In this document: in pieces, positions 1-64,000 of the stretch | How positions within the stretch are numbered: position 1 is the first letter of the stretch | Layout: each line of letters starts with the position of its first letter | DNA from: Echinicola soli | Lineage (GTDB): Bacteria; Bacteroidota; Bacteroidia; Cytophagales; Cyclobacteriaceae | DNA length: 64,000 bases | Assembly (NCBI RefSeq): GCF_006575665.1 | Contig: NZ_CP041253.1 | Coordinates: 1,059,501-1,123,500, forward strand | Reading direction: 5' to 3' | The notes under the pieces: generated by a model | Databases searched by the model: none | What the model saw: the letters and a program-made list of their open reading frames with translations, nothing else | What the model was told of the DNA's origin: nothing | Position numbers and translations under genes: made by a program

Positions 1-451
1 CCTCCTCGTAAGGCACGCATTGGCCTGTCACATCCGAACACATTTGGTAGCTCATCACTCCTATGATCTTCACGGCGGTCTTGGTGATCTTGACTTTCTG
101 TCTGAATTCAGCAGTGCCTGTAAAGTAGCTTACTTCTCCGTCCCAGATTTCATCGATTTTCCGTTTTGGATCGATAGGTTTGAGTTTCCCAATAGGCTCA
201 ATGCCTTCAGACCCTTCCAGGCTAAGCTCCGTCAGCATGGGGCCAAGGTCCGGATCAAAATCGTTGGAATAAATGTACCAATCCCGGGGAATGTCAGCCT
301 TAAAAATAAGTTCGATCTCATCATCCACAAAGGGTGTCTGCTCCGAAAGGGTCATTTGCCACTTTGGAGGTTCTATCAGCTGCGCAAACGAAGCAATACT
401 GGTAAGGCAAAACAGGAATACTAATGGGAGGGATTTTTTTAGACTCTTCAT
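1..451 (-). CDS. dsbD: DsbD-family thiol:disulfide interchange protein, N-terminal part (cut by left window edge)
   Basis: The reading frame runs from an ATG at 451 off the left edge with no stop, so only the first ~150 residues are present. They show a signal peptide (MKSLKKSLPLVFLFCLTS..., cleavage near SFAQ at residue ~24), then an immunoglobulin-like DsbD-alpha domain: IPRDWYIYSNDFDPDLGP and, near the edge, the Cys pair in YQMCSDVTGQCVPYE. That Cys-x5-Cys pair is typical of the N-terminal periplasmic domain that accepts electrons from the membrane domain. In the family, transmembrane and thioredoxin domains follow, outside this window. Known family role: moving reducing power across the inner membrane for disulfide isomerisation, cytochrome c maturation or peroxide reduction. 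The family call is firm; the exact partner is unknown. Confidence 0.85.
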   Translation of the reverse strand, partial: MKSLKKSLPLVFLFCLTSIASFAQLIEPPKWQMTLSEQTPFVDDEIELIFKADIPRDWYIYSNDFDPDLGPMLTELSLEGSEGIEPIGKLKPIDPKRKIDEIWDGEVSYFTGTAEFRQKVKITKTAVKIIGVMSYQMCSDVTGQCVPYEE

Positions 452-603
452 AACTAACGTTAAAACTACCTTGACGCATTAAGGGTTTCATATAAAATAA
501 GTAAACCACAAAAACTTGTGCTAATCAACTGGAAGTTTTAGGGCAAAGCCCCAAAATCAAGTGCTTACTTCTTGTGGTTTACTGGAAAAAGTCAATTAAG
601 GTT

Positions 604-1992
604 TTATTTTTCTGACAGTTTCCTAAAATATTTAAAGAAGGCTGCTATTGTTTCAATCCCCAAAAGATAGTTTTTGACCCCATAATGCTCGTTGGGAGAG
701 TGGATGGCGTCTGTGTCCAATCCAAAGCCCAATAATATGGGATCCAGCTTCAGTTCTTCCTGGAAGAGTGACGTGATCGGCACGGAGCCTCCTTCTCTGG
801 TAGGGATGGCCTTTTTCCCAAACACCTCAGTGATGGCCTCTTCTGCGGCTTTATAGCCGACCGATGAAGTAGGCACTACGGCCGGTTTTCCGCCATGGTG
901 AGGTGTCACTTTTACCTTTACCGACTCCGGTGCGAGGGATTCAAAGTGCCTCTGGAAGAGCTCAGAGATTTCGTGGTGATTTTGGTGCGGTACCAGTCGC
1001 ATAGAAATCTTTGCATAGGCTTTAGATGGAAGGACGGTTTTGGCACCTTCACCGATATATCCTCCCCAGATGCCATTGACATCCAAGGTCGGGCGGATTC
1101 CGGTACGCTCCAGGGTGGTAAAGCCAGCCTCACCTTCTACTTCTTTGATATCAAGTTTCCGTTTATAATCGTTCAGGTCGAAAGGCGCTTCGTTCAGTTT
1201 TTTGCGGTACGCTGCTGAAAGCTCCTCCACTTTGTCGTAAAATCCAGGAACGGTAATCCTCCGGTCTTCATCCTGAAGCTGCGCAATCATTTTACAGAGG
1301 ATATTGATCGGGTTGGCCACGGCACCGCCGTAGGTACCACTGTGCAGATCGCGGTTTGGGCCGGTGACTTCCACTTGCATATAGGCCAATCCACGAAGAC
1401 CTACGGTCACGGAAGGCGTCTCCAGCGAAAGCATGCTGGTATCCGAAATCAGGACCACATCAGATTGTAGCTTTTCTTTATTTTCCTTGATGAAATTGGC
1501 CAAATTATCAGAACCAACTTCCTCCTCACCTTCGATCATAAACTTCACATTGCAGGTCAGCTCACCCTCGGCCATCATGGCCTCAAATGCCTTCACATGC
1601 ATGAAGAACTGGCCTTTGTCATCGGCAGAACCACGGGCGAAGATCGCTCCCTCGGGATGTAGATCGGTCTTTTTGATCACTGGCTCAAAGGGTGCAGAAT
1701 CCCACAATTCATACGGATCGGCAGGCTGTACATCATAGTGGCCGTACACCAAGACCGTGGGCAAAGTCGGATCGATGATCTTCTCTCCATATACCACTGG
1801 ATAGCCCGGGGTAGGGCAGATTTCTACTTTATCCGCGCCTGCGTGCGTCAGGCTTTCTTTAACATATTCTGCGGCTTTAAGTACGTCTTCTTTGAATTTG
1901 GGGTCCGCACTCACGGAAGGAATGCGGAGTAGTTCCAAAAGTTCTTCAATGAATTTATCCTGGTTTTGCTGGATATAGTCTTTTGATGCCAT
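604..1992 (-). CDS. M20 family dipeptidase (carnosinase-like)
   Basis: A 462-residue zinc metallopeptidase, full length for the M20 dipeptidase group (about 450-470). Metal ligands are visible in order: His85 in GHYDVQPADP, Asp124 in RGSADDKGQ, and the Glu pair at 156-157 in EGEEEVGS, which supplies the catalytic base. A dimerisation domain follows (HSGTYGG, residues ~215-225) and a late His ligand lies in DAIHSPNE near the C-terminus. There is no signal peptide, so it is expected to be cytosolic and to split dipeptides from peptide uptake. A TAnnTTTG -7 box lies 33-40 bp upstream of the ATG. The gene stands alone; the repeat array starts about 90 bp upstream of its start codon. The exact substrate is not predictable. 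Confidence 0.93.
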   Translation of the reverse strand: MASKDYIQQNQDKFIEELLELLRIPSVSADPKFKEDVLKAAEYVKESLTHAGADKVEICPTPGYPVVYGEKIIDPTLPTVLVYGHYDVQPADPYELWDSAPFEPVIKKTDLHPEGAIFARGSADDKGQFFMHVKAFEAMMAEGELTCNVKFMIEGEEEVGSDNLANFIKENKEKLQSDVVLISDTSMLSLETPSVTVGLRGLAYMQVEVTGPNRDLHSGTYGGAVANPINILCKMIAQLQDEDRRITVPGFYDKVEELSAAYRKKLNEAPFDLNDYKRKLDIKEVEGEAGFTTLERTGIRPTLDVNGIWGGYIGEGAKTVLPSKAYAKISMRLVPHQNHHEISELFQRHFESLAPESVKVKVTPHHGGKPAVVPTSSVGYKAAEEAITEVFGKKAIPTREGGSVPITSLFQEELKLDPILLGFGLDTDAIHSPNEHYGVKNYLLGIETIAAFFKYFRKLSEK

Positions 1993-2024
1993 ATTTGGGA
2001 TTTTAGATTGAACGTTCGAATGAT

Positions 2025-2032
2025 CAAAATTA
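2025..2032 (-). promoter_or_regulatory. Bacteroidota -7 box (TAATTTTG) for the M20 dipeptidase
   Basis: On the minus strand this reads TAATTTTG, matching the Bacteroidota -7 consensus TAnnTTTG. It would give a leader of about 25 nt before the ATG at 1992. No good -33 TTTG is seen at the usual 19-21 bp spacing, so this is a candidate only. Confidence 0.45.
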
Positions 2033-2083
2033 CACTTTTCTTAAGTGATTTCCATGGTATTGGCCAGATAGGATTTTCTACAG

Positions 2084-2924
2084 AAGCTTGGTGACTTCGT
2101 AACTATATTTTTCGCCACTAAGACCCGAAGACACAAAGGGGGTTGGTTGGGATTAGCAGTACACCTAGCCCCTTATTCCCAAAAAAACTTGGTGACTTCG
2201 TGGCTATATTTTTCGCCACTAAGACCCGAAGACACAAAGGGGGTTGGTTGGGATTAGCAGTACACCTAGCCCCTTATTCCCAAAAAAACTTGGTGACTTC
2301 GTGGCTATATTTTTCGCCACTAATACCCGAAGACACAAAGAGGGTTGGTTGGGATTAGCAGTACACCTAGCCCCTTATTCCTAAAAACTTCGTGACTTGG
2401 TGACTTCGTGGCTATATTTTTCGCCACTAAGGCTCGAAGACACAAAGGGGGTTGGTTGGGATTAGCAGTACACCTAGCCCCTTATTCCAAAAAAACTTCG
2501 TGACTTGGTGATTTCGTGGCTTACTTTCTTCCACCACTAAGACCCGAAGACACAAAGGGGGGTGGTTGGGATTAGCAGTACACCTAGCCCCTTATTCCTA
2601 AAAACTTCGTGACTTGGTGACTTCGTGGCTATATTTTTCGCCACTAAGGCTCGAAGACACAAAGAGGGTTGGTTGGGATTAGCAGTACACCTAGCCCCTT
2701 ATTCCAAAAAAACTTCGTGACTTGGTGACTTCGTGGCTTACTTTCTTCCACCACTAAGACCCGAAGACACAAAGGGGGTTGGTTGGGATTAGCAGTACAC
2801 CTAGCCCCTTATTCCAAAAAAACTTCGTGACTTGGTGACTTCGTGGCTATATTTTTCGCCACTAAGACCCGAAGGCACAAAGGGGGTTGGTAGGAATATG
2901 CTGTGCACTTGGTGACTCTTGATA
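2084..2924. repeat. Tandem repeat array 1: seven full ~101-110 bp units plus a decaying eighth
   Basis: Each unit has a head and a tail. The head is an imperfect palindrome: an arm like CTTGGTGACTTCGTGGC, a spacer TATATTTTTC, then GCCACTAAGACCCGAAG followed by ACACAAAG. The tail is GGGGGTTGGTTGGGATTAG, then CAGTACACCTAGCCCCTTATTCC. Full tails start at 2151, 2252, 2353, 2460, 2570, 2677 and 2787, so the spacing is 101, 101, 107, 110, 107 and 110. Length changes come from presence or absence of an extra TTCGTGAC/TTGGTGA step in the head. Two head variants alternate (GACCCGAAG and GGCTCGAAG). The period is not a multiple of three and no conserved coding frame runs through it. The last head (about 2827-2890) loses its normal tail and decays just before the GxxExxY gene. 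Confidence 0.95.
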
Positions 2925-2938
2925 GCAATTCCAATCTC

Positions 2939-3331
2939 TCATGCTCTAAACCTTCTTATCCCATTTTTAATGATAGGAACATTAAAATTTATTAGATATC
3001 CCAAATTAAGTTTTGTTAATTTTAGATGACTTATAATTTGAGCCTCCCAGACTGTATTGACTTCTTCCACTGCTTTGAGTTCTACGATTACTATTTCATT
3101 TACAAGTAAATCCAGCCTTAATCCTTCATCAAACCTAATATTTTCATAATAGATTGGAATACTTACTTGTCTTTTTACATCAAAGCCATCTTTTCGAAGT
3201 TCATGTGCCATACAGGCTTCATATATTTTTTCAAGCAAGCCCGGTCCAAGTTCCGAATGAACTTTAAATGCTGCATTGACGACAGCTCTTCCTATTCTTT
3301 CTTCTTCATCTGTTAATTCTGAATATTTCAT
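2939..3331 (-). CDS. GxxExxY family protein (PD-(D/E)XK_3-like)
   Basis: A 130-residue protein with the motif that names its family, GLLEKIYE (G-x2-E-x2-Y), after the N-terminal helix VVNAAFKVHSELGPG. A predicted PD-(D/E)XK nuclease core follows: the Asp in LRLDLLVN and the Glu-x-Lys of VIVELKAVEE, then LGYLINFN near the C-terminus, the usual family ending. The ATG at 3331 (MKYSELT) is chosen over a TTG two codons upstream. Length is normal (~120-135). The gene sits alone between two tandem repeat arrays, and the same ~105 bp unit resumes ~40 bp upstream of its start. Function of the family is not established; nuclease activity is inferred from fold motifs. Base composition is more AT-rich than the repeats around it. 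Confidence 0.9.
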   Translation of the reverse strand: MKYSELTDEEERIGRAVVNAAFKVHSELGPGLLEKIYEACMAHELRKDGFDVKRQVSIPIYYENIRFDEGLRLDLLVNEIVIVELKAVEEVNTVWEAQIISHLKLTKLNLGYLINFNVPIIKNGIRRFRA

Positions 3332-3372
3332 AATCAATTATACTGAAAATTATTAATAGCAACTATCACAAT

Positions 3373-4478
3373 ATTTGATGACTTCGTAACTTTTGTTTTT
3401 CTGCCACTAATACCCGAAGGCACAAAGGGGGTTGGTTGGGATTAGCAGTACACCTAGCCCCTTATTCCTAAAAACTTCGTGACTTGGTGACTTCGTGGCT
3501 ATATTTTTAGCCACTAAGGCTCGAAGACACAAAGAGGGTTGGTTGGGATTAGCAGTACACCTAGCCCCTTATTCCAAAAAAAACTTCGTGACTTCGTGGC
3601 TATATTTTTCGCCACTAAGACCCGAAGGCACAAAGGGGGTTGGTTGGGATTAGCAGTACACCTAGCCCCTTATTCCTAAAAACTTCGTGACTTGGTGACT
3701 TCGTGGCTATATTTTTCGCCACTAAGACCCGAAGGCACAAAGGGGGTTGGTTGGGATTAGCAGTACACCTAGCCCCTTATTCCCAAAAACTTCGTGACTT
3801 GGTGACTTCGTGGCTATATTTTTCGCCACTAAGGCTCGAAGACACAAAGAGGGTTGGTTGGGATTAGCAGTACACCTAGCCCCTTATTCCAAAAAAACTT
3901 CGTGACTTGGTGACTTCGTGGCTATATTTTTCGCCACTAAGGCTCGAAGACACAAAGAGGGTTGGTTGGGATTAGCAGTACACCTAGCCCCTTATTCCAA
4001 AAAAACTTCGTGACTTGGTGACTTCGTGGCTATATTTTTCGCCACTAAGACCCGAAGACACAAAGGGGGTTGGTTGGGATTAGCAGTACACCTAGCCCCT
4101 TATTCCAAAAAAACTTCGTGACTTGGTGACTTCGTGGCTATATTTTTCGCCACTAAGGCTCGAAGACACAAAGAGGGTTGGTTGGGATTAGCAGTACACC
4201 TAGCCCCTTATTCCTAAAAACTTCGTGACTTGGTGACTTCGTGGCTATATTTTTCGCCACTAAGACCCGAAGGCACAAAGGGGGTTGGTTGGGATTAGCA
4301 GTACACCTAGCCCCTTATTCCCAAAAACTTCGTGACTTGGTGACTTCGTGGCTATATTTTTCGCCACTAAGACCCGAAGACACAAAGGGGGTTGGTTGGG
4401 ATTAGCAGTACACCTAGCCCCTTATTCCTAAAAACTTCGTGACTTCGTGGCTATATTTTTCGCCACTAAGGCTCGAAG
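3373..4478. repeat. Tandem repeat array 2: ten full ~101-108 bp units plus a terminal half unit
   Basis: The same unit and orientation as the array on the other side of the GxxExxY gene. Full tails start at 3440, 3547, 3648, 3755, 3862, 3970, 4078, 4186, 4293 and 4400, giving spacings of 107, 101, 107, 107, 108, 108, 108, 107 and 107. Heads are a mixture of the GACCCGAAG type (often with GAAGGCAC) and the GGCTCGAAG type (with AAAGAGGG). The first copy is degenerate (TAATACCCGAAGG). The array ends with a head but no tail, about 15 bp before the stop codon of the TRIC-type channel gene. Near identity of adjacent copies suggests recent amplification or homogenisation. Confidence 0.95.
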
Positions 4479-4492
4479 GCTGAAAGACTAGC

Positions 4493-5104
4493 TCACTTCT
4501 TCCAATCCAGTTGTGGTAGGCTCAGTTTGAAACGAACGGCGATCAATCGGATGGTCACTACCAAAAGAAATGACAGGATCAAGTTGATATTGCGCTCTAC
4601 CCCAATATTCTGGAGGACAATGACCAATATCGCTCCACTTAGACATGCGGTGGCATAAACCTCCTTCTTAAGCAAAATGGGTGTGGCATTGCACAGCATG
4701 TCCCTGATGACACCGCCCATTACCGCTGAAAACATGCCCATCATTGCCGCAATTTCTGGCCTTACTCCTAAGCTAAGGGCCTTTTCGGCACCCAGTACAG
4801 AAAACAAAGCGATCCCCAAAGTATCAAACAAAAACAGTGTTTTCCTGAGCTTGGACATAATTTTAAAAAATAAAATGGCCGTAAGAATACCAGCAAAGAT
4901 AGCGTAGAGATAACGGACATCATCTATCCACACTAATGGATAACTGTTCAATAGCACATCCCGTAAGGTGCCACCTCCAATGGCCGTAATAAAGCCCGTA
5001 AACCCTGCTCCAAACACATCGTGCTCCCGGTCATGCACTGCCAGTGCCCCTGACACCGCAAAGAAGTACGTACCGACCAATTCGAAAATAAACTGTAAAT
5101 CCAT
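4493..5104 (-). CDS. TRIC-type cation channel / UPF0126 membrane protein
   Basis: 203 residues with about seven hydrophobic helices. The diagnostic inverted-topology repeat is clear: GGGTLRD at residues 43-49 and GGVIRDM at 130-136, each on a glycine-rich helix, as in bacterial homologues of trimeric intracellular cation channels (YadS/YicG, Pfam UPF0126). Full length for the family (~200-210). Known homologues form trimers that pass K+ and Na+; older annotation calls them glycine transporters. The physiological role here is unknown. It is separated by ~160 bp from the next minus-strand gene, with a weak inverted repeat (GGTCGA/TCGACC, 5147-5185) between them. The repeat array ends right at its 3' end. 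Confidence 0.88.
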   Translation of the reverse strand: MDLQFIFELVGTYFFAVSGALAVHDREHDVFGAGFTGFITAIGGGTLRDVLLNSYPLVWIDDVRYLYAIFAGILTAILFFKIMSKLRKTLFLFDTLGIALFSVLGAEKALSLGVRPEIAAMMGMFSAVMGGVIRDMLCNATPILLKKEVYATACLSGAILVIVLQNIGVERNINLILSFLLVVTIRLIAVRFKLSLPQLDWKK

Positions 5105-5265
5105 AATGCTTTAATTATTTGTGTTAATAGAAACAATTTGATACGGGGAGGTCGATCCACCAAGGCGGAGGCAGGGGACTCGACCTTGAGAAGAGAAACA
5201 TTGTTGATAATCCTTTGGGACATCTAAGGAATAAAAACGAAGAGTTGGACTTGGAAAATAATGCA

Positions 5266-5886
5266 TCACTCACCTTTCTCCATCACAAAAACTCCCATCG
5301 CACGAAGGTCATGAACCAACACGGATTTAGGTGGTTCCACATACCTTAGCCTGTATTTTATCATGACTTGTTTCATCAATTCTTCGGTAAGTAAAAAGCG
5401 GGTAGACCCGTCCAGCAACCTGAACATACCCTCTCCGACTTTTTCACTGGCGGTCTCCATTCCCCCAAACCCAGTGGTCATCCGCAAGAACAACTTGCCA
5501 CCGGGCGCCAAAACACGCATCATCTCATCAAACATTGCATAAAAGTGGGCGGTATCCCTGGCAAAATGCAAAACAGCCGAGCTGATCACAGCCTGAAAAG
5601 CCCCCTGATGAAAAGGTATGTCCTCCACAGGAGCCACTTGTAATCTCAACGGATCATATTCACGGTCAATGGTTTTGGCATAGATCCTTGCCATTTGGAT
5701 GGCCGTTGGATTTAGGTCCACACCGAAGACCTGAAAGCCCTCATGTAGAAAGTAAATTAAATTTCTTCCTTCACCGCAGCCGGCATCGAGAATCCGCATG
5801 TCTTTCGTAAATCGCCCCTTCAGTATTTGGTCCAGCAGGTAAATGTCAATATTGCCCAGTAATTTATTCAGTTCAGCAATGTTCAT
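5266..5886 (-). CDS. Class I SAM-dependent methyltransferase
   Basis: 206 residues with a Rossmann methyltransferase core. Motif I is ILDAGCGEGRN (residues 32-42); the acidic residue that binds the SAM ribose is in FGVDLNP; motif II lies around FQAVISSAVLHFA, and motif III in LAPGGKLFLRM. It belongs to the broad Methyltransf_11/25 group and its substrate cannot be read from sequence. The ATG overlaps the stop codon of the upstream patatin gene by 4 bp (ATGA), so the two are translationally coupled. The pairing suggests a shared lipid or membrane-associated role, which is inference only. Confidence 0.85.
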   Translation of the reverse strand: MNIAELNKLLGNIDIYLLDQILKGRFTKDMRILDAGCGEGRNLIYFLHEGFQVFGVDLNPTAIQMARIYAKTIDREYDPLRLQVAPVEDIPFHQGAFQAVISSAVLHFARDTAHFYAMFDEMMRVLAPGGKLFLRMTTGFGGMETASEKVGEGMFRLLDGSTRFLLTEELMKQVMIKYRLRYVEPPKSVLVHDLRAMGVFVMEKGE

Positions 5887-6770
5887 GGATTGAGTTGCTT
5901 TAAAGTGGCATGGGTAAGGTCTTTTCCCACTTCGATTATTTCCCTGGCACGGTAGAACTCAAAGGTACCACACTGCCTTCTGGACATCTGCACCACGGCA
6001 TCTACGGTGTGTGCCTGCAGAATATAGTCCGATAGCCTATCCTGCATCATCTCAAAGGAGAGGTTCATCAAATCCAGGAAACTGGGACTCTTGGGCTTTT
6101 CTTTTCGCTCTTGTGGAAAGAATTTGCTCATTTTAGTGCGATATTCCGTGACCCATTGTGGAACGGTGATCAGTGGTTTTCCGTCCTTTTGTGCCTGATG
6201 CTCACGGACGAGGCAAGCAATGGGCGCATTGACATCGGAAGCGATCAGCAGGTCGCTTTCAAAATCCTTGGCCAAATCAACCGGAATAGGATTGAGCAGG
6301 GCACCGTCCACAAATTCCTCCTGTCCGATAACAAAGGGCTTGAAGACCGTGGGAATGGCAGCAGAAGCCCTGATGGCCTGAAATAGGCTGCCGCTGGCAA
6401 AAGTCGTTTCTTCACCAGAAGAAATGTTCACTGCATTGCAGGAAAAGGGTATCGGCAGGTTTTCGATCAACCCATCGCCTACCAATGATTCCACCGCTTG
6501 GAAAACTTTATTTCCCTTGATAAAACCCCTGGTGGAAATGGTAAAGTCCATCAACGAAAACACATCAATACGGTCCAAATTACAGATCCACTCTTTGTAG
6601 GCATTTAACTTCCCACGGGCATAAATCCCCCCGATCAGCGCTCCCATGGAGCACCCGGCGATGGCATTAATTTTATAGCCACGCTCCTCCAGTGCCTCAA
6701 TGACCCCAATATGTGCCAATCCACGGGCACCGCCACTGGAAAGCACAAGAGAAACTGTTTTATTTGCCAT
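5883..6770 (-). CDS. Patatin-like phospholipase
   Basis: 295 residues. The patatin catalytic dyad is intact: an oxyanion-hole glycine stretch SSGGARGLAH (11-20), nucleophile Ser41 in GCSMG (GxSxG), and Asp155 in the DGALLNP motif. No signal peptide or outer-membrane barrel follows, so this is the short cytosolic RssA/YchK-like type, not a secreted type V patatin. Expected activity is acyl hydrolysis of phospholipids or other acyl esters. It is first in a two-gene operon with the methyltransferase (4-bp overlap). The long C-terminal part (residues ~200-295) has no motif I recognise. Confidence 0.9.
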   Translation of the reverse strand: MANKTVSLVLSSGGARGLAHIGVIEALEERGYKINAIAGCSMGALIGGIYARGKLNAYKEWICNLDRIDVFSLMDFTISTRGFIKGNKVFQAVESLVGDGLIENLPIPFSCNAVNISSGEETTFASGSLFQAIRASAAIPTVFKPFVIGQEEFVDGALLNPIPVDLAKDFESDLLIASDVNAPIACLVREHQAQKDGKPLITVPQWVTEYRTKMSKFFPQERKEKPKSPSFLDLMNLSFEMMQDRLSDYILQAHTVDAVVQMSRRQCGTFEFYRAREIIEVGKDLTHATLKQLNP

Positions 6771-7060
6771 GGTGTTTTTTGTTAACCCCTAATTTCAAGG
6801 TCTAAATTACTAAACGTTCCCATAGTTATATATAATGCTTCGCTACATTTTCTCTTATGACTATCTGAAATTTGGTGTAATGTATCAAGTATGTGGTATT
6901 TGGTACGTATTAGTCTGGATCTCCAGTGACCGATGACCAGTGTAAGGTGTATTAACCGAAGACGGGAGAAAGTAAAATGGTAAGTGATATCAAGGATGAT
7001 GTATTAACGAGTTCAAGAAATTTCTTTTAAATTTATGTGCTCCTCTTACAAGTTGTTGTC

Positions 7061-7930
7061 ATGAATAAGGTTTTAAAGTTTTACAGAGAGAACCTACTAT
7101 TTCTTTTTGCACTAATTATTATATCGGTAATGTATCTCACCGATCTTCAAATTATCGGTACTTATACCTACTATTATTATCCCCCTAAAGTGCCTGAACC
7201 GCCAAACTATTTGCTAAGCACCTTAATCTTTTTTAGAAATTTATCAGCACTATTGATGCTAAGGTATATTTATAAAAAGAAAGAAAATATTTTGGATGTG
7301 TTTTATAGGATTTATAGTCGATATGATGACCCTACGGATCAAAGCGACATTGTCCAAATGATGGAAATGAATAGAATTAACAAAAAAGCAGGGCTATACA
7401 TCATGGATAAAAATGAAAAAAGCCTTTTCACCCTTTCTAACGGTTTTTACGTTCCAGCAATACTTCAAAAAAACTATTATGTGGATCTTTCGCAAGAAAT
7501 AGAAGTAAAACCTAGCACCCTAAAAAACAGTTTACTAGGTTTTATTTTCGTTCTTATCTCACTACTAGTGTTTAAAATGATCCTTGAAACCGATTTTAAA
7601 ACCAACAAAGATCTTTCCGCCTTCATTGGGCCCATTATTTTATTAATTATTGGCTTATACCTCCTAATAAAAGCGTTTTCTAAAAAATTACTATTTAAAA
7701 TCACCAAGACAGGAATACTCACTGATAATAAAATGTACAAGTGGTCTGACATCCAATTTGTTTTTTTCTACGAAGTGATTGGAAAAAATAGTTTATTTCG
7801 GTTAAATATTATGCTGCATGATAGCGATTCTCCGGTATCACTTCTTAGTGATCTAAGTATGATAAACTATAATAAGAAGAAATTGGGACATATCTTAGAG
7901 TCCTATCACAGGAAATATAATAATAAATAG
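7061..7930 (+). CDS. Hypothetical membrane protein with PH-like cytosolic tail
   Basis: 289 residues, not recognised. The ATG at 7061 (MNKVLKFY) is chosen; an in-frame GTG eight codons upstream is less likely. Two hydrophobic helices lie near the N-terminus (about 11-30 and 55-70), then a polar region (~75-150), then two more helices (LLGFIFVLISLLVF and FIGPIILLIIGLYLL). The C-terminal ~75 residues (FKITKTGILTDNKMYKWSDI...) resemble the beta-rich PH-like tails seen in YcxB-type membrane proteins, with the Trp-Ser-Asp-Ile step typical of them; this is a loose resemblance. The gene is clearly more AT-rich than its neighbours and stands alone between two minus-strand genes, which hints at acquisition by transfer. 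Confidence 0.7.
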   Translation: MNKVLKFYRENLLFLFALIIISVMYLTDLQIIGTYTYYYYPPKVPEPPNYLLSTLIFFRNLSALLMLRYIYKKKENILDVFYRIYSRYDDPTDQSDIVQMMEMNRINKKAGLYIMDKNEKSLFTLSNGFYVPAILQKNYYVDLSQEIEVKPSTLKNSLLGFIFVLISLLVFKMILETDFKTNKDLSAFIGPIILLIIGLYLLIKAFSKKLLFKITKTGILTDNKMYKWSDIQFVFFYEVIGKNSLFRLNIMLHDSDSPVSLLSDLSMINYNKKKLGHILESYHRKYNNK

Positions 7931-8041
7931 TGCCGGTATTTTAAACCTTTAAATGGAGATAATAGTAAAGGTTAATTTGTTACCCTCAGCCTAGTTGAAG
8001 AATACTGATTACCGAAGACAAACTATCTTGGGCAGAACGTC

Positions 8042-8872
8042 CTATTTTTTTTCAAAAACAATAGCAGCCCAGTTGTCTTTCACTTTTTGCCCTTTGAGGT
8101 GTAGGCCAAGGGATTCAGCCTTGTATTGGAGATCAGGGATGTCGTGCTCATAAAAACCGCTCAGAAAAAGTTTTGCCTCTGGTTTCATCAATGAAACGTA
8201 TACTTCCATTTCATCCAAGAGCACATTTTTGTTGATATTGGCCATGACGATGTCAAAAGGCCCTTTGGGGTTGACTTCGTGGATGGTGCCGTGCCCCATC
8301 TTTACTTGGCCCATGTCGTTAAGAGCGAAATTTTCGTTGCCATTTTCCACACACCAATTGTCGATGTCAAAAGCCTCAATGTGAGTGGCGCCCAGTTTAT
8401 GGGCCATGATGGCCAATATCCCCGTTCCCGAGCCAATGTCAATCATGCTTTTTCCTTCATGCGGCACTTCCAGCTGGTGGGAAAGCATCAGGTAAGTGGT
8501 GGCATGGTGTCCCGTGCCAAAGGACATTTTGGGATTGATCAGAATATCGTGTTTGACATCTTCTCTCGGGGCGTGAAAGGATGCCCTGACATATACCTCA
8601 TTGCCGATGGATATGGGATCATAGTGTTTTTCCCATTCCTCATTCCAATTGACCTTGGGCATTTTACCTTCGATGAGTGAAATACTGGCCAATTCCTGAT
8701 AGCGGCCAATTACTTCCTGAAACGTCTCCCGATCAAAAAGATCTTCCTGGATATAAGCGTCTACACCATTGTCTGTTTCCAAAAAAGAGTCAAAGCCGAT
8801 CTCACTTAATTCTGCCATGAGGATCTCCGAAAATTCTTGTGAACAGGAAATTTTAAACTCGAGGTATTCCAT
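8042..8872 (-). CDS. prmA: Ribosomal protein L11 methyltransferase
   Basis: 276 residues, full length. The N-terminal L11-recognition domain (MEYLEFKISCS...) is followed by the PrmA signature FGTGHHATTYLML (~residues 120-132) and SAM motif I MIDIGSGTGILA (~143-154). The N[IV]N-type active-site segment VMANINKNVL follows near residue 210. PrmA trimethylates amino groups of ribosomal protein L11 and acts in the cytosol. It is a single-gene unit: a palindromic repeat element separates its start from tpiA. Confidence is high because both signature motifs and the domain order match. Confidence 0.95.
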   Translation of the reverse strand: MEYLEFKISCSQEFSEILMAELSEIGFDSFLETDNGVDAYIQEDLFDRETFQEVIGRYQELASISLIEGKMPKVNWNEEWEKHYDPISIGNEVYVRASFHAPREDVKHDILINPKMSFGTGHHATTYLMLSHQLEVPHEGKSMIDIGSGTGILAIMAHKLGATHIEAFDIDNWCVENGNENFALNDMGQVKMGHGTIHEVNPKGPFDIVMANINKNVLLDEMEVYVSLMKPEAKLFLSGFYEHDIPDLQYKAESLGLHLKGQKVKDNWAAIVFEKK

Positions 8873-8909
8873 CGTTTATAGAAAAGTTTGTGGTGTAATG
8901 CTACAATTA

Positions 8910-9040
8910 AGAGGCTGTCTCATAAATTGTCACTTGGACGATAGAAGAAATCTCACATTCCTATAATTCTAGTGAAATGCATATTTGAGATTCTTCCTTT
9001 CGTGAGAATGACAGTCAATTTGACTTATAAAACAGCCTCT
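8910..9040. repeat. MITE-like palindromic element between prmA and tpiA
   Basis: The ends are inverted repeats: AGAGGCTGTCTCATAA at 8910-8925 and TTATAAAACAGCCTCT at 9025-9040 (14 of 16 positions pair). Internal arms also pair (GAAGAAATCTCA with GAGATTCTTCC; TTGTCA with TGACAG). Elements starting with AGGCTGTCTCATAA and containing 'gagattcttcc' are familiar intergenic repeats in Bacteroidota. No coding capacity. It lies upstream of prmA and just past the tpiA stop codon, so it may also terminate tpiA transcripts. Confidence 0.8.
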
Positions 9041-9047
9041 ATTTGTC

Positions 9048-9806
9048 TTAGAAGGACTTGATGATGTCTACAAAGTCCCTGGATTTTAGCGAAGCGCCAC
9101 CGATCAATCCACCATCCACATCTGGTTTGGAGAAAATCTCAGGTGCATTGTCCGGCTTACAGCTCCCTCCATAAAGGATGCTGGTGCCGTCAGCGACCTT
9201 CCCATATTTACTGGCCAAGTGCGTTCTGATGGCTGCGTGCATTTCCTGCGCTTGGTCAGAAGAAGCCGTTTTACCAGTACCGATAGCCCAAATGGGTTCA
9301 TAAGCAATCACGATTTTGGCAAAATCCGCCTCGCTCAGGCCAAAAAGGCTTTCTGTTAATTGATCTTTTACATATTCTTCATGCGTGCCAGCCTCTCTGA
9401 TTTCAAGTGGCTCACCACAGCAGAAAATAGGAGTAAGGCCGTTTTCCAAGGCCAGTTTTACCTTTTCGGTAAGTTGCGCATTGGACTCTGCAAAATATTC
9501 TCTACGCTCACTATGGCCAATGATCACGTAAGTGGCACCAAAAGATGCCAGGATGCTGGCAGAAGTTTCACCAGTGTAAGCACCGGATGCTTTATCAGAG
9601 CAGTTTTGTCCGCCCAGGAAGATGTTATCTACTCCACCGATCAGTTTTTTCACATTGGAAGCGTGGACAAAAGGAGGATTCAAGACCACAGTGACATCAC
9701 TGATCCTTTCGTCTTTGACCATATTGACAATCTCAGAAGTCAGCTTTTGGCCTTCTTCCTGCGTTCCGTTCATTTTCCAGTTACCGGCGACGATTTTCTT
9801 GCGCAT
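9048..9806 (-). CDS. tpiA: Triosephosphate isomerase
   Basis: 252 residues, full length for the (beta/alpha)8 enzyme that interconverts dihydroxyacetone phosphate and glyceraldehyde 3-phosphate in glycolysis. Active-site residues are all present: Lys11 in GNWKMN, His98 in IIGHSERRE, and Glu170 in [12 protein letters not shown]; the flexible loop 6 follows directly. The phosphate-binding YGGS and GLIGGASL segments are at the C-terminus. It is transcribed divergently from recX with 95 bp between the two starts. Confidence 0.97.
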
Positions 9807-9901
9807 GATAATTTAGGTTAGGTTTGATATATTTGAATGAGAAAAGACTCCAAGGGTGATTTTGGCCCCTTGAAGATGTTTCGCTGCTAAAATTACATAA
9901 A

Positions 9902-10429
9902 ATGTCCTTCCCAAGAAAAGATTATTCCCAAGAGCCTCAGAAAAAAAACCTTACCCCTGGTCAAGCTAAGGTGAAGATTGCGGCATTTTGTGCCTACCAA
10001 GAGCGGAGCCAGCAGGAAGTCAGGGACAAACTTTACACCTATGGCCTGTATCAAGATGAGGTGGAGGAATTGATTTCGGTGATGATTACAGAGAATTTCC
10101 TCAATGAGGAACGGTTTGCAGAAGCCTACGTCAGGGGAAAATTTCACCTTAAAAAGTGGGGGCGGCTGAAGATTGAGCAGGGTTTGAAGCAGCATCGGCT
10201 GTCGGCAAACTGCATTAAACTTGGAATGCGGGAAATTGACCCGGATGATTATTGGAAGGAGCTGTTGCAGCTTGCTGGAAAAAAATGGGAAGCCACCCAA
10301 GAAAGCGACTCCTTCAAGAAAAAAGCCAAAATCCACCGATTTTTGATCAGCAGGGGTTTTGAATATGATTTGGTGAATAGTGCTTTGCAGGAGGTAGCCT
10401 CAGAAAATCAGGATCGCATGGATCATTAA
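9902..10429 (+). CDS. recX: Regulatory protein RecX
   Basis: 175 residues. The protein is built from helical triplet repeats; the diagnostic stretches are AFCAYQERSQQEVRDKL (residues ~29-45) and ENFLNEERFAEAYVRGKFHLKKWG (split here by context at ~63-86), typical of RecX. RecX binds RecA filaments and limits recombination and SOS activity. It is not next to recA in this window, as is usual in Bacteroidota. Divergent from tpiA. Downstream is a ~575 bp non-coding stretch with repeat debris. Confidence 0.92.
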   Translation: MSFPRKDYSQEPQKKNLTPGQAKVKIAAFCAYQERSQQEVRDKLYTYGLYQDEVEELISVMITENFLNEERFAEAYVRGKFHLKKWGRLKIEQGLKQHRLSANCIKLGMREIDPDDYWKELLQLAGKKWEATQESDSFKKKAKIHRFLISRGFEYDLVNSALQEVASENQDRMDH

Positions 10430-11004
10430 AATGGCTTTTCTCCCTTTAAATGAAATCGATGTCAATCCGTCATACCGAGCCTGTCTGGTGCCAAACAGAC
10501 CTGTCTGTATAGGCCATAGGCAGGGAGCATGCGACGCTGAAATCTTGTTTTCAGGCAAGAGATTGCTTCGTTCCCCTCGCATGACGTTTTCCATTCATTG
10601 CGAGCCTGTCTGGAGCCAAAGGCAGGCCCTTTTAGAATGGGATGTGGTGAGCGAGGCATTCAGCCTGCGGTAGGGGAATGCGTTTGGGGCTATGCCTTGG
10701 GTTAAGATCAGGAAAGACTTTCAGCCTTTGGCTCCCGATAGGGGAAGGGTTAAAAATCACATTTGACGTAGGTATAAGCCAAATTTCGGTTTAACCCGCA
10801 ACATGCCTTAACCTATCTGTTGCGAACTGAGGTAATTGACTTAATAGCGTTGAAACACCCCGATGGGTAAAGCCCCTTTAAAAAGTTAAATTCAATGGAG
10901 CCCTACTTTACAAAAAATTTCCCTGCGCTTATAAAAGTGTCTTTTCTCATAAAGCATTCTTTGATTACCTTGCTGGGATATCGATATTATGTAAATCAAC
11001 CGTT
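10430..11004. other. Gene-free interval with degenerate 'cattgcgag' intergenic repeat
   Basis: About 10458-10650 is a decayed copy of a Bacteroidota intergenic repeat: it carries GATTGCTTCGTTCC, CGCATGACG, CATTGCGAGCCTGTCTGG and CCTGTCTGGTGCCAAACAGAC, with short internal palindromes (CAGGCCC/GGGCCTG types). Related stretches occur at 17240-17330, 31826-31935 and 51073-51165. The rest (10660-11004) shows no convincing open frame. The last ~60 bp must contain the promoter of the M14 peptidase gene, but I see no clean TAnnTTTG box. Confidence 0.6.
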
Positions 11005-12735
11005 ATGAAAAAAATCATACTTGTACTGACGTTGGCTGGATTTGTTTTTACGGCCTTTGGACAGCAGCAGTACACCACGTTGTTTGAGACATCGGGTGGG
11101 ACAGAAACCCCGGAATACGCCGATGTGATTGCTTATTACGAAAAATTGGCTGAAGATTTTTCTGAGGTCCAGCTCAAAACCATGGGCGGAACGGACAGCG
11201 GCAAGCCCCTGCACTTGATCCTACTGGATAAAAAAGGAAGTTTTGACCCTGAAAGCTGGCGGTCTGAAGAGCGTTTGGTGGTTTTTGTGAACAATGGCAT
11301 CCATCCAGGAGAGCCAGTTGGCATCGATGCATCCATGATGTACCTTCGGGATATTCTACAGGGAAAACAAAATTGGGATGAAGACATGGTCCTCGCGATA
11401 ATTCCCATTTACAATATCGGCGGACATCTCAACAGGAATTCGACCACACGGGTAAACCAAGAAGGCCCCAAAGCCCATGGCTTCCGAGGCAATGCCCGTA
11501 ACTATGACTTGAACAGGGATTTTATCAAGACGGATACCAAGAATTCAGAGAGTTTTCAGGAAATCTTCCAGTGGCTGCAGCCGCATGTATTTATCGACAC
11601 GCACACCAGCAATGGCGCGGATTACCAGCACGTCATGACCCTCATCGAAACACAGCACAATATGCTTGGCGGAGCGGCTGGAAAGTACATGTACGAAAAA
11701 CTCACGCCCGGGCTTTTCAGCCAGATGAAAGAGCGCGGTTCCCCGCTGGTGCCTTATGTGAATGTTTGGGGGGATGTGCCGGAAAATGGCTGGTCGCAGT
11801 TTAAGGACTCGCCACGCTACTCCAGCGGTTATGCATCCCTTTTTCATACAATCAGTTATGTACCGGAAGCCCACATGCTCAAAACGTACCGACAACGGGT
11901 AGAAAGTATGTACAAGCTCTTCCAGTCCTACACCACGATTTTTGAGCGGGACAAAAAGGAGATTGTCAAAGTCGTGCGAGCGGATAGGGGGGCCACTAGA
12001 AATCAAGAAAACTTCGACTTTAACTACCAGTTGGTAAAGGAAAATCCAGTCAAAATCGATTTCCTGGGCTACGAATCAAACCATAAGCCCAGTGAAATCT
12101 CAGGTAAGTCAAGGCTTTTGTATGATCGCAACAAGCCTTTTGAGGCAGACGTGGATTTCTATGATACCTATTTGCCTTCGCTCACCATCAAAAAGCCAAA
12201 CTATTACGTTATTCCCCAAGGTTGGCAAAAGGTGATCGAGAACCTGCAGCGAAACCAGGTCCAACTGAAGGCGGTCAAGGCAGACACGACCATGAATGTA
12301 ACAGCATACTACATCACAGACTTCGAAACACTGCAAAGCCCTTACGAAGGGCATTATCTCCACTCCAGCATTCACGTAAGAAAGACCTCCCAAGAGGTTA
12401 GCTTACGTGCCGGTGACTGGCTCGTGCCCATGGACCAGTCCTCCAACGACTTCATCATGGAAGTGCTGGAACCGCAAGGAGAGGATAGCTACTTTGCTTG
12501 GAATTACTTCGACACCATCCTTCAGTCCAAGGAAGGCTATTCAGCCTACGTGTTTGAAGATTTGGCAGCAGACTATCTTGCGCAAAATCCTGGCTTGAAG
12601 GAAGAGCTGGAAAAGAAGAAGGCTGCGGATCCTGCCTTCGCACAGGACGGTTCTGCCCAATTGAGATGGGTGTATGAGCATTCTCCTTGGAAAGAAAAGG
12701 AGCACATGCGGTATCCGATTTTCAGGATAGATTAA
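11005..12735 (+). CDS. Secreted M14 family zinc carboxypeptidase
   Basis: 576 residues. A signal peptide (KKIILVLTLAGFVFTAFG, cleavage before QQQY) indicates export. The peptidase M14 zinc site is complete: His100 and Glu103 in NGIHPGEP and His200 in FIDTHTSNG. The segment NYDLNRDF (about residue 170) carries the Asn-Arg substrate-carboxylate binding pair. The C-terminal ~250 residues form a second domain with no motif I recognise; this long form is common in marine Bacteroidota and usually annotated only as M14 carboxypeptidase. It probably trims peptides in the periplasm. It is a single-gene unit; a palindromic element follows the stop codon. Confidence 0.9.
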   Translation: MKKIILVLTLAGFVFTAFGQQQYTTLFETSGGTETPEYADVIAYYEKLAEDFSEVQLKTMGGTDSGKPLHLILLDKKGSFDPESWRSEERLVVFVNNGIHPGEPVGIDASMMYLRDILQGKQNWDEDMVLAIIPIYNIGGHLNRNSTTRVNQEGPKAHGFRGNARNYDLNRDFIKTDTKNSESFQEIFQWLQPHVFIDTHTSNGADYQHVMTLIETQHNMLGGAAGKYMYEKLTPGLFSQMKERGSPLVPYVNVWGDVPENGWSQFKDSPRYSSGYASLFHTISYVPEAHMLKTYRQRVESMYKLFQSYTTIFERDKKEIVKVVRADRGATRNQENFDFNYQLVKENPVKIDFLGYESNHKPSEISGKSRLLYDRNKPFEADVDFYDTYLPSLTIKKPNYYVIPQGWQKVIENLQRNQVQLKAVKADTTMNVTAYYITDFETLQSPYEGHYLHSSIHVRKTSQEVSLRAGDWLVPMDQSSNDFIMEVLEPQGEDSYFAWNYFDTILQSKEGYSAYVFEDLAADYLAQNPGLKEELEKKKAADPAFAQDGSAQLRWVYEHSPWKEKEHMRYPIFRID

Positions 12736-12739
12736 TCCT

Positions 12740-12813
12740 GCATTATAGAGATCCCTTCACCATGGCGAGATGACATAACGTTTGTCCCGAGGCATGAGGG
12801 ATCTCTAAAATGC
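12740..12813. repeat. Palindromic intergenic element after the M14 gene
   Basis: AGAGATCCCT at 12747-12756 pairs perfectly with AGGGATCTCT at 12797-12806, and the outer GCATTAT/AAAATGC extends the stem with one mismatch. The ~40-nt interior contains CCATGGCGAGATGACATAACG. This is a MITE-like intergenic palindrome that may also act as a transcript end. Confidence 0.75.
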
Positions 12814-12927
12814 ACTTTCTTAATTTGACAAAGTAGAATCAATATAATTTGTATATTGATCATTTGATCTTGTTATTCAATATTAAATTTCCGGATAATT
12901 TACCTGTCCAAATGAAGTGAACCCATC

Positions 12928-13251
12928 ATGAATGAAGAAGGTTTCTTAAAAAGACTCCAACAAAAATGGCAACTCAAAAGCATCTGGCAGGTCCTGTTGG
13001 TGCTGTTGGCTTTTGCCTGCACGGGATTTACGGTGCTTTATATCAAGCAACCGATTTTTGATCTATTGGGAGTGGATATGTCCTCAGGAGGCTTTTGGAA
13101 GACAGTGATATACTTGCTGCTAGTTTTGCCCCTTTACCAGATCATGCTGCTGTTCTATGGCTTTCTCTTTGGTCAGTTTTCTTTTTTCTGGGAGAAGGAG
13201 AAAAAAATCTTCAAAAGAATTGGCGCACTGCTCATCCGAAAAAGAAAATAG
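12928..13251 (+). CDS. DUF6787 family small membrane protein
   Basis: 107 residues with two hydrophobic helices (about 22-42 and 52-75) and a basic C-terminal tail (ALLIRKRK). The pattern FLKRLQQKWQLKSIWQVLLVLLAF..., then LPLYQIMLLFYGFLFGQFSFFWEKEKK, matches a small Bacteroidota family (DUF6787) sometimes mislabelled as diacylglyceryl transferase. No catalytic motif is visible. It precedes the ABC exporter gene by 123 bp, which carries its own promoter-like palindrome, so co-transcription is uncertain. Function unknown. Confidence 0.75.
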   Translation: MNEEGFLKRLQQKWQLKSIWQVLLVLLAFACTGFTVLYIKQPIFDLLGVDMSSGGFWKTVIYLLLVLPLYQIMLLFYGFLFGQFSFFWEKEKKIFKRIGALLIRKRK

Positions 13252-13333
13252 ACCGTAGCTAAATATAGCATTTACCGACTGGTTCCGCATTTTCTATTGA
13301 TATAGCGAACGTTATCATTTATAAACCAAATCA

Positions 13334-13359
13334 TGTACATTTGTAGCCGCAAATGTACA
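13334..13359 (+). promoter_or_regulatory. Perfect 10-bp inverted repeat overlapping a TAnnTTTG promoter box
   Basis: TGTACATTTG (13334-13343), spacer TAGCCG, then CAAATGTACA (13350-13359): a perfect dyad. The left arm contains TACATTTG, a match to the Bacteroidota -7 box, placed 32 bp before the ABC transporter ATG. A dyad over the -7/+1 region is the expected position for a repressor operator. The right arm gives the same box on the opposite strand. No regulator can be named. Confidence 0.6.
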
Positions 13360-13374
13360 AGTAGCCCACCCGAT

Positions 13375-15162
13375 ATGGCAAAAAAGAAAAAAACACTGGA
13401 AGAACACGAAAAGAGGAAGCTGAACAAGAAAAATCTCAGTAAGCTAATTGGAATTTTTAATTTTGTTTTGCCGTACAAGGGGGTTTTCACGGTAGGGTTG
13501 ATCTTCCTGCTGTTTTCGAGCCTTACACTGTTGGCCTTTCCGTATGTCGCCGGGAAGCTTATCGATGTAGCCCAAGGAAAGGAATGGATGTTCTCAGATA
13601 TCAACACCATCGCCTTGGTCCTTATCGGAATCCTATTCGTACAGAGTGTGTTTTCATTTTTCAGGGTTTGGTTATTTGCCTTGGTAAGTGAGCGGTCCAT
13701 GCGAGATATCCGGCTTTCGCTTTATAGCAGATTGGTCCACCTGCCGATGAGTTTCTTTGACAGGCGCCGCACAGGCGAACTGATCAGTAGGATTACTTCT
13801 GATGTCAGCTTGCTACAAGATACGTTTTCCGTTACATTGGCGGAGCTCTTCAGGCAGATCATCACTTTACTGGCAGGTACCGTTTTCCTCTTTGTGACCA
13901 CTCCACGGTTGACACTGTTTATGCTGGCAACTTTCCCCGTTTTGGTGATCATTGCCATGGTCTTTGGTAAATTTATCCGAAAACTCTCCAAGGAAACCCA
14001 AGATGAACTGGCCTCTGCCAATGTCATTGTAGAAGAAACATTACAATCCATCAGTACTGTGAAGTCCTTTGCCGGCGAATCCTATGAAGCAGCTCGCTAC
14101 GAAAAAGGGCTGAACAAAGTGATCAAAGTAGCGCTGAAAGCGGCAGGCTTTAGAGGTGCCTTTATTTCCTTTATCATCTTTGCCTTGTTTGGCGGGATCG
14201 TCGCTGTCATGTGGTACGGTGCCATGATGGTAAGCACCGGCGCGATGAGCATTGGCGATTTGGTGTCGTTTGTGCTGTACACCACCTTTATTGGAGGTTC
14301 GATTGCAGGATTGGGTGATATTTACGGGCAAGTGCAAAAAGCCATCGGTTCGTCTGAGCGAGTATTGGAGATTTTGGACGAAAGTCCGGAGGAATCCATG
14401 GCTGACTATCAGAAAGTGGCTGTCAAGGGTGACGTCGCCTTCAATGATGTCAGCTTTAACTATCCCACCAGGCCAGATGCAGATGTCCTCAAGCATGTCA
14501 ACTTCTCGATCAAGTCCGGCGAAAAGATTGCTTTGGCCGGTCACTCAGGTGCAGGAAAATCCACCATCATCCAGCTGCTCATGAAGTTTTACTCGATCAA
14601 TTTTGGTGAAATTACCATAGATGGCAAACCCATTAAAGACTGGAATCTCAAGCAACTCCGCTCCAATATCGGGATCGTTCCTCAGGAAGTACTGCTATTT
14701 GGGGGAAGTATCCGTGAAAACATTGCTTATGCCAAACCAGCAGCCTCAGAAGAAGAAATCATCGAAGCTGCCAAAAAGGCCAATGCCTGGCAATTTATCG
14801 GTAAATTTCCCGAAGGACTGGATACATTGGTCGGGGAGCGGGGAATCAAGCTCTCTGGTGGCCAGCGGCAGCGGATTGCCATTGCCCGGGCTATTCTGAA
14901 AAATCCGTCCATCTTGATCCTCGATGAAGCCACATCCTCCTTGGATGCTGAATCAGAGGCATTGGTGCAGGAAGCATTGGACGAATTGATGAAAAACCGT
15001 ACGACGATTGTCATTGCCCACCGATTGGCCACCATTCGCAAAGTGGATCGGATCTATGTCATGAAAGATGGTGAAATCGTGGAAGAAGGCAGCCATGATG
15101 ACCTGGCCATGCAGGAGGGCGGGTTCTACGCCAATTTGGTGAAGCTCCAGTTTGCCGACTAA
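13375..15162 (+). CDS. ABC exporter, fused permease and ATPase (MsbA/ABCB type)
   Basis: 595 residues from the ATG at 13375 (MAKKKKTLEE), chosen over an ATG 14 codons upstream because the promoter box lies between them. Six transmembrane helices occupy residues ~30-310. The nucleotide-binding domain is complete: Walker A GHSGAGKST (~394-402), Q-loop in IVPQEVLLF, signature LSGGQRQR, Walker B ILILDEATSSLD and H-loop IVIAHRL. It works as a homodimer exporting lipids, drugs or peptides; the substrate is not predictable. The lysine-rich N-terminus is ordinary for the family in this phylum. It is convergent with the M23 peptidase gene. Confidence 0.93.
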   Translation: MAKKKKTLEEHEKRKLNKKNLSKLIGIFNFVLPYKGVFTVGLIFLLFSSLTLLAFPYVAGKLIDVAQGKEWMFSDINTIALVLIGILFVQSVFSFFRVWLFALVSERSMRDIRLSLYSRLVHLPMSFFDRRRTGELISRITSDVSLLQDTFSVTLAELFRQIITLLAGTVFLFVTTPRLTLFMLATFPVLVIIAMVFGKFIRKLSKETQDELASANVIVEETLQSISTVKSFAGESYEAARYEKGLNKVIKVALKAAGFRGAFISFIIFALFGGIVAVMWYGAMMVSTGAMSIGDLVSFVLYTTFIGGSIAGLGDIYGQVQKAIGSSERVLEILDESPEESMADYQKVAVKGDVAFNDVSFNYPTRPDADVLKHVNFSIKSGEKIALAGHSGAGKSTIIQLLMKFYSINFGEITIDGKPIKDWNLKQLRSNIGIVPQEVLLFGGSIRENIAYAKPAASEEEIIEAAKKANAWQFIGKFPEGLDTLVGERGIKLSGGQRQRIAIARAILKNPSILILDEATSSLDAESEALVQEALDELMKNRTTIVIAHRLATIRKVDRIYVMKDGEIVEEGSHDDLAMQEGGFYANLVKLQFAD

Positions 15163-15294
15163 GGTTTGGAAACTGGAAAGTTGAGGCACCAAAGGGACTT
15201 ACCACTTCCTAGCCCCTTATAGAGAGCATCACTGTTGGATATACCATCATCCCTGCTAAATACAGGTTGAAAACGACCAAATACTGGTCACTTC

Positions 15295-15984
15295 TTATTG
15301 AATACCTTCCTGCATATCCAACAGCAGTTCGGGGTCAGGGCAATTGTTCCGGTAAAAATCCAGGTCATTTGGTGCACATACTCCTGGGTAGTCGCCCCAG
15401 TGATTTTCTAAGTCCAGTATCAGCTGGAAATGAAGATGTGGAGGCCAATCGCCATTTTCGGGAAATGGGCCGATGTGGGCAAATTCCTGTCCTGCGTGGA
15501 TGGCTTGGCCTACTTCCAGTCCTTCCAAATCTATTTTAGTCAAATGGCCATAGAGGGAAAATAGGAGCAAATCTTCGCATTGATGTTCTAGGATAATGGT
15601 GGGACCATAGTTGCCATAGCCTTCGTTGTTTCGGAAGCTATGTACCCGTCCTGCCAAAGGCGCATAGATAGGCTGTCCGGCCTTTGCCCAAATGTCCACT
15701 CCCAAGTGGATAGATCTTTTTTTCTCCTCATCTTTTCCAAAGACCTCACTCCGATGGTAAATGGCCCTCGGCTCCAAGTATCCGCCGATGCCAAAGCGCT
15801 TATTGGCCGCATTCAGCTGACCAAAGACATAGTCGTCAAATAATGGTGTGCTGGAAATATCCAAGGTGGCCAAATCTTCGTTTTTAGCAGTAAAATCCAA
15901 CAAAATGCTGTTTGTAGTAGTTAATTTCACCCCCACAAGAGGGTAAATATCGTTGGTTATTAGTGAATCAAGTGGTTTTTTCAT
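15295..15984 (-). CDS. M23 family metallopeptidase
   Basis: 229 residues from the ATG at 15984 (MKKPLDS); a longer in-frame extension would run through the divergent gene and is rejected. LytM/M23 zinc motifs are present: HLGVDIW (H-x3-D) at ~residue 115 and HLHFQL (HxH) near 196, with the beta-sheet spacing PIYAPLAGRV between them. M23 enzymes cut peptide cross-bridges of peptidoglycan. No signal peptide is visible, unusual for a wall hydrolase; cytosolic action or an unrecognised export route are both possible. It is divergent from the dehydratase, with a dyad in the shared 51-bp promoter region. Confidence 0.88.
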   Translation of the reverse strand: MKKPLDSLITNDIYPLVGVKLTTTNSILLDFTAKNEDLATLDISSTPLFDDYVFGQLNAANKRFGIGGYLEPRAIYHRSEVFGKDEEKKRSIHLGVDIWAKAGQPIYAPLAGRVHSFRNNEGYGNYGPTIILEHQCEDLLLFSLYGHLTKIDLEGLEVGQAIHAGQEFAHIGPFPENGDWPPHLHFQLILDLENHWGDYPGVCAPNDLDFYRNNCPDPELLLDMQEGIQ

Positions 15985-16008
15985 CTTGGATAATTTGGCG
16001 AAATATAC

Positions 16009-16028
16009 ACATTTTGGGTTCAAAATGT
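16009..16028. promoter_or_regulatory. Perfect 8-bp dyad in the divergent M23/dehydratase promoter
   Basis: ACATTTTG, spacer GGTT, CAAAATGT. The dyad is centred in the 51-bp divergent region and gives a TTTG-type box to each strand, so it could be a shared symmetric promoter or operator. It resembles the dyad at 13334-13359. Confidence 0.45.
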
Positions 16029-16035
16029 TAACTTT

Positions 16036-17001
16036 ATGAGTATGCAGCAAACCTATAGAATACCACAGCTTATTGATATCAAACAGGCCTATCAGCGGAT
16101 AATGGCCTATATTCATCACACTCCTATTTTGACCTGCGAAGCAATCAACACCATAGCAGATTGCCAAATTTATTTCAAGTGTGAAAATTTCCAAAAAGTA
16201 GGAGCCTTCAAAGCAAGAGGGGCGACCAACGCTATCTTGAAATTGCCTCCTGAATTAAAGCAAAATGGAGTGGCTACCCATAGCAGTGGTAACCATGCAG
16301 CTGCACTGGCACGAGCGGCCAAGGAGACAGGAACCAAAGCCTACATCGTGATGCCATCCACAGCTCCTGCCATCAAAAAAGCAGCGGTAAAGCATTATGG
16401 TGGAGAAATCATCGAATGTGAACCTACGCTAAAGGCGCGCGAAGCTGCCCTGGAAAAAGTGGTGGAGGAAACCGGTGCAGCATTTATTCCTCCTTATGAT
16501 TATATGGATGTCATCGAAGGCCAAGCCACCTGTGCCCTGGAGATGTGGGATGAAGGAATTCCCTTTGATGCGATCATCACGCCGGTGGGCGGTGGAGGAC
16601 TATTGGCAGGGACTGCCTTGACCACGCACTACCTATCACGTAAGACACCCGTTTATGGTGCTGAACCCAAAGGAGCAGATGATGCCTTTCGCAGCCTAAA
16701 GGCCAACCGCATCATTCCAATGGAAAATCCTGATACCATTGCGGATGGGCTGCGCACTTCCCTCGGTCAGCGCAACTTTACCATTATATCACCGCATGTG
16801 GAAGACATCCTTACAGTTTCTGATGAAGAGATCATTGCGGCGATGAGGCTGGTCTTTGAGCGGATGAAGATCGTCATTGAGCCCAGCAGTGCTGTTCCTC
16901 TTGCTGCTGTTTTGGCCAATAAAGCCCTTTTTAAAAACAAGCGGGTAGGTGTGGTGTTTTCAGGAGGCAATGTGGATGTCAGCAAACTGCCTTTTAAATA
17001 A
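16036..17001 (+). CDS. PLP-dependent threonine/serine dehydratase (serine racemase fold)
   Basis: 321 residues, fold-type II PLP enzyme. The Schiff-base lysine is Lys59 in VGAFKARGA; the phosphate-binding loop is GGGGLLAGT (~residues 185-193); SSGNHAAA carries the Asn that contacts the PLP ring. There is no C-terminal ACT regulatory domain, so it is the short, catabolic or racemase-like type (threonine ammonia-lyase, serine racemase or hydroxyaspartate dehydratase). These cannot be told apart from sequence alone. It reads away from the M23 gene. Confidence 0.9.
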   Translation: MSMQQTYRIPQLIDIKQAYQRIMAYIHHTPILTCEAINTIADCQIYFKCENFQKVGAFKARGATNAILKLPPELKQNGVATHSSGNHAAALARAAKETGTKAYIVMPSTAPAIKKAAVKHYGGEIIECEPTLKAREAALEKVVEETGAAFIPPYDYMDVIEGQATCALEMWDEGIPFDAIITPVGGGGLLAGTALTTHYLSRKTPVYGAEPKGADDAFRSLKANRIIPMENPDTIADGLRTSLGQRNFTIISPHVEDILTVSDEEIIAAMRLVFERMKIVIEPSSAVPLAAVLANKALFKNKRVGVVFSGGNVDVSKLPFK

Positions 17002-17723
17002 TCGGTACTTTGTTGGCATTTCGCTCGGAATGTACAGGCTCCGATGGATTCAATGACCAATTGAAAGATTGGAAAATTAAGATATCTCTATGGGAAACAT
17101 AATCCCCTCGGTTGTTCCGACAGCTGAGCTGCGGAACAGTTAAAAAAAACCCTGCCTTGTATACTTTCCCGGAACCAAGCAGGGATTTGAGAGGAGGAAG
17201 CCGCGGCAGTCTAGGTTGCCGCGCCCGTTCCAACGCACGATCTATCCCAAAAGGGCCTGCCTGGAGCAGAGAGACTTGCTTGGTACAGACAAGCTCGTGC
17301 CAAAGTCAACCCCATGGGGCAATGACGTTATAACCGTTTTTTATCGAATTGCATAAATTGAACTGAGGTTAATATAATCCATATAGAACCCCCTTATCCA
17401 CCTACAGAGGATCATGCCGTACGCATGAAAGTTTGGTAACAACCTCGAACATCAACCTCTCATAATGTGCCGTAGGTACACCACATTGGAAGGTGTTCCG
17501 GGGAGACCATTTGATCAATTAAATTTTTCAAAAGCTATTTGCCTAAGCAATTTCCCAATCAATTGGATAATACATTGTTTCGAACTAATTTTGGGCAGCC
17601 AAAAATACATTCGATTTTCCCGAAGTGATCAGTGCAAGTGATGTGGAAAGCGAATCATTCCCGACTGCCATTGGGAAAGGCCAAAGCACAGACCAATAAA
17701 GACTGTAAAACAAGATCATACTC
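17002..17723. other. 722-bp gene-free interval with repeat debris and strong hairpins
   Basis: No convincing open frame. It contains a hairpin TGTTCCG...CGGAACA (17113-17138), a second hairpin around CCCTGC...GCAGGG (17150-17184), a degenerate copy of the 'cattgcgag' repeat (17240-17330: GGGCCTGCCTGGAGC, CCCATGGGGCAATGACG), and an element at 17408-17500 with ATGCCGTACGCATGAAAG and TGTGCCGTAGGTACA that has a relative at 22606-22735. The glyA promoter must lie in the last ~100 bp. Confidence 0.6.
17150..17184 (-). terminator. Terminator-like hairpin on the minus strand, no minus gene upstream
   Basis: Read on the minus strand, CCCTGCTTG pairs with CAAGGCAGGG (one bulge) and is followed directly by eight T residues (A run 17142-17149 on plus). 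This is the form of a Rho-independent terminator for a leftward transcript, yet no minus-strand gene lies within the upstream interval up to glyA (which is on plus). It may end a small RNA or belong to a repeat element. Confidence 0.4.
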
Positions 17724-18992
17724 ATGAAAAGAGACCAGGTAATATTTGACCTTATCCAAAAAGAAGAAGACCGTCAAAAAAGAGGCATCGAGTTAATTGC
17801 TTCTGAAAATTTCACCAGCAAGCAGGTGATGGAAGCTGCCGGTAGTGTCCTGACCAACAAATATGCAGAGGGACTTCCAAAGAAGCGTTATTATGGAGGT
17901 TGTGAAGTCGTGGATGACATCGAGCAGATAGCCATTGACCGGGCGAAAGAGCTTTTTGGAGCTACTTGGGCAAATGTACAGCCACACTCAGGTGCACAGG
18001 CCAATGCCGCTGTATTTTTGGCCTGTTTGAATCCTGGTGACCATATTCTTGGTTTTGACCTTTCCCATGGTGGACACTTGACACACGGCTCTCCGGTAAA
18101 CTTCTCTGGTAAGAATTACAAGCCGCACTTCTATGGAGTCGAGGAAGAAACCGGTATCGTCGATATGGACAAAGTGGCCGAAAAGGCTCGCGAAGTAAAG
18201 CCCAAGCTGATCATCTGTGGTGCTTCTGCCTATAGCCGTGATTGGGATTATGCCCGATTCAGGGAGATTGCCGATGAAGTGGGCGCATTGCTGTTGGCAG
18301 ATATTTCACACCCTGCCGGATTGATAGCGCGGGGTCTCTTGAATGATCCCTTGGAGCATTGCCATATCGTGACCACGACCACGCACAAGACCCTCAGGGG
18401 CACCCGTGGTGGGCTGATCATGATGAGGGATGATTTTGAAAATCCTTTTGGCATCAAAAACCCCAAAGGAGAGCTGAGAAAAATGACCCAATTGCTGGAT
18501 TCTGCGGTATTCCCCGGCATGCAGGGTGGTCCTTTGGAGCACATCATTGCGGCCAAGGCTGTGGCTTTCCAAGAAGCCCTTTCTGACGAGTACATGGAGT
18601 ACATCCTCCAAGTGAAGAAAAATGCTTCCATGATGGCCGAGGCTTTCGTGGAAAAAGGTTATAAGCTGATTTCTGGTGGCACAGACAATCACCTGATGCT
18701 GATCGACCTGCGCAACAAGGACCTTTCCGGTAAAATCGCCGAAGAGACCCTGGGCAAGGTGGACATCACCATCAATAAAAACATGGTTCCTTTCGATACC
18801 CGTTCGCCATTTGTGACGTCCGGTATGCGAGTGGGCACCGCCGCCATTACCTCTCGTGGCCTGAAAGAGCAAGACATGACCAAGATCGTGGACTTGATCG
18901 ACAGGACATTAATGAACCATGAAGACGAGGCTGCCCTTGCTGAGATCAAGCAGGAAGTCAACGATTGGATGGTTCAATTTCCATTGTATTAA
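17724..18992 (+). CDS. glyA: Serine hydroxymethyltransferase
   Basis: 422 residues, full length. It converts serine and tetrahydrofolate to glycine and 5,10-methylene-tetrahydrofolate, the main source of one-carbon units. Family features: [10 protein letters not shown] near residue 25, [15 protein letters not shown] (~50-64), and the PLP lysine Lys222 in TTTHKTLRG. It leads an operon with tatC (16 bp downstream) and rpiB (12 bp further). Confidence 0.97.
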
Positions 18993-19008
18993 GTAAACTA
19001 GAAATTAC

Positions 19009-19851
19009 GTGGCATTAGATCAATACCGGGAAGAGGAGGAAGAAGAAGGAATGTCGTTTTTGGACCACCTAGAGCAATTGCGTTGGCATTTGGTCCGGTC
19101 CGTAGCAGCTGTTCTGATTTTCTCCGTACTAGCTTTCCTTTCTAAGAGTTTTGTTTTTGGACAGGTGATTTTGGGGCCATCCAAGGTGGAATTTTTCACC
19201 TACAGGATGCTTTGCAAGGTTTCTGAAGCCCTGAATATCCCGGCGTTGTGTATAGATGAGCTGCCTTTTATCCTTCAGAGTAGGCAGATGACGGGGCAGT
19301 TTTCCATGCACATGACCTCCAGTTTGGTGGTCGGTCTGATCGTGGCTTTCCCGTATGTTTTCTGGGAAGTGTGGCGGTTTATCAGTCCGGGGCTCTATTC
19401 CAAGGAAAGAAATGCAGCCAGAGGGGCGGTGTTCTTTGTAAGTTTGCTGTTCTTTATGGGCGCTGCTTTCGGATATTATATCCTATCCCCACTGTCCATT
19501 AATTTCCTGTCGCATTATCGACTGGATCCATCCATTGCCAATGAGTTTGATATCACTTCGTATATCTCCACCTTGGTGATGTTGGTATTGGCCTCGGCGG
19601 TGATGTTCCAGCTTCCCGTGGTGATTTACTTCCTGTCCATGTCGGGACTGGTAAATGCTGCCATGCTGAAATCCTACAGAAGGCATGCCATCGTGGTCAT
19701 CCTATTGCTATCGGCAATAATCACTCCGCCGGATGTAATCAGTCAGCTGTTGATTGCCATGCCGATATTGGTGTTGTATGAAGCAGGAATTATGATTGCC
19801 AAGCGGCTGGAGCGAAGACGACGGGAAGAACGAGAGGAAGAAGATTATTAA
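19009..19851 (+). CDS. tatC: Sec-independent protein translocase TatC
   Basis: 280 residues from a GTG start 16 bp after glyA; the first ATG (MSFLDHL, 14 codons on) is an alternative. Signature MSFLDHLEQLRWHL at the N-terminus and FPYVFWEVWRFISPGLY (~residues 113-129) match TatC; six transmembrane helices follow the usual spacing. TatC is the receptor for folded proteins carrying twin-arginine signals. An extended insert in the first periplasmic loop (residues ~50-95) is normal in Bacteroidota. No tatA/tatB is in the window. The charged tail (RRRREEREEED) is cytosolic. Confidence 0.95.
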   Translation: MALDQYREEEEEEGMSFLDHLEQLRWHLVRSVAAVLIFSVLAFLSKSFVFGQVILGPSKVEFFTYRMLCKVSEALNIPALCIDELPFILQSRQMTGQFSMHMTSSLVVGLIVAFPYVFWEVWRFISPGLYSKERNAARGAVFFVSLLFFMGAAFGYYILSPLSINFLSHYRLDPSIANEFDITSYISTLVMLVLASAVMFQLPVVIYFLSMSGLVNAAMLKSYRRHAIVVILLLSAIITPPDVISQLLIAMPILVLYEAGIMIAKRLERRRREEREEEDY

Positions 19852-19863
19852 TCCATATCAATC

Positions 19864-20301
19864 ATGTCAAAAAAAATAGCCATCGGCGGTGACCACGCCG
19901 GATTTGATTACAAACAGCAATTAGTGGCCTATCTGGAAGCGGAAGGTTATGAGGTGAAGGACTTCGGACCTTTTTCAGATGCTTCCGTGGATTATCCGGA
20001 TTATGTCCATCCTTTGTGTGATGCCATCGAAACCGGGGAGTTTAAGCAGGGCATCGTGGTCTGCGGTAGCGGCAATGGTGTCGCCATCACGGCCAATAAA
20101 CACCAAGGTATCCGTGCAGCCATCTGCTGGAACACCGACCTGGCTGCACTCAGCCGCCAGCACAATGATGCCAATGTGATCTCTATCCCCGCGAGGTTTG
20201 TCCCCTATGAATTGGCCCAGGAAATGGTAGGCACCTTCCTAAGCACGGAATTCGAAGGCGGAAGACATGCTAACCGGGTGAATAAGATCGCTTGTAAATA
20301 A
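19864..20301 (+). CDS. rpiB: Ribose-5-phosphate isomerase B
   Basis: 145 residues, full length. It interconverts ribose-5-phosphate and ribulose-5-phosphate in the pentose phosphate pathway. GGDHAGF at residues 8-14 holds the His/Asp pair for ring opening, and Cys67 in VVCGSGNG is the catalytic base of the RpiB class. The C-terminal EGGRHANRV completes the site. Last gene of glyA-tatC-rpiB; a strong terminator follows after ~80 bp. Confidence 0.96.
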   Translation: MSKKIAIGGDHAGFDYKQQLVAYLEAEGYEVKDFGPFSDASVDYPDYVHPLCDAIETGEFKQGIVVCGSGNGVAITANKHQGIRAAICWNTDLAALSRQHNDANVISIPARFVPYELAQEMVGTFLSTEFEGGRHANRVNKIACK

Positions 20302-20384
20302 TCGGAAAATGGCCGCCAAAGCGTTGGCTAAGACTGAAGGTGCAAAGCCTAATGTTTAGGGGGCTGAAATTATAATAAAAATAG

Positions 20385-20420
20385 AAAAGCCTTGCAGCTG
20401 TTAGTAGCTGCAAGGCTTTT
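20385..20420. terminator. Bidirectional intrinsic terminator between rpiB and the OMP gene
   Basis: AAAAGCCTTGCAGCT (20385-20399), loop GTTAGT, AGCTGCAAGGCTTTT (20406-20420): a perfect 15-bp stem with a T run on both strands. It serves the converging glyA operon and the minus-strand gene. Confidence 0.92.
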
Positions 20421-20442
20421 TGTATTAGGCATTAAACGTCTT

Positions 20443-20877
20443 TTAGCGGAACGTATATTTTAGACCGATTCCGGCACGGAGGTAGGCAGTATCTGCATTG
20501 GGAATAAACAGTGGACTCGTCTCCAACAGAAAGCCAAAATTCCTGGTAGCGGGGAATGGTTTCACCAACACGCCCAATGGAATTCCGAAATAGCCTGAGC
20601 TTCCTTCACCGACATTGATGATCCCGGCATGGACGCCGCTGTAAAAATTCACTTCTTCCTTCTGGATAAAATTGTACCCAAAAGTACCTTCAATATCCAC
20701 CTCGTTGCCACCTTCCAGTCGGCCTTCGCCAAACATCTTTTTGTCCGGATCACTCCCGATGGCAAGGTAGGTGCCGAAATTTTGCTGGTAAATACCAACA
20801 CTGACTTGTGCCTTGGACTCTTCATGTTGCAGTAGTAAAAATACTGTCAATGCTGCGAATAATAACTTTTTCATCAT
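20443..20877 (-). CDS. Predicted outer-membrane beta-barrel protein
   Basis: 144 residues, family not recognised. A signal peptide is clear (KKLLFAALTVFLLLQHEESKAQ, cleavage after AQ). The mature part alternates short hydrophobic beta strands (FGYNFIQKEEVNFYSGVHAG, AYLRAGIGLKYTFR) and ends in an aromatic-plus-Arg strand, the pattern of small outer-membrane barrels. Two ATG codons are adjacent; either may be used. Its 3' end is at the bidirectional terminator. Confidence 0.7.
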   Translation of the reverse strand: MMKKLLFAALTVFLLLQHEESKAQVSVGIYQQNFGTYLAIGSDPDKKMFGEGRLEGGNEVDIEGTFGYNFIQKEEVNFYSGVHAGIINVGEGSSGYFGIPLGVLVKPFPATRNFGFLLETSPLFIPNADTAYLRAGIGLKYTFR

Positions 20878-21030
20878 GTATTACTTGGTTTAATTTGGTT
20901 CAGCTTAACAAACACTTTGCCATTTTTATGGCCCTGACAAAAGTTTTGGGAATGATATAAATCATGTTCACTGGCCGGCTATGTATGGGTCCCATAACAG
21001 GAGGCAAAGGAATAGTGTGTTTTCGAATGC

Positions 21031-21073
21031 GTTTACGAGGATTACAAATCCCGAACAGCGGAACCGCGTAAAC
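21031..21073. repeat. Inverted repeat with 'gaggattacaaatcc' core
   Basis: GTTTACG (21031-21037) pairs with CGTAAAC (21067-21073). The interior AGGATTACAAATCCCGAACAG is a phrase common in Bacteroidota intergenic repeats. It lies in the 298-bp gene-free gap between the OMP gene and udk; nothing else is evident there. Confidence 0.5.
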
Positions 21074-21175
21074 AGCTGTAGCGTATAACGGGCAAGCGTT
21101 CGTCCTTTTCTTTGGAATCTCCTTCTAAGGTTAAGCTTTCAAACGTTCCAACCCACAAATAGCGCTGATTTTCTC

Positions 21176-21808
21176 TCAAATACAAGGTTGGTTGTTGATC
21201 TTTTCCTTGAGGAAAATCCTGACCATTTCCAGGCCATTGTCAAAACTGTCATTGTTGGGGATGATCAGGTCGGCATCGTGCTTGGAAGGATCAATATATT
21301 TTTCATAGGTAGGCATGACATGCTTTTCGTAGCGGTAGAGCACATCATCGAGGTCATAGCCCCGCTCTACTTTGTCCCGCACGATCCTTCGTTTCAGCTT
21401 GATATAATCCTTGGCGTCGATAAAGACCTTCAGGTCCAGCAGGTTGGTCAATTTGGGGGAATACAGCACAAAAATACCTTCTACCACTACAACAGGAGCG
21501 GGCTTAAACTCCAGCATCTGCGGAGTCTTTGCGGGGTTGTTAAAGGTGTATTCCTGGCGAAAAACATGCTCCCCACGCTGAATCTTTTTGATATCCTCCG
21601 CATAAGCATCAAAATCAAACGAAAAAGGTGTGTCGTAATTTTCTACCCCCTCCTCATCCAGCGGTTGTTGGTCGATCGGCTTATAATAATTGTCCTGGGA
21701 AATGAGGCAGACTTCTCCCGGGTCGAAGCTTTGCAGCAACCTGCTTAGGAAAAGGGTTTTGCCAGAGGCACTTCCCCCCGTGATACCAACGATATAAGGC
21801 TTTCTCAT
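21176..21808 (-). CDS. udk: Uridine kinase
   Basis: 210 residues from the ATG at 21808 (MRKPYIVGI); the longer frame upstream is intergenic repeat sequence. Walker A is GGSASGKT (residues 10-17); the nucleoside-binding segments SQDNYYK and ENYDTPFSFDFD follow, then VVEGIFVLY and the lid RRIVRDKVERG. It phosphorylates uridine (and cytidine) in pyrimidine salvage. Same strand as rdgB, 144 bp downstream of it, with a repeat fragment in between. Confidence 0.93.
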   Translation of the reverse strand: MRKPYIVGITGGSASGKTLFLSRLLQSFDPGEVCLISQDNYYKPIDQQPLDEEGVENYDTPFSFDFDAYAEDIKKIQRGEHVFRQEYTFNNPAKTPQMLEFKPAPVVVVEGIFVLYSPKLTNLLDLKVFIDAKDYIKLKRRIVRDKVERGYDLDDVLYRYEKHVMPTYEKYIDPSKHDADLIIPNNDSFDNGLEMVRIFLKEKINNQPCI

Positions 21809-21867
21809 GGAGTTACAATTTCTTGCAAAGGCACAGTTATTATTAATGTAAGTATAGCGGAACAACT

Positions 21868-21915
21868 TATAATTCATTGCGAACGATGCGACAGCAAAGT
21901 GAAGCAATGTCCTCG
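21868..21915. repeat. Fragment of the 'cattgcgaa' intergenic repeat between udk and rdgB
   Basis: CATTGCGAACGATGCGACAG and AGTGAAGCAATGTCCTCG are recognisable parts of the repeat family also seen at 10458, 31826 and 51073. Only about half an element is left. Confidence 0.5.
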
Positions 21916-21952
21916 TGAATATATACTTGCGTTGCCAATAAAAGGTGAAGTG

Positions 21953-22531
21953 CTAGCGATAGCTGTTCAGGAAGTGAATGAGCTTGCGTACGGCCTTTCC
22001 ACGGTGACTGATCTCATTTTTCTGCTCCATGCTGAGCTCGGCGAAAGTCTCCTCGTAATCTTCGGGACGAAATACCGGGTCATAGCCAAATCCTCCATCG
22101 CCTTTCCTTTCTTGTATGATCTCACCCTTTGCCACTCCCTCAAAACTGTATTCCTTGCCGTCTAGGATCAATGCGATCACGGTTCTGAATTGAGCCTTAC
22201 GGTCGGTTTTGCCCTGCATGTTCTTGAGCAATAGCGCTACATTGCGTTCATCGCTACGGGGTTCACCGGCATACCTGCCGGAATATACTCCAGGTGCTCC
22301 TTCCAGCGCAACTACTTCCAGCCCTGTGTCATCAGCAAAACAGCTTACCCCGTAATTTTCGAAGACATGTCGTGCTTTCTGGAAGGCATTGAAGTCCAAG
22401 GTATCACCCGTTTCGGGCAGTTCCTCTTCGTAGCCGATTTCCTTCAGCGAGACAATGGTGAAATCCTTGCCCAAAGCGGCCTTTACTTCTTCGATCTTTT
22501 TAGGATTATTGGTAGCAAAACAAATTTTCAT
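21953..22531 (-). CDS. rdgB: XTP/dITP diphosphatase (non-canonical purine NTPase)
   Basis: 192 residues from the ATG at 22531 (MKICFATNN). It removes deaminated purine nucleotides (dITP, XTP) to protect DNA. The Ham1/RdgB motifs are all there: ATNNPKKIEEV (7-17), the substrate site SCFADDTGLEV (~residues 65-75) with catalytic Asp, PGVYSGRYAG, and GDGGFGYDPVF with SHRGKA at the end. An in-frame upstream extension reads into a repeat element and is not real. Confidence 0.94.
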   Translation of the reverse strand: MKICFATNNPKKIEEVKAALGKDFTIVSLKEIGYEEELPETGDTLDFNAFQKARHVFENYGVSCFADDTGLEVVALEGAPGVYSGRYAGEPRSDERNVALLLKNMQGKTDRKAQFRTVIALILDGKEYSFEGVAKGEIIQERKGDGGFGYDPVFRPEDYEETFAELSMEQKNEISHRGKAVRKLIHFLNSYR

Positions 22532-23019
22532 GTTACAAAAATAAGTAAAATTTTTCCGAAGCGAAGTAAGGTACTGTTTTATATTACAGGGTGGATCAGG
22601 AGTGACAAATGCCGTTGGCATGAAAGCTTGGAGATCGTAATAAACACGGATATCTTCCAATGCACAGCAAGTGCATCGTCTTCTATTTGTATTTGATGTA
22701 ATGTACCTACGGCATATGATGCGATCATAGTATTCTATCCCTTACAAGCTTGCCTACTAAATGGCGGGGCAGACAAATCAACTTTGTATAAGCAAAATAA
22801 AAAGCTATTATCTCTCCAAAACGCCAGTTACTTGAAAGGACCAATTACTGGTCAAATCAAAAGGAAACATTTGTGTCTTCGAGTCTTTATGACAATGTTT
22901 ACTTTTTTCTATACTCAAATTATTTTCCATATTAATAGGCTAACTGACTTTTGAGATAACCCCTAACATTTTTTCTTTTAAAATGCTTTTGTTTTAAAAA
23001 ATGGCTACATTTGCTGTCT
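22532..23019. other. 488-bp gene-free interval: repeat element, half-site of the array repeat, promoter
   Basis: 22606-22735 holds an element with AATGCCGTTGGCATGAAAGC at one end and GTACCTACGGCAT at the other, related to 17408-17500. 22839-22853 is the dyad GACCAATTACTGGTC (a near copy of 15275-15289). 22870-22893 (TTTGTGTCTTCGAGTCTT...) is a diverged half copy of the head of the tandem-array repeat. No open frame is supported. Confidence 0.55.
23006..23013 (+). promoter_or_regulatory. -7 box TACATTTG before the small membrane-protein gene
   Basis: An exact TAnnTTTG box ending 7 bp before the ATG at 23020, so the transcript would start at or next to the start codon (leaderless or nearly so). 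A TTTTG lies 14 bp further upstream, closer than the usual -33 spacing. Confidence 0.5.
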
Positions 23020-23397
23020 ATGAATGGTAAGAAAGGCGCAAAAAGAAATATAATTCACGAAAGGATGGTCATCCTTTTAGTGGCTATTTGCTGCTTTATC
23101 ATTTCCAATTCTCAGTATTTTTTGAGTTCGACGGATAAGCCACTAGACGGTGACCGCATCGAATACTCCCGGCATTCCGGGGATGAAGATCAGGACAATC
23201 AGACGTTTTTGGACGTCGCTACTGACGCAGTCGTTGTTCCCTTTGCGAGCTTGGTGGCTGAGAGCACGATGAAGCTGATCTATGAAATCATAGGTTTTGA
23301 ACAGCAACGTGCTGTGCCCGAAGCGACGAAGGCACGATATCCAAGTCTTTTTTTAGAAGTACTATTGGAGCAGATCGTGGCTCCCAATGCGCCGTAG
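23020..23397 (+). CDS. Hypothetical small membrane protein upstream of secDF
   Basis: 125 residues, not recognised. One hydrophobic helix lies at ~17-33 (MVILLVAICCFIISNSQYF), possibly a signal anchor, followed by an acidic stretch (HSGDEDQDNQ) and an amphipathic C-terminal region (VVVPFASLVAESTMKLIYEIIGFEQQ). The ATG at 23020 is used. It ends 102 bp before secDF on the same strand. A role with the Sec machinery is only suggested by position. Confidence 0.65.
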   Translation: MNGKKGAKRNIIHERMVILLVAICCFIISNSQYFLSSTDKPLDGDRIEYSRHSGDEDQDNQTFLDVATDAVVVPFASLVAESTMKLIYEIIGFEQQRAVPEATKARYPSLFLEVLLEQIVAPNAP

Positions 23398-23499
23398 AGT
23401 TACTTTTTCATCCCGCTAGCAGCAGGCTTATACACCTGCTGATCATTATCCATTGAATTTCAATCAACAATAATTATAGTTATTTCATTTAAGTAAATC

Positions 23500-26466
23500 A
23501 TGCAAAATAAAGGGATCATTGTGTTTTTGACAGTGATTGTTACAGCATTGTGCTTGTACTATCTGTCATTTACCTACGTTTCGAGTAATGTCCAGAAGGA
23601 CGCGATCGCCTATGCGACAGACGCAGAAGGCAATCTTGATTTCGCAAAAAAACAATCTTACCTGGATTCGATCTGGCGCGAGCCGGTGTATAACTTTCTG
23701 GGCATAGAATACACCTTTAAAGAAGTGAAAGAGACCGAGCTTGGACTTGGGCTGGACCTTCAGGGAGGTATGCACGTTACCTTGGCGGTTTCTCCAGTGG
23801 AGATTGTAAAAGGCCTTGCCGGAAACAGCAAGAACGAAGCATTCAATGCAGCAGTGGACGAGGCAGAAGCACTAAACAGAACTTCCAATGAGAAGTATGT
23901 GGATCTTTTCTATGATGCCTGGAAAGAAAAATCCGGTGGCAAGCAATTGAACACCATCTATGCTACTGCTGCCAACCGTGGAAGGATTTCCTTGGAAACT
24001 TCCGACAGTGAAATCCTAAGCATCATCGATGAAGAAGTGGAAAATGCCATCGACCGTTCTTTCAATATCCTGAGAACGCGTATTGACCGTTTTGGTACAT
24101 CGCAGCCTAATATCCAACGAATCCAAGGTACAGGCAGAATCCAAATCGAGCTGCCAGGTGTGGATAACCAAGAACGGGTAAGGAACTTGCTTCAGGGAGT
24201 GGCCAAGCTGCAGTTTTGGAGAGTGGCCGAGATTGATGAATACGGTGATGCCCTGCAAAGAATCAACGCGGCATTGGTGGCCGAGGCAAAAACCAACAAG
24301 CCTGCTGCGGCATCGGCAGAAGCAGATTCCACTGGAGCTGCATCAGACACGACTATGACCGATCTGGAGCGTCAGCTAGCGGAAGGTGGCGATGAGACCG
24401 ACTCGCTATCCTCGGAAGTCTCTCCTCTTTTCTCACTTTTGAAGGCGAACTATGGGTTGGTTTATGACGTGAAGGATACCGTTACCATTAACAGAATCCT
24501 GAACAGAGAAGACATCAAACCACTACTTCCACGTGGACTGACGTTTATGTGGTCAGTGAAGCCTCGTGAAGTAGAGGGAGAAGAACTCCTCGAGCTTCAT
24601 GCGATGGAAACACCAAGAGGTACAGAGCAGGCTCCCTTGGAAGGTGATGTGATCACTGATGCCAAGCAAGTGCTCGACCAAAGCTCCAACCCTGCAGTAA
24701 GCATGAGCATGAATGCAGACGGTGCTAGAAAATGGAGAAAAATGACTGCCGAAAATATCGGTAGAAGGATTGCCGTGGTACTGGATAATTATGTCTACAC
24801 AGCACCAAATATTCTTGGAGAGATCCCAGGCGGCCAATCAGAAATTACCGGTAACTTCACCATTGAAGAAGCCAAGGATTTGGCCAATATCTTGAAGTCA
24901 GGTACTTTGCCTGCACCTACTAATATCGTAGAAGAAGCGATCATCGGCCCGACATTGGGCAAAGAAGCACAGGCCCAGGGTATCAATTCCATGGTGGCCG
25001 GTTTGGTGATTGTGGTGCTGTTTATGATTGCGTATTACGCCAAAGGTGGTTTTGTGGCCATCGCAGCATTGGTGTTCAATATCTTCTTTATCCTGGGGAT
25101 CCTTGCGCAGCTGGGCACAGCACTTACCCTGCCAGGTATCGCAGGTATCGTACTGACCATCGGTATGTCCATCGATGCCAATGTACTGATCTTCGAAAGG
25201 ATCAAAGAAGAACTGGCAGCTGGAGCTGGTTTGTTACAGGCTATTACCAGTGGGTATAATAAGGCTTTCAGTGCCATCCTTGACTCCAACGTGACCACGT
25301 TCCTGACCGGAGCCATTCTTTACGCCCTTGGTCAAGGCCCTGTGAAAGGATTTGCGATTGTATTGATGATCGGTATTGCTTCCTCCTTCTTCTCTTCAGT
25401 ATTCATCACACGGGTAATTGTGTACTGGATGAGCAAAAAAGGGGAGAAAAGCAAAATCTCCTTTACTTCGCCATTCTCCAAAAACCTGTTCAGTGATCTG
25501 AGTATTGACTTCCTTGGTAAGCGAAAAGTGGCGTACCTGATTTCTACCGGTATCATCGTCATCGGTCTTGCCTTTGCGGCGATCAACGGATTGAAATTTG
25601 GTGTGGATTTCACGGGCGGTAGATCTTATATAGTCGAATTTGCCGAGCCGGTGGCTGCATCTGAACTGAAGACTGGGCTCGACAAGGCTTTTGACGGCTC
25701 TGTAGAAGCCAAGACTTACGGGTCCAATAATGTTATCAAAATCACCACTTCTTACCTGATCAATGACGATTCTGATGAGGCCAATAGCGAAGTAGCGACC
25801 AAAGTACGTGAAGGCATCGCTACTATAACGGGCTTTAACTTCGTCAATGATATAGCCCAGATGGATGACAGTTCTTTTGCCATCACCGGTTCTTCGAAGG
25901 TAGGTGCCACTGTGGCAGATGATATCAAGAACTCCTCCATGGAGGCCATGTTCTTTGCCTTGGTGGCCATCTTCTTGTACATCCTCTTGAGGTTCCGTAA
26001 GTGGCAGTATTCACTGGCTTCCATCATTGCCTTGGCCCACGACACCTTGTTTGTGGTAGCTGCTTTTGCTATTGCCAGTGCCTTTGGGGCTACATTCGAA
26101 ATCGACCAGGTATTTATCGCGGCGATGCTAACTGTTATCGGTTACTCTATAAATGATACGGTGATTGTATTTGACCGTATTCGGGAAAACATCTCTAACC
26201 GCGGTACTTCTAAATTGGTTAGAATGTTTAACGATGCCATCAACCAAACCATGGCCAGAACATTGATCACTTCATTCACTACCATAATCGTGGTGATTGT
26301 ATTGCTGATCTTTGGTGGTGAAGTCCTGAGAGGATTCTCGTTTGCTTTGTTTGTTGGGGTATTGGTCGGAACTTACTCTTCCATCTACATCGCTACACCG
26401 ATTGTAGTAGACTTGATGAAGAGAGAAATCGAACAAGAAAAAGAAGAAAGCCAAAAGGTAGCTTAA
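23500..26466 (+). CDS. secDF: Protein translocase subunit SecDF (fused)
   Basis: 988 residues: SecD (about 1-650) and SecF (about 680-988) in one chain, the usual form in Bacteroidota. Each half has six transmembrane helices. SecD shows GLGLDLQGGMHV near residue 85 and the IGMSIDANVLIFERIKEE helix; SecF shows GVDFTGGRSY and TVIGYSINDTVIVFDRIRE. The large periplasmic P1 domain (residues ~100-440) has a low-complexity Ala/Ser/Asp insert near 265-310. SecDF uses the proton gradient to pull preproteins through SecYEG. A strong terminator follows. Confidence 0.97.
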   Translation: MQNKGIIVFLTVIVTALCLYYLSFTYVSSNVQKDAIAYATDAEGNLDFAKKQSYLDSIWREPVYNFLGIEYTFKEVKETELGLGLDLQGGMHVTLAVSPVEIVKGLAGNSKNEAFNAAVDEAEALNRTSNEKYVDLFYDAWKEKSGGKQLNTIYATAANRGRISLETSDSEILSIIDEEVENAIDRSFNILRTRIDRFGTSQPNIQRIQGTGRIQIELPGVDNQERVRNLLQGVAKLQFWRVAEIDEYGDALQRINAALVAEAKTNKPAAASAEADSTGAASDTTMTDLERQLAEGGDETDSLSSEVSPLFSLLKANYGLVYDVKDTVTINRILNREDIKPLLPRGLTFMWSVKPREVEGEELLELHAMETPRGTEQAPLEGDVITDAKQVLDQSSNPAVSMSMNADGARKWRKMTAENIGRRIAVVLDNYVYTAPNILGEIPGGQSEITGNFTIEEAKDLANILKSGTLPAPTNIVEEAIIGPTLGKEAQAQGINSMVAGLVIVVLFMIAYYAKGGFVAIAALVFNIFFILGILAQLGTALTLPGIAGIVLTIGMSIDANVLIFERIKEELAAGAGLLQAITSGYNKAFSAILDSNVTTFLTGAILYALGQGPVKGFAIVLMIGIASSFFSSVFITRVIVYWMSKKGEKSKISFTSPFSKNLFSDLSIDFLGKRKVAYLISTGIIVIGLAFAAINGLKFGVDFTGGRSYIVEFAEPVAASELKTGLDKAFDGSVEAKTYGSNNVIKITTSYLINDDSDEANSEVATKVREGIATITGFNFVNDIAQMDDSSFAITGSSKVGATVADDIKNSSMEAMFFALVAIFLYILLRFRKWQYSLASIIALAHDTLFVVAAFAIASAFGATFEIDQVFIAAMLTVIGYSINDTVIVFDRIRENISNRGTSKLVRMFNDAINQTMARTLITSFTTIIVVIVLLIFGGEVLRGFSFALFVGVLVGTYSSIYIATPIVVDLMKREIEQEKEESQKVA

Positions 26467-26491
26467 TAGCCTGCCGTTTTACATAAGTTAT

Positions 26492-26525
26492 AGGGCACCT
26501 TGTCTATTGGCAGGGTGCCCTTTTT
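26492..26525 (+). terminator. Intrinsic terminator after secDF
   Basis: AGGGCACC (26492-26499) and GGTGCCCT (26514-26521) form an 8-bp stem with a 14-nt loop, followed by TTTT. Confidence 0.9.
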
Positions 26526-26730
26526 ACTTGCACGCCGTGCATATATTATTTACTGAATTGGTAGTACCCTACTTTTCACTTGATCCAACAATTCTCATTC
26601 TTACAGGCTAAAAATACCATGATCATGGTATTTTCCCCTAATTATTAAGCGGTTACCTTAGCATATTGGAAGAAATCAATTATAAATCTATCCTTGTCTT
26701 TAGGTTAGATTTTAATGTAGGGGGAAATTT

Positions 26731-27396
26731 ATGAGTCAAACCGCATATTTAGGGGTCATTCTTTGCAGTTTAGTGGGAGGAATGATCTGCTATTTCTATA
26801 ACAAACCAACTTACAAGTCTACTCACAAATTACTACTAATTACACTCTTGTTTGTGTTTTTGCTGGAAGCAGTGGGTGAATATACAGCCAGTAAACAAAT
26901 CAATAATCTATTGCTTTATAATGTTTGCTGGATCTATGTTGAGTCTTATCTTATTGTCTACTACTTTACCCTATTAGAGCATAAGAAAAAACTAAAGAGG
27001 TTATATTTTGTGCTTTTTGGTGTAGTTTTGATTTGGAGCCTATATAATTCCATGGCTATTCAGCCAATCCAGGCTCATTTCCAATATTACAGTTTGCTTC
27101 CTATGGGCTTGCTTATACTGGGATTGTCGGCCAGGTTTTTCTACAGTGTGATTAGCTTGGAAAAATATCCACAATCTGATTTGCTGAGCATCCCACATTT
27201 ATGGATTGTGGCATTTATTACTTTCTTTTATGCCGAAGCACTTACCTTGTTTGGATTTATGGAGTTTTATGCTGCTGCCAACATAGAGATTATCATTGCC
27301 TGGACAAAACTGAACAGGGTTTTAGCAGGAGTCATGTACCTTTCTTTTGGACTGGCCTTTTATACGCCCTACCTTTTTGAGGAGAAATATGCTTAA
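26731..27396 (+). CDS. Seven-helix membrane protein, paralogue A (unknown function)
   Basis: 221 residues, almost all hydrophobic, with about seven transmembrane helices. It is a clear paralogue of the gene at 28197: both share LLxYNVxxxYxE (helix 3), YYF/YFYRL, a SIPHLWI or SVPEFWI motif before helix 6, and a C-terminal LNRVLAGVMYLSFGLAFYTP (versus VNRFLAGLMYLIFGFAFYAP). No catalytic motif is seen. AGGGGGAAATTT before the ATG is an unusually good Shine-Dalgarno-like stretch for this phylum. The layout recalls input modules of sensor systems, and a kinase gene follows paralogue B. Function unknown. Confidence 0.75.
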   Translation: MSQTAYLGVILCSLVGGMICYFYNKPTYKSTHKLLLITLLFVFLLEAVGEYTASKQINNLLLYNVCWIYVESYLIVYYFTLLEHKKKLKRLYFVLFGVVLIWSLYNSMAIQPIQAHFQYYSLLPMGLLILGLSARFFYSVISLEKYPQSDLLSIPHLWIVAFITFFYAEALTLFGFMEFYAAANIEIIIAWTKLNRVLAGVMYLSFGLAFYTPYLFEEKYA

Positions 27397-27608
27397 CCAA
27401 AAGCATTGTCGTATAACCGGATGTCTCCCTTAGATACAAAAAACAGGCAACCGATTTATGAGATGATTTAAATTAGACACTGAAAGCTCAACTTATGCCT
27501 TATTGGTACAAACATGTATCATCCGATCAGGGCTTTATAGTGAAAGTTTAATAGAAAAGGTATAATTTTCAGGAATCATTAATTTATCACCTATAAACAT
27601 AAAATGAC

Positions 27609-28037
27609 ATGAAGGATAAGAAGAACAGCCTCACGAAAAAACAGTTTAAAGCGGTTACGAGAAAGTACAGGAGTGAAATCGGCAGTGGCAAGGCAGGTTT
27701 GGGCATAAAAGGGGAAATCACCAACCAAACCCGATGGATATGGTTTGACAGGGAACAGATCGAAAAAGTCCTCAAAAAGACCGATGGGAAGACAGGCGGT
27801 ATCAAGTTTTACTTTGGTGAATATGATGAAAGTTTTATCGAGGAGTTAGGCTCAAATTATGTAGGCAGAATGATGCTGGCGATGGTGCCTTGTGATCAAG
27901 ATGATTTAAATAAGAAGGCTGCTAACCTTAAGGGACTGGAGGCCATCGATTTTGAGGATGGTGATGACGAAGAGGAACAAGATGATGAAGAGGATGAGGC
28001 TGAAAATGGTGGAAGAATCTGCCCTCCAAATTGTTAG
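27609..28037 (+). CDS. Acidic protein with C-terminal CPPNC motif (unknown function)
   Basis: 142 residues, no signal peptide or membrane helix. It starts with a basic LTKKQFKAVTRKYRSEIG helix, has a central region with WIWFDREQIEKVL and GGIKFYFGEYDE, then a very acidic stretch (about residues 120-136, mostly Asp/Glu) and ends in GGRICPPNC. Small Bacteroidota proteins with a 'RIYYG' core and a C-terminal Cys-Pro-Pro-x-Cys tail are familiar to me as an uncharacterised group; this looks like one. The two Cys could bind metal or form a disulfide. It lies between two paralogous membrane proteins and is followed by a strong hairpin. Confidence 0.7.
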   Translation: MKDKKNSLTKKQFKAVTRKYRSEIGSGKAGLGIKGEITNQTRWIWFDREQIEKVLKKTDGKTGGIKFYFGEYDESFIEELGSNYVGRMMLAMVPCDQDDLNKKAANLKGLEAIDFEDGDDEEEQDDEEDEAENGGRICPPNC

Positions 28038-28137
28038 TCGGCGCATGATAAGACTGTAATCTATCCACGGAGGATTTTAAGCAGATATTAGCGAGGCGTC
28101 GCCATATATTATAAAAGATTTAACGATCTTTGATGGT

Positions 28138-28162
28138 GAATTGCCCGTCATTCGGGCAATTC
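28138..28162 (+). terminator. Perfect 10-bp hairpin after the CPPNC gene
   Basis: GAATTGCCCG (28138-28147), loop TCATT, CGGGCAATTC (28153-28162), then ATTGTTTT. Probably a terminator for the upstream gene or an attenuator before the membrane-protein/kinase genes, whose first ATG is 35 bp downstream. Confidence 0.8.
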
Positions 28163-28196
28163 ATTGTTTTAATCAGGATCATAATGCTATTTTTTT

Positions 28197-28859
28197 ATGG
28201 GATTTAGTGTTTATTTAATTTGTATTTTCCTGGGCTCCATCACCTGTGCAGGAGTATTTTTCCTCCGGGACCTGCAATCAAAAAGCACATCTTATAAGTT
28301 GCTTTTTGTGTTACTGCTTACCGTGCTCGTATTTGAGTATGTTGCCAACTACTTGGTTGAAAATCACAACCTTCCCAATTTGGTCGTTTACAATGTATTT
28401 TTTGTTTACCTGGAGACCATCCTCCTTGTGCTGTATTTTTATCGGCTGATGACCAAAAAGGGCAAGCAGCTGATCAGGGTTGGTTTGATCGGTTTTCTGA
28501 TGATTGGTGTGATAAACAGCTTGTACTTTCAGAGCATTACGGAGAAATTCCAAAATATCAGCTTCGCTGTAGCAGTGCTGCTGATCCTGTCATGCTGTAT
28601 TTGGTTTTTCTTCGACATCTTCCGCCTGAAGCGGTACCAAAATGTAAACATCCTCTCCGTTCCTGAGTTTTGGATTACGACTTCCATTCTGTTTTTCTAT
28701 AGTTCGGGTTTTGTTTATTTTATGCCCATCCGGTATTTTGATACTATGGAGATGCAATTGCTTGAATTATTGAGTAATGTAAACCGTTTTTTGGCTGGCT
28801 TGATGTACCTTATATTTGGGTTTGCATTTTATGCTCCCTTGGTATTTAAAAATGAGTAA
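28197..28859 (+). CDS. Seven-helix membrane protein, paralogue B (unknown function)
   Basis: 220 residues with about seven hydrophobic helices; same family and topology as the protein at 26731 (conserved VVYNVFFVYLE, SVPEFWI and the C-terminal NRFLAGLMYLIFGFAFYAP). Its 3' end overlaps or abuts the start of the histidine kinase gene, so the two are almost certainly co-translated. This suggests it senses a signal in the membrane for the kinase, which itself has only one membrane helix and no sensor domain. That role is inference. Confidence 0.75.
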   Translation: MGFSVYLICIFLGSITCAGVFFLRDLQSKSTSYKLLFVLLLTVLVFEYVANYLVENHNLPNLVVYNVFFVYLETILLVLYFYRLMTKKGKQLIRVGLIGFLMIGVINSLYFQSITEKFQNISFAVAVLLILSCCIWFFFDIFRLKRYQNVNILSVPEFWITTSILFFYSSGFVYFMPIRYFDTMEMQLLELLSNVNRFLAGLMYLIFGFAFYAPLVFKNE

Positions 28860-29619
28860 TATGAATTACGAGCCTACCCAGATTTTCTTCATAGTGCTCA
28901 GCGGGATTGTTTTGATGCTCCTGATGAGTGGGTTTATCATCGTGATGGTATTGCTCCACCGTCAGCAGCAGCTGCGTAACCGCCAAAAAATGGACAACCT
29001 TAGGGCGGAGTATGAAAAAACCATGCTAAAGGTAGAAAAGGAAATCCAGGACCAAACGCTTTCCTTTATCGGACAAGAGCTACATGATAATCTCGGCCAG
29101 ATATTGTCCCTGGCCAAATTAACCCTGAACAGTCCGGACGAAGAAAACTACTCAGAGGGTAAACGCTTGATAAACCACGCCATTAAGGAAGTGCGTTCCC
29201 TGTCCAAGCGGCTTAATCTGGATTGGGTAAAAGAAGTAAGTTTACTGGATTTTATCAGTGGAGAACTCCAGAAAATCGAAAACTTCGGCTTTTGTAAGAC
29301 GCAGTTTGAAACAGATGTGGAACCCATAGAGCTGGACCTGGATAAAAAGCTCGTGCTGATCCGCATCATCCAAGAATGCCTGAACAATATTATGAAGCAC
29401 GCCGAACCGTCGGTTATTTATATTTCGCTGGCACAGAAAAAGGATTCTTTAAGCATAACCGTGAAGGATGACGGGAAAGGGTTTGATGTGGATGATAAAT
29501 CCAAAGGAATGGGGCTTCACAACCTAAAATCGCGCATAGAAACCATTGGCGGAAAATTAATCCTCTCTTCCATCATTGGAATCGGAACAGAAATCAAACT
29601 TTTATTGCCGTTTGAATAG
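28852..29619 (+). CDS. Sensor histidine kinase (HisKA_3 / NarX-type)
   Basis: 255 residues. One N-terminal transmembrane helix (IFFIVLSGIVLMLLMSGFII, ~11-30), a coiled coil (~40-70), then the HisKA_3 phosphoacceptor His78 in GQELHDNLGQ. The ATPase domain follows with the N-box IQECLNNIMKHA, DDGKGFD and GMGLHNLKSRIE. There is no periplasmic or PAS/GAF sensor. The ATG at 28852 overlaps the upstream membrane-protein gene by 8 bp; an ATG at 28861 is an alternative just past its stop. Its cognate regulator is probably the NarL-type gene 155 bp downstream. Confidence 0.9.
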   Translation: MSNMNYEPTQIFFIVLSGIVLMLLMSGFIIVMVLLHRQQQLRNRQKMDNLRAEYEKTMLKVEKEIQDQTLSFIGQELHDNLGQILSLAKLTLNSPDEENYSEGKRLINHAIKEVRSLSKRLNLDWVKEVSLLDFISGELQKIENFGFCKTQFETDVEPIELDLDKKLVLIRIIQECLNNIMKHAEPSVIYISLAQKKDSLSITVKDDGKGFDVDDKSKGMGLHNLKSRIETIGGKLILSSIIGIGTEIKLLLPFE

Positions 29620-29774
29620 ATAAAAGTTAAATTAGTAGCTGCAAACACCCTAAATGGCTTGAATCGATAATCACTGGCACTCTTTTCCTGGTAGATTATT
29701 AGGGAAAGAGATATATTTTCCTTTGAGCAGTAAAGTTTGTAAAATCAATACTAAGAGATCTCACCAACCAAAAG

Positions 29775-30401
29775 ATGATTCGAGTAGTTTTAGCTGACGA
29801 CCATAAAATGTTTGCCAAGGGCATTGCAAACCTTCTAGAAAAAGAGGAGGATATCCAGGTGATGGGTGTTTTTAACAACGGCAAAGACCTCGTGGAGTTT
29901 TTGAAAAACAAAAAAGTGGATTTGGTGCTTACCGATATGAACATGCCTGGCATGGATGGATTGGCAGCAATTCAGCAAATCAACAAAGAAAAAATCAGCA
30001 CCAAACTCATCGTGCTCTCAATGTATGATGATGAGGATATCTTTAAAAAATGCCAAAAGCAGGGAGTGGACGGCTATGTGCTGAAAGATGCCGATCCTGA
30101 CGAACTGATCTACACCATTAGGGAAGTGATCAACGGCCATCATGTAATGCACTTCCAGCGGGTGCTGAAGCAAGTGGACGAAGACCAGTATTATGATGCT
30201 TTTAAACAAAAATTCAAGCTCTCCCGAAGGGAACTTCAGATTCTCTCATTGATTAAAGATGGACATACCAATCAGTCCATTGCGGATGAACTTTTCCTGA
30301 GTATATTTACCGTGGAGACCCATAGAAAAAATATCCATCATAAACTTGGCGTAAATACAGTCGTGGAACTGATGAAGAAAGCCATGGAAATGAACCTGTA
30401 A
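29775..30401 (+). CDS. NarL/LuxR-type response regulator
   Basis: 208 residues. Receiver domain at 1-120 with acidic pocket ADDH (7-10), phospho-acceptor Asp54 in LTDMNMPGMDG, and Lys in YVLKDAD. A LuxR-type helix-turn-helix is at ~145-205 (LSRRELQILSLIKDGHTNQSIADELFLSIFTVETHRKN in parts). It fits as partner of the HisKA_3 kinase directly upstream. Its stop codon is followed without any gap by the ATG of the oxidoreductase gene, so the two are coupled. Confidence 0.93.
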   Translation: MIRVVLADDHKMFAKGIANLLEKEEDIQVMGVFNNGKDLVEFLKNKKVDLVLTDMNMPGMDGLAAIQQINKEKISTKLIVLSMYDDEDIFKKCQKQGVDGYVLKDADPDELIYTIREVINGHHVMHFQRVLKQVDEDQYYDAFKQKFKLSRRELQILSLIKDGHTNQSIADELFLSIFTVETHRKNIHHKLGVNTVVELMKKAMEMNL

Positions 30402-31433
30402 ATGACACAACCTCTTAAAACAGGACTTGTAGGATTTGGCAAAGTCGCCCAGACCATGCATGCTCCTTTGATTCACCGAGAACCTTTACTTGAGCTGACC
30501 GCAGTGGTGGAGCGGCACCATCAATACTCAAAAGAGAAATACCCTAATGTCACCGTTTACAAAAGTCTAGAAGAACTTCTTGCTAAAGCGGAGGTAGACC
30601 TGATCGTCATCTGTACGCCAAATGAGTATCATTTTCCGCAAGCCAAGATGGCATTGGAAGCGGGTAAGCACGTGGTGGTGGATAAGCCTATCACGGTCAC
30701 CTCATCCGAAGCTGAAGCACTCGTGGCATTGGCCAAAAAGCAAGGGATGCTGCTTTCTGCCTTCCAAAACCGACGATGGGATGGAGATTTTCAGACTATC
30801 ATCAAACTGCTCGAAGAAGAGACATTGGGAAGGATCGTTCATTTCGAATCACACTTTGACCGCTTCAGGCCTGAGCCCAATGACAACTGGCGTGAAAAGG
30901 AAGTACCAGGAAGTGGTATCCTCTATGATCTGGGAGCACACCTGATCGATCAGGCATTATTGCTATTTGGGCAGCCTACTTGGATCTATGCAGAGATATT
31001 AAAGCAACGTAAGGGCGTCGAAGCTGATGATTTTTTTGACCTTACACTGATGTATCCCGAGACCAAGGTAAGGCTAAGTGCCAGCATCTTGATGAATGCA
31101 CCGTTGCCGAAGTTTTTGGTGCTGGGCGAAAAAGGCAGCTATAGCAAATACGGCCTGGATGTCCAAGAGGCTGCCTTTAAGGCCGGCGTAGTTCCCGGGA
31201 GCGAGAATTGGGGCGTGGAAGATGCTTCCTCCTATGGGAACGTTTACCTTGAAGGCAAACACTTTTCCTATCCTACTGTCAATGGCAATTATTTGGCCTA
31301 TTATGAGAATATTGCTGAATCCATCCAAGGAAAAGCTTCCTTAAAAGTAAAGCCCGAGGAGGCAATCCAAGTGCTGAAAGTCATCGAAGCAGCCCAGCAA
31401 AGCCATGCTGAAGGAAAGCGGATTTTCCTCTAA
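30402..31433 (+). CDS. Gfo/Idh/MocA family oxidoreductase (cytosolic)
   Basis: 343 residues. N-terminal Rossmann domain with GLVGFGKVAQTMHAP (residues ~8-22) and the family's catalytic stretch HVVVDKPITV (~residue 92) where the Lys-Pro pair sits. The C-terminal domain (~125-340) forms the open beta sheet that binds substrate; HLIDQALLLFG is typical of the YvaA/YdgJ-like group. It oxidises a sugar or inositol derivative with NAD(P)+, substrate unknown. No signal peptide. It begins one base after the response-regulator stop codon. Confidence 0.9.
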   Translation: MTQPLKTGLVGFGKVAQTMHAPLIHREPLLELTAVVERHHQYSKEKYPNVTVYKSLEELLAKAEVDLIVICTPNEYHFPQAKMALEAGKHVVVDKPITVTSSEAEALVALAKKQGMLLSAFQNRRWDGDFQTIIKLLEEETLGRIVHFESHFDRFRPEPNDNWREKEVPGSGILYDLGAHLIDQALLLFGQPTWIYAEILKQRKGVEADDFFDLTLMYPETKVRLSASILMNAPLPKFLVLGEKGSYSKYGLDVQEAAFKAGVVPGSENWGVEDASSYGNVYLEGKHFSYPTVNGNYLAYYENIAESIQGKASLKVKPEEAIQVLKVIEAAQQSHAEGKRIFL

Positions 31434-31528
31434 TCAGGACTGCGATGAGCAAGGAAGTGTTGCAAATCCCAAAATGCCTGCCGACGTTAGATGGAAGTAT
31501 TCCTGATCAAGTAATATTCAGGGAATGT

Positions 31529-31645
31529 TCATCTTTGTGCCATAAAAATGGAAGCTACGAAGTCGCCAAGACACGAAGTGTTTTGTAGGTGGATTCCAAA
31601 TTTCATGGAAAACAAACAGCTTTGGGTCTTGGAATCTTTGTGGCA
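31529..31645 (-). repeat. Solo, diverged copy of the tandem-array head repeat
   Basis: 31551-31578 read on the minus strand begins CTTCGTGTCTTGGCGACTTC and closely matches the head of the 2.1-4.5 kb array unit, differing at about 5 of 28 positions. A second arm CTTTGGGTCTTGG...CTTTGTGGC lies at 31620-31644, so the element is again an inverted repeat. The array tail (CAGTACACCTAGCCCC) is absent. Confidence 0.65.
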
Positions 31646-31825
31646 AAAAAACAAAAAGGAAATCCTTTTAAAATAAAGGGATTCATGCCCTCAACTTTTT
31701 CGCTTGCCTCCTTTTTAGCACCAAGCAATATTTCTGGAAGATGAGAGATTTCCAGGTGGTTTTGGTAAGCATATTTCTCTTTGATTTAGCAATAGGAATG
31801 TGTAGATTATAAAATCAGTATAAAT

Positions 31826-31935
31826 CCGTCATTGCGAATGCAGAGCAACGGAGTGAAGCGATCCCGTATCTGAAAACGGGATTGCCACGTTCCCGATAGC
31901 TCGGGACAGGCTATACTTCCTCGCAAGGACGGTAT
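31826..31935. repeat. 'cattgcgaa' palindromic intergenic repeat
   Basis: Starts CCGTCATTGCGAATGCAGAG and ends CCTCGCAAGGACGG, so the ends are inverted; inside are GAGTGAAGCGATCCCG and CCCGATAGCTCGGGA, which also pairs with itself. Same family as 51073-51165. Confidence 0.7.
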
Positions 31936-32046
31936 TTTAAATCGCGTTTATTATAAAAAATCAGCGCAAATCTTATTAATCTGCATCATCTGCGTGCTAT
32001 CAAAACCAACCCTAATCCTCCCAACTTTTCCGCTTGATCCCCAAAA

Positions 32047-32472
32047 TCACTGAGCCGCCTTGCTTTCCACGCGGTTTTTCAGCGCCCTATTCATCGCTTC
32101 AAATCCATCATTTGTGGTGGTAAGAAGCTTTTTTTTGAACAATGGAACCAGCAATCCGCTGAATGTTTCACTATGCAAAAACAGGGTGCAGTCATTGTCA
32201 GCAGCTTGGAGCTGGAAGCTGTGCTCGCCATCGAATAGCCCTTTTATCAGCAACTTTCCTCGCCAACGGAATTCCCTGTTTGGTTTTAGGGCCAAGACTG
32301 TAGGAGTAAAGGTCATGCCTGGTAGTTTTACCTTGATCCTCTTACCTTCGGCCACCTCACCGGACAGGGACTGCACAAAAGGGTTCCACTGGGGATATTG
32401 CTTTGTGTCCATTAATACTTTCCAGACCTCCTGCGGTTTGGCGCTAATGTGAATGTGGGTTGCTATTTTCAT
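32047..32472 (-). CDS. SRPBCC domain protein
   Basis: 141 residues spanning a single START/Bet v1-like (SRPBCC) fold: the N-terminal strand HIHISAKPQEVWKVLMDTKQYPQWNPF is characteristic, followed by curved-sheet strands and the long C-terminal helix (GFEAMNRALKNRV). Such proteins bind hydrophobic ligands; the ligand is unknown. It lies 61 bp downstream of the Crp/Fnr regulator on the same strand and may be co-transcribed with it. Confidence 0.85.
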   Translation of the reverse strand: MKIATHIHISAKPQEVWKVLMDTKQYPQWNPFVQSLSGEVAEGKRIKVKLPGMTFTPTVLALKPNREFRWRGKLLIKGLFDGEHSFQLQAADNDCTLFLHSETFSGLLVPLFKKKLLTTTNDGFEAMNRALKNRVESKAAQ

Positions 32473-32533
32473 GCCTTGTTACTTTGATCATCACAAAAGT
32501 CAGGAGAAACCCGTAGGATTATCTTGATCTAGA

Positions 32534-33124
32534 TCAAGAATTATAATTTTTTCTGATTCTGCTGAGCGTTTCAGGTGCCATGCCGATCATGGAGGCCAAG
32601 TAATGCAGGGGCACTTCATTGAACAAGGGCTTCTTCAATTGAAAAAGCTGATGGTAACGCTCTTCCGCGGTCAGGGCCAGAAAGCCAAAAATCCTGTCCT
32701 CCAGGGTCATGAAACATTTGGCAATGAACAGTTTCTCTATTTCCGGCCACTGGGGAATTTCACTGGAAAGGGAGGAGTATGCTTGCTTGTTGATGGTATA
32801 TAGCTCACACGCTGATATGGACTGAATATGGCGTCTAGCTGCTTTTCCAAAGACCAAACTGCCCAAGTCAGTAGTGAATTCCCCCTTCGAACTTATCCAC
32901 TGGGTGACTTCCTTCCCATTTTCTGCCGTTTCATAAATCCTCAGGTAGCCGCTTTTTATAAAGCTGAGTTTTTCACATGGCTTTCCCGACCGGGCAAAAA
33001 ACTCCCCTTTCCCAAGTGTTTCCAGCTGGAACAAGTCAGCTAATTTCTCAAGCTGGTCAGTTGTTAGGGAAAAGTAATTGCTGAGGTAATTTTGGAGCTC
33101 AGTCTTGGTTTCATGTGTTGACAT
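32534..33124 (-). CDS. Crp/Fnr family transcriptional regulator
   Basis: 196 residues. A cyclic-nucleotide-binding-like jelly roll (residues ~20-115; GKGEFFARSGKPCEKLSFIKSG in parts) is followed by a dimer helix and a short winged-helix region ending LASMIGMAPETLSRIRK, where the recognition helix lies. There is no Fnr-type Cys cluster, and the canonical cAMP-binding RxS is not obvious, so the ligand is unknown. This short form is common in Bacteroidota and often regulates the neighbouring gene, here the SRPBCC protein. Confidence 0.88.
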   Translation of the reverse strand: MSTHETKTELQNYLSNYFSLTTDQLEKLADLFQLETLGKGEFFARSGKPCEKLSFIKSGYLRIYETAENGKEVTQWISSKGEFTTDLGSLVFGKAARRHIQSISACELYTINKQAYSSLSSEIPQWPEIEKLFIAKCFMTLEDRIFGFLALTAEERYHQLFQLKKPLFNEVPLHYLASMIGMAPETLSRIRKNYNS

Positions 33125-33575
33125 ACCCGTTGGCCATTGATAGGTGAAATATAGGGATTTTAATAAAAATTATATGAGTCTCCGTAATCATACATGTAGC
33201 CAAACATAATTGAATAAATTGTGTTTCCGTCCTTTTATTCAGGTGTAAAATTACTTTCAATAGATCTTCATGAATGCTACGCATTTCCATTGATGAAAAG
33301 GACGGAAAATCCAGTCCGGTGGTAAGCCCTTTAAATTGGGAAGGACACGTTTTCCAGTGAGGACAATACGCTACCTAATTTAATCTAAGAAAACTGCTCC
33401 GGCCTGCTCATTTTTCTTAAACCGGCATCACCAAGGGACTTCCTTAACCTTCGAAATCGCATTTTGTAATGGTACCACTACGTGTAAAATTACGGATAAT
33501 CAATAAAAATTATGTGCTCGGAGTAGCGATTGGTCTATATTTTGCGTAATTATAGAAACAATAAACACTTTTATC
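33125..33575. other. 451-bp gene-free interval with long inverted repeat
   Basis: Divergent promoter region between the Crp/Fnr gene and the NlpE-like lipoprotein gene. A perfect 13-bp inverted repeat, TTTCCGTCCTTTT (33224-33236) and AAAAGGACGGAAA (33296-33308), encloses 59 bp. No open frame is supported. A TATATTTTG stretch ~36 bp before the lipoprotein ATG is close to, but not a perfect, -7 box. Confidence 0.6.
33224..33308. repeat. 13-bp perfect inverted repeat spanning 85 bp
   Basis: Arms TTTCCGTCCTTTT and AAAAGGACGGAAA at the ends of the interval; the interior has no further strong pairing. Could be a small palindromic element or a pair of regulator sites in a divergent promoter. Confidence 0.6.
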
Positions 33576-34637
33576 ATGAAGCAGTTACTTTATGGAAGTT
33601 TTTTGAGTCTTGTGCTATTAAGTGCTTGTACCAAAGAAAAGTCTGAATTGCCAACAGGCACTTTTTATACCGTTTTGCCTTGTGCCGATTGCCCAGGGAT
33701 CAGTTATGCGCTTGATTTGAAAGCCGATTCCAGCTATTCCGAAAGGATGGTCTATCAGGAAAGGAGTGAGCAAGTCTCCGAGCATAGCGGCCATCTTTCC
33801 TTCCGGGATGACCACGTGTTGGTACTGGACAAGGAAGAAAAAGAAGGCATGCGCCTCTTTAAAATCCATGGTGACAGCCTACAAATGCTGGACATAGAGG
33901 GCAAGCCAATCGAAAGTCCTTTTGCCGACCGCTATTTCCTGACCAAGGAAAAGCCAGAGGAATTCAATATGAAACTTAAGGAGAAGTCTTTTGTAGGTTT
34001 TAAGGCCAGAGGAAATGAACCTTTCTGGTCGTTGGAGATGGATTTCAGCAAACAAATGGTCTTTAAGCCCATGGAAGGCGAACCGCTCATCACACCCATC
34101 CCGAAACCGGTTAGACCGCAAGATGTAAATGCCGTTAGCTATCGGGCAGAAACAGAAAAGGGAACACTTCACGTGACAGTATTCCGTAGAAAATGTCAAG
34201 ATACCATGTCTGGAGAGGAATTTGGATATGAAGTAAACGTACGCGTCAAGCAAGGCAAAGACAGTGAATTTCGTGACTATTCTGGCTGCGGAGACTATCA
34301 AGGGGATTATCGCCTAAATGACATTTGGGCCCTAGAGACCCTAAATGGCGAACAACTAATCAAAGACGGAAAGACTCCCAATCTAGAGTTTAACTTGATG
34401 GAAAACCGCTTTTATGGATTTGGTGGATGTAATAGGTTCAGCGGTGCAATTTCCATTAACAAGCAGCAAGTCAGTTTTACCAAAGCAGCAACGACCGAAA
34501 TGGCCTGTCCAAATTTGGAAGCAGAGGGGATTTTTATGCAGCATATTACCGACCAAACGTATGATTTTAAGATCGATGGACTAAAGTTAACGCTTAGCAA
34601 TGACCAAGCCATTATGGTCTTTCGAAAAATTGATTGA
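33576..34637 (+). CDS. Lipoprotein with NlpE-like, COG3650 and META domains
   Basis: 353 residues. A lipoprotein signal ends at Cys18 (LVLLSAC). Three domains follow in order: an NlpE N-terminal-like domain (~25-125) with the CxxC pair Cys36/Cys39 in VLPCADCPG; a COG3650-type domain (~140-245) marked by ARGNEPFWSLEM and a later Cys pair; and a C-terminal META/HslJ domain (~250-350) with GFGGCNRFSG and TTEMACPNLEAEG. NlpE senses envelope stress and lipoprotein or copper problems in enteric bacteria, and HslJ-type META domains occur in heat-shock lipoproteins. Having all three in one chain suggests an envelope stress sensor; that is inference. Confidence 0.85.
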   Translation: MKQLLYGSFLSLVLLSACTKEKSELPTGTFYTVLPCADCPGISYALDLKADSSYSERMVYQERSEQVSEHSGHLSFRDDHVLVLDKEEKEGMRLFKIHGDSLQMLDIEGKPIESPFADRYFLTKEKPEEFNMKLKEKSFVGFKARGNEPFWSLEMDFSKQMVFKPMEGEPLITPIPKPVRPQDVNAVSYRAETEKGTLHVTVFRRKCQDTMSGEEFGYEVNVRVKQGKDSEFRDYSGCGDYQGDYRLNDIWALETLNGEQLIKDGKTPNLEFNLMENRFYGFGGCNRFSGAISINKQQVSFTKAATTEMACPNLEAEGIFMQHITDQTYDFKIDGLKLTLSNDQAIMVFRKID

Positions 34638-34647
34638 TAGGGTATGG

Positions 34648-35184
34648 TTAAAATCGCTTACAAAAACCGACCGCTAAGTTCCAGGTATTATAGCCTTTTT
34701 TGATGTCAAGGGCAAAGGACGGGATGAACTCCCACTGCTGTCCCATTTCTACCGAGTATTCAGTTCCTATTCTAATGACAGGCAAGTTTTCATGCTTCTC
34801 CAGCTCGATTCCTCCCCCTCCAAAAACCGACCAATGCTCCATCAGTTCATAATTGGCAATCAGTGCAAAAAGCATGGACCGCTCCCGCTCTAAGTTTTCG
34901 TCCCGAATGATGTAATGCTCCAATTCCCAATCCCACATTAAACCAACTTCCCAACGCTCGTGTACCTTTCTGAAATAATCAAATCCAATGGCAGGCACAA
35001 AAAAACCCCCATCAGATTCAGCCTCATCTAAATCATCAGCTTGCGGAATCCACGTATAACCTAAGGAAAACACTACCCTGTTGAGCGTTGCGGTTTCCGC
35101 TGGCTCAGCTTCCTCTTGGGCCATGACCTGACCTCCAAAAAACATAAAAAGGAAAATGATGGAAAGCAGGAATTTATAAGTCAT
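34648..35184 (-). CDS. Predicted outer-membrane beta-barrel protein
   Basis: 178 residues, family not recognised. Signal peptide MTYKFLLSIIFLFMFFGGQVMA, cleavage before QEE. The mature part has alternating strands with aromatic ends (RVVFSLGYTWIP, WEVGLMWDWELEHY, NTWNLAVGFCKRF), and the C-terminal Phe typical of outer-membrane barrels. Convergent with the lipoprotein gene, only 10 bp between the stop codons. Confidence 0.7.
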   Translation of the reverse strand: MTYKFLLSIIFLFMFFGGQVMAQEEAEPAETATLNRVVFSLGYTWIPQADDLDEAESDGGFFVPAIGFDYFRKVHERWEVGLMWDWELEHYIIRDENLERERSMLFALIANYELMEHWSVFGGGGIELEKHENLPVIRIGTEYSVEMGQQWEFIPSFALDIKKGYNTWNLAVGFCKRF

Positions 35185-35301
35185 GACGGCGCATTTAAGT
35201 ATAGTGGCAAATCGAGATACGATCCCTAAAATAAATATTTGCCCGCTAAAAATCAGTAAAAATATCAGTTTGGATAGGCTATTGGATAATTCTTTGCAAA
35301 C

Positions 35302-35988
35302 TTATAATGGAAGGCCTTCCCTGATCAAGCGGGCAATTTCCAGCATGCCGGTATCACCTGGATGCCTGGCCACTCCCTCATGTTCATATTCCCCCAAAGC
35401 CATGTTTACCTCATCTTCACTTAAATACGTAATATCGATTACGGTCCATTTTTCCTTAGCTGCTGCCCATCTTATTTGCTCATTCATCACCGGATTGGCC
35501 CAGAAGGTAGTAGTAACGACCACTTTGCTCTCTTGACTTTTCTTTAGATAATCTACAAAACTGATCAAGGCCTTACCGAAATTATGGTCTTCCACATTAT
35601 CTGTATTGACATTTTCGCCAAGGCGTACAATGACAAGGTCTGCTCCAAATTCCTTTAGGTCAGCATATTCAGAATAGTCCAGTGAGGAAAAATAAACTTC
35701 AAACGGATAGACATTCTCACGGATAACTTCGATGCCGGGATTGTAGGCTTTTAAGTCATTTTGGAGGATACTGAAATAGTCATTTTACGGTCTGCTAGCG
35801 GCCATTCCCCAACCATTATTCCAACCAATATCAGGGGCCGGCGGATGGTAAGTGATACTATTTCCTATCACAAGCACCCTATCAAGGAGCTTTTTCTTTG
35901 GCGCCTCATCATCACATGATGAACCAATCAATATCAGTAAACTGGAAAGGAAGAGAAAAACCGAGCGGGATATAAAAGATCGTGTCAT
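35302..35988 (-). pseudogene. SGNH/GDSL hydrolase lipoprotein, interrupted by one in-frame stop
   Basis: The frame starts with a lipoprotein signal (lipobox ending at Cys25, LILIGSSC) and the SGNH block I motif [11 protein letters not shown] with nucleophile Ser44. After GMAASRP a TAA at 35787-35785 stops translation at codon 68, but the same frame continues at once (NDYFSILQNDLKAYNPG...) with no frameshift: block III VIVRLGENVN and block V GVARHPGDTGM with the catalytic His are intact up to the stop at 35304-35302. A single base change would restore ~228 residues. It is a nonsense pseudogene or a sequencing error; no sign of recoding is seen. Confidence 0.85.
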
Positions 35989-36029
35989 TTTTTAGGAAGA
36001 CCTTGATAACATATAATGTGCTAAATAAA

Positions 36030-37619
36030 CTATTTTCTGCAATAAAACCGATCTTCCAGTGCATCTTTTAGTCTTAGAAATTGATGCCATTTTGGATAGA
36101 CCGTTACATCATGAATGGTCATGACCTCATCAAACATCTGTTGGGCGACTTCATATTGGCCTTTTCGGAAAGCACGGAAAGCATGTTTCAGGAGTTGCAT
36201 GGCGCGTGCGAGTTCCAGCTCCTCCTCAATCTGCTCGCTGGCAAGTCGCTGACGGCTAAACTCCAGGCTTTCGGGACTTACTTTGACACTGAACTGCCTG
36301 ATGGGTGATTTCAGTACCAATCCATTTAGGGTGGTGCACCTGCTTAGTGCGACATACGCCTGCCCAGCTTCAAAAGACCTGCTGATGTCCAAAATTGCCC
36401 GGTCAAAGGTGAGCCCTTGGCTCTTATGTACAGTGATCGCCCATGCCAGCTTAAGGGGAAATTGGATGAATGTGCCGATGACCTTAGCGTCTAGATGTTC
36501 TTCCTCTTCATTATAGACGAATTCTACATTCTCCCATACTTCACGATGAACTTCATAGATAAAACCACGACGGTCTTCCACTTCTATCATCTCGTCCTCC
36601 ATTTTGGTGACCTTTCCGATCATTCCGTTATAGTATCTGGCATCAGGATTATTGCGCATAAAAATCACCTGTGCGCCGATCTTCAAGGTAAGGTCGATCG
36701 GATCGAACGGCGCCATATTTAGTGGAAAGTCATCTTTTATCTCTGCTATGTAAGTGCGGGGTTCTTTTCTGAGCTCAGCCAATTTTCGCTTGTTGATTTC
36801 GGCAATGGTGGCGTTATGCGTACCGATCAGAATATACTCCTCATCCAATAGGTCAAAGCGATATTTTTGGGCGGTTTCATTTAGGAGCTTGATGTCTGCG
36901 GGCGTATGTTCACTTTCCCTGATGCGGTTGAGAATGGCTTTAAATTGCTCATCTTTCTGGCGGTAGATTTTTTGCAGCTCAATATGCAGTGGCTGCAGGG
37001 CCTGAAAAGCATGGGAACTGAAGAAAAACCTAGAGCCATAATGTGGGGCGAGGTGTTCCCAATCTGTATTCCTGACCACCGGAGGCAGCTGGAAAGGATC
37101 TCCGATAAAAATCATCTGAACCCCACCAAAGGGCAAATGCATCTTTTTCCGGTATACACGTAGCAATTGATCAATGACATCCAACAACTCCACACGAACC
37201 ATGGACACTTCATCGATGACCAGCATGTCCATGCGATTGATCAGGTCACGATGCTTTTTTCGGTACTGAAACTGCTCAAAAATATTAAGCCCTTTTTCTT
37301 TTTTCGTTGGCTGAAGCCTAGAATCCCCCGGCAAAAATAGCTGGCGGGGATCGATCTTAAAGAAAGAGTGAATGGTCTTTCCTTTGGCATTGATGGCCGC
37401 TACACCGGTCGGGGCCACCACGGCCATGTTTTTGTCTTGGTTGAGCTTTCGGAGAGTATGTAAAAAAGTGGTTTTTCCCGTGCCGGCTTTTCCGGTAAGA
37501 AACAGGGACTTGTCCGAGAACAGCGCTACTTCCAATGCATGGATAAAAGCCTCGTTATCGGTGTCCAATCCTCGAGCAGAAAATTCTTGGTAAAGATATC
37601 CCTTGATGGAAAAAGCCAT
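36030..37619 (-). CDS. PIF1/RecD-like helicase (AAA family, superfamily 1)
   Basis: 529 residues from the ATG at 37619; a TTG two codons upstream is less likely. Walker A GKAGTGKTTF (~residues 42-51), Walker B MLVIDEVSM, the Q-rich GDPFQLPPV motif, and the C-terminal helicase motifs WAITVHKSQGLTFDRAI and AYVALSRC are those of 5'-3' PIF1/RecD2-type helicases. The last ~75 residues form a helical tail (TPR-like). Probably involved in DNA repair or replication-fork maintenance. Its neighbours share no obvious pathway. Confidence 0.9.
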   Translation of the reverse strand: MAFSIKGYLYQEFSARGLDTDNEAFIHALEVALFSDKSLFLTGKAGTGKTTFLHTLRKLNQDKNMAVVAPTGVAAINAKGKTIHSFFKIDPRQLFLPGDSRLQPTKKEKGLNIFEQFQYRKKHRDLINRMDMLVIDEVSMVRVELLDVIDQLLRVYRKKMHLPFGGVQMIFIGDPFQLPPVVRNTDWEHLAPHYGSRFFFSSHAFQALQPLHIELQKIYRQKDEQFKAILNRIRESEHTPADIKLLNETAQKYRFDLLDEEYILIGTHNATIAEINKRKLAELRKEPRTYIAEIKDDFPLNMAPFDPIDLTLKIGAQVIFMRNNPDARYYNGMIGKVTKMEDEMIEVEDRRGFIYEVHREVWENVEFVYNEEEEHLDAKVIGTFIQFPLKLAWAITVHKSQGLTFDRAILDISRSFEAGQAYVALSRCTTLNGLVLKSPIRQFSVKVSPESLEFSRQRLASEQIEEELELARAMQLLKHAFRAFRKGQYEVAQQMFDEVMTIHDVTVYPKWHQFLRLKDALEDRFYCRK

Positions 37620-37690
37620 AAACAAAGTTAAGGAATGAAATCCGAAAAATCTTTACGGACCACTTTCTATCAGTAGCTGAACCAATAAAA

Positions 37691-37723
37691 CAAAAGGGAG
37701 GCCTACATGAGCCCTCCCTTTTG
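37691..37723. terminator. Intrinsic terminator after the secreted Gfo/Idh/MocA gene
   Basis: CAAAAGGGAGG (37691-37701) and CCTCCCTTTTG (37713-37723): a perfect 11-bp stem with an 11-nt loop and A/T runs at both ends. It ends the minus-strand gene at 37752. Confidence 0.88.
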
Positions 37724-37751
37724 TCCACATGGCAATTATTTTACTGTATAT

Positions 37752-39083
37752 TTAAAACTCCCTGTAAGGAGCATCCAGTAGTTCATTCACTTCATCTTCC
37801 TTGAACCGGGCTTTTTCCGCGTCCCAGTGAAGCTTTTTGTTAGGGAAGCGGCCTGCCAAGGTGCCCAAGAGGATGGTTTCTGTTAATCTGGCAGCATAGG
37901 AGAAAGGAGCGCTACACTCATCCTTGCCCAGACAGGCATCCACAAATTGATGGTAATGTTTTTTACCTTCGCTGGCATATTCCCTAACGGGTTCTCCCAA
38001 ATGTTCCGTTCCGCTGAGGTCCAGTTCTTGGTATTCATTGTCCACGATGAGCTTGGGCAGCTGCATAAAGTGCGGAAGGAGTAACCTTCTTCCATCTTCA
38101 CCGATAAACATGGCACCTTGGGCAGGTAGTTCATCCCCATTGGGGAGTTTTAGGTCTTTGTGCTTGGCAGGAGCTCCAGGACCATCGGACCAAACCCACT
38201 TTAGGGTATCGGTGGTATGGGCCGTGCCAGGGAAGACGTAGGTCACCTCGTTGTTTTCAGGAAACCCAAAGCCCGTAGGCTTACGACACTTGTTTTTAAT
38301 GGTCATGGGTACATCTAGCTCCAGGGCATTGTATGGAGTGTCAAAGATATGTACCCCCATGTCCCCTAATGTGCCACAGCCAAAATCCAATACTTTTCTC
38401 CAATTTCCGGGATGGTAATAACCTTCTTTATAGTCCCTTTCGGAAGAAGTCCCCAGCCAAAGATTCCAATCCAAATTTGACGGAACAGGATCTGATCCCT
38501 CTGGAGCCGGGCCATCAAAGCCCCAGTTTTTTGGTGACCAGGCACGCACGGTTTTCACTTTTCCGATGATGCCGTTTCTGATCAAATGCGTGGCCAATTG
38601 GTAATCATAAAATGAATGGACCTGAATACCCATTTGAGTAGTGATATTGTTCTCAGCAGCAAATTTGTTCATTGCCCTGGCCTCGGAGACGTGATGGGTC
38701 AATGGCTTCTGGCAATAGACGGATTTGCCTTTTTCCATGGCCATCATTGAAGCAGGTGCATGCGTATGATCAGGAGTAGACACTACTACTGCATCTATTC
38801 CGTCGGTCATATCGTTGAACATTTCACGGTAATCTGCATAGGTCTTGGCCTTGGGATGCATGGCTTTGGCAGCTGCGAGGGCGTTCTTATCCACATCACA
38901 CAGTGCCACTACATCTACCAATTCATGACTGGAAATTGCCTTTAAGTCTTCCATGCCCATATTGGATACGCCGATGTGGGCTGTCCGGAGACGCTGGCCT
39001 TTGGCGAGCGACCAAACTGATCCAGGAAGCATGGAAACTGCGGCCAGAGCAGCCGTATTTTTGAGAAATGTTCGTTTTTTCAT
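37752..39083 (-). CDS. Secreted Gfo/Idh/MocA family oxidoreductase
   Basis: 443 residues. The N-terminus MKKRTFLKNTAALAAVSMLPG resembles a Tat signal (S/T-R-R-x-F-L-K) but with Lys-Arg in place of twin Arg; export by Tat is plausible since TatC is encoded in this window. Rossmann motif AHIGVSNMGMEDL, then VVVSTPDHTHAPASMMAMEKGKSVYCQKPL (in parts) with the CQKP catalytic Lys typical of the glycoside-processing members of this family. The C-terminal domain ends ...LLDAPYREF. In Bacteroidota such secreted members act on glycosides or sugar acids using bound NAD. Substrate unknown. Confidence 0.9.
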   Translation of the reverse strand: MKKRTFLKNTAALAAVSMLPGSVWSLAKGQRLRTAHIGVSNMGMEDLKAISSHELVDVVALCDVDKNALAAAKAMHPKAKTYADYREMFNDMTDGIDAVVVSTPDHTHAPASMMAMEKGKSVYCQKPLTHHVSEARAMNKFAAENNITTQMGIQVHSFYDYQLATHLIRNGIIGKVKTVRAWSPKNWGFDGPAPEGSDPVPSNLDWNLWLGTSSERDYKEGYYHPGNWRKVLDFGCGTLGDMGVHIFDTPYNALELDVPMTIKNKCRKPTGFGFPENNEVTYVFPGTAHTTDTLKWVWSDGPGAPAKHKDLKLPNGDELPAQGAMFIGEDGRRLLLPHFMQLPKLIVDNEYQELDLSGTEHLGEPVREYASEGKKHYHQFVDACLGKDECSAPFSYAARLTETILLGTLAGRFPNKKLHWDAEKARFKEDEVNELLDAPYREF

Positions 39084-39408
39084 GAAACAATGAATTTATA
39101 GTTTGCTGTATTTTCGTCCAATTATTTAACTTTTAAACTAACACATCCAAGATACAAAAAAAAATAACTTAACTAGCGACCATTAGTGTAAGTATTTGAA
39201 CTTTTTGAAGATGGATAGATTTTAATTTTTCCAACTATCGATATTAACGAATATATTAATCAAATATTCAACGAAAGTAATATGGTTACTATCAACCTTT
39301 CTCCTAATCTAATACATGGGACTGGGCTGAAACTCCAGAAAAGACATACAAAAAAATGATTTGTTGTTCCATCATGCCTGATGGGATCCGAAACCCACTC
39401 ATTTGTAG
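39084..39408. other. 325-bp AT-rich gene-free interval
   Basis: Between the start of the secreted oxidoreductase gene and the stop of mtgA, both on the minus strand. Visibly AT-rich (poly-A/T runs near 39155-39165). No open frame, repeat or clear promoter box could be supported. Confidence 0.5.
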
Positions 39409-40101
39409 TCAATCCTGTTTTCCAAAGCCCACAGGATTGAGATTGTTCATATTTCTTAGTATCCATGCCTGGCGCTTGTAATTATAGGCTGTGGGACGGG
39501 TGGGAGACCATCGCAGGGGATTGGGCAGTACCGCTGCGATCATGGCTGCTTCCTGGCGGCTGAGCTTGGCAGCCGATTTATGGTAAAATGCCTGAGAGGC
39601 TGCCTCCACACCATAAATTCCATCTCCCATTTCGATGACATTAAGGTAAACTTCCATGATACGCTCCTTTGACCATAGTAATTCGATAAGCAGGGTAAAG
39701 TATGCTTCCAAACCTTTGCGGACATAGTTTCTTCCCGGCCAGAGAAATACATTTTTTGCTGTTTGATTAGAAATGGTGCTGCCACCGCGAATACGTTTAC
39801 CAGAACTATTTTCCTCCATTGCCTTGTCAATGGCGTCCATATCAAAACCGAAGTGGTCCAAGAACTTTTGGTCCTCAGAAGCTACCACAGCCTGTGCCAT
39901 GTGCTTGGAAATACGATCCATGGAAACCCAGTCCTTTTTTAGGCGCACCTCCCGTTTTTCATCTGCCGCCTGCTCTACCATTCTGATGACCATTAGTGGC
40001 GTGATGTACACGGGAACAAACTTGTACACCAAGGTCATTCCAATGGAAATAATAAAGAACCAGAGCACGAGTTTTCTGATAAACCGCCAAAATTTTTTCA
40101 T
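39409..40101 (-). CDS. mtgA: Monofunctional biosynthetic peptidoglycan transglycosylase
   Basis: 230 residues from the ATG at 40101 (MKKFWRF). One N-terminal membrane anchor (LVLWFFIISIGMTLVYKF) precedes a GT51 domain with its conserved motifs: VASEDQKFLDHFGFD (catalytic Glu), RGGSTISNQTAKNVFLW, ELLWSKERIMEVYLNVIEMG and AAMIAAVLPNP. It polymerises lipid II glycan strands in the periplasm without a transpeptidase domain. Divergent from the RNA methyltransferase gene. Confidence 0.95.
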   Translation of the reverse strand: MKKFWRFIRKLVLWFFIISIGMTLVYKFVPVYITPLMVIRMVEQAADEKREVRLKKDWVSMDRISKHMAQAVVASEDQKFLDHFGFDMDAIDKAMEENSSGKRIRGGSTISNQTAKNVFLWPGRNYVRKGLEAYFTLLIELLWSKERIMEVYLNVIEMGDGIYGVEAASQAFYHKSAAKLSRQEAAMIAAVLPNPLRWSPTRPTAYNYKRQAWILRNMNNLNPVGFGKQD

Positions 40102-40220
40102 AGAAGTACGCTGAAATTTCAGGTACAAATTACAGCTATTTCTTGATGTGTCAAGGAAGGCAGGGCAATTATCAGGAATTCAACACTTACGCTCAGGTGG
40201 GGCAAAAAAATCAAATTCTC

Positions 40221-40228
40221 TATATTTG
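40221..40228 (+). promoter_or_regulatory. -7 box TATATTTG upstream of the RsmF-type gene
   Basis: An exact TAnnTTTG box 23-30 bp before the ATG at 40251. It lies inside the longer in-frame extension (from 40143), which argues that the true start is the downstream ATG. Confidence 0.6.
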
Positions 40229-40250
40229 CATTCTCAAAAAACAGCTAGCA

Positions 40251-41648
40251 ATGACCAGTCAAGACTCCCCCAGACTTCCGGAAGCTTTCGAGCACCAGAT
40301 GGCTTCCTTACTGGAAGCCAACGAATTTATGCGCTTTAAAGCTGCATTATTTACGCCTTCCAAAACATCCATCCGGATCAACCCGAGAAAAAAAGCCCCC
40401 TTACCCCAAAACACTTCTCCTGTTCCATGGAATGTCAAAGGCCACTTTTTACCCCAACGGCCTAAGTTCACCTTTGATCCACTATTCCATGCCGGAGCCT
40501 ATTATGTGCAGGAAGCTTCTTCTATGTTTATAGGCCATATTCTGAATCATATCAAGCCCCCCAAAGAAGGGCTCTATCTGGACCTGTGCGCCGCACCAGG
40601 GGGCAAGAGCTCCCTTCTAGCTGATTATATTGGCGAGGAAGGCCTACTGGTAGCCAATGAGGTCATCAAAACCCGCGCAAGCATCCTCCGGGAAAATATG
40701 ATCAAGTGGGGTCTGGGCAATACAGTTGTGACCAATAACGATCCTGCCCATTTCGGGTCATTGGAAGGTTTTTTTGATGTGGTACTGGTGGATGCGCCTT
40801 GCTCGGGAGAAGGCATGTTCCGAAAGGATGCCCAAGCCAGGGAAGAATGGTCCCCCGAAAACGTCAAACGCTGTTCGGCACGCCAGCAGCGCATTCTTGA
40901 CCAAGCCGGAACACTTCCTGGTGCTGATGGCTACCTGATTTATAGTACCTGCACCTTTAACGAACAGGAAAATGAAGAAATGATCCGCTTTCTCACCGAT
41001 GAATTTGCCTATGAGCCGGTACAGATCCCGCTGGATCCGGAATGGGGAATCGTAGAAACGGAAACAGACACGGAATGGGGGACTTTTTACGGGTATCGGT
41101 TCTTTCCACATTTGGTATCCGGAGAAGGTTTCTTCATTACCGTCCTCAAAAGACCTTCCGATGCCCAGTTTCAGCAGCCCAAAAAAATGAAAGACCTTAA
41201 GCACATCCTGCTACAGCGTACAAGCAAAGCTGAGAAAAACCTTCTCAGGCAGGAACTGACGCTGAATGATACGTTTGATTTTTATAAGTTAAAAAAGAGC
41301 TTTTTTGCGATTAAACGTGCCTGGACCAAGCATTTTGAAGTCCTTGCCACTACACTAAACATCAAATATTTTGGCACGGAACTGGGGAAATTCAATAAAG
41401 ACCAGTTCATTCCCACTCATGCCTTGGCGATAAGTATCTTACCAAAAAACTTCCCACATTATGAAGCACGTATCGAGGAGGCACACACATATCTGAAAAA
41501 AGAAGATCTCGACCTCAATATCCAGCACGACGGCTGGGTCATACTTACCTACCAAAACCTCCCCTTGGGTTGGGTAAAAAACATTGGAAACCGTATCAAT
41601 AATTACTACCCCAAAGAATGGCGCATCCGTATGAAAATAGTGGATTAA
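40251..41648 (+). CDS. RsmF/NSUN-type RNA (cytosine-C5)-methyltransferase
   Basis: 465 residues from the ATG at 40251 (MTSQDSPRL). SAM motif LDLCAAPGGKSSLLA (~residues 103-117), catalytic loop VDAPCSGEGMFRKD with Cys184, and STCTFN with Cys234: the two-cysteine arrangement of m5C RNA methyltransferases. The C-terminal ~130 residues (HFEVLATTLNIKYFGTELG...) form the PUA-like RNA-binding tail seen in RsmF (YebU). Likely target is 16S rRNA, by homology. Promoter box TATATTTG lies just upstream. Confidence 0.92.
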   Translation: MTSQDSPRLPEAFEHQMASLLEANEFMRFKAALFTPSKTSIRINPRKKAPLPQNTSPVPWNVKGHFLPQRPKFTFDPLFHAGAYYVQEASSMFIGHILNHIKPPKEGLYLDLCAAPGGKSSLLADYIGEEGLLVANEVIKTRASILRENMIKWGLGNTVVTNNDPAHFGSLEGFFDVVLVDAPCSGEGMFRKDAQAREEWSPENVKRCSARQQRILDQAGTLPGADGYLIYSTCTFNEQENEEMIRFLTDEFAYEPVQIPLDPEWGIVETETDTEWGTFYGYRFFPHLVSGEGFFITVLKRPSDAQFQQPKKMKDLKHILLQRTSKAEKNLLRQELTLNDTFDFYKLKKSFFAIKRAWTKHFEVLATTLNIKYFGTELGKFNKDQFIPTHALAISILPKNFPHYEARIEEAHTYLKKEDLDLNIQHDGWVILTYQNLPLGWVKNIGNRINNYYPKEWRIRMKIVD

Positions 41649-41661
41649 GTGAATCATTATA

Positions 41662-41764
41662 ATTGGAAAATTAGAAATTGTAAAATTGTCCAATCCCTTT
41701 AATTAAGGGATTCAGGGTTTATAATCTTACAATCTCCAATTTTACAACGATGTAATTTTCCAAT
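41662..41764. repeat. 103-bp nested palindrome between convergent rsmF-type gene and hflX
   Basis: Three nested perfect arms: ATTGGAAAATTA (41662-41673) with TAATTTTCCAAT (41753-41764); TTGTAAAATTG (41678-41688) with CAATTTTACAA (41737-41747); AATCCCTT (41692-41699) with AAGGGATT (41705-41712). The whole gap can fold into one cruciform-like structure. It ends exactly before the hflX stop codon and likely terminates both genes. Confidence 0.8.
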
Positions 41765-41767
41765 CCC

Positions 41768-43033
41768 TTAATCCATGCCCTCAAACTGGGAAAGGTCGTA
41801 GGTCTCTGATTCCAGGTAATGAGGATAAATTTTCTTGTGCTGCTTTTTAACCTCCCGCACAAGAGATTTTCTGAACTCCTCGATATTGGTGCCATCCTGC
41901 GCGGCCATGAATACCGGCTCGATGCCCATTTTCTTAGCGTACACCTTCTTAAGCTTGTCCAAATCCAAGTAATTGGCTTCTTCCACTTCCAATTCGGACA
42001 TGTTCATAAGCTCCTCCTCAGAAGGCATCTTAGGCACCAGGTCGATTTTGTTAAATACCAACAGGACAGGCTTATCACCAGCTCCCAATTCATTTAATGT
42101 CTGGTTCACCACCGAAATGTGATCTTCAAAACCGGGATGGGAAATATCCACCACATGCACCAAAAGATCCGCTTCCTTAATCTCCATCAAAGTAGACTTA
42201 AAGGACTCAATCAAGTGAGTAGGCAGCTTTCGGATAAACCCTACAGTATCTGATAGCAGAAAAGGAATATTCTCCAGCACCACTTTTCTCACAGTAGAGT
42301 CTACGGTGGCAAACAACTTGTTCTCTGCCAGCACATGGGATTTGGTCACCAAGTTCATCAACGTACTTTTCCCCACATTGGTATAGCCGACCAGGGCCAC
42401 ACGGACGATTCCTTTTCTGCCTTTCCGCTGTGTCTCGCCTTGTTTCTCGATCTTTCTCAGTTTTTCTTTGAGCAGCGTGATTTGGTTTCGAATGATCCGC
42501 TTATCAGTCTCGATCTCTTTCTCACCGGCACCACCCCTGGTAGCGGTACCACCTCGCTGCCGCTCCAAGTGAGTCCACATTCTGGTCAAACGAGGCAACA
42601 GGTACTGGAATCTGGCCAGCTCCACCTGCGTCTTGGCTTGGGCGGTTTGGGCCCTGTTCAGGAAAATATCGAGAATCAGTAGCGAGCGGTCGTACACTTG
42701 CACCTTCAGCTCATTTTCGAGGTTCCTCATCTGGGAAGGAGAAAGGTCATCGTCAAAAATCACCATATCCACCTCAAAATGCTTTACATAAGCTTGGATT
42801 TCTTCCAGCTTACCTGAACCAACAAAGCTCCTCACGTCTGGCTTGTCCAGCCGCTGCGTGAAACGGTAAATTTCTTTGGCGCCCAAGGTTTCCGTCAAAA
42901 AAGCCAGTTCATCCAAATGCTCCTCTACCTCTTGCTCAGATTGATTTTGTTTGATCAAGGCTACCAGCACCGCAGTTTCATCTACAGGAGCGGTATCGAT
43001 CAGTTTTTTTAATTTTCTTGTATATTTACTCAT
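41768..43033 (-). CDS. hflX: GTPase HflX
   Basis: 421 residues. N-terminal HflX domain (RSFVGSGKLEEIQAY near residue 70, and a glycine-rich ARFQYLLPRLTRMW linker helix) followed by a TRAFAC GTPase domain: G1 GYTNVGKST (~residues 203-211), G3 DTVGFIRKLP, G4 FNKIDL. HflX binds the 50S subunit and splits stalled ribosomes under stress. RGGTATRGGAGEKEIE is the conserved linker. Convergent with the RsmF-type gene. Confidence 0.95.
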   Translation of the reverse strand: MSKYTRKLKKLIDTAPVDETAVLVALIKQNQSEQEVEEHLDELAFLTETLGAKEIYRFTQRLDKPDVRSFVGSGKLEEIQAYVKHFEVDMVIFDDDLSPSQMRNLENELKVQVYDRSLLILDIFLNRAQTAQAKTQVELARFQYLLPRLTRMWTHLERQRGGTATRGGAGEKEIETDKRIIRNQITLLKEKLRKIEKQGETQRKGRKGIVRVALVGYTNVGKSTLMNLVTKSHVLAENKLFATVDSTVRKVVLENIPFLLSDTVGFIRKLPTHLIESFKSTLMEIKEADLLVHVVDISHPGFEDHISVVNQTLNELGAGDKPVLLVFNKIDLVPKMPSEEELMNMSELEVEEANYLDLDKLKKVYAKKMGIEPVFMAAQDGTNIEEFRKSLVREVKKQHKKIYPHYLESETYDLSQFEGMD

Positions 43034-43266
43034 TCAGTTCGTTTCTGATCAGAAATTGTATTTGATTCGATAATCTTACATTCATCGTAATTAGTTCATC
43101 ATAACAGCGTTTATACTTATTCAACGTACATTACATTCAGGAAGTTATTAACACAATAAAAGCCATTTCCATTCGGCAAATTTCTAAATTATTTTGATGA
43201 AAATTAGTCTGTTAAGCAGAAAGAACGGAAATTTATGGCTTGTTTTTGAAAATCGACAGTAAATAA

Positions 43267-43818
43267 ATGGAAATACGAAATACACCCATCGAAGATGTTT
43301 TTGAACTCTACCCGAAAGTTTTTAACGATGCCAGGGGATATTTCCTGGAAACATACCGCGAAGACCTTTTGGCAGAAAAGGGCATTAACACCCGCTGGGT
43401 ACAGGATAACCAGTCTTTCTCTATCGCAGGAACGGTAAGAGGACTGCACTTTCAGCATGCACCCCATGCCCAGGCAAAGCTCGTCAGGGTCATCACTGGT
43501 AAAGTTTATGATGTTTGTGTTGATCTGAGAAAGGATTCCCCTACCTTTGGCCATTGTCATGGGGTGATCTTGGACAGTGCACAGCATAACATGCTTTACG
43601 TACCGGAAGGTTTTGCTCATGGATTTTCTGTATTGGAAGATGCAGTATTTTCGTACAAGTGTTCCAATTTTTATAGCAAACCCAGCGAAGGTGGTATTAT
43701 CTGGAATGATAGGCAGCTGGATATTGACTGGAAAGTGGGTGCTCCCATTATCTCGGATAAGGATTTGGAGTTGCCTTCATTGGAAGAATTTAAGCAGCAA
43801 TCAGGAGGAGGACTGTAA
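43267..43818 (+). CDS. rfbC: dTDP-4-dehydrorhamnose 3,5-epimerase
   Basis: 183 residues, full length RmlC cupin. Motifs: FNDARGYFLETY, the catalytic His61 in RGLHFQ, GKVYDVCVDLRKDSPTFG (in parts), and VPEGFAHGFSVLEDAVFSYKC. It makes dTDP-4-keto-L-rhamnose for surface polysaccharide. The partner genes rfbA, rfbB and rfbD are not in this window, which is unusual but not rare. One base separates its stop codon from the ATG of the PHP phosphatase gene, so they form an operon. Confidence 0.95.
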   Translation: MEIRNTPIEDVFELYPKVFNDARGYFLETYREDLLAEKGINTRWVQDNQSFSIAGTVRGLHFQHAPHAQAKLVRVITGKVYDVCVDLRKDSPTFGHCHGVILDSAQHNMLYVPEGFAHGFSVLEDAVFSYKCSNFYSKPSEGGIIWNDRQLDIDWKVGAPIISDKDLELPSLEEFKQQSGGGL

Positions 43819-43819
43819 G

Positions 43820-44563
43820 ATGGGATTAATGGATTTGTTCAAAAGTTCAAAAAAGGCTGAACCGCTATGCCTTGAGTGGATGGAAGTGGATATGCACTCC
43901 CACCTCATTCCGGGGATCGATGATGGTGCTGAATCTTTGAAAGAATCCGTGGCCCTGATCAAGCGACTGCAGGACCTTGGGCTACGTAAGCTCATCACCA
44001 CGCCGCACGTGATGACCGAATTTTACAAAAATACACCTAAAATCATCTCTGAGGGGCTATCCAAATTACAGGAAGTACTGAAGGAAGAAAATATACAGGT
44101 TGAAATAGAAGCCGCTGCAGAATACTACCTGGACGAAATTTTCGTGGAAAAGCTCGAAAAAGATGAACCACTGCTCACATTTGGGGACAATTATATCTTA
44201 GTGGAAACGGGTTTTATGAACAGGCCCCATATGCTTCAAGAGACCTTTTTCGCACTGGAGACCAAAGGTTACAAGCCGATTTTGGCCCATCCGGAGCGCT
44301 ATCTTTACCTCCAGCAAGACCCATCCATGCTGGAATCGCTGATCGAGAAGGGCATTTATTTCCAAATAAACCTTCTTTCTTTTACAGGCTATTATTCAAA
44401 ACCTATAAAAGCCATGGCCGAAAAACTACTGGAAAGGAGATTGGTGCGTTTTGTAGGTACAGACTGCCATAATCACCGGTATCTGGACGCGCTCGAGCGA
44501 CTTCCTGCCACCAAAAGCTACGATATCCTGAAGGACTCCAAATTTATGAATTCCCTATTATGA
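43820..44563 (+). CDS. CpsB/YwqE-type tyrosine-protein phosphatase (PHP domain)
   Basis: 247 residues from the ATG at 43820. PHP metal site: VDMHSHLIPGIDDGA (His26, His28, Asp34-35), TTPHVM (~residue 63), a conserved Glu pair in EAAAEYYLDE, and GTDCHNHRY near the end. Enzymes of this family use Mn ions to remove phosphate from BY-kinases that control capsule export. Gene order with rfbC and an epimerase supports a role in surface polysaccharide control. The kinase partner is not in the window. Its stop codon overlaps the next start by 4 bp (ATGA). Confidence 0.93.
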   Translation: MGLMDLFKSSKKAEPLCLEWMEVDMHSHLIPGIDDGAESLKESVALIKRLQDLGLRKLITTPHVMTEFYKNTPKIISEGLSKLQEVLKEENIQVEIEAAAEYYLDEIFVEKLEKDEPLLTFGDNYILVETGFMNRPHMLQETFFALETKGYKPILAHPERYLYLQQDPSMLESLIEKGIYFQINLLSFTGYYSKPIKAMAEKLLERRLVRFVGTDCHNHRYLDALERLPATKSYDILKDSKFMNSLL

Positions 44564-45519
44564 GAATATTGATCACAGGTATCACCGGTCTGTTTGGCAG
44601 CTATCTGGCACGGGAATTTTGTGCAATAGGAGAAATCCACGGACTCAAACGACCAAGCAGTAGCACCAAGATCCTAGAGGACATTGAAGAACAAATCACT
44701 TGGCATGAAGGTGATATCAACGACTATCAGTCTTTGCAAAGAGCCTTTAAAGGCATGGATCTGATCATCCATGCGGCAGGTCTGGTATCCTTTTCCAAAA
44801 AAGATAAAAACCAACTGCTCAAAGTAAACTATGAAGGCACCACCAACGTGGTCAATGTCATGTTAGCGCTGGGTATAAAGCGTTTGGTCCACATCAGCTC
44901 AGTAGCTGCCTTGGGCAGAACTCCCGATCAGCAAACGGTAAATGAAAACCATAAATGGGTGGATTCGCCATGGAACACGCCTTACGCGATCTCCAAATAC
45001 CTAGGCGAACTGGAAGTATGGCGTGGTGTGCAGGAAGGACTGGAAGCCTTGGTGGTCAATCCCGCGGTGCTCCTTGCCCGCGAATCAGAAACACGCAGCA
45101 GTGCAGAAATCTATCGGTATGTGGCTGAAGGCAACCGGTTTTACCCAAAAGGAGACATCAACTTCATCGACATCAGGGATGCTGCCAGCATCACCTACCA
45201 ACTCTATCGAGACAATCAATGGGAGGAGCGTTTTATCCTCAGCAAAGGGAGTTTGTCCTTCCAGGCATTTTTTACCACCATGGCGGAGACAATGGACAGA
45301 CAGCCACCCAAAATTGCCGTCAATAATTTCATGATCACCCTGGCCACTACTTGGGGCCAGATCAAGCAGCTTTTTGGTCTCAAGCCGCTCCTGAACAAAC
45401 AAACAGCCATGGTCGCACAGCTGCCCATTACCTTTGACAATCAAAAAGTTAACAAACTCACTGGGTACCAATACCGCTCCCTGAAGGAAACCTTTCAGTG
45501 GGCAGTGAACAAAAAATGA
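44560..45519 (+). CDS. NAD-dependent epimerase/dehydratase (extended SDR)
   Basis: 319 residues. Rossmann motif GITGLFGSYLA (residues 7-17), HAAGLVSF (71-78), Ser114 in HISSVAALG, and the catalytic Tyr142/Lys146 in PYAISKYLGE. Close in pattern to dihydroflavonol-4-reductase-like and nucleotide-sugar epimerases; substrate not predictable. It overlaps the PHP phosphatase gene by 4 bp and ends the rfbC operon. Confidence 0.9.
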   Translation: MRILITGITGLFGSYLAREFCAIGEIHGLKRPSSSTKILEDIEEQITWHEGDINDYQSLQRAFKGMDLIIHAAGLVSFSKKDKNQLLKVNYEGTTNVVNVMLALGIKRLVHISSVAALGRTPDQQTVNENHKWVDSPWNTPYAISKYLGELEVWRGVQEGLEALVVNPAVLLARESETRSSAEIYRYVAEGNRFYPKGDINFIDIRDAASITYQLYRDNQWEERFILSKGSLSFQAFFTTMAETMDRQPPKIAVNNFMITLATTWGQIKQLFGLKPLLNKQTAMVAQLPITFDNQKVNKLTGYQYRSLKETFQWAVNKK

Positions 45520-45641
45520 AGGGTTTTCGTTAACCCCAAAACAATTATAGGAATTCCAAAAGGTCCTAAAAATAATTTGATATAGGCATTTGAGCTACCG
45601 ATTAATTTGGTATCTTAAAATATAAATTCAACCCGACACAT

Positions 45642-47048
45642 ATGACTGGAGATTTTGATCACAACAGGGAAGAAGAGCGGGCATTGATAGAGCGGTTTGA
45701 GAACTCCCTAAAAGCCAACTTGGATCTTTTCTTTGATGAAGAAGAGTTGGAGGATATTATCCGGTACTATTTTGACACTCAGAAATTTAAAAAGTCCCTC
45801 AAGGCAAGTAAAATTGCACTGGAGCGTTTCCCCTTTTCCATAGAAATCAAATTGATGTACGGGCAGTGCTTGATCTTCAATGATGAACTGGAAGAAGGCC
45901 TGGAAGTGCTGGAAAACATCAACAACCTTTCGCCAAACAATGAAGAGATCATCCTCGCCCTTTCCAATGGCCTGCTCCTAAATGGCAGCATAAGAGAGGC
46001 CATCCAAATACTTGAAGACTTCCTCCCCTTGGCAGAGGATAAGGCGGAAATCTATTATTCGCTGGGCAATTTCTATCGTGCGGAAAACAATATTGAAAAA
46101 GCCATCTTACACTATAAAAATGCCGTAAAGCTAAAAATCAACCACGAAGACGCCCTGTTTCAGCTGGCCATGATTACAGAAGAGGAAGGCTCCTTTGATG
46201 AGATCCTCCAGTTTTATCAGGAGTTTATCGATCAGGATCCATACAGTGCAGAGGCCTGGTATAACCTTGGCGTGGTGTACAATCGTCTGGGGCGCTATGA
46301 AGAGGCCATCAATGCCTACGATTATGCGTTGATCATCGATGACAGCTTTGCATCTGCATATTTCAACATGGGCAATGCCCTGATGAACACACAGCAGTAC
46401 GAAAAAGCCACCGAGGCTTACTTGAATACCATCAACAGTGAAGGAGCCAATTCAGAAAACTGTTGCTATTTGGCAGCGGCCTTTGAGAAGCTGGATCAAA
46501 TGGACAAAGCCTTTACCTATTTCAAAAAATCGGCAAAACTGGATCCTGAATACGATGATGCATGGTTTGGGCTGGGCATGTGTATGTTAAAAAAGGATAA
46601 ATTTTTTGAAGCGATACACTACTTCAAAAAAGCCCTGAAACTCTCCAGCGTCAATGCCAACTACTGGGTGGGACTGGCCGATGCCGAATACCACCTCGGA
46701 AACCTTCAGGCAAGTTCGGAAGCTTACGAAGAAGCCATCAACCTGGAACCCGGCCTGATGGAGACCTATGTAAACCTTTCCATTATCTATTTTGACCAAA
46801 ACCGATTTGAGGAAGCCATCGATGTGCTGAAGGAAGGAATCGATGAGCTGCCTGAGGATGCGGAGCTTTATTATCGACTCGTAGTTTATCTTATTAAGAC
46901 AGGTAAATACAAGGAAGCCTTTTCATATTTAGAAAATGCATTAACTTTGGATTTTGAAAGACATGAAATTCTATATGAGCTGATGCCCGAAGTAAAGCAT
47001 CAAAAGGCCATATACAAGATCATCGCTCAATACAAAGAAGGATTATAA
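45642..47048 (+). CDS. Tetratricopeptide-repeat protein
   Basis: 468 residues with no signal peptide, made mainly of 34-residue TPR units from about residue 40 to the end (for example AEAWYNLGVVYNRLGRYEEA, ASAYFNMGNALMNTQQYEKA, AELYYRLVVYLIKTGKYKEA). Roughly ten repeats are visible. Such proteins are scaffolds for protein contacts; no enzyme domain is attached. It is followed by the phosphosulfolactate synthase gene after 31 bp and is probably co-transcribed. The link between the two is unknown. Confidence 0.88.
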   Translation: MTGDFDHNREEERALIERFENSLKANLDLFFDEEELEDIIRYYFDTQKFKKSLKASKIALERFPFSIEIKLMYGQCLIFNDELEEGLEVLENINNLSPNNEEIILALSNGLLLNGSIREAIQILEDFLPLAEDKAEIYYSLGNFYRAENNIEKAILHYKNAVKLKINHEDALFQLAMITEEEGSFDEILQFYQEFIDQDPYSAEAWYNLGVVYNRLGRYEEAINAYDYALIIDDSFASAYFNMGNALMNTQQYEKATEAYLNTINSEGANSENCCYLAAAFEKLDQMDKAFTYFKKSAKLDPEYDDAWFGLGMCMLKKDKFFEAIHYFKKALKLSSVNANYWVGLADAEYHLGNLQASSEAYEEAINLEPGLMETYVNLSIIYFDQNRFEEAIDVLKEGIDELPEDAELYYRLVVYLIKTGKYKEAFSYLENALTLDFERHEILYELMPEVKHQKAIYKIIAQYKEGL

Positions 47049-47079
47049 GCCGAGTACTATTTACCTAAAATTTTAGAGA

Positions 47080-47850
47080 ATGAATTACGTGCTGAAGAAC
47101 GTACCCGTACGTACTGAGAAACCACGAACTACCGGATACACAATGGCTATGGACAAAGGTCTTAGCCTAAGAGAAGTAGAAGACTTCATCGATTCCTGCG
47201 GAGATTATGTAGATATTGTAAAATTGGGATGGGCTACTTCCTATGTCACCAAAAACCTGAGCCAGAAACTTCAGATTTATAAAGATGCCGGTATACCTGT
47301 ATATTTGGGAGGCACGCTATTCGAAGCATTTGTGATCAGAGGGCAATTCGAAGATTACCAAAGAGTATTGGACAAGTTTGACCTTGCTTACGCGGAAGTT
47401 TCCGATGGATCGATCACACTGGATCATGATAAGAAGTGTGAATATATCCGCATCCTATCCAAGGATGTAACCGTACTTTCGGAAGTAGGCTCTAAGGATG
47501 CCGCTAAAATCATCCCTCCATACAAATGGATAGAGCAGATGCAGCAAGAACTGGATGCCGGTGCCTGGAAGGTGATCGGTGAATCCCGTGAAGCTGGTAA
47601 CGTAGGACTTTTCCGTGACTCCGGAGAAGTGAGACAGGGGCTTGTGGAAGAAATTCTGACCAAAATACCAGAGGAAAAAATCCTTTGGGAGGCTCCCCAA
47701 AAGGCTCAGCAAGTGTGGTTCATCAAACTACTCGGTGCCAATGTCAATCTAGGAAATATTGCACCAAATGAAATCATACCATTGGAGACGATCCGATTAG
47801 GGCTTAGGGGAGACACCTTTGATCATTTCCTCGATATGGCCAACGTATAG
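47080..47850 (+). CDS. Phosphosulfolactate synthase (ComA family)
   Basis: 256 residues, full length for the PSL synthase TIM barrel. Family features: TGYTMAMDKGLSLREVEDFI, YVDIVKLGWATSYV with the Lys, PVYLGGTLFEAF, DGSITL, and a glycine-rich GESREAGNVGLF near residue 173. The enzyme adds sulfite to phosphoenolpyruvate to give (2R)-phospho-3-sulfolactate. In methanogens this feeds coenzyme M; in Cytophagales, which lack coenzyme M, it more likely supplies sulfolactate or cysteate for sulfonolipids (capnine type). The latter is inference. A terminator follows. Confidence 0.9.
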   Translation: MNYVLKNVPVRTEKPRTTGYTMAMDKGLSLREVEDFIDSCGDYVDIVKLGWATSYVTKNLSQKLQIYKDAGIPVYLGGTLFEAFVIRGQFEDYQRVLDKFDLAYAEVSDGSITLDHDKKCEYIRILSKDVTVLSEVGSKDAAKIIPPYKWIEQMQQELDAGAWKVIGESREAGNVGLFRDSGEVRQGLVEEILTKIPEEKILWEAPQKAQQVWFIKLLGANVNLGNIAPNEIIPLETIRLGLRGDTFDHFLDMANV

Positions 47851-47861
47851 AATTAATCTTG

Positions 47862-47885
47862 GCGACTGTAGCATACTGCAGTCGC
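47862..47885 (+). terminator. Intrinsic terminator after the phosphosulfolactate synthase gene
   Basis: GCGACTG (47862-47868) and CAGTCGC (47879-47885), loop of 10 nt, followed by TTTCTTTT. Confidence 0.85.
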
Positions 47886-47902
47886 TTTCTTTTAATTAAT
47901 AC

Positions 47903-48838
47903 ATGAGACACACCAAACATTACCTCCTGACGTTCCTGAAAGGGATGGGCATGGGTGCGGCAGATATTGTACCGGGCGTTTCCGGTGGGACCATTGCCCT
48001 GATTACCGGCATTTACGAGACATTGCTGGATAGCATCAAGTCGATCGATTTGGATGCGCTAAAGCTATTGGTCCGCTTTCAGCTGAGTGCCCTTTGGAAG
48101 CATATCAATGGTAGCTTTTTGGTGGCCTTGCTCTTGGGAATATTTACCAGTATCTTTACGCTCTCAAAGCTGATCACCTATTTGATGGATGAACACCCCA
48201 TCCCGCTGTGGTCATTCTTTTGTGGACTGATCATTATCAGCTCTGTGCTGATCTTAAGGGACATCAAACGGTGGAATATCATGGTCATTTTGGCCATCCC
48301 TGTAGGTGCTTTGGTGGCTTATTGGGTGACAGGACTCAATCCCGTGGAATCACCCAATACGCTGTATTTTACCTTTATTGCTGGAGCCATTGCCATATGT
48401 GCGATGATCCTCCCGGGAATTTCTGGCAGCTTTTTGCTGTTGATATTGGGTAAATACGAAGCCATCCTTACAGCAGTGAACGAAAAGGACTTCCTGACCT
48501 TAGGAATATTTGCAGTGGGATGCTTGGTCGGACTGTTGTCTTTCTCAAGACTGATCAGTTGGCTGCTGAAAAACCACCATGCAGTGACCATTGCAGTGCT
48601 TTCGGGCTTTATGCTCGGATCAATCAATAAGATCTGGCCATGGAAAAAAGTAGTAAGCTTTAGGATTTCCAGCAGCGGGGAGCAAAAGCCCTTCATCACT
48701 GAAAACCTATTGCCCAACCATTACCTGGCAGAAACGGGCAGTGAGCCAATGTTCTTTATTGGTCTTTTGGCTTTTCTGTTTGGCATTCTGCTCGTCATTG
48801 GATTGGAGAGAATGGCATTTTATTTAAAAAAGAAATGA
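47903..48838 (+). CDS. DUF368 family polyprenyl-phosphate transporter (PopT-like)
   Basis: 311 residues with about eight to nine transmembrane helices in two inverted repeats. The DUF368 signature GMGMGAADIVPGVSGGTIAL is at residues ~16-35 (split GMGMGAADIVPG / VSGGTIAL), and its repeat ICAMILPGISGSFLLLILGKYE lies near 170. Members of this family were shown to recycle undecaprenyl phosphate across the membrane for wall and surface-polymer synthesis. The stop codon overlaps the aroE start by 4 bp. Confidence 0.92.
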   Translation: MRHTKHYLLTFLKGMGMGAADIVPGVSGGTIALITGIYETLLDSIKSIDLDALKLLVRFQLSALWKHINGSFLVALLLGIFTSIFTLSKLITYLMDEHPIPLWSFFCGLIIISSVLILRDIKRWNIMVILAIPVGALVAYWVTGLNPVESPNTLYFTFIAGAIAICAMILPGISGSFLLLILGKYEAILTAVNEKDFLTLGIFAVGCLVGLLSFSRLISWLLKNHHAVTIAVLSGFMLGSINKIWPWKKVVSFRISSSGEQKPFITENLLPNHYLAETGSEPMFFIGLLAFLFGILLVIGLERMAFYLKKK

Positions 48839-49575
48839 GAAAATTCGGACTTATCGGTTATCCTTTAAAACACTCATTCTCCGGAAAATACTTTGCGGAG
48901 AAGTTTGAGCGTGAAGGCATTCATGACTGTCAGTACGACTTATATGAAATTGATACCATCAGCAAATTCCCGGAATTGATCAAAAACAATCCGGAGCTGG
49001 AAGGTGTCAATGTCACCATTCCTTATAAAGAACAAGTTATTCCTTATCTCGATGAACTGGAGCCGGGCTGTAAAGCAATCGGTGCCGTTAATTGCATCAA
49101 GGCCAAAGAAGGCAAACTCATCGGATACAATACAGACTACATCGGCTTCAAAGCATCGCTGGATGCATGGCTGGAAGGCCAGCGTCCAAAAGCCCTGATC
49201 CTAGGCACAGGTGGCGCGTCCAAGGCCGTAAAACAGGCCCTTGAAGCCCTTGAGATGCCCTATCTCATGGTGTCCCGAAATGCCAATGGCCAAAAAGGGC
49301 AAATCACTTATGATGACCTCATCAAAAACGAACAATACCTTCAAGAATACTTTTTGATCGTCAACACCACCCCATTGGGAACATTCCCCAACACGGAAGA
49401 AATGCCTGATATTCCGGTCAGCCAGATCGGAAGCGAACACAAGGTGTATGACTTGGTTTACAATCCAGAAAAAACTTTCTTAATGCGGTCCCTGGAGGCA
49501 CGTGGTGCAGTAGTAAAAAATGGTTTGGAAATGCTCCAACTTCAGGCAGAAGCTGCCTGGAAGATTTGGAACTAG
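48835..49575 (+). CDS. aroE: Shikimate dehydrogenase
   Basis: 246 residues. It reduces 3-dehydroshikimate to shikimate with NADPH in aromatic amino acid synthesis. Shikimate-binding GYPLKHSFSGKYF (8-20), catalytic Lys65 in VNVTIPYKEQV, NTDYIGF (~residue 100) with the catalytic Asp, and the NADP loop LGTGGASKAV. Shorter than E. coli AroE (272) but normal for Bacteroidota. Translationally coupled to the DUF368 gene. Confidence 0.95.
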   Translation: MRKFGLIGYPLKHSFSGKYFAEKFEREGIHDCQYDLYEIDTISKFPELIKNNPELEGVNVTIPYKEQVIPYLDELEPGCKAIGAVNCIKAKEGKLIGYNTDYIGFKASLDAWLEGQRPKALILGTGGASKAVKQALEALEMPYLMVSRNANGQKGQITYDDLIKNEQYLQEYFLIVNTTPLGTFPNTEEMPDIPVSQIGSEHKVYDLVYNPEKTFLMRSLEARGAVVKNGLEMLQLQAEAAWKIWN

Positions 49576-49713
49576 ATAGAAGGTTAGAGGCCATTGCAAC
49601 TGGGATCATGAACTGGTGGTACCAGGCCGCTGAAGCACATACATTCGAATATGAAGTCTGTCCTTCAGCCCTATGGGTCCCAAAGTACTGAGTCCACTTC
49701 CTGTCTAGAGAAT

Positions 49714-49769
49714 AAGGTAGTTTGGAGATAGTGTCACCCCGTGGCATCCTACCCGCCACAAACTACCTT
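49714..49769 (+). promoter_or_regulatory. Stable hairpin in the leader of the PLP decarboxylase gene
   Basis: AAGGTAGTTTG (49714-49724) pairs perfectly with CAAACTACCTT (49759-49769); the 34-nt interior folds further (TGTCAC with GTGGCA). It ends 38 bp before the ATG, so it may be a regulatory leader, or a palindromic repeat that happens to lie there. Confidence 0.55.
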
Positions 49770-49807
49770 GTAACATTCTAACCATTCAAAACTTACAACA
49801 TCAAACC

Positions 49808-51058
49808 ATGTTCTGGAAAAAATTATCGCACGAAGAAGTAAAAAAAGCCGTATTTGAGGCATTAGATCAAAATCATAACTATAGAGGAGAATATCCTGCA
49901 CTCGGTGTGCCGGGGACTTATTTGGACACGACGGAATTCTATCATGACGCACCGTTTCTGAAAGATGCGCCTTTCATGTCTGTCATGGTCCGAAACCCCA
50001 ACCATATCGGGATCCACACCTTGAGTGAGGAATCTGTACTTGACCTGTTTCAGGGCACCCAAAAAATCGAGCGGGAGCTGATCAACTTGGTAGCTGAGGA
50101 AGTCTTTACCGGGGAAAAAGGCCAACAGGATGGCTATGTGGCCACAGGAGGTACGGAAGCCAATATCCAGGCCATGTGGGTCTACCGTAATTTCTTCAAA
50201 GCAGAATTCGGTGCCAAGACAGAAGAAATCGCCGTGGTATACTCCAGCGATTCACACTATTCCATGCCCAAAGGTGCCAACCTGCTCAACCTCCACAATA
50301 TCATCCTGGATGTGGATGAGGAGACGCGCCAGATTACCCAAGAGTCCCTGGAAAACAGTATCGCTGAAGCAAAGGAAAATGGCATTAACTATTTCATCGT
50401 CATTTCCAACCTCTCCACGACCATGTTTGGTTCCGTGGATGATGTCAACCGCCTGGGCGATTTCTTCACCAATGCCAATGTGACGTTCAGAATTCACGTG
50501 GACGCCGCCTATGGGGGGTTTATCTATCCCTTTACTGATGAAGAAAGTGCTTATACGTTTAAAAATCCATATATCACTTCATTTGCCAGTGATGGCCATA
50601 AAATGCTCCAAACGCCGTATGGCACAGGGCTGTTTTTGATCCGGAAGGGGTATATCCATCACGTGTGCACGGAGGAAGCTCAGTACATTCCCGGGAAGGA
50701 CTACACGCTATGTGGGTCCAGGTCAGGAGCCAATGCCGTGTCCATGTGGATGATCCTAAAAATCCACGGTTCTGAAGGATGGAAATATAAAATGGCCTCG
50801 CTCTGTGACCGTACCGAAAGGATCTGTACCAGACTGGACCGGATGGGCGTGAAATACTTCCGAAACCCGCACTTGAACATCATTACCATCAAATCTGAAT
50901 TTGTGTCGCCTAGAATAGCCAAGAAGTACAATCTCGTGGCGGACAGCTATGAGTTTACCCCAAAGTGGTATAAAATCGTAGTCATGCACCACGTTAGGCA
51001 AGGTATCTTGGACAGCTTCCTGATGGACCTGGAAGGGGAATTGGTAAGCAAAAACTAA
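49808..51058 (+). CDS. Group II PLP-dependent decarboxylase (glutamate/aromatic type)
   Basis: 416 residues. PLP site: GYVATGGTEANIQAMW (~residue 112) for the phosphate, HVDAAYGGF for the ring Asp, and Lys265 in SDGHKML for the Schiff base. It is shorter than GadB (466) and lacks its calmodulin-like tail; closest in pattern to MfnA/histidine decarboxylase-like members. The substrate may be an acidic or aromatic amino acid; sequence alone does not decide. A phosphosulfolactate synthase gene lies ~2 kb upstream on the same strand, so cysteate (3-sulfoalanine) is a possible substrate, but this is speculative. Confidence 0.88.
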   Translation: MFWKKLSHEEVKKAVFEALDQNHNYRGEYPALGVPGTYLDTTEFYHDAPFLKDAPFMSVMVRNPNHIGIHTLSEESVLDLFQGTQKIERELINLVAEEVFTGEKGQQDGYVATGGTEANIQAMWVYRNFFKAEFGAKTEEIAVVYSSDSHYSMPKGANLLNLHNIILDVDEETRQITQESLENSIAEAKENGINYFIVISNLSTTMFGSVDDVNRLGDFFTNANVTFRIHVDAAYGGFIYPFTDEESAYTFKNPYITSFASDGHKMLQTPYGTGLFLIRKGYIHHVCTEEAQYIPGKDYTLCGSRSGANAVSMWMILKIHGSEGWKYKMASLCDRTERICTRLDRMGVKYFRNPHLNIITIKSEFVSPRIAKKYNLVADSYEFTPKWYKIVVMHHVRQGILDSFLMDLEGELVSKN

Positions 51059-51072
51059 CCAATAACAGTATC

Positions 51073-51165
51073 AAAAGTCGTCATCGCGATAAGGAGGAAG
51101 CAATTTCGTATAATTTAAATAAGATTGCTTCACACCGCTGCTCTCCGTTCGCGATGACGGCTTTT
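51073..51165. repeat. Palindromic intergenic element acting as a shared terminator
   Basis: Outer arms AAAAGTCGTCATCGCGA (51073-51089) and TCGCGATGACGGCTTTT (51149-51165) pair with one mismatch; inner arms GAAGCAAT and ATTGCTTC pair as well. A T run follows. It lies between two convergent genes and belongs to the 'cattgcgaa' repeat family. Confidence 0.85.
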
Positions 51166-51226
51166 TTATGCTCATTATAAGTTGAGCTCAGTTTATGAGG
51201 GAACACTTATCCTATAATCTCTCCAG

Positions 51227-54007
51227 TTACCTGAAGTCAAACCATAAGGTGATCGGATAGTCCCGGTCACCATGATGGCTCACGATCCTTCGATCATAAG
51301 ACGATGGCCCCATGTCCTTTGCGGAGTGGAACTTGGTGCCAATTGCAGGGATCTTATAAAGGAAAGATAAATCGCCCTCCGGAAAAGGCACTCTCAAGCC
51401 ATCTGTGATGTAAGGAGATTCTGCCGGTGTAAACAGTCGGAAAAACAATCCAGGGCTCTCTGTGTAGACACTGAAATCTCCACTATCAGTACTTAACCGG
51501 TAAGCAAACATATCGGCATGATAGCCTTTAAATTCTGGATATTCCAACTTGCCCAATGAGCTGTATCCTGTGACCGTATTGTTATAATCCTTTTGCCACG
51601 CTCCAAACCGGGCTCCTCTAAGACGGTTTTGCCAGACGCGGTATGGGCCATCACCGAGCCATTGGATTCCTGCTACCTGCTCTTCGGGAAAGTCGAAATG
51701 GATGCCGACATACGGTTTTCCACTTTGACTCCTGTCTGGTGCAGCTGCCTCCACCTTGAGTAATCCATTCTGGTACAGCGTCCATTTTATGGAAGAAGGA
51801 TATTGCTCGTATTCGACCTCTATATGATAATTTCCCTGCTCATCCTGGTGAACATGAGTTGCTTTTGAGCTGACTTCATTTATAAAAACCGGCCCTGAAA
51901 AAGGTATCACCTGACCATTCCTTTCCACTTTTTCCAAGGCATAATCTGCGTCAAAGTAAACCTTGACATTACCCATCTGAAATGTTCGCGTCCCCTGCTC
52001 AATGTGGATTGGCTCTCCAGCATCAGTATGCTCTGCCAGCTGCTTAAAAGTAAATTCAGCAGGGGATGGGATCGGCCAGGACCAGGTGTTGATCAGTCTT
52101 CCGGATTTATCTTTTACCGCCACTTCTAACCAGTCCTTGCTACCAAAATCCTCAGGAAGCTCCAATGATACTTGAGAGTGCTCTCCTGGTAAGATACTTT
52201 TAAGCGTGACCTCACCGCTTTCAGATTCCTGTCCTTCCCAATTCGTCAAGGTTTTGAGCCTCCAGCATAGCTGCATCCCTTCCAAATCCGTGTACAAGTA
52301 GTGATTCTCAAGGATGAGTTTACCGTCAAAGTGGGCATTCACCACCATGGGCTTGACCTGAACGGGTGACCAAATATCCCTGATGGTATAAAAGCTTCCT
52401 TCTTTCTCACGATAGGAGCCGACAATGCCGTCAGGAGCATGGTTACCATCGGCATCCAAGCTGTCTGAGCGGTCAGTTCTGACGACTGCCTCATCGGCGA
52501 AGACCCACAGAAACCCTCCTGCCGCACGGGGATTTTTCATATAATCCGTCCAATAATCATCTAAGTTAGCGCCATGACCACCATCATATAACCCATGGAG
52601 CATTTCAGTGGGCATAAAGATATTTTGCCCGTTGGAGAGGCGATTGATACCATCCTTGTAGATGGGGTAATGGAAGGTATCGACGCCGTTTCGGTTGAGC
52701 CAGGGATAGATGACGGGCCGTTTTTGGATATCCCATCGATGAAACCATTTCTCGTTGGCAAAATCCCAACCTCCTTCGTTACCATGGTCCCAGACAATGA
52801 CCGCTGGATGGTTTTCATCCTTGAGAATGGTTTCTTTGATCACCTTGGGCCCAACAATGGTGTCATAGCCATCTTGCCAGCCCGTAACTTCGTCCAGGAC
52901 AAACAGCCCCAAGGAATCACACAAATCCAAAAATGCCTCATCAGGAGGATAATGGCTCATTCTGACAGCATTCATGTTCATTTCCTTCATTAGCTGGATA
53001 TCTTCCAGGTGATTGGCATTGCTTAGCGCCCTTCCGGTGGTAGGAAAAAAAGAATGCCTGTTTACACCTTTAAAAACCACCTTGGTGCCATTGACATAGA
53101 TACCATCCTTATCCCTTAGCTCCACGGTACGGAAGCCTACTTTCTCAGACTGGATATAGACGGGTTTTTCATTGATCAAGAGCGTAAACGTAGCCTGATA
53201 TAAATGGGGATTTTCTGGGTTCCAGGTTTCCACTTTTCCAAAGTCATGCTTTACTATGGTGCTTTCACCCTGGAGCGATGCGGTAAACTCTCCCAATTCG
53301 GAATTGGCCTGAAGGTCTGTGATGCGGACATTTACATTGGCCTTTTCCAAAGGGATGTTGGTAGTCAATAGTGCTTCGAAGTTTCCCGAAGCTTTGGCAT
53401 CTATCGCAATTCTGGAAAAGTGGGCTTCAGGCAAAATCTCCAAATATACAGGCCGGAAGATCCCTCCAAAAATCCAAAAATCAGCTTGCCGCTCTGCCCT
53501 GTTCACTGATTCATTAGCGGAGTGTTTGGCCACTTTCACCTCCAACAGATTCTCCTGCCCAAACCGTACCAATTTGCTGATATCATACTTAAACTCATAA
53601 AATGCCCCTTGGTGTATTTCACCAGCCAATTGCCCATTGATTTTTACTTCCGTATCGGTCATGGAGCCTGCAAAGACAATATTGATGGTCTTGCCATCCC
53701 AGCTAGCTGGAACGGTAAAGGAATGCTTGTATTGCCCCGTTTCTTTGCCCAGTGTACGGTCTTTGCGGCTATGGTCATGTCCATAATTATAGATGCCAAA
53801 GCCATGCAGTTCCCAGTTGGAGGGGACAGGGATTTTTTGCCATTTTCCGGCTTTTCTTCCATTAGAAACCTTAAAATCCCAGTCCACAGCGCTGGCGGCA
53901 TCTTTTCCGGAAAGGTATATTCTTTGGTATTCTATGCGCTCTTGAGCTCCTGCGAAGGTGATTGAATATAAAATAGTGAGTGCAAGCAGTAATAATTTTG
54001 ATCTCAT
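51227..54007 (-). CDS. Secreted glycoside hydrolase family 2 (beta-galactosidase-like)
   Basis: 926 residues from the ATG at 54007 (MRSKLLLLALTI), chosen because a signal peptide starts there (cleavage after GAQ). Domain order follows GH2: sugar-binding jelly roll (~30-200), Ig-like domain (~205-310), then a TIM barrel (~320-610) with the acid/base Glu411 in VWDHGNEGGWD and a likely nucleophile Glu468 in MPTEMLHG; C-terminal beta domains follow (domain 5 resembles LacZ small-chain, ~690-926). It cleaves beta-linked sugars in the periplasm. The exact sugar is not clear; no SusCD genes are nearby. Confidence 0.9.
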   Translation of the reverse strand: MRSKLLLLALTILYSITFAGAQERIEYQRIYLSGKDAASAVDWDFKVSNGRKAGKWQKIPVPSNWELHGFGIYNYGHDHSRKDRTLGKETGQYKHSFTVPASWDGKTINIVFAGSMTDTEVKINGQLAGEIHQGAFYEFKYDISKLVRFGQENLLEVKVAKHSANESVNRAERQADFWIFGGIFRPVYLEILPEAHFSRIAIDAKASGNFEALLTTNIPLEKANVNVRITDLQANSELGEFTASLQGESTIVKHDFGKVETWNPENPHLYQATFTLLINEKPVYIQSEKVGFRTVELRDKDGIYVNGTKVVFKGVNRHSFFPTTGRALSNANHLEDIQLMKEMNMNAVRMSHYPPDEAFLDLCDSLGLFVLDEVTGWQDGYDTIVGPKVIKETILKDENHPAVIVWDHGNEGGWDFANEKWFHRWDIQKRPVIYPWLNRNGVDTFHYPIYKDGINRLSNGQNIFMPTEMLHGLYDGGHGANLDDYWTDYMKNPRAAGGFLWVFADEAVVRTDRSDSLDADGNHAPDGIVGSYREKEGSFYTIRDIWSPVQVKPMVVNAHFDGKLILENHYLYTDLEGMQLCWRLKTLTNWEGQESESGEVTLKSILPGEHSQVSLELPEDFGSKDWLEVAVKDKSGRLINTWSWPIPSPAEFTFKQLAEHTDAGEPIHIEQGTRTFQMGNVKVYFDADYALEKVERNGQVIPFSGPVFINEVSSKATHVHQDEQGNYHIEVEYEQYPSSIKWTLYQNGLLKVEAAAPDRSQSGKPYVGIHFDFPEEQVAGIQWLGDGPYRVWQNRLRGARFGAWQKDYNNTVTGYSSLGKLEYPEFKGYHADMFAYRLSTDSGDFSVYTESPGLFFRLFTPAESPYITDGLRVPFPEGDLSFLYKIPAIGTKFHSAKDMGPSSYDRRIVSHHGDRDYPITLWFDFR

Positions 54008-54245
54008 GGGATTATCATTTTTGACATGAGTGACCAATATAACTCATCACTCGGATAATCGGGTGATCTGATTCGAAATATGCAATTTTTACCAGTAAAA
54101 AAAGGCAGCAAAATCATTCCCATTGATCTCCAACGATTTACAAGCACGAGCCTGTTTTATCTGCTCAATTTTAGTTAAAAATATGGCAATCCCAGAGATA
54201 AATAGCTATCTTATTCTTAACATAAATCACTAACCTTTTTCGCCT

Positions 54246-55613
54246 ATGCCAAGAGCTAAAAAAAATGAAAGTGACCGTAAGATCTTTGTTTTGGACACCT
54301 CGGTCATTCTTTATGCCCACAATTCCATTATGAACTTTGCCGAACACGACGTAGTGATTCCGATCACGGTATTGGAAGAACTGGATCAGTTCAAGAAAGG
54401 CAATGATTCCAAAAATTTCGAGGCGAGAGAGTTTATTCGATTACTGGACAAGCTTTCCAAGGACAAAATGATCCACAAGTGGACACCACTGAACGGGAAG
54501 ACCAAGGGAAATTTCAAGGTCATGATGACCACCCATGACAGTACTGGCAAAACTGATCTTCAAAATGCCAATACGATTTTTGGGGAGGAAAAAAATGATC
54601 ATAAAATCCTAAACGCTGCCCTTGACTTGAAAAACAGTGAAAATGGCCGCAAAGTCATCCTGGTAAGCAAGGACATTAACCTCCGCCTGAAAGCAAAATC
54701 CCTGGATATCCAGGCGGAAGATTACGAAACGGGCAAAATCAAAAATATCACCGAACTGGAAAGTACCGGCAAGGATATCCTTGAAGGCATCGATCCAGAT
54801 GTAATCAATCAGTTATATGATAGCCATTCCATAGAGGCCAAGAAAGTACTGGGTACACGCAAGCGCAAGACCAATACTTATTATATTCTAAAAAGCGAAA
54901 AAAATTCAGTATTGGCGTACTATAATGGTGAGGAAAACACCATCGAGCGGGTAGATAAGAAATTGGCCTACCATATCAAGCCCAAAAATGCCGAGCAGAC
55001 ATTTGCCCTACATGCCATCACCAATCCCAATATCAAATTGGTATCAGTGCAGGGTGTGGCCGGTACCGGTAAGACATTGCTGGCTTTGGCGGGTGCCTTG
55101 GAGCAAAGAAGAGACTATAAGCAGATATTCTTGGCCAGACCGATCGTGCCTTTGAGCAATAAGGACATTGGTTACTTGCCCGGGGACATCAAATCTAAGC
55201 TTAACCCGTATATGGAACCCCTCTGGGACAACTTAAAATTTATCCAGAACCAGTTCAAGGAATCCGATAAGGAATATCAGAAGATCACAGAAATGGTCAA
55301 CCAGGAAAAGCTGGTCATACAGCCTTTGGCATACATTCGGGGAAGATCGCTGTCCAATATTTTCTTTATCGTGGACGAGGCCCAAAACCTAACTCCCCAT
55401 GAAATCAAGACTATTATCAGTCGAGCAGGAGAAAACACCAAAATCGTCTTTACTGGGGACGTTTATCAGATCGACACACCTTATCTGGACAGCCAGAGTA
55501 ACGGTCTGTCTTACCTTATCGACCGCGTCAAAGAGCACCCGCTTTACGCCCACATCAAACTGGAAAAAGGAGAGCGCTCTGAACTCGCCAATCTGGCCAA
55601 TGAGCTGCTTTAG
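54246..55613 (+). CDS. PIN-PhoH family ATPase (YlaK-type)
   Basis: 455 residues in two parts. An N-terminal PIN nuclease-like domain (~12-150) starts with FVLDTSVILYAHN (catalytic Asp) and continues with VLEELDQFKKG and VSKDINLRLKAK. The C-terminal PhoH ATPase domain (~245-455) has Walker A GVAGTGKTLLA, ARPIVPLSNKDIGYLPG and Walker B FFIVDEAQNLTP. PIN-PhoH proteins are proposed RNA helicase-nucleases tied to RNA turnover and toxin-antitoxin systems. A perfect hairpin ends this gene. Confidence 0.92.
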   Translation: MPRAKKNESDRKIFVLDTSVILYAHNSIMNFAEHDVVIPITVLEELDQFKKGNDSKNFEAREFIRLLDKLSKDKMIHKWTPLNGKTKGNFKVMMTTHDSTGKTDLQNANTIFGEEKNDHKILNAALDLKNSENGRKVILVSKDINLRLKAKSLDIQAEDYETGKIKNITELESTGKDILEGIDPDVINQLYDSHSIEAKKVLGTRKRKTNTYYILKSEKNSVLAYYNGEENTIERVDKKLAYHIKPKNAEQTFALHAITNPNIKLVSVQGVAGTGKTLLALAGALEQRRDYKQIFLARPIVPLSNKDIGYLPGDIKSKLNPYMEPLWDNLKFIQNQFKESDKEYQKITEMVNQEKLVIQPLAYIRGRSLSNIFFIVDEAQNLTPHEIKTIISRAGENTKIVFTGDVYQIDTPYLDSQSNGLSYLIDRVKEHPLYAHIKLEKGERSELANLANELL

Positions 55614-55626
55614 GTTTTATCGCTTT

Positions 55627-55667
55627 CATAGGAGGGTAGATGAGAAATGTTTATTTACCCTCCTATG
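55627..55667. terminator. Shared terminator between phoH-type gene and PIN gene
   Basis: CATAGGAGGGTA (55627-55638) pairs perfectly with TACCCTCCTATG (55656-55667), loop 17 nt. The right arm contains the stop codon (TAG, 55665-55663) of the convergent PIN gene, so the two transcripts share the end structure. Confidence 0.85.
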
Positions 55668-56115
55668 ATTCATATCCTTGCAAAGCCTTGTCCAGTGACC
55701 AAATTTTTACAGCAAATGCTTGAAAAGCATTTCTCTGTTCCTCCCAATCTTGGATTATGGAAAAATCCCCAAAGCCAATTCCTTTTGAGGCAAACTCTGG
55801 AAATTTGTTAATGTTCAGTGATAAAGATTCTTTCTCAGGGAATTTTAGTGGTTTCCAAGGGGCTTGGTTGTCCAATGCTAGTTTAATTTGTTCTGCAAAT
55901 TCAAGAGACTTAATCCTTTTTAGATCTCCATTTAATTGTGCTATAAAGTTTCCTGTTTCCACTAAGGTGGCATAGGGTAGAAAAAAACTATCTTTGTTCT
56001 TTATCCTATTTTTGAAGTCTTCTCTTACCTCCAATTTGTCTTGATTCTTGCCGGGAATGTCAAGAATATTTGTAATAATAGAGGTATCTATAAGCCAAAT
56101 AATGGGTTTAGACAT
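55663..56115 (-). CDS. PIN domain nuclease-like protein, partner of the upstream ATPase
   Basis: 150 residues, single PIN-like domain. Acidic residues are placed as in PIN nucleases: Asp10 in IWLIDTSIITNI, Glu53 in ATLVETGNF, and Asp117 with Asp123 in GIGFGDFSIIQDW. It lies 6 bp after the stop codon of the AAA ATPase gene on the same strand, with no promoter between them. No VapB-like antitoxin is present. PIN proteins of toxin-antitoxin systems cut RNA; here the partner is an ATPase, which suggests a defence or conditional-toxin module. The function is inferred. Confidence 0.8.
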   Translation of the reverse strand: MSKPIIWLIDTSIITNILDIPGKNQDKLEVREDFKNRIKNKDSFFLPYATLVETGNFIAQLNGDLKRIKSLEFAEQIKLALDNQAPWKPLKFPEKESLSLNINKFPEFASKGIGFGDFSIIQDWEEQRNAFQAFAVKIWSLDKALQGYES

Positions 56116-56121
56116 AAAAAA

Positions 56122-57423
56122 TTATTTTATAGATTCCAGCCATTTGAGAGCTTTTTCGACTTTTTTATCAGAGCTTTCTTGGCTCTTTACAAAACGGGAT
56201 AAAGTTTCTTTGGTAACCAAATCTCCAAGGCTTCCTTGAATGATGAGCTCTGGATAATCAGGTACTTCCTTAAGGGAGGTAAGCTTAGATGCTCCGTCTT
56301 TTTTGTCCCTATAGCAAAAGACCACATCTTGTATTGCATTTGAAGGAACAGCATCCATTAATGCAGGATTATGAGTACTCAGTAAAACAGTCAAATTCCT
56401 CCGTTTAGCAGTTTCCTTGATGTTTTTTAAAAGTACTTCAGCTCTGCTAGGATGTACTCCGTTATCAATTTCTTCAATGATGACCATTCCATTTTCTGGA
56501 GCGGACAGCAAAGCAGCTCCGATAGCCAATACTCGAAGTGTTCCGTCTGATAAGTTTCCCGCGTCAATTTCTCGTCGATATCCCCCAAAAGTCTCTGTCA
56601 AAGTAAGCATAACTTCTCCTCTTGGTCCTTTCAAAAACCCTATATCAGAAATATCCTGTTCCGGAAGGCTTTTAATAAAATCCAGTAAGAAAACTCTATT
56701 ATCCGAGTTCTTTTCCATGAGTTGAAAAAGTACAGCTGAAATATTACTTCCATTTCCTAAGAGCCCATTGCTATCAATAAAACTATATTCACGCATGGAC
56801 TGAGGGGATGGGTCTAAAAATAGAATAGATTTAAGTAGGCTTTCTGTTAATTGAGTGACGTGTGGAATTTTTAACCGTGAAGTTTTATGGCTTGGAGCAA
56901 ATACCCCGATACGTGTAAGCTGGGTAAATATACCAAGCTGGTCTGAGCAGATTACCTGAGGTTTTTTACCTCCTCTTGCGAAATTGTTATAAGCTACCGA
57001 AATATCCGTGGCCATACTATTGGTAGGCCTTATAGTATTGTATAAAACTTCACCTTTGCTTTTATTCTCCATTGACTCATTGGATATGTGGATTTCTTTT
57101 TTATCACGAATATCCAAATCAATATTTAAATCCCATAATTGACCTTCTTTATTGTCACAAATTGTACAGCCAATAGAAAAGAAGGACGAGCCCTTATGTA
57201 TCAAATCTCCGGTTTTGCCCCTGATAACTGTATCATTTTTATTTACCTCAAATTGTAAACTTGAAAGTTTTTGTCCTTGTGCTATCCAGCTTAAAAAACG
57301 CACAGCCTCAATGGCGTTACTTTTCCCTGAGGCATTGGCACCGATCATAACAGTCAATGGTGCCAGCTTCAATTCCGCTTCACGATAGCTTTTAAAGTTC
57401 TTTATTTTAAAGGACTGGATCAT
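56122..57423 (-). CDS. AAA family ATPase (RecF/SMC-like, AAA_21 type)
   Basis: 433 residues. Walker A GANASGKSN at residues 28-36, an SMC-like insert of ~200 residues, a signature-like NLSDGTLRVLAIGAALLSAPE (split at ~282), Walker B MVIIEEIDNGVHP, and the H-motif LLSTHNPALMD. This AAA_15/AAA_21 architecture is the ATPase half of several two-gene phage-defence systems (for example PARIS and Septu types), each paired with a different nuclease. No TOPRIM domain is attached. Paired here with a PIN protein. Base composition is more AT-rich than the neighbouring phoH and glycosidase genes, consistent with transfer. Confidence 0.87.
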   Translation of the reverse strand: MIQSFKIKNFKSYREAELKLAPLTVMIGANASGKSNAIEAVRFLSWIAQGQKLSSLQFEVNKNDTVIRGKTGDLIHKGSSFFSIGCTICDNKEGQLWDLNIDLDIRDKKEIHISNESMENKSKGEVLYNTIRPTNSMATDISVAYNNFARGGKKPQVICSDQLGIFTQLTRIGVFAPSHKTSRLKIPHVTQLTESLLKSILFLDPSPQSMREYSFIDSNGLLGNGSNISAVLFQLMEKNSDNRVFLLDFIKSLPEQDISDIGFLKGPRGEVMLTLTETFGGYRREIDAGNLSDGTLRVLAIGAALLSAPENGMVIIEEIDNGVHPSRAEVLLKNIKETAKRRNLTVLLSTHNPALMDAVPSNAIQDVVFCYRDKKDGASKLTSLKEVPDYPELIIQGSLGDLVTKETLSRFVKSQESSDKKVEKALKWLESIK

Positions 57424-57531
57424 TAGTGCTTAATTTCACTTATAAATATAGGAAAACGAAAAGACGGCTTCAATTTAAATTGCTATTTATTAATTGATTT
57501 AGATTGAGGGGAAATTCTATTAACAAAAAAA

Positions 57532-57550
57532 CCTCCAAATTGGAGGCTTT
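57532..57550. terminator. Intrinsic terminator between ATPase promoter side and LytTR gene
   Basis: AAAAAAACCTCC, AAATT, GGAGGCTTTTTTTT: a short G/C stem (57532-57546) with A and T runs. On the minus strand it ends... upstream transcripts before the ATPase region; for the LytTR gene (stop at 57584) it is the normal 3' terminator. Confidence 0.8.
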
Positions 57551-57583
57551 TTTTTGGGTCTATGATTTACTAACTAAAGTTAC

Positions 57584-58336
57584 TTAACTCTCCGTAATGG
57601 TATTGAGCTTTGCCAAGAAGCTATTGTAGTATTGGCGACCTACCTGTACCACGGCTCCGTCCTTAAGGTTTATTTCCTTAGTGCTGAAGCTGGCGATTTG
57701 GGCAAGCTGGACAATATACGATTTTTGCACCCGCAGGAAGAGACTGGAAGGAAGTTTTTCCTCCATTTCTTTCATGGATTTGCGAATGGTATAAGTCTTG
57801 CTTTTGGTAAAAATGGACACCATGTTTCCGTTGGCCTCCACATAGTAAATATCACCATAATCCACCCGCTCATAAGCATTGTCGGATTTGATATAAACCG
57901 CATCAGCGACCAAGTATGGGCTTTCCGCACTAGGTTTTGGGCTGTCGGAGCTGGCACTTTGGTTCCTTCTATTATAAAGGACGATTTCCACGATCGCATG
58001 AATGTCATTGGTATTAAACGGCTTTACGATAAAACCTGCTGGATGAATACGTTTTGCCCGCTCAATGATGGATGGGTCACTGTAAGAAGTAACATAAACA
58101 ATTGGTGCGTCCACCATTTGCTGAATGATCTCTCCTAGCTCAATGCCATCCTTGTCACCCTTTAGTTTGATGTCCATAAATACCAGATCAGGCCGGTATT
58201 TCTTGATCACCTTGATGGCCTGATTGGCGGAATTAGCAATATCAATATTTACGTAACCTAAAAGTTCGAGGATCTCCTCTATATTTTCTGCAATATCCGG
58301 ATCATCCTCTACAACCAGTATTCTTTCTTCTTTCAT
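57584..58336 (-). CDS. LytTR-type response regulator (orphan)
   Basis: 250 residues. Receiver domain (1-125) with the acidic pair VVEDDPD, Asp55 in LVFMDIKLKG, and the Lys in VKPF. After a Ser/Pro-rich linker (~128-142) comes a LytTR DNA-binding domain (~150-250; IYYVEANGNMVSIFT, LPSSLFLRVQKSYIV). LytTR proteins bind direct repeats through beta strands. No kinase gene is adjacent: the nearest kinase is two genes away and pairs with its own regulator. So its input is unknown. Confidence 0.92.
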   Translation of the reverse strand: MKEERILVVEDDPDIAENIEEILELLGYVNIDIANSANQAIKVIKKYRPDLVFMDIKLKGDKDGIELGEIIQQMVDAPIVYVTSYSDPSIIERAKRIHPAGFIVKPFNTNDIHAIVEIVLYNRRNQSASSDSPKPSAESPYLVADAVYIKSDNAYERVDYGDIYYVEANGNMVSIFTKSKTYTIRKSMKEMEEKLPSSLFLRVQKSYIVQLAQIASFSTKEINLKDGAVVQVGRQYYNSFLAKLNTITES

Positions 58337-58479
58337 GTTATCGTATGGTTGGTCTATGTTAGGTGAAGCTCATGATTCCTAATCATTTACATTCACAAAT
58401 GAATTCAATTTTTTCTAAAATTTGGACTGAAAATGAGAATATAAATTTAAAAAAACAATTTAAAACCACCATTTTTTAT

Positions 58480-59223
58480 TTATAAACTCATCATGTCTTT
58501 AAACCTTGCTGCCTGACGACGGCTGACTTCGATGCGATCTCCTCCCTTAAGCGTAACCACCAATCCACCATTAAACCAAGGCTCTATCCCATCTACCCAG
58601 CTTAGGTTAATGATATGCTTTCGGCTAGCACGAAAAAAGGACTTTTCGTCCAATCGCTCATCCAATGCATTCAGGGATTTGTGAATCATGGGTTTATTGT
58701 TTCCAAAATAAACTTTTATGTAGTTCCCATCGGATTCAAACAAGCGTACATTTTCAAGCTTGACAAACCAACAACGATCGCCATCTTTTACAAACACCTG
58801 ATCTTCCAAAGATAGTTTTTTATCTCCGTCTATGGTAACTTTTTCAGTATCTTTGGTTAAATCTACTTTATTTTTAAGTTTGTTTTTTAGTTTTAAGATG
58901 GCTTCGGAGAGTCTGGAGGGCTCTATTGGCTTTAGCAAGTAGTCCAGTGCATTCACCTCAAACGCTTTGAGGGCAAACTCATCGTAGGCGGTGGTAAAAA
59001 TCACGTCTGGCACAGCATCCATTTCAGATAGGAGATCAAAACCAGTCTTTTCAGGCATCTGAATATCCAAAAATATCACGTCCGGACTGAGGCTCCCTAT
59101 CTTTTCCTTTGCATCATCTACATTTACTGCCTCTCCAATTACTTCGACATCTTCTATAGAAGACAATAGGTTGATCAGTTCTTTTCTTGCCAGTCTTTCG
59201 TCATCGATTACTAGTGCGCGCAT
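58480..59223 (-). CDS. LytTR-type response regulator paired with the LytS-like kinase
   Basis: 247 residues. Receiver domain with DDERLARKEL (7-16), Asp53 in VIFLDIQMPEKTG and YLLKPIEPSRL; a lysine-rich linker follows (~123-140), then a LytTR domain (~145-245; FESDGNYIKVYF, FRASRKHIINLSWV). It starts 18 bp after the stop codon of the kinase gene on the same strand, so the two are an operon. Confidence 0.93.
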   Translation of the reverse strand: MRALVIDDERLARKELINLLSSIEDVEVIGEAVNVDDAKEKIGSLSPDVIFLDIQMPEKTGFDLLSEMDAVPDVIFTTAYDEFALKAFEVNALDYLLKPIEPSRLSEAILKLKNKLKNKVDLTKDTEKVTIDGDKKLSLEDQVFVKDGDRCWFVKLENVRLFESDGNYIKVYFGNNKPMIHKSLNALDERLDEKSFFRASRKHIINLSWVDGIEPWFNGGLVVTLKGGDRIEVSRRQAARFKDMMSL

Positions 59224-59241
59224 GCTATAGAGTTTTTAAGA

Positions 59242-60294
59242 TTAGTCTAATTTAGTACTTTGTTTTGGAATTTTAATTTCTGTGACCACAAACTCATTGT
59301 CAAAATTCCTCATTTTGAAGTAAGCCTTGTTACCATAGATTAATTTTAGCCGCTGGATAGTATTGGAAATGCCATGGCCGCTACCATCGTTTTCTTTGCG
59401 GTTTCCATGATGGCTAAGCTGTCCACTGTTTTTTACTGCGATGTACAAATCATCTGAAAGCCCCACAGAACACTGGATGTGAATAATGCCCCCTCGCATC
59501 AGATTCGAAATACCATGCTTAATGGCATTCTCGACAATCGTCTGCAGCATCATGGGAGGAATTTTATAATGATAGGCCTTTTTCTCAATATCATAAGACA
59601 CCCTCAAGCGCTCTTCAAACCGGATGCTCTCCAAGTCAAGGTAGTCCCGCACAATTTTTATCTCATCGCTAAAATCTATCGTCCGCTTTTTGTCCATGAT
59701 TAACGAATAACGCAGGATATTGCTCAGCTGGGTGATCGCTTCTTTTGACTTGGGAGGGTTTTCATCCACCAAAGCACGGACGCTGTTGAGGGCATTGAAA
59801 ATAAAATGGGGATTCAGCTGGTTCCGAAGCTGGTTAAGTTTGACTTCGTTGATTTTGGCCTGATACTTCAGGGTAGTATTGTAATTTTCAAGAAAATGGT
59901 ACAGAAAATACATCATTGCCCACAGGGCGTAGTACAAGAAACTGATGAACATATTGACCAGCAAGACAATCGGCTTCAGGTCTTCCTGCTCTCTCAAAAT
60001 TCCAAAAACCCAGTTGATCAATACGGTGGCGATCACATTGGCAAAACTTAGCACCAGCAGTGCACAAAATGCCTGGATCAATAACTTGGACAGGTTAAAG
60101 TTAAACCAGTCCTTACGTTTAATGATGTGCCTAAAATAATGCGTGGACACAAAATAAAATGCACCAAGCGACAGGTACGCCCCTATCTGAACCGATGTAA
60201 TGCCGCGGATCAAAGAGACAAAAAACAAGTTGATCACCGCAAATGCAGCCCAACCGAAGATCTGAAATATCCAATATAATCTGCTTCTGTCCAT
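59242..60294 (-). CDS. Sensor histidine kinase, LytS/YehU-like
   Basis: 350 residues. Four transmembrane helices (~8-135) with short loops act as the membrane input. The PF06580 kinase motif holds His163 in NQLNPHFIFNALNSV; the ATPase part includes PPMMLQTIVENAIKHGISN and GSGHGISNTIQRL. No 5TM-5TMR sensor is present, so the signal is unknown, but kinase-LytTR pairs of this type are common in Bacteroidota. A -7 box lies just upstream, giving an almost leaderless transcript. Confidence 0.92.
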   Translation of the reverse strand: MDRSRLYWIFQIFGWAAFAVINLFFVSLIRGITSVQIGAYLSLGAFYFVSTHYFRHIIKRKDWFNFNLSKLLIQAFCALLVLSFANVIATVLINWVFGILREQEDLKPIVLLVNMFISFLYYALWAMMYFLYHFLENYNTTLKYQAKINEVKLNQLRNQLNPHFIFNALNSVRALVDENPPKSKEAITQLSNILRYSLIMDKKRTIDFSDEIKIVRDYLDLESIRFEERLRVSYDIEKKAYHYKIPPMMLQTIVENAIKHGISNLMRGGIIHIQCSVGLSDDLYIAVKNSGQLSHHGNRKENDGSGHGISNTIQRLKLIYGNKAYFKMRNFDNEFVVTEIKIPKQSTKLD

Positions 60295-60301
60295 TCCATC
60301 C

Positions 60302-60309
60302 CAAATATA
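60302..60309 (-). promoter_or_regulatory. -7 box TATATTTG for the LytS-like kinase operon
   Basis: An exact TAnnTTTG box on the minus strand, 8-15 bp before the ATG at 60294, so the transcript start would be at or very near the start codon. No clean -33 TTTG is seen. Confidence 0.55.
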
Positions 60310-60451
60310 AGGAAGTCTTCGGATGTAGGCAGTGATTTTTTATCAGTGGATACAACCATTGCTGAAAGGGCATATCCAATGTATTGAAAACCTTAGAGGC
60401 CACCACTCCCTTCGGATCTGCTCGGGGCGTGGTGGGTATGGAAATGACAGT

Positions 60452-63292
60452 CTATGATTTGCTCGGCGATAACTCCATCCGCAGGAACTTCGCCGTGTAG
60501 CTTGACGGATGTTTGGCGACAGCTTCAGGTATTCCTTGGGCAAGGATCTGCCCACCTTTGTTCCCGCCTTCTGGGCCCAGGTCGATGATATGATCGGCCA
60601 CTTTGATAACATCCATGTTATGTTCGATGATCAGCACGGTGTTGCCTTTGTCCACCAGCCTGTTTAAGACTTCCAGCAGGTGCTCGATATCTTTGAAGTG
60701 CAAACCTGTAGTAGGTTCATCAAGGATGTAAAAGGTCTTTCCTGTATCTTTCTTGGAAAGCTCAGTGGCCAGCTTCACCCGCTGGGCCTCGCCTCCGGAA
60801 AGGGTGGTAGCATGCTGTCCGAGGGTAATATAACCAAGACCGACATCGTTTAACGTTTGGATTTTTCTGAGTATTTTAGGCTGTTTTTCGAAAAACTCCA
60901 CCGCTTGCTCCACTGTCATGTCCAGGACATCAGAAATGGATTTGCCCTTAAACCTGACTTCCAGGGTTTCCCTGTTATAGCGTTTGCCCTTGCAGGTCTC
61001 ACAGGGGATATGCACATCCGGAAGAAAGTCCATTTCAATAAGCTTCATCCCTGCTCCTTCACAGTCTTCACATCTACCGCCCTTGACATTGAAGCTAAAC
61101 CTGCCAGGCTTGTAGCCACGGATTTTTGCTTCCGGCAACTCTGTAAACAGTGCTCGAATATCGGTAAATACACCGGTGTAAGTGGCAGGATTTGATCGTG
61201 GTGTCCTGCCAATGGGTGACTGGTCTACTTCAATCACCTTATCGAGATGCTCCAACCCTTCTATGCTGCCATATGACAAAGGCGTCCTCCTGGAACGGTA
61301 AAAATGCCGGTTAAGCAGCGGGAACAAGGTCTCGTGGATCAAGGAACTCTTACCACTTCCTGATACACCGGTCACACAGATCATACTTCCCAATGGCAGC
61401 TCCAGGTCTACATTTTTCAGGTTATGCCCACTGGCTTGAAGTAACTTCAGGTAATTGCCACTTCCTTTCCTTCTCGCTGTAGGAACAGCAATCTCTTCTT
61501 TTCCATTTAAGTAATTTGCTGTAAGGCTATTCTGCTGGAGGATTTCCTTGGGTGTGCCTTTGGCGACGATATGGCCGCCGTGCCTACCTGCGCCCGGGCC
61601 TATGTCCACCACATAGTCCGCGTCCAGCATCATGTCCTTATCGTGCTCCACCACCAATACGGAATTGCCCAGGTCGCGGAGGTCCTGAAGGGCTTTGATC
61701 AGCTTTACGTTATCGCGTTGGTGAAGGCCGATACTCGGTTCATCCAAAATATACAATACCCCTACCAGCTGGGTACCGATCTGCGTGGCCAACCGGATCC
61801 GCTGGGCTTCACCTCCGGAAAGTGTCCGGAGTGGCCTGTTCAGCGAAAGGTAATCCAGCCCAATGTCCAAAAGGAAGCCAATCCGCTTCCGGATTTCTTT
61901 CAGGACTTCTTCGCCAATGATCTTTTGCTTTTCGGTAAGCTTATCGTCGATTTGGCCAAACCAGTTGCCAAGCTGCTGGATATCCATCATGGCGAGCTCT
62001 CCTATGTGCTTGCCGGCAATCAGAAAGTGAAGTGCCTCTTTTTTCAGCCGGTATCCCTCACAGTCTGGACATCCCCTGGTAGTGGTAAAGTCACTTACCC
62101 ATTTTTGAATTTTCTCTGATCCTCCTTCCTGCTGTTTTAGGAGAAAGTTTACGATACCTTCGAAAGTAGTGCTCCACTTGGTACCTGGATACTTGACAGA
62201 ATCCACTTCCACGGTTGTCTTGTCACCATAAAGCAAGACATCCAGGACCTCTTCTTTTAAGTCCTTGATAGGAGTGGACAGACTGGCCTTATGACGCTTG
62301 AGAATCGCTTCTATTTTCTTGAAAATCCAGATATCCCGGTATTCACCGATCGGCACTATTCCTCCCCGAGAAATACTCAAATTGGGATCTGGAATGATAC
62401 TTTCCTTTGTAATCTCTTCAATGACACCTAACCCGTTACAAGTGGGACAGGCTCCATAAGGACTGTTAAAAGAAAAAGTATTCGGTGCTGGCTCATCGTA
62501 AGAAAGTCCAGTGGTAGGATCCATCAGGTACTTGGAAAAGTGATGGATACTACCTTCCTCATCCCGCAGCATAATGATGCCCTTTCCGTGCTGTAGGGCA
62601 GTCTTTAGGGATTGGGTGATGCGGTAGCGGTCGTCCTCTTCGGCAATAATCCTGTCCACGACGATTTCGATGTCGTGGATTTTGTAGCGGTCCACCTGCA
62701 TCTTGGGTATCATTTCCATGACCACGCCATCCACGCGGACTTTTGAAAATCCCATCTTTCTGATCTGCTCAAAAAGCTCCCGATAATGTCCTTTACGGCC
62801 TTTTACCACGGGTGCAAGGATATAAAGCTTTTTACCGGCAAAGTGCTCTAACAGCTGGTCGATGATCTGATCCTCCGTCTGGCGGATCATTTTTTTGCCA
62901 GAAAGATAACTATAAGCTTCCCCTGACCGGGCATACAGCAAACGCATAAAGTCATAAATCTCCGTAACGGTGCCTACCGTGGAGCGGGGATTTTTGCTGG
63001 TGGTCTTTTGCTCAATAGAGATCACCGGTGAAAGCCCATTGATCTTATCCACGTCAGGACGCTCCATACCACCAAGAAATGTCCTGGCATAGGCGGAAAA
63101 GCTCTCCATATAACGACGCTGCCCTTCGGCATAGATGGTGTCAAATGCCAACGAACTTTTACCACTTCCACTGAGGCCAGTGATGACCACTAGCTGATTC
63201 CGGGGAATGGATATATCTATGTTTTTGAGATTGTGCTCACGAGCACCGTAAATCTCTATTTTTTCTTCTACTGCTGCTACTGTTTTTGACAT
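60452..63292 (-). CDS. uvrA: Excinuclease ABC subunit UvrA
   Basis: 946 residues, full length. Two ABC ATPase halves: Walker A1 GLSGSGKSS (39-47) and A2 GVSGSGKSS (~645), signatures LSGGEAQRIRLATQ and LSGGEAQRVKLATE, and Walker B VLYILDEPS / FYILDEPTTGL. Zinc-finger cysteines are in ACPTCNGLG, RGCPDCEGYR and the pair CEDCEGAG...CETCKGKRY. The UvrB-contact and DNA-binding insertion regions are at normal positions. UvrA dimers find bulky DNA lesions for nucleotide excision repair. It stands alone on the minus strand. Confidence 0.97.
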   Translation of the reverse strand: MSKTVAAVEEKIEIYGAREHNLKNIDISIPRNQLVVITGLSGSGKSSLAFDTIYAEGQRRYMESFSAYARTFLGGMERPDVDKINGLSPVISIEQKTTSKNPRSTVGTVTEIYDFMRLLYARSGEAYSYLSGKKMIRQTEDQIIDQLLEHFAGKKLYILAPVVKGRKGHYRELFEQIRKMGFSKVRVDGVVMEMIPKMQVDRYKIHDIEIVVDRIIAEEDDRYRITQSLKTALQHGKGIIMLRDEEGSIHHFSKYLMDPTTGLSYDEPAPNTFSFNSPYGACPTCNGLGVIEEITKESIIPDPNLSISRGGIVPIGEYRDIWIFKKIEAILKRHKASLSTPIKDLKEEVLDVLLYGDKTTVEVDSVKYPGTKWSTTFEGIVNFLLKQQEGGSEKIQKWVSDFTTTRGCPDCEGYRLKKEALHFLIAGKHIGELAMMDIQQLGNWFGQIDDKLTEKQKIIGEEVLKEIRKRIGFLLDIGLDYLSLNRPLRTLSGGEAQRIRLATQIGTQLVGVLYILDEPSIGLHQRDNVKLIKALQDLRDLGNSVLVVEHDKDMMLDADYVVDIGPGAGRHGGHIVAKGTPKEILQQNSLTANYLNGKEEIAVPTARRKGSGNYLKLLQASGHNLKNVDLELPLGSMICVTGVSGSGKSSLIHETLFPLLNRHFYRSRRTPLSYGSIEGLEHLDKVIEVDQSPIGRTPRSNPATYTGVFTDIRALFTELPEAKIRGYKPGRFSFNVKGGRCEDCEGAGMKLIEMDFLPDVHIPCETCKGKRYNRETLEVRFKGKSISDVLDMTVEQAVEFFEKQPKILRKIQTLNDVGLGYITLGQHATTLSGGEAQRVKLATELSKKDTGKTFYILDEPTTGLHFKDIEHLLEVLNRLVDKGNTVLIIEHNMDVIKVADHIIDLGPEGGNKGGQILAQGIPEAVAKHPSSYTAKFLRMELSPSKS

Positions 63293-63669
63293 GAAGGGAT
63301 CGGACCTTTAATTAGGTTTACAATTTCACAAAAATATGGATTATTCACGGAATACCCTTACCGTCTTCTAAAACCGTTTTTGCATCAGAATAGTTTGATT
63401 GTAAATTCTTTATTACGGGCGGCCGAGAAAACAATCGTCAAATTGAAAAAATCAACTGTTTTCACGCCTAAATCCCCTAAAGGGGACTTTCCAAAGCTCC
63501 CCTTTAGGGGATGGGGTCATTTTGGGGATTGGAATAAAAACCCTCAAATTTCTATTTAAAGACAGTTTTTGATCATATTTGAAATTTAGTCTGACGCCAG
63601 TAATTTTTAATAAGAAAAATCGTAATTATAAAGGAAACTTCCAACGCCCATGCGATTCAGACATTGTTA
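63293..63669. other. 377-bp gene-free interval with a strong palindrome
   Basis: Between the uvrA start and the stop of the next minus-strand gene. Apart from the palindrome at 63472-63512 no feature could be supported; the uvrA promoter must be in the first ~60 bp. Confidence 0.5.
63472..63512. repeat. Perfect 15-bp palindromic hairpin ('ATCCCCTAAAGGGGA')
   Basis: ATCCCCTAAAGGGGA (63472-63486) pairs perfectly with TCCCCTTTAGGGGAT (63498-63512), and the interior CTTTCCAAAG pairs with itself. This is a form of the 'cccctttaggggattt' intergenic repeat common in Bacteroidota. It may end the minus-strand gene at its left. Confidence 0.8.
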
Positions 63670-64000
63670 TTAGTCCTGCTTTTGGCTTCTTTTTCGTAGG
63701 GCTTCTTCATCTTCACCTGTCAGCGTGGATCGCATCCCACTGAGTGTGAGCTTCCACCAGTAGTTAAAAATAAATTTGCTTTGGTCCCGCTTAAAATAGA
63801 CCACTCCTTTTTTAAGCTCGCCTTTTGGACCGGGATTTTCTGAGCGTATCACCAGCTTATTGGTGAGGAATGAACCGATCTTCTGGAAAATGTTCTGCCC
63901 GTCGCCATAGGTTTTTCCACGGATGTCAATGGCCAGGTCATGATATTTCATGATCAACTCCCCGGATCCATCGATGTCATCAGCCGTGATATCAAAAGTC
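63670..64000 (-). CDS. C-terminal part of a large envelope protein (AsmA/DUF748-like, tentative), cut by right edge
   Basis: The frame is open to the right edge, so only the last ~110 residues are present; the methionine near 63957 is internal. The visible part starts FDITADDIDGSGELIMKYHDLAIDI and ends with FNYWWKLTLSGMRSTLTGEDEE. A beta-strand-rich stretch closing in 'FNYWWK-LSG-K/R-T' is a pattern I associate with the C-terminus of large AsmA/DUF748-like proteins of Bacteroidota that carry lipids between membranes. With so little sequence the family call is only tentative. Confidence 0.5.
   Translation of the reverse strand, partial: TFDITADDIDGSGELIMKYHDLAIDIRGKTYGDGQNIFQKIGSFLTNKLVIRSENPGPKGELKKGVVYFKRDQSKFIFNYWWKLTLSGMRSTLTGEDEEALRKRSQKQD

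Follow-up and report, generated by a model that had tools for sequence, protein, structure and literature searches.

Insertion sequences and miniature inverted-repeat transposable elements (MITEs) have inverted ends and occur both with and without a gene, the interiors of the two forms being related. Small reading frames enclosed by inverted repeats are also found in the intervening sequences (IVS) of rRNA genes, and the Coxiella IVS is reported to be 428–444 nt long with one open reading frame (ORF) flanked by complementary sequence (PMC4990558). The GxxExxY protein family is named in passing in two papers, in passages that draw no link to repeats. Our literature search found no report of such a link, and the literature searched gives no function for the family.

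Structure of the array

The window (the whole stretch of 64,000 nucleotides analysed) includes an array of palindromic repeats surrounding a GxxExxY gene, which Tandem Repeats Finder placed at 2087–4478 and which has a protein-coding ORF on each of its two sides. Its features are as follows.

2084..4478, minus strand: whole array, 17 short palindromic elements and one gene-bearing element in a single orientation, listed as read along the gene
2114..2847, minus strand: seven short gene-less elements of 91–98 bp, with linkers, downstream of the gene
2858..3390, minus strand: gene-bearing element of 533 bp (decayed 5′ arm, ORF, 3′ interior, 3′ arm)
2858..2882, minus strand: 3′ arm of the gene-bearing element, CTTTGTGCCTTCGGGTCTTAGTGGC
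2939..3331, minus strand: GxxExxY gene (TIGR04256; PF13366 PDDEXK_3), 130 aa from ATG, assigned by profile matches
3374..3390, minus strand: 5′ arm of the gene-bearing element, GTTACGAAGTCATCAAA, decayed
3403..4451, minus strand: ten short gene-less elements of 89–98 bp, with linkers, upstream of the gene
4041..4138, minus strand: typical short element, GCCACGAAGTCACCAAGTCACGAAG / 48 bp interior / CTTTGTGTCTTCGGGTCTTAGTGGC

Splitting the array at the linkers, which are of two types, gave 17 units of 89–98 bp, all in the same orientation, and one of 533 bp, in agreement with the preliminary description of seven units to the left and ten to the right of the gene. The unit spacings reported there (101, 107, 108 and 110 bp) were recovered when the units were split at the conserved tail end, and the imperfect palindrome at the head and the G-rich/C-rich tail were both present. 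Two head variants, with GGGTCT or GAGCC in one arm, do exist, but they alternate only irregularly. When the unit is read as arm–tail–arm, the gene occupies the position of the tail. The gene-less units of the window have both arms and a short interior like the 3′ end of the gene-bearing element, the 3′ interior of which is similar to the short elements. With the arms kept and the interior resembling that 3′ end, the gene-less units look like internal-deletion (MITE-like) derivatives.

Copies within the array were 83–100% identical to the reference unit. Those elsewhere in the same genome were 72–94% identical and often of partial length, and one 25-base genomic piece was identical to the reference unit (100%). 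Homogenisation is therefore local. A search for known RNA families at the array returned just two sub-threshold matches to sbrA.

The GxxExxY protein

The gene has 130 codons from the ATG, with an alternative TTG start at 3337, and the protein matched TIGR04256 at 139.7 bits (cut-off 35) and PF13366 at 138.1 bits (cut-off 22), bearing out its initial recognition as a single PD-(D/E)XK-like gene of 130 residues. No other Pfam or NCBIfam match was found in the ORF at E values up to 0.001, including any known transposase domain, and a profile search of PDB chains with the protein gave no match at E values up to 1. Nine residues (G29, G31, E34, Y37, D74, E84, K86, Q98 and N115) were invariant in both alignments, of 12 and 22 sequences, and we take D74, E84 and K86 to be the PD-(D/E)XK active-site motif. 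Ratios of dN/dS were computed for close pairs, many of them with saturated dS, and were 0.03–0.12 in the six pairs with dS below 1, five of which represent orthologous sites. The low dN/dS and the invariant D, E and K imply a working protein.

Association of the repeats with GxxExxY genes

Three sets of loci were examined. The relatives set comprised 82 loci, namely the 79 top-ranked, one (L191) chosen after motif B (below) had been observed beside it, the gene in the window and the second GxxExxY gene of the same genome; the remaining 18 loci above the cut-off were included later, for a total of 100. The tests of inverted repeats, word counts, arms, protein tree and arm mismatches used the set as it stood before this addition. 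The cross-phylum scan set comprised the best 80, by likeness to the window protein, of at least 582 loci matching a single peptide pattern. Its organism names are record titles, mostly of metagenome-assembled genomes (MAGs), and could be affected by binning errors. From the phylum sample, 28 new top-scoring loci were taken and one was dropped for an odd locus length, leaving 27; two further listed loci were already in the first set, and in none of the 27 was the gene core common to the other sets. Odd lengths also excluded 3 of 30 Y1_Tnp loci and 2 of 30 four-helix-bundle loci used as controls.

Tandem 7-mer words of the type CACnnAK were found within 250 bp of the gene at 49 of the 100 loci (44/82 before the later additions, 43/81 without L191 and 41/79 when the two genes of the window's genome were also removed). 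The last 18 loci, which have weaker or broken gene copies, had words in 5 cases. Words were likewise near the gene at 67 of the best 80 of at least 582 scan loci and at all 27 top-scoring loci of the phylum sample. Word density in the 100-locus set was 328 per 100 kb within 250 bp of the gene versus 6.3 at 4–8.5 kb, and in the scan set (best 80 of at least 582) 709 versus 14.5 per 100 kb. A control with the reversed pattern was also higher near the gene, but far less so (45 versus 1.4 and 36 versus 4.2 per 100 kb). No words were present within 250 bp at 28 four-helix-bundle genes or at 27 RAYT genes (Y1_Tnp, PF01797), and extending the distance to 1.5 kb gave a single RAYT locus (1/27). The proposed link between the repeats and GxxExxY genes is supported. 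The second motif, motif B (CCACNGATN{1,3}CACNGAT), had 26 matches within 750 bp of the gene, at 10 of the 82 loci (22 matches at 9/81 without L191), with none at 750–2000 bp and six beyond. Exact 10-mer counts near the gene yielded mainly A-rich words.

The words have a preferred orientation. Within 150 bp, CAC upstream with GTG downstream was seen more often than the opposite arrangement in the relatives set (13 versus 3 of 82), the scan set (39 versus 6 of the best 80 of at least 582) and the top-scoring loci of the phylum sample (19 versus 1 of 27). Inverted arms were also sought independently of any motif by comparing the upstream flank with the reverse-complemented downstream flank, a score of at least 30 being required, for loci with sufficient flanks (78/82 and, from the best 80 of at least 582, 75/80). 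This test was passed by 35 of 78 relatives' loci and 49 of 75 scan loci, compared with 0/295 and 0/200 far controls within the same loci and 3/232 and 19/222 cross-locus pairs. The link between repeat and gene is strong and general, even though 51 of the 100 relatives' loci lack words within 250 bp and 43/78 failed the motif-free test.

In the usual layout, inverted arms of 2–4 words enclose one ORF. Of 162 loci, 55 had tandem words both upstream and downstream of the gene, and in these the median element length was 480 bp. Many loci have one ORF of ~130 codons with arms often tens of bases away and a total length of 0.42–0.66 kb. The GxxExxY ORF is alone between the arms at many loci in records whose titles name different phyla, and one match was in a MAG titled as archaeal. 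GxxExxY elements have terminal inverted repeats, and at the same 55 loci the longest direct repeats at the ends were equal to the cross-locus null, giving no sign of a target-site duplication. An Rfam search of 20 scan loci (from the best 80 of at least 582) gave a tRNA match in one locus and a group II intron match in another, both elsewhere in the locus.

Word type followed the protein phylogeny. With a word label on 87 of 162 proteins, the tree required 17 changes versus a shuffled mean of 28.7, and none of 200 shuffles was equally low; the GAG label was weakly clustered. The scan set leans to AAG words because it was chosen by likeness to the window protein. AAG-type and GAT-type words are both present in the window's genome.

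Distribution and array history

The family is patchily distributed, being present in 39 of 59 relatives and 152 of 296 genomes of the phylum sample, and broken copies exist, which together suggest gain and loss. Only 8 of 72,556 plasmid records matched, all called non-mobilizable, and a viral-contig scan found one relative, with no match among 50,697 phage records, so phage or plasmid cargo was rejected.

In the window's genome, 28 of 29 repeat sites lack a GxxExxY gene. Gene and repeat look like one unit, as proposed, but the repeat does not strictly depend on the gene. Two genomes of the same genus carry the window's head motif and no GxxExxY gene, with 38 matches in G005 and 21 in G003. In G005, two multi-copy arrays, one with 7 and the other with 8 exact matches to the motif, lie either side of a 744-aa ORF. 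This ORF is presumably catalase-peroxidase-like. Arrays of equal size in strains without the gene had been put forward as evidence against a joint unit, and G005 comes close to such a case, but its arrays are smaller than 17 units. Translation of 23 array loci (15 in the window's genome and the other eight in G001, G003, G005, G008 and G010) revealed no significant GxxExxY remnant (best E 0.26).

The array in the window grew locally: the corresponding gap between the same neighbours in five same-genus genomes contained 0, 1 or 2 such palindromes. Gene and array were both found in G008 and G009, and neither was found between matching flanks in G001. No recent gene-bearing duplicate inside one genome was seen.

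Origin of the array

We consider it probable that a single compact DNA element, in a form with the gene and a form without it, accounts for both the gene and the repeats, and the best reading of the window is that gene-less derivatives were amplified locally in tandem. The GxxExxY protein is a predicted DNA endonuclease that would act on its own arms in cis and in trans, the arms possibly being extruded as cruciforms. Breaks at the arms could lead to copying into new intergenic sites, and breaks followed by recombination between neighbours could cause array growth and homogenisation. Word type and protein would travel together, such that each protein clade would serve its own repeat family. 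That the protein cuts or moves the element is inferred.

An RNA-level origin is unlikely but is the strongest of the alternatives. Like the IVS of 23S rRNA, a hairpin-bounded ORF lying in a transcribed region could be excised from the transcript by RNase III, with the arms forming an RNA stem. The size and layout agree with the Coxiella IVS, and the short element at 4041..4138 folds well as gene-strand RNA (−33.1 kcal/mol with z −2.8 for the minus strand, compared with −28.9 and −1.4 for the plus strand). The ORFs of IVS code for four-helix-bundle proteins of the S23 type, and four-helix-bundle genes in the loci examined here have their own arms (14/28 versus 2/81 cross-locus pairs, the control being cross-locus only, with no far control). 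Neighbouring genes were co-directional in 47/75 relatives' loci and 48/68 scan loci (from the best 80 of at least 582), compared with 117/210 and 65/128 in controls, after 7, 12 and 1 loci had been set aside; this bias is, however, weak in the relatives. Against an RNA stem, arm mismatches at 130 loci included no excess of G:U over A:C (208 versus 219, p 0.63), and none appeared in subsets or at higher thresholds, though pairing between the arms is still possible. Rfam detected no rRNA in the 20 scan loci, so location within rRNA was rejected, and the GxxExxY words are unlike those at four-helix-bundle genes.

Somewhat less likely again is that the palindromes are a repeat family moved by another agent and that their interior picked up the GxxExxY gene, which is carried as a passenger. 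Arrays without the gene exist, and physical linkage alone could explain why words track protein clades. This fits poorly with the recurrence of one ORF family, alone between arms, under record titles from different phyla, with the selection on what seems a working protein, and with the lack of words within 250 bp of RAYT and four-helix-bundle genes. We regard as improbable a host-serving role, in which a chromosomal nuclease or regulator would use the palindromes as sites controlling neighbouring genes or recombination; purifying selection, residence at orthologous sites and near absence from phages and plasmids would suit it, but patchy presence and broken copies suggest gain and loss. Least credible, and very improbable, is that ordinary REP/RAYT (BIME) repeats have been mistakenly linked to a bystander gene. 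The palindromes and intergenic tandem clusters are REP-like and Y1_Tnp was matched in 47 of 59 relatives, but a REP/RAYT origin was rejected on the contrast between Y1_Tnp loci (0/27 with words within 250 bp) and GxxExxY loci (49/100, and 67/80 of the best of at least 582).

These results place a nuclease-like family found in about half of the phylum-sample genomes in a testable context and connect it with an extensive set of intergenic palindromes. Should the protein prove to cut its own arms, it would be a mobile-element enzyme of very small size that recognises DNA by specific words. The two natural specificities (AAG-type and GAT-type) in one genome would allow a direct swap comparison. 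More tentatively, though as a serious possibility, GxxExxY proteins may move a so far unrecognised class of minimal DNA elements found across bacteria. A single PD-(D/E)XK enzyme would then recognise arms of iterated 7-mers, move its element with no target duplication and give rise to palindromic gene-less spin-offs that account for much of the intergenic repeat content of the hosts. Outside rRNA, the S23-like four-helix-bundle genes may likewise form a second class of boxed ORFs, parallel to this one and with words of its own.

Comparison with known systems

The REP/REPIN–RAYT (TnpA_REP) system (PMC2817692, PMC3116915) shares with the GxxExxY system many-copy palindromic intergenic repeats and a single-gene partner, with repeats at the flanks of that gene and gene-less copies outnumbering it. 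The partners differ, being PD-(D/E)XK-like here and an HUH Y1 transposase for REP, and the GxxExxY arms are tandem 7-mer words tight around the ORF, and the Y1_Tnp genes examined here lack these words.

The resemblance to 16S/23S rRNA IVS (PMC4990558) lies in a length of ~0.4–0.5 kb, a small ORF in an inverted-repeat loop and patchy presence. Unlike IVS, GxxExxY elements were outside rRNA (20 loci checked, of the best 80 of at least 582), encode another protein, have tandem-word arms with no RNA-pairing signature, and belong to a system that includes gene-less derivatives and tandem arrays. BrickBuilt, a minisatellite-in-MITE of Porphyromonas gingivalis, is similar in having tandem repeats in an intergenic inverted-repeat element in the Bacteroidota, but its tandem unit is 23 bp and its abstract names no partner gene (PMC4596501). 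With MITEs and insertion sequences the GxxExxY element shares inverted ends and the existence of forms with and without a gene whose interiors are related; it departs from them in that no target-site duplication was detectable, the window's element encodes no known transposase domain, and the arms are built of iterated words.

Organization of the array

The preliminary description reported a tandem array flanking a GxxExxY gene, and this observation was correct: the array consists of 17 short units and a single 533-bp unit that bears the gene. Its neighbours, which we take from a reading of the ORFs alone to be peptidase-like and membrane-protein-like, are included below.

1,059,501–1,123,500 of the 5.55 Mb single-contig genome: the window
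2084–4478 of the window: tandem array, with an M20-peptidase-like ORF on one side and a 203-aa membrane-protein-like ORF on the other

When the array was cut at the linkers and read in the direction of the gene, the short units were 89–98 bp long and separated by 10–12 bp. The short unit is made up of a 5′ arm (GCCACGAAG-T-CACCAAG-T-CACGAAG), an interior of approximately 45–50 bp and a 3′ arm (CTTTGTG-T-CTTCGGG-T-CTTAGTGGC). The GxxExxY gene forms the interior of the 533-bp unit, the 5′ arm of which has decayed. As the 3′ interior of this unit (GTGCACAGCATATTCCTACCAACCCC) is similar to the interior of the short units (GTGTACTGCTAATCCCAACCAACCCC), one unit is present here in two forms next to each other, with the gene and without it.

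Repeated words flanking GxxExxY genes in relatives

The first set of loci comprised 80 GxxExxY loci from 59 relatives, one of them (L191) chosen after its motifs were known, and the two GxxExxY genes of the window's own genome. Motif B (CCACNGATN{1,3}CACNGAT) had 26 matches at up to 750 bp from the gene, spread over 10 of the 82 loci (22 matches in 9 of 81 loci without L191), with no matches at 750–2000 bp and six beyond. Three of the 82 loci, the window's own among them, had the motif of the window, motif A (CCACNAAGNCACNAAG), no more than 250 bp from the gene. When no motif was fixed in advance, the near flanks (95 kb) contained 66 imperfect inverted repeats scoring at least 11, spread over 38 of 82 loci, and the far flanks (87 kb) contained 10, in nine loci; the commonest 7-mer family reached a count of at least 25 in 18/75 near windows versus 6/257 far windows.

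All of the words follow a single theme with variations (CACnAAG, CACnGAG, CACnGAT, CACATAG, CGCnAAG, CATTAAG and others). A generic word pattern was found within 250 bp of the gene in 44 of the 82 loci; a later set of 18 weaker or broken loci (L378–L395) added five, bringing the combined count to 49/100, at 328 per 100 kb against 6.3 at 4–8.5 kb; a reversed-pattern control gave 45 per 100 kb near and 1.4 far. The recount is lower than the original one, and leaves the odds of the readings unchanged. These words were absent from about half of the relatives' loci, some of which had other palindromes, and no repeats were detected in the rest.

Among the GxxExxY matches in relatives, a number were split or had internal stops, hence the gene seems often to be lost. 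Draft contigs ended less than 500 bp from the gene in seven of the 80 first-fetched loci (L112, L133, L139, L154, L157, L177 and L190), as would be expected if flanking repeats break assembly.

Distribution across phyla

A cross-phylum contig scan, from which the best 80 of 582 relatives were kept, returned record titles naming Bacteroidota, Planctomycetota, Ignavibacteria/Chlorobi, several proteobacterial classes, Verrucomicrobia-type groups, Acidobacteria, Chloroflexi-type groups, one cyanobacterium, Spirochaetota, WOR-3, Margulisiibacteriota and one Methanosarcinales MAG. Among these best 80, generic tandem words lay within 250 bp of the gene in 67 loci, at 709 per 100 kb, compared with 14.5 at 4–8.5 kb (reversed-pattern control, 36 near and 4.2 far); motif A was within 250 bp in 16, and motif B was not found within 1 kb in any. 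All 27 top-scoring loci from a 296-genome draw of the phylum, the third set, had generic words within the same distance.

Structure of the element

The words read CAC..AAG upstream of the gene and CTT..GTG downstream, and this order outnumbered the opposite one by 13 to 3 loci in the first set, 39 to 6 in the scan set and 19 to 1 in the third. A motif-free arm test, comparing the upstream sequence with the reverse-complemented downstream sequence, was passed by 35/78 loci in the first set and 49/75 in the scan set, versus 0/295 and 0/200 far controls and 3/232 and 19/222 cross-locus pairs, respectively. In the third set, 16/27 loci passed versus 5/103 cross-locus pairs.

Tandem words flanked the gene on both sides in 55 of the 162 loci, and in these the element was 419–663 bp long (median 480). 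The arms mostly contained three words each, with a spacing of 8–11 bp (11 being the widest counted), most commonly 8. The palindrome often extended a few bases outward (38/55 and 41/55 at the first two positions), and direct repeats at the element ends did not exceed the null in these 55 loci.

Arrays without the gene

With the 107-bp unit as query, 125 matches were found in the window's own genome, forming 29 sites after those no more than 3 kb apart were merged. One of the two GxxExxY genes of this genome is in the window array and the other, at 1,945,221, has palindromes with a different type of word on either side (CCACGGATTTCACTGAT and ATCCGTGTAATCCGTGG), leaving 28 of the 29 sites without the gene. 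A profile search of the translated array loci found no GxxExxY remnants. The palindromes at the second gene (L044, 1945144–1945774) are of the GAT type, versus AAG in the window.

Tandem arrays of the window kind, with periods of 110–293 bp, were found in 10 of 20 further stretches fetched from this genome. Those with periods of 207–293 bp (L036–L041 and L043) contain composite units, made up of the head/tail unit and extra sequence, and several include a second palindrome near GTTCCGCAGCACAGCTGTCGGAAC. One stretch (L049, 3846–4727, at about 4750345–4751226 of the genome) has an array that is CRISPR-like in layout, with a period of about 76 in which roughly 46 conserved bp alternate with variable spacers of about 30 bp. 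Runs of a 20-bp tandem repeat of the type CCAAACAGGCTTGTCTGG were seen in L047, L051 and L052, fetched for other repeat copies.

Every one of the 11 genomes in the genus set has the membrane-protein neighbour. Beside it, the start of the peptidase could be recognised in five of the 10 other genomes and not in the remaining five. By eye, the gap between the two genes held no window-type palindrome in genomes G004, G006 and G007, one in G003 and two in G005. G003 and G005 had no GxxExxY match, yet contained 21 and 38 head-motif matches, respectively, indicating that palindromes can persist without the gene. At another site, in G008 and G009, a GxxExxY gene lies inside arrays of CATTAAG-word units; between matching flanks G001 has neither array nor gene, only 306 bp of other sequence. 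Together with the gaps holding none to two palindromes, this shows that the arrays grow locally. The different sequence at this G001 site (L313, C17:312350–313250) has its own inverted repeats of words (GGTTAACTGTTGAATTGGTTAACTG ... CAGTTCAACAATTCTACAATTTAAC). In G005, a genome without any GxxExxY match, two window-type repeat arrays surround a 744-aa catalase-peroxidase-like ORF (L316, C1:1286000–1292500).

The proposal that gene and repeat form one unit holds in outline and is more general than was claimed, although arrays that persist do not require the gene.

Protein and proposed mode of action

D74, E84 and K86 were invariant in the GxxExxY alignments, and dN/dS was 0.03–0.12 in the six pairs whose dS was below 1, reaching 0.17 among other unsaturated pairs. 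On a tree of 87 labelled proteins, built from few columns and with many forks open, word type changed 17 times, where shuffling gave a mean of 28.7 (as low in 0/200). GAT changed three times versus 9.6 (0/500) and AAG 13 times versus 25.7 (0/500); GAG was weaker (14 versus 17.4, 11/500). The window protein belongs to an AAG set of 21 rows supported at 98, and a supported branch separates it from the other protein of its genome, each with its own word type, although two GAT rows are on the window's side. This tracking of word type and protein could arise from linkage alone.

Arms conserved as an RNA stem should have more G:U than A:C mismatches, and the arms on the gene strand had 208 and 219, respectively (p 0.63, 130 loci). 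The absence of such a bias favours DNA, and we therefore prefer the reading that this is a DNA element whose protein would act on its own arms. Cutting, movement and action in trans are putative. Same-strand neighbours were in mild excess (47/75 and 48/68 versus 117/210 and 65/128 in controls).

Other gene families and known systems

None of 28 four-helix-bundle genes (TIGR02436), taken from the relatives above, and none of 27 RAYT-type Y1_Tnp genes had the words within 250 bp; within 1.5 kb, one locus of each had them. The four-helix-bundle loci passed the arm test in 14/28 cases versus 2/81 cross-locus pairs, so these genes seem to be boxed by other words. TIGR02436 genes outside rRNA (L272–L301) seem to lie between inverted arms in which short words recur, by eye of the GTACnnnGTAC or GTCTAGTGTCT types. 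Neighbours at the four-helix-bundle loci were co-directional in 24/27.

In the literature searched, which took in no bioRxiv preprints and only part of what is published by subscription, no report linking repeats to GxxExxY genes was found; this does not prove novelty. Within the parts of that literature available, GxxExxY was named in passing mentions only and PF13366 was named; PDDEXK_3 was not mentioned in the literature searched. The systems with which the element is compared are IVS (PMC4990558) and BrickBuilt (PMC4596501).
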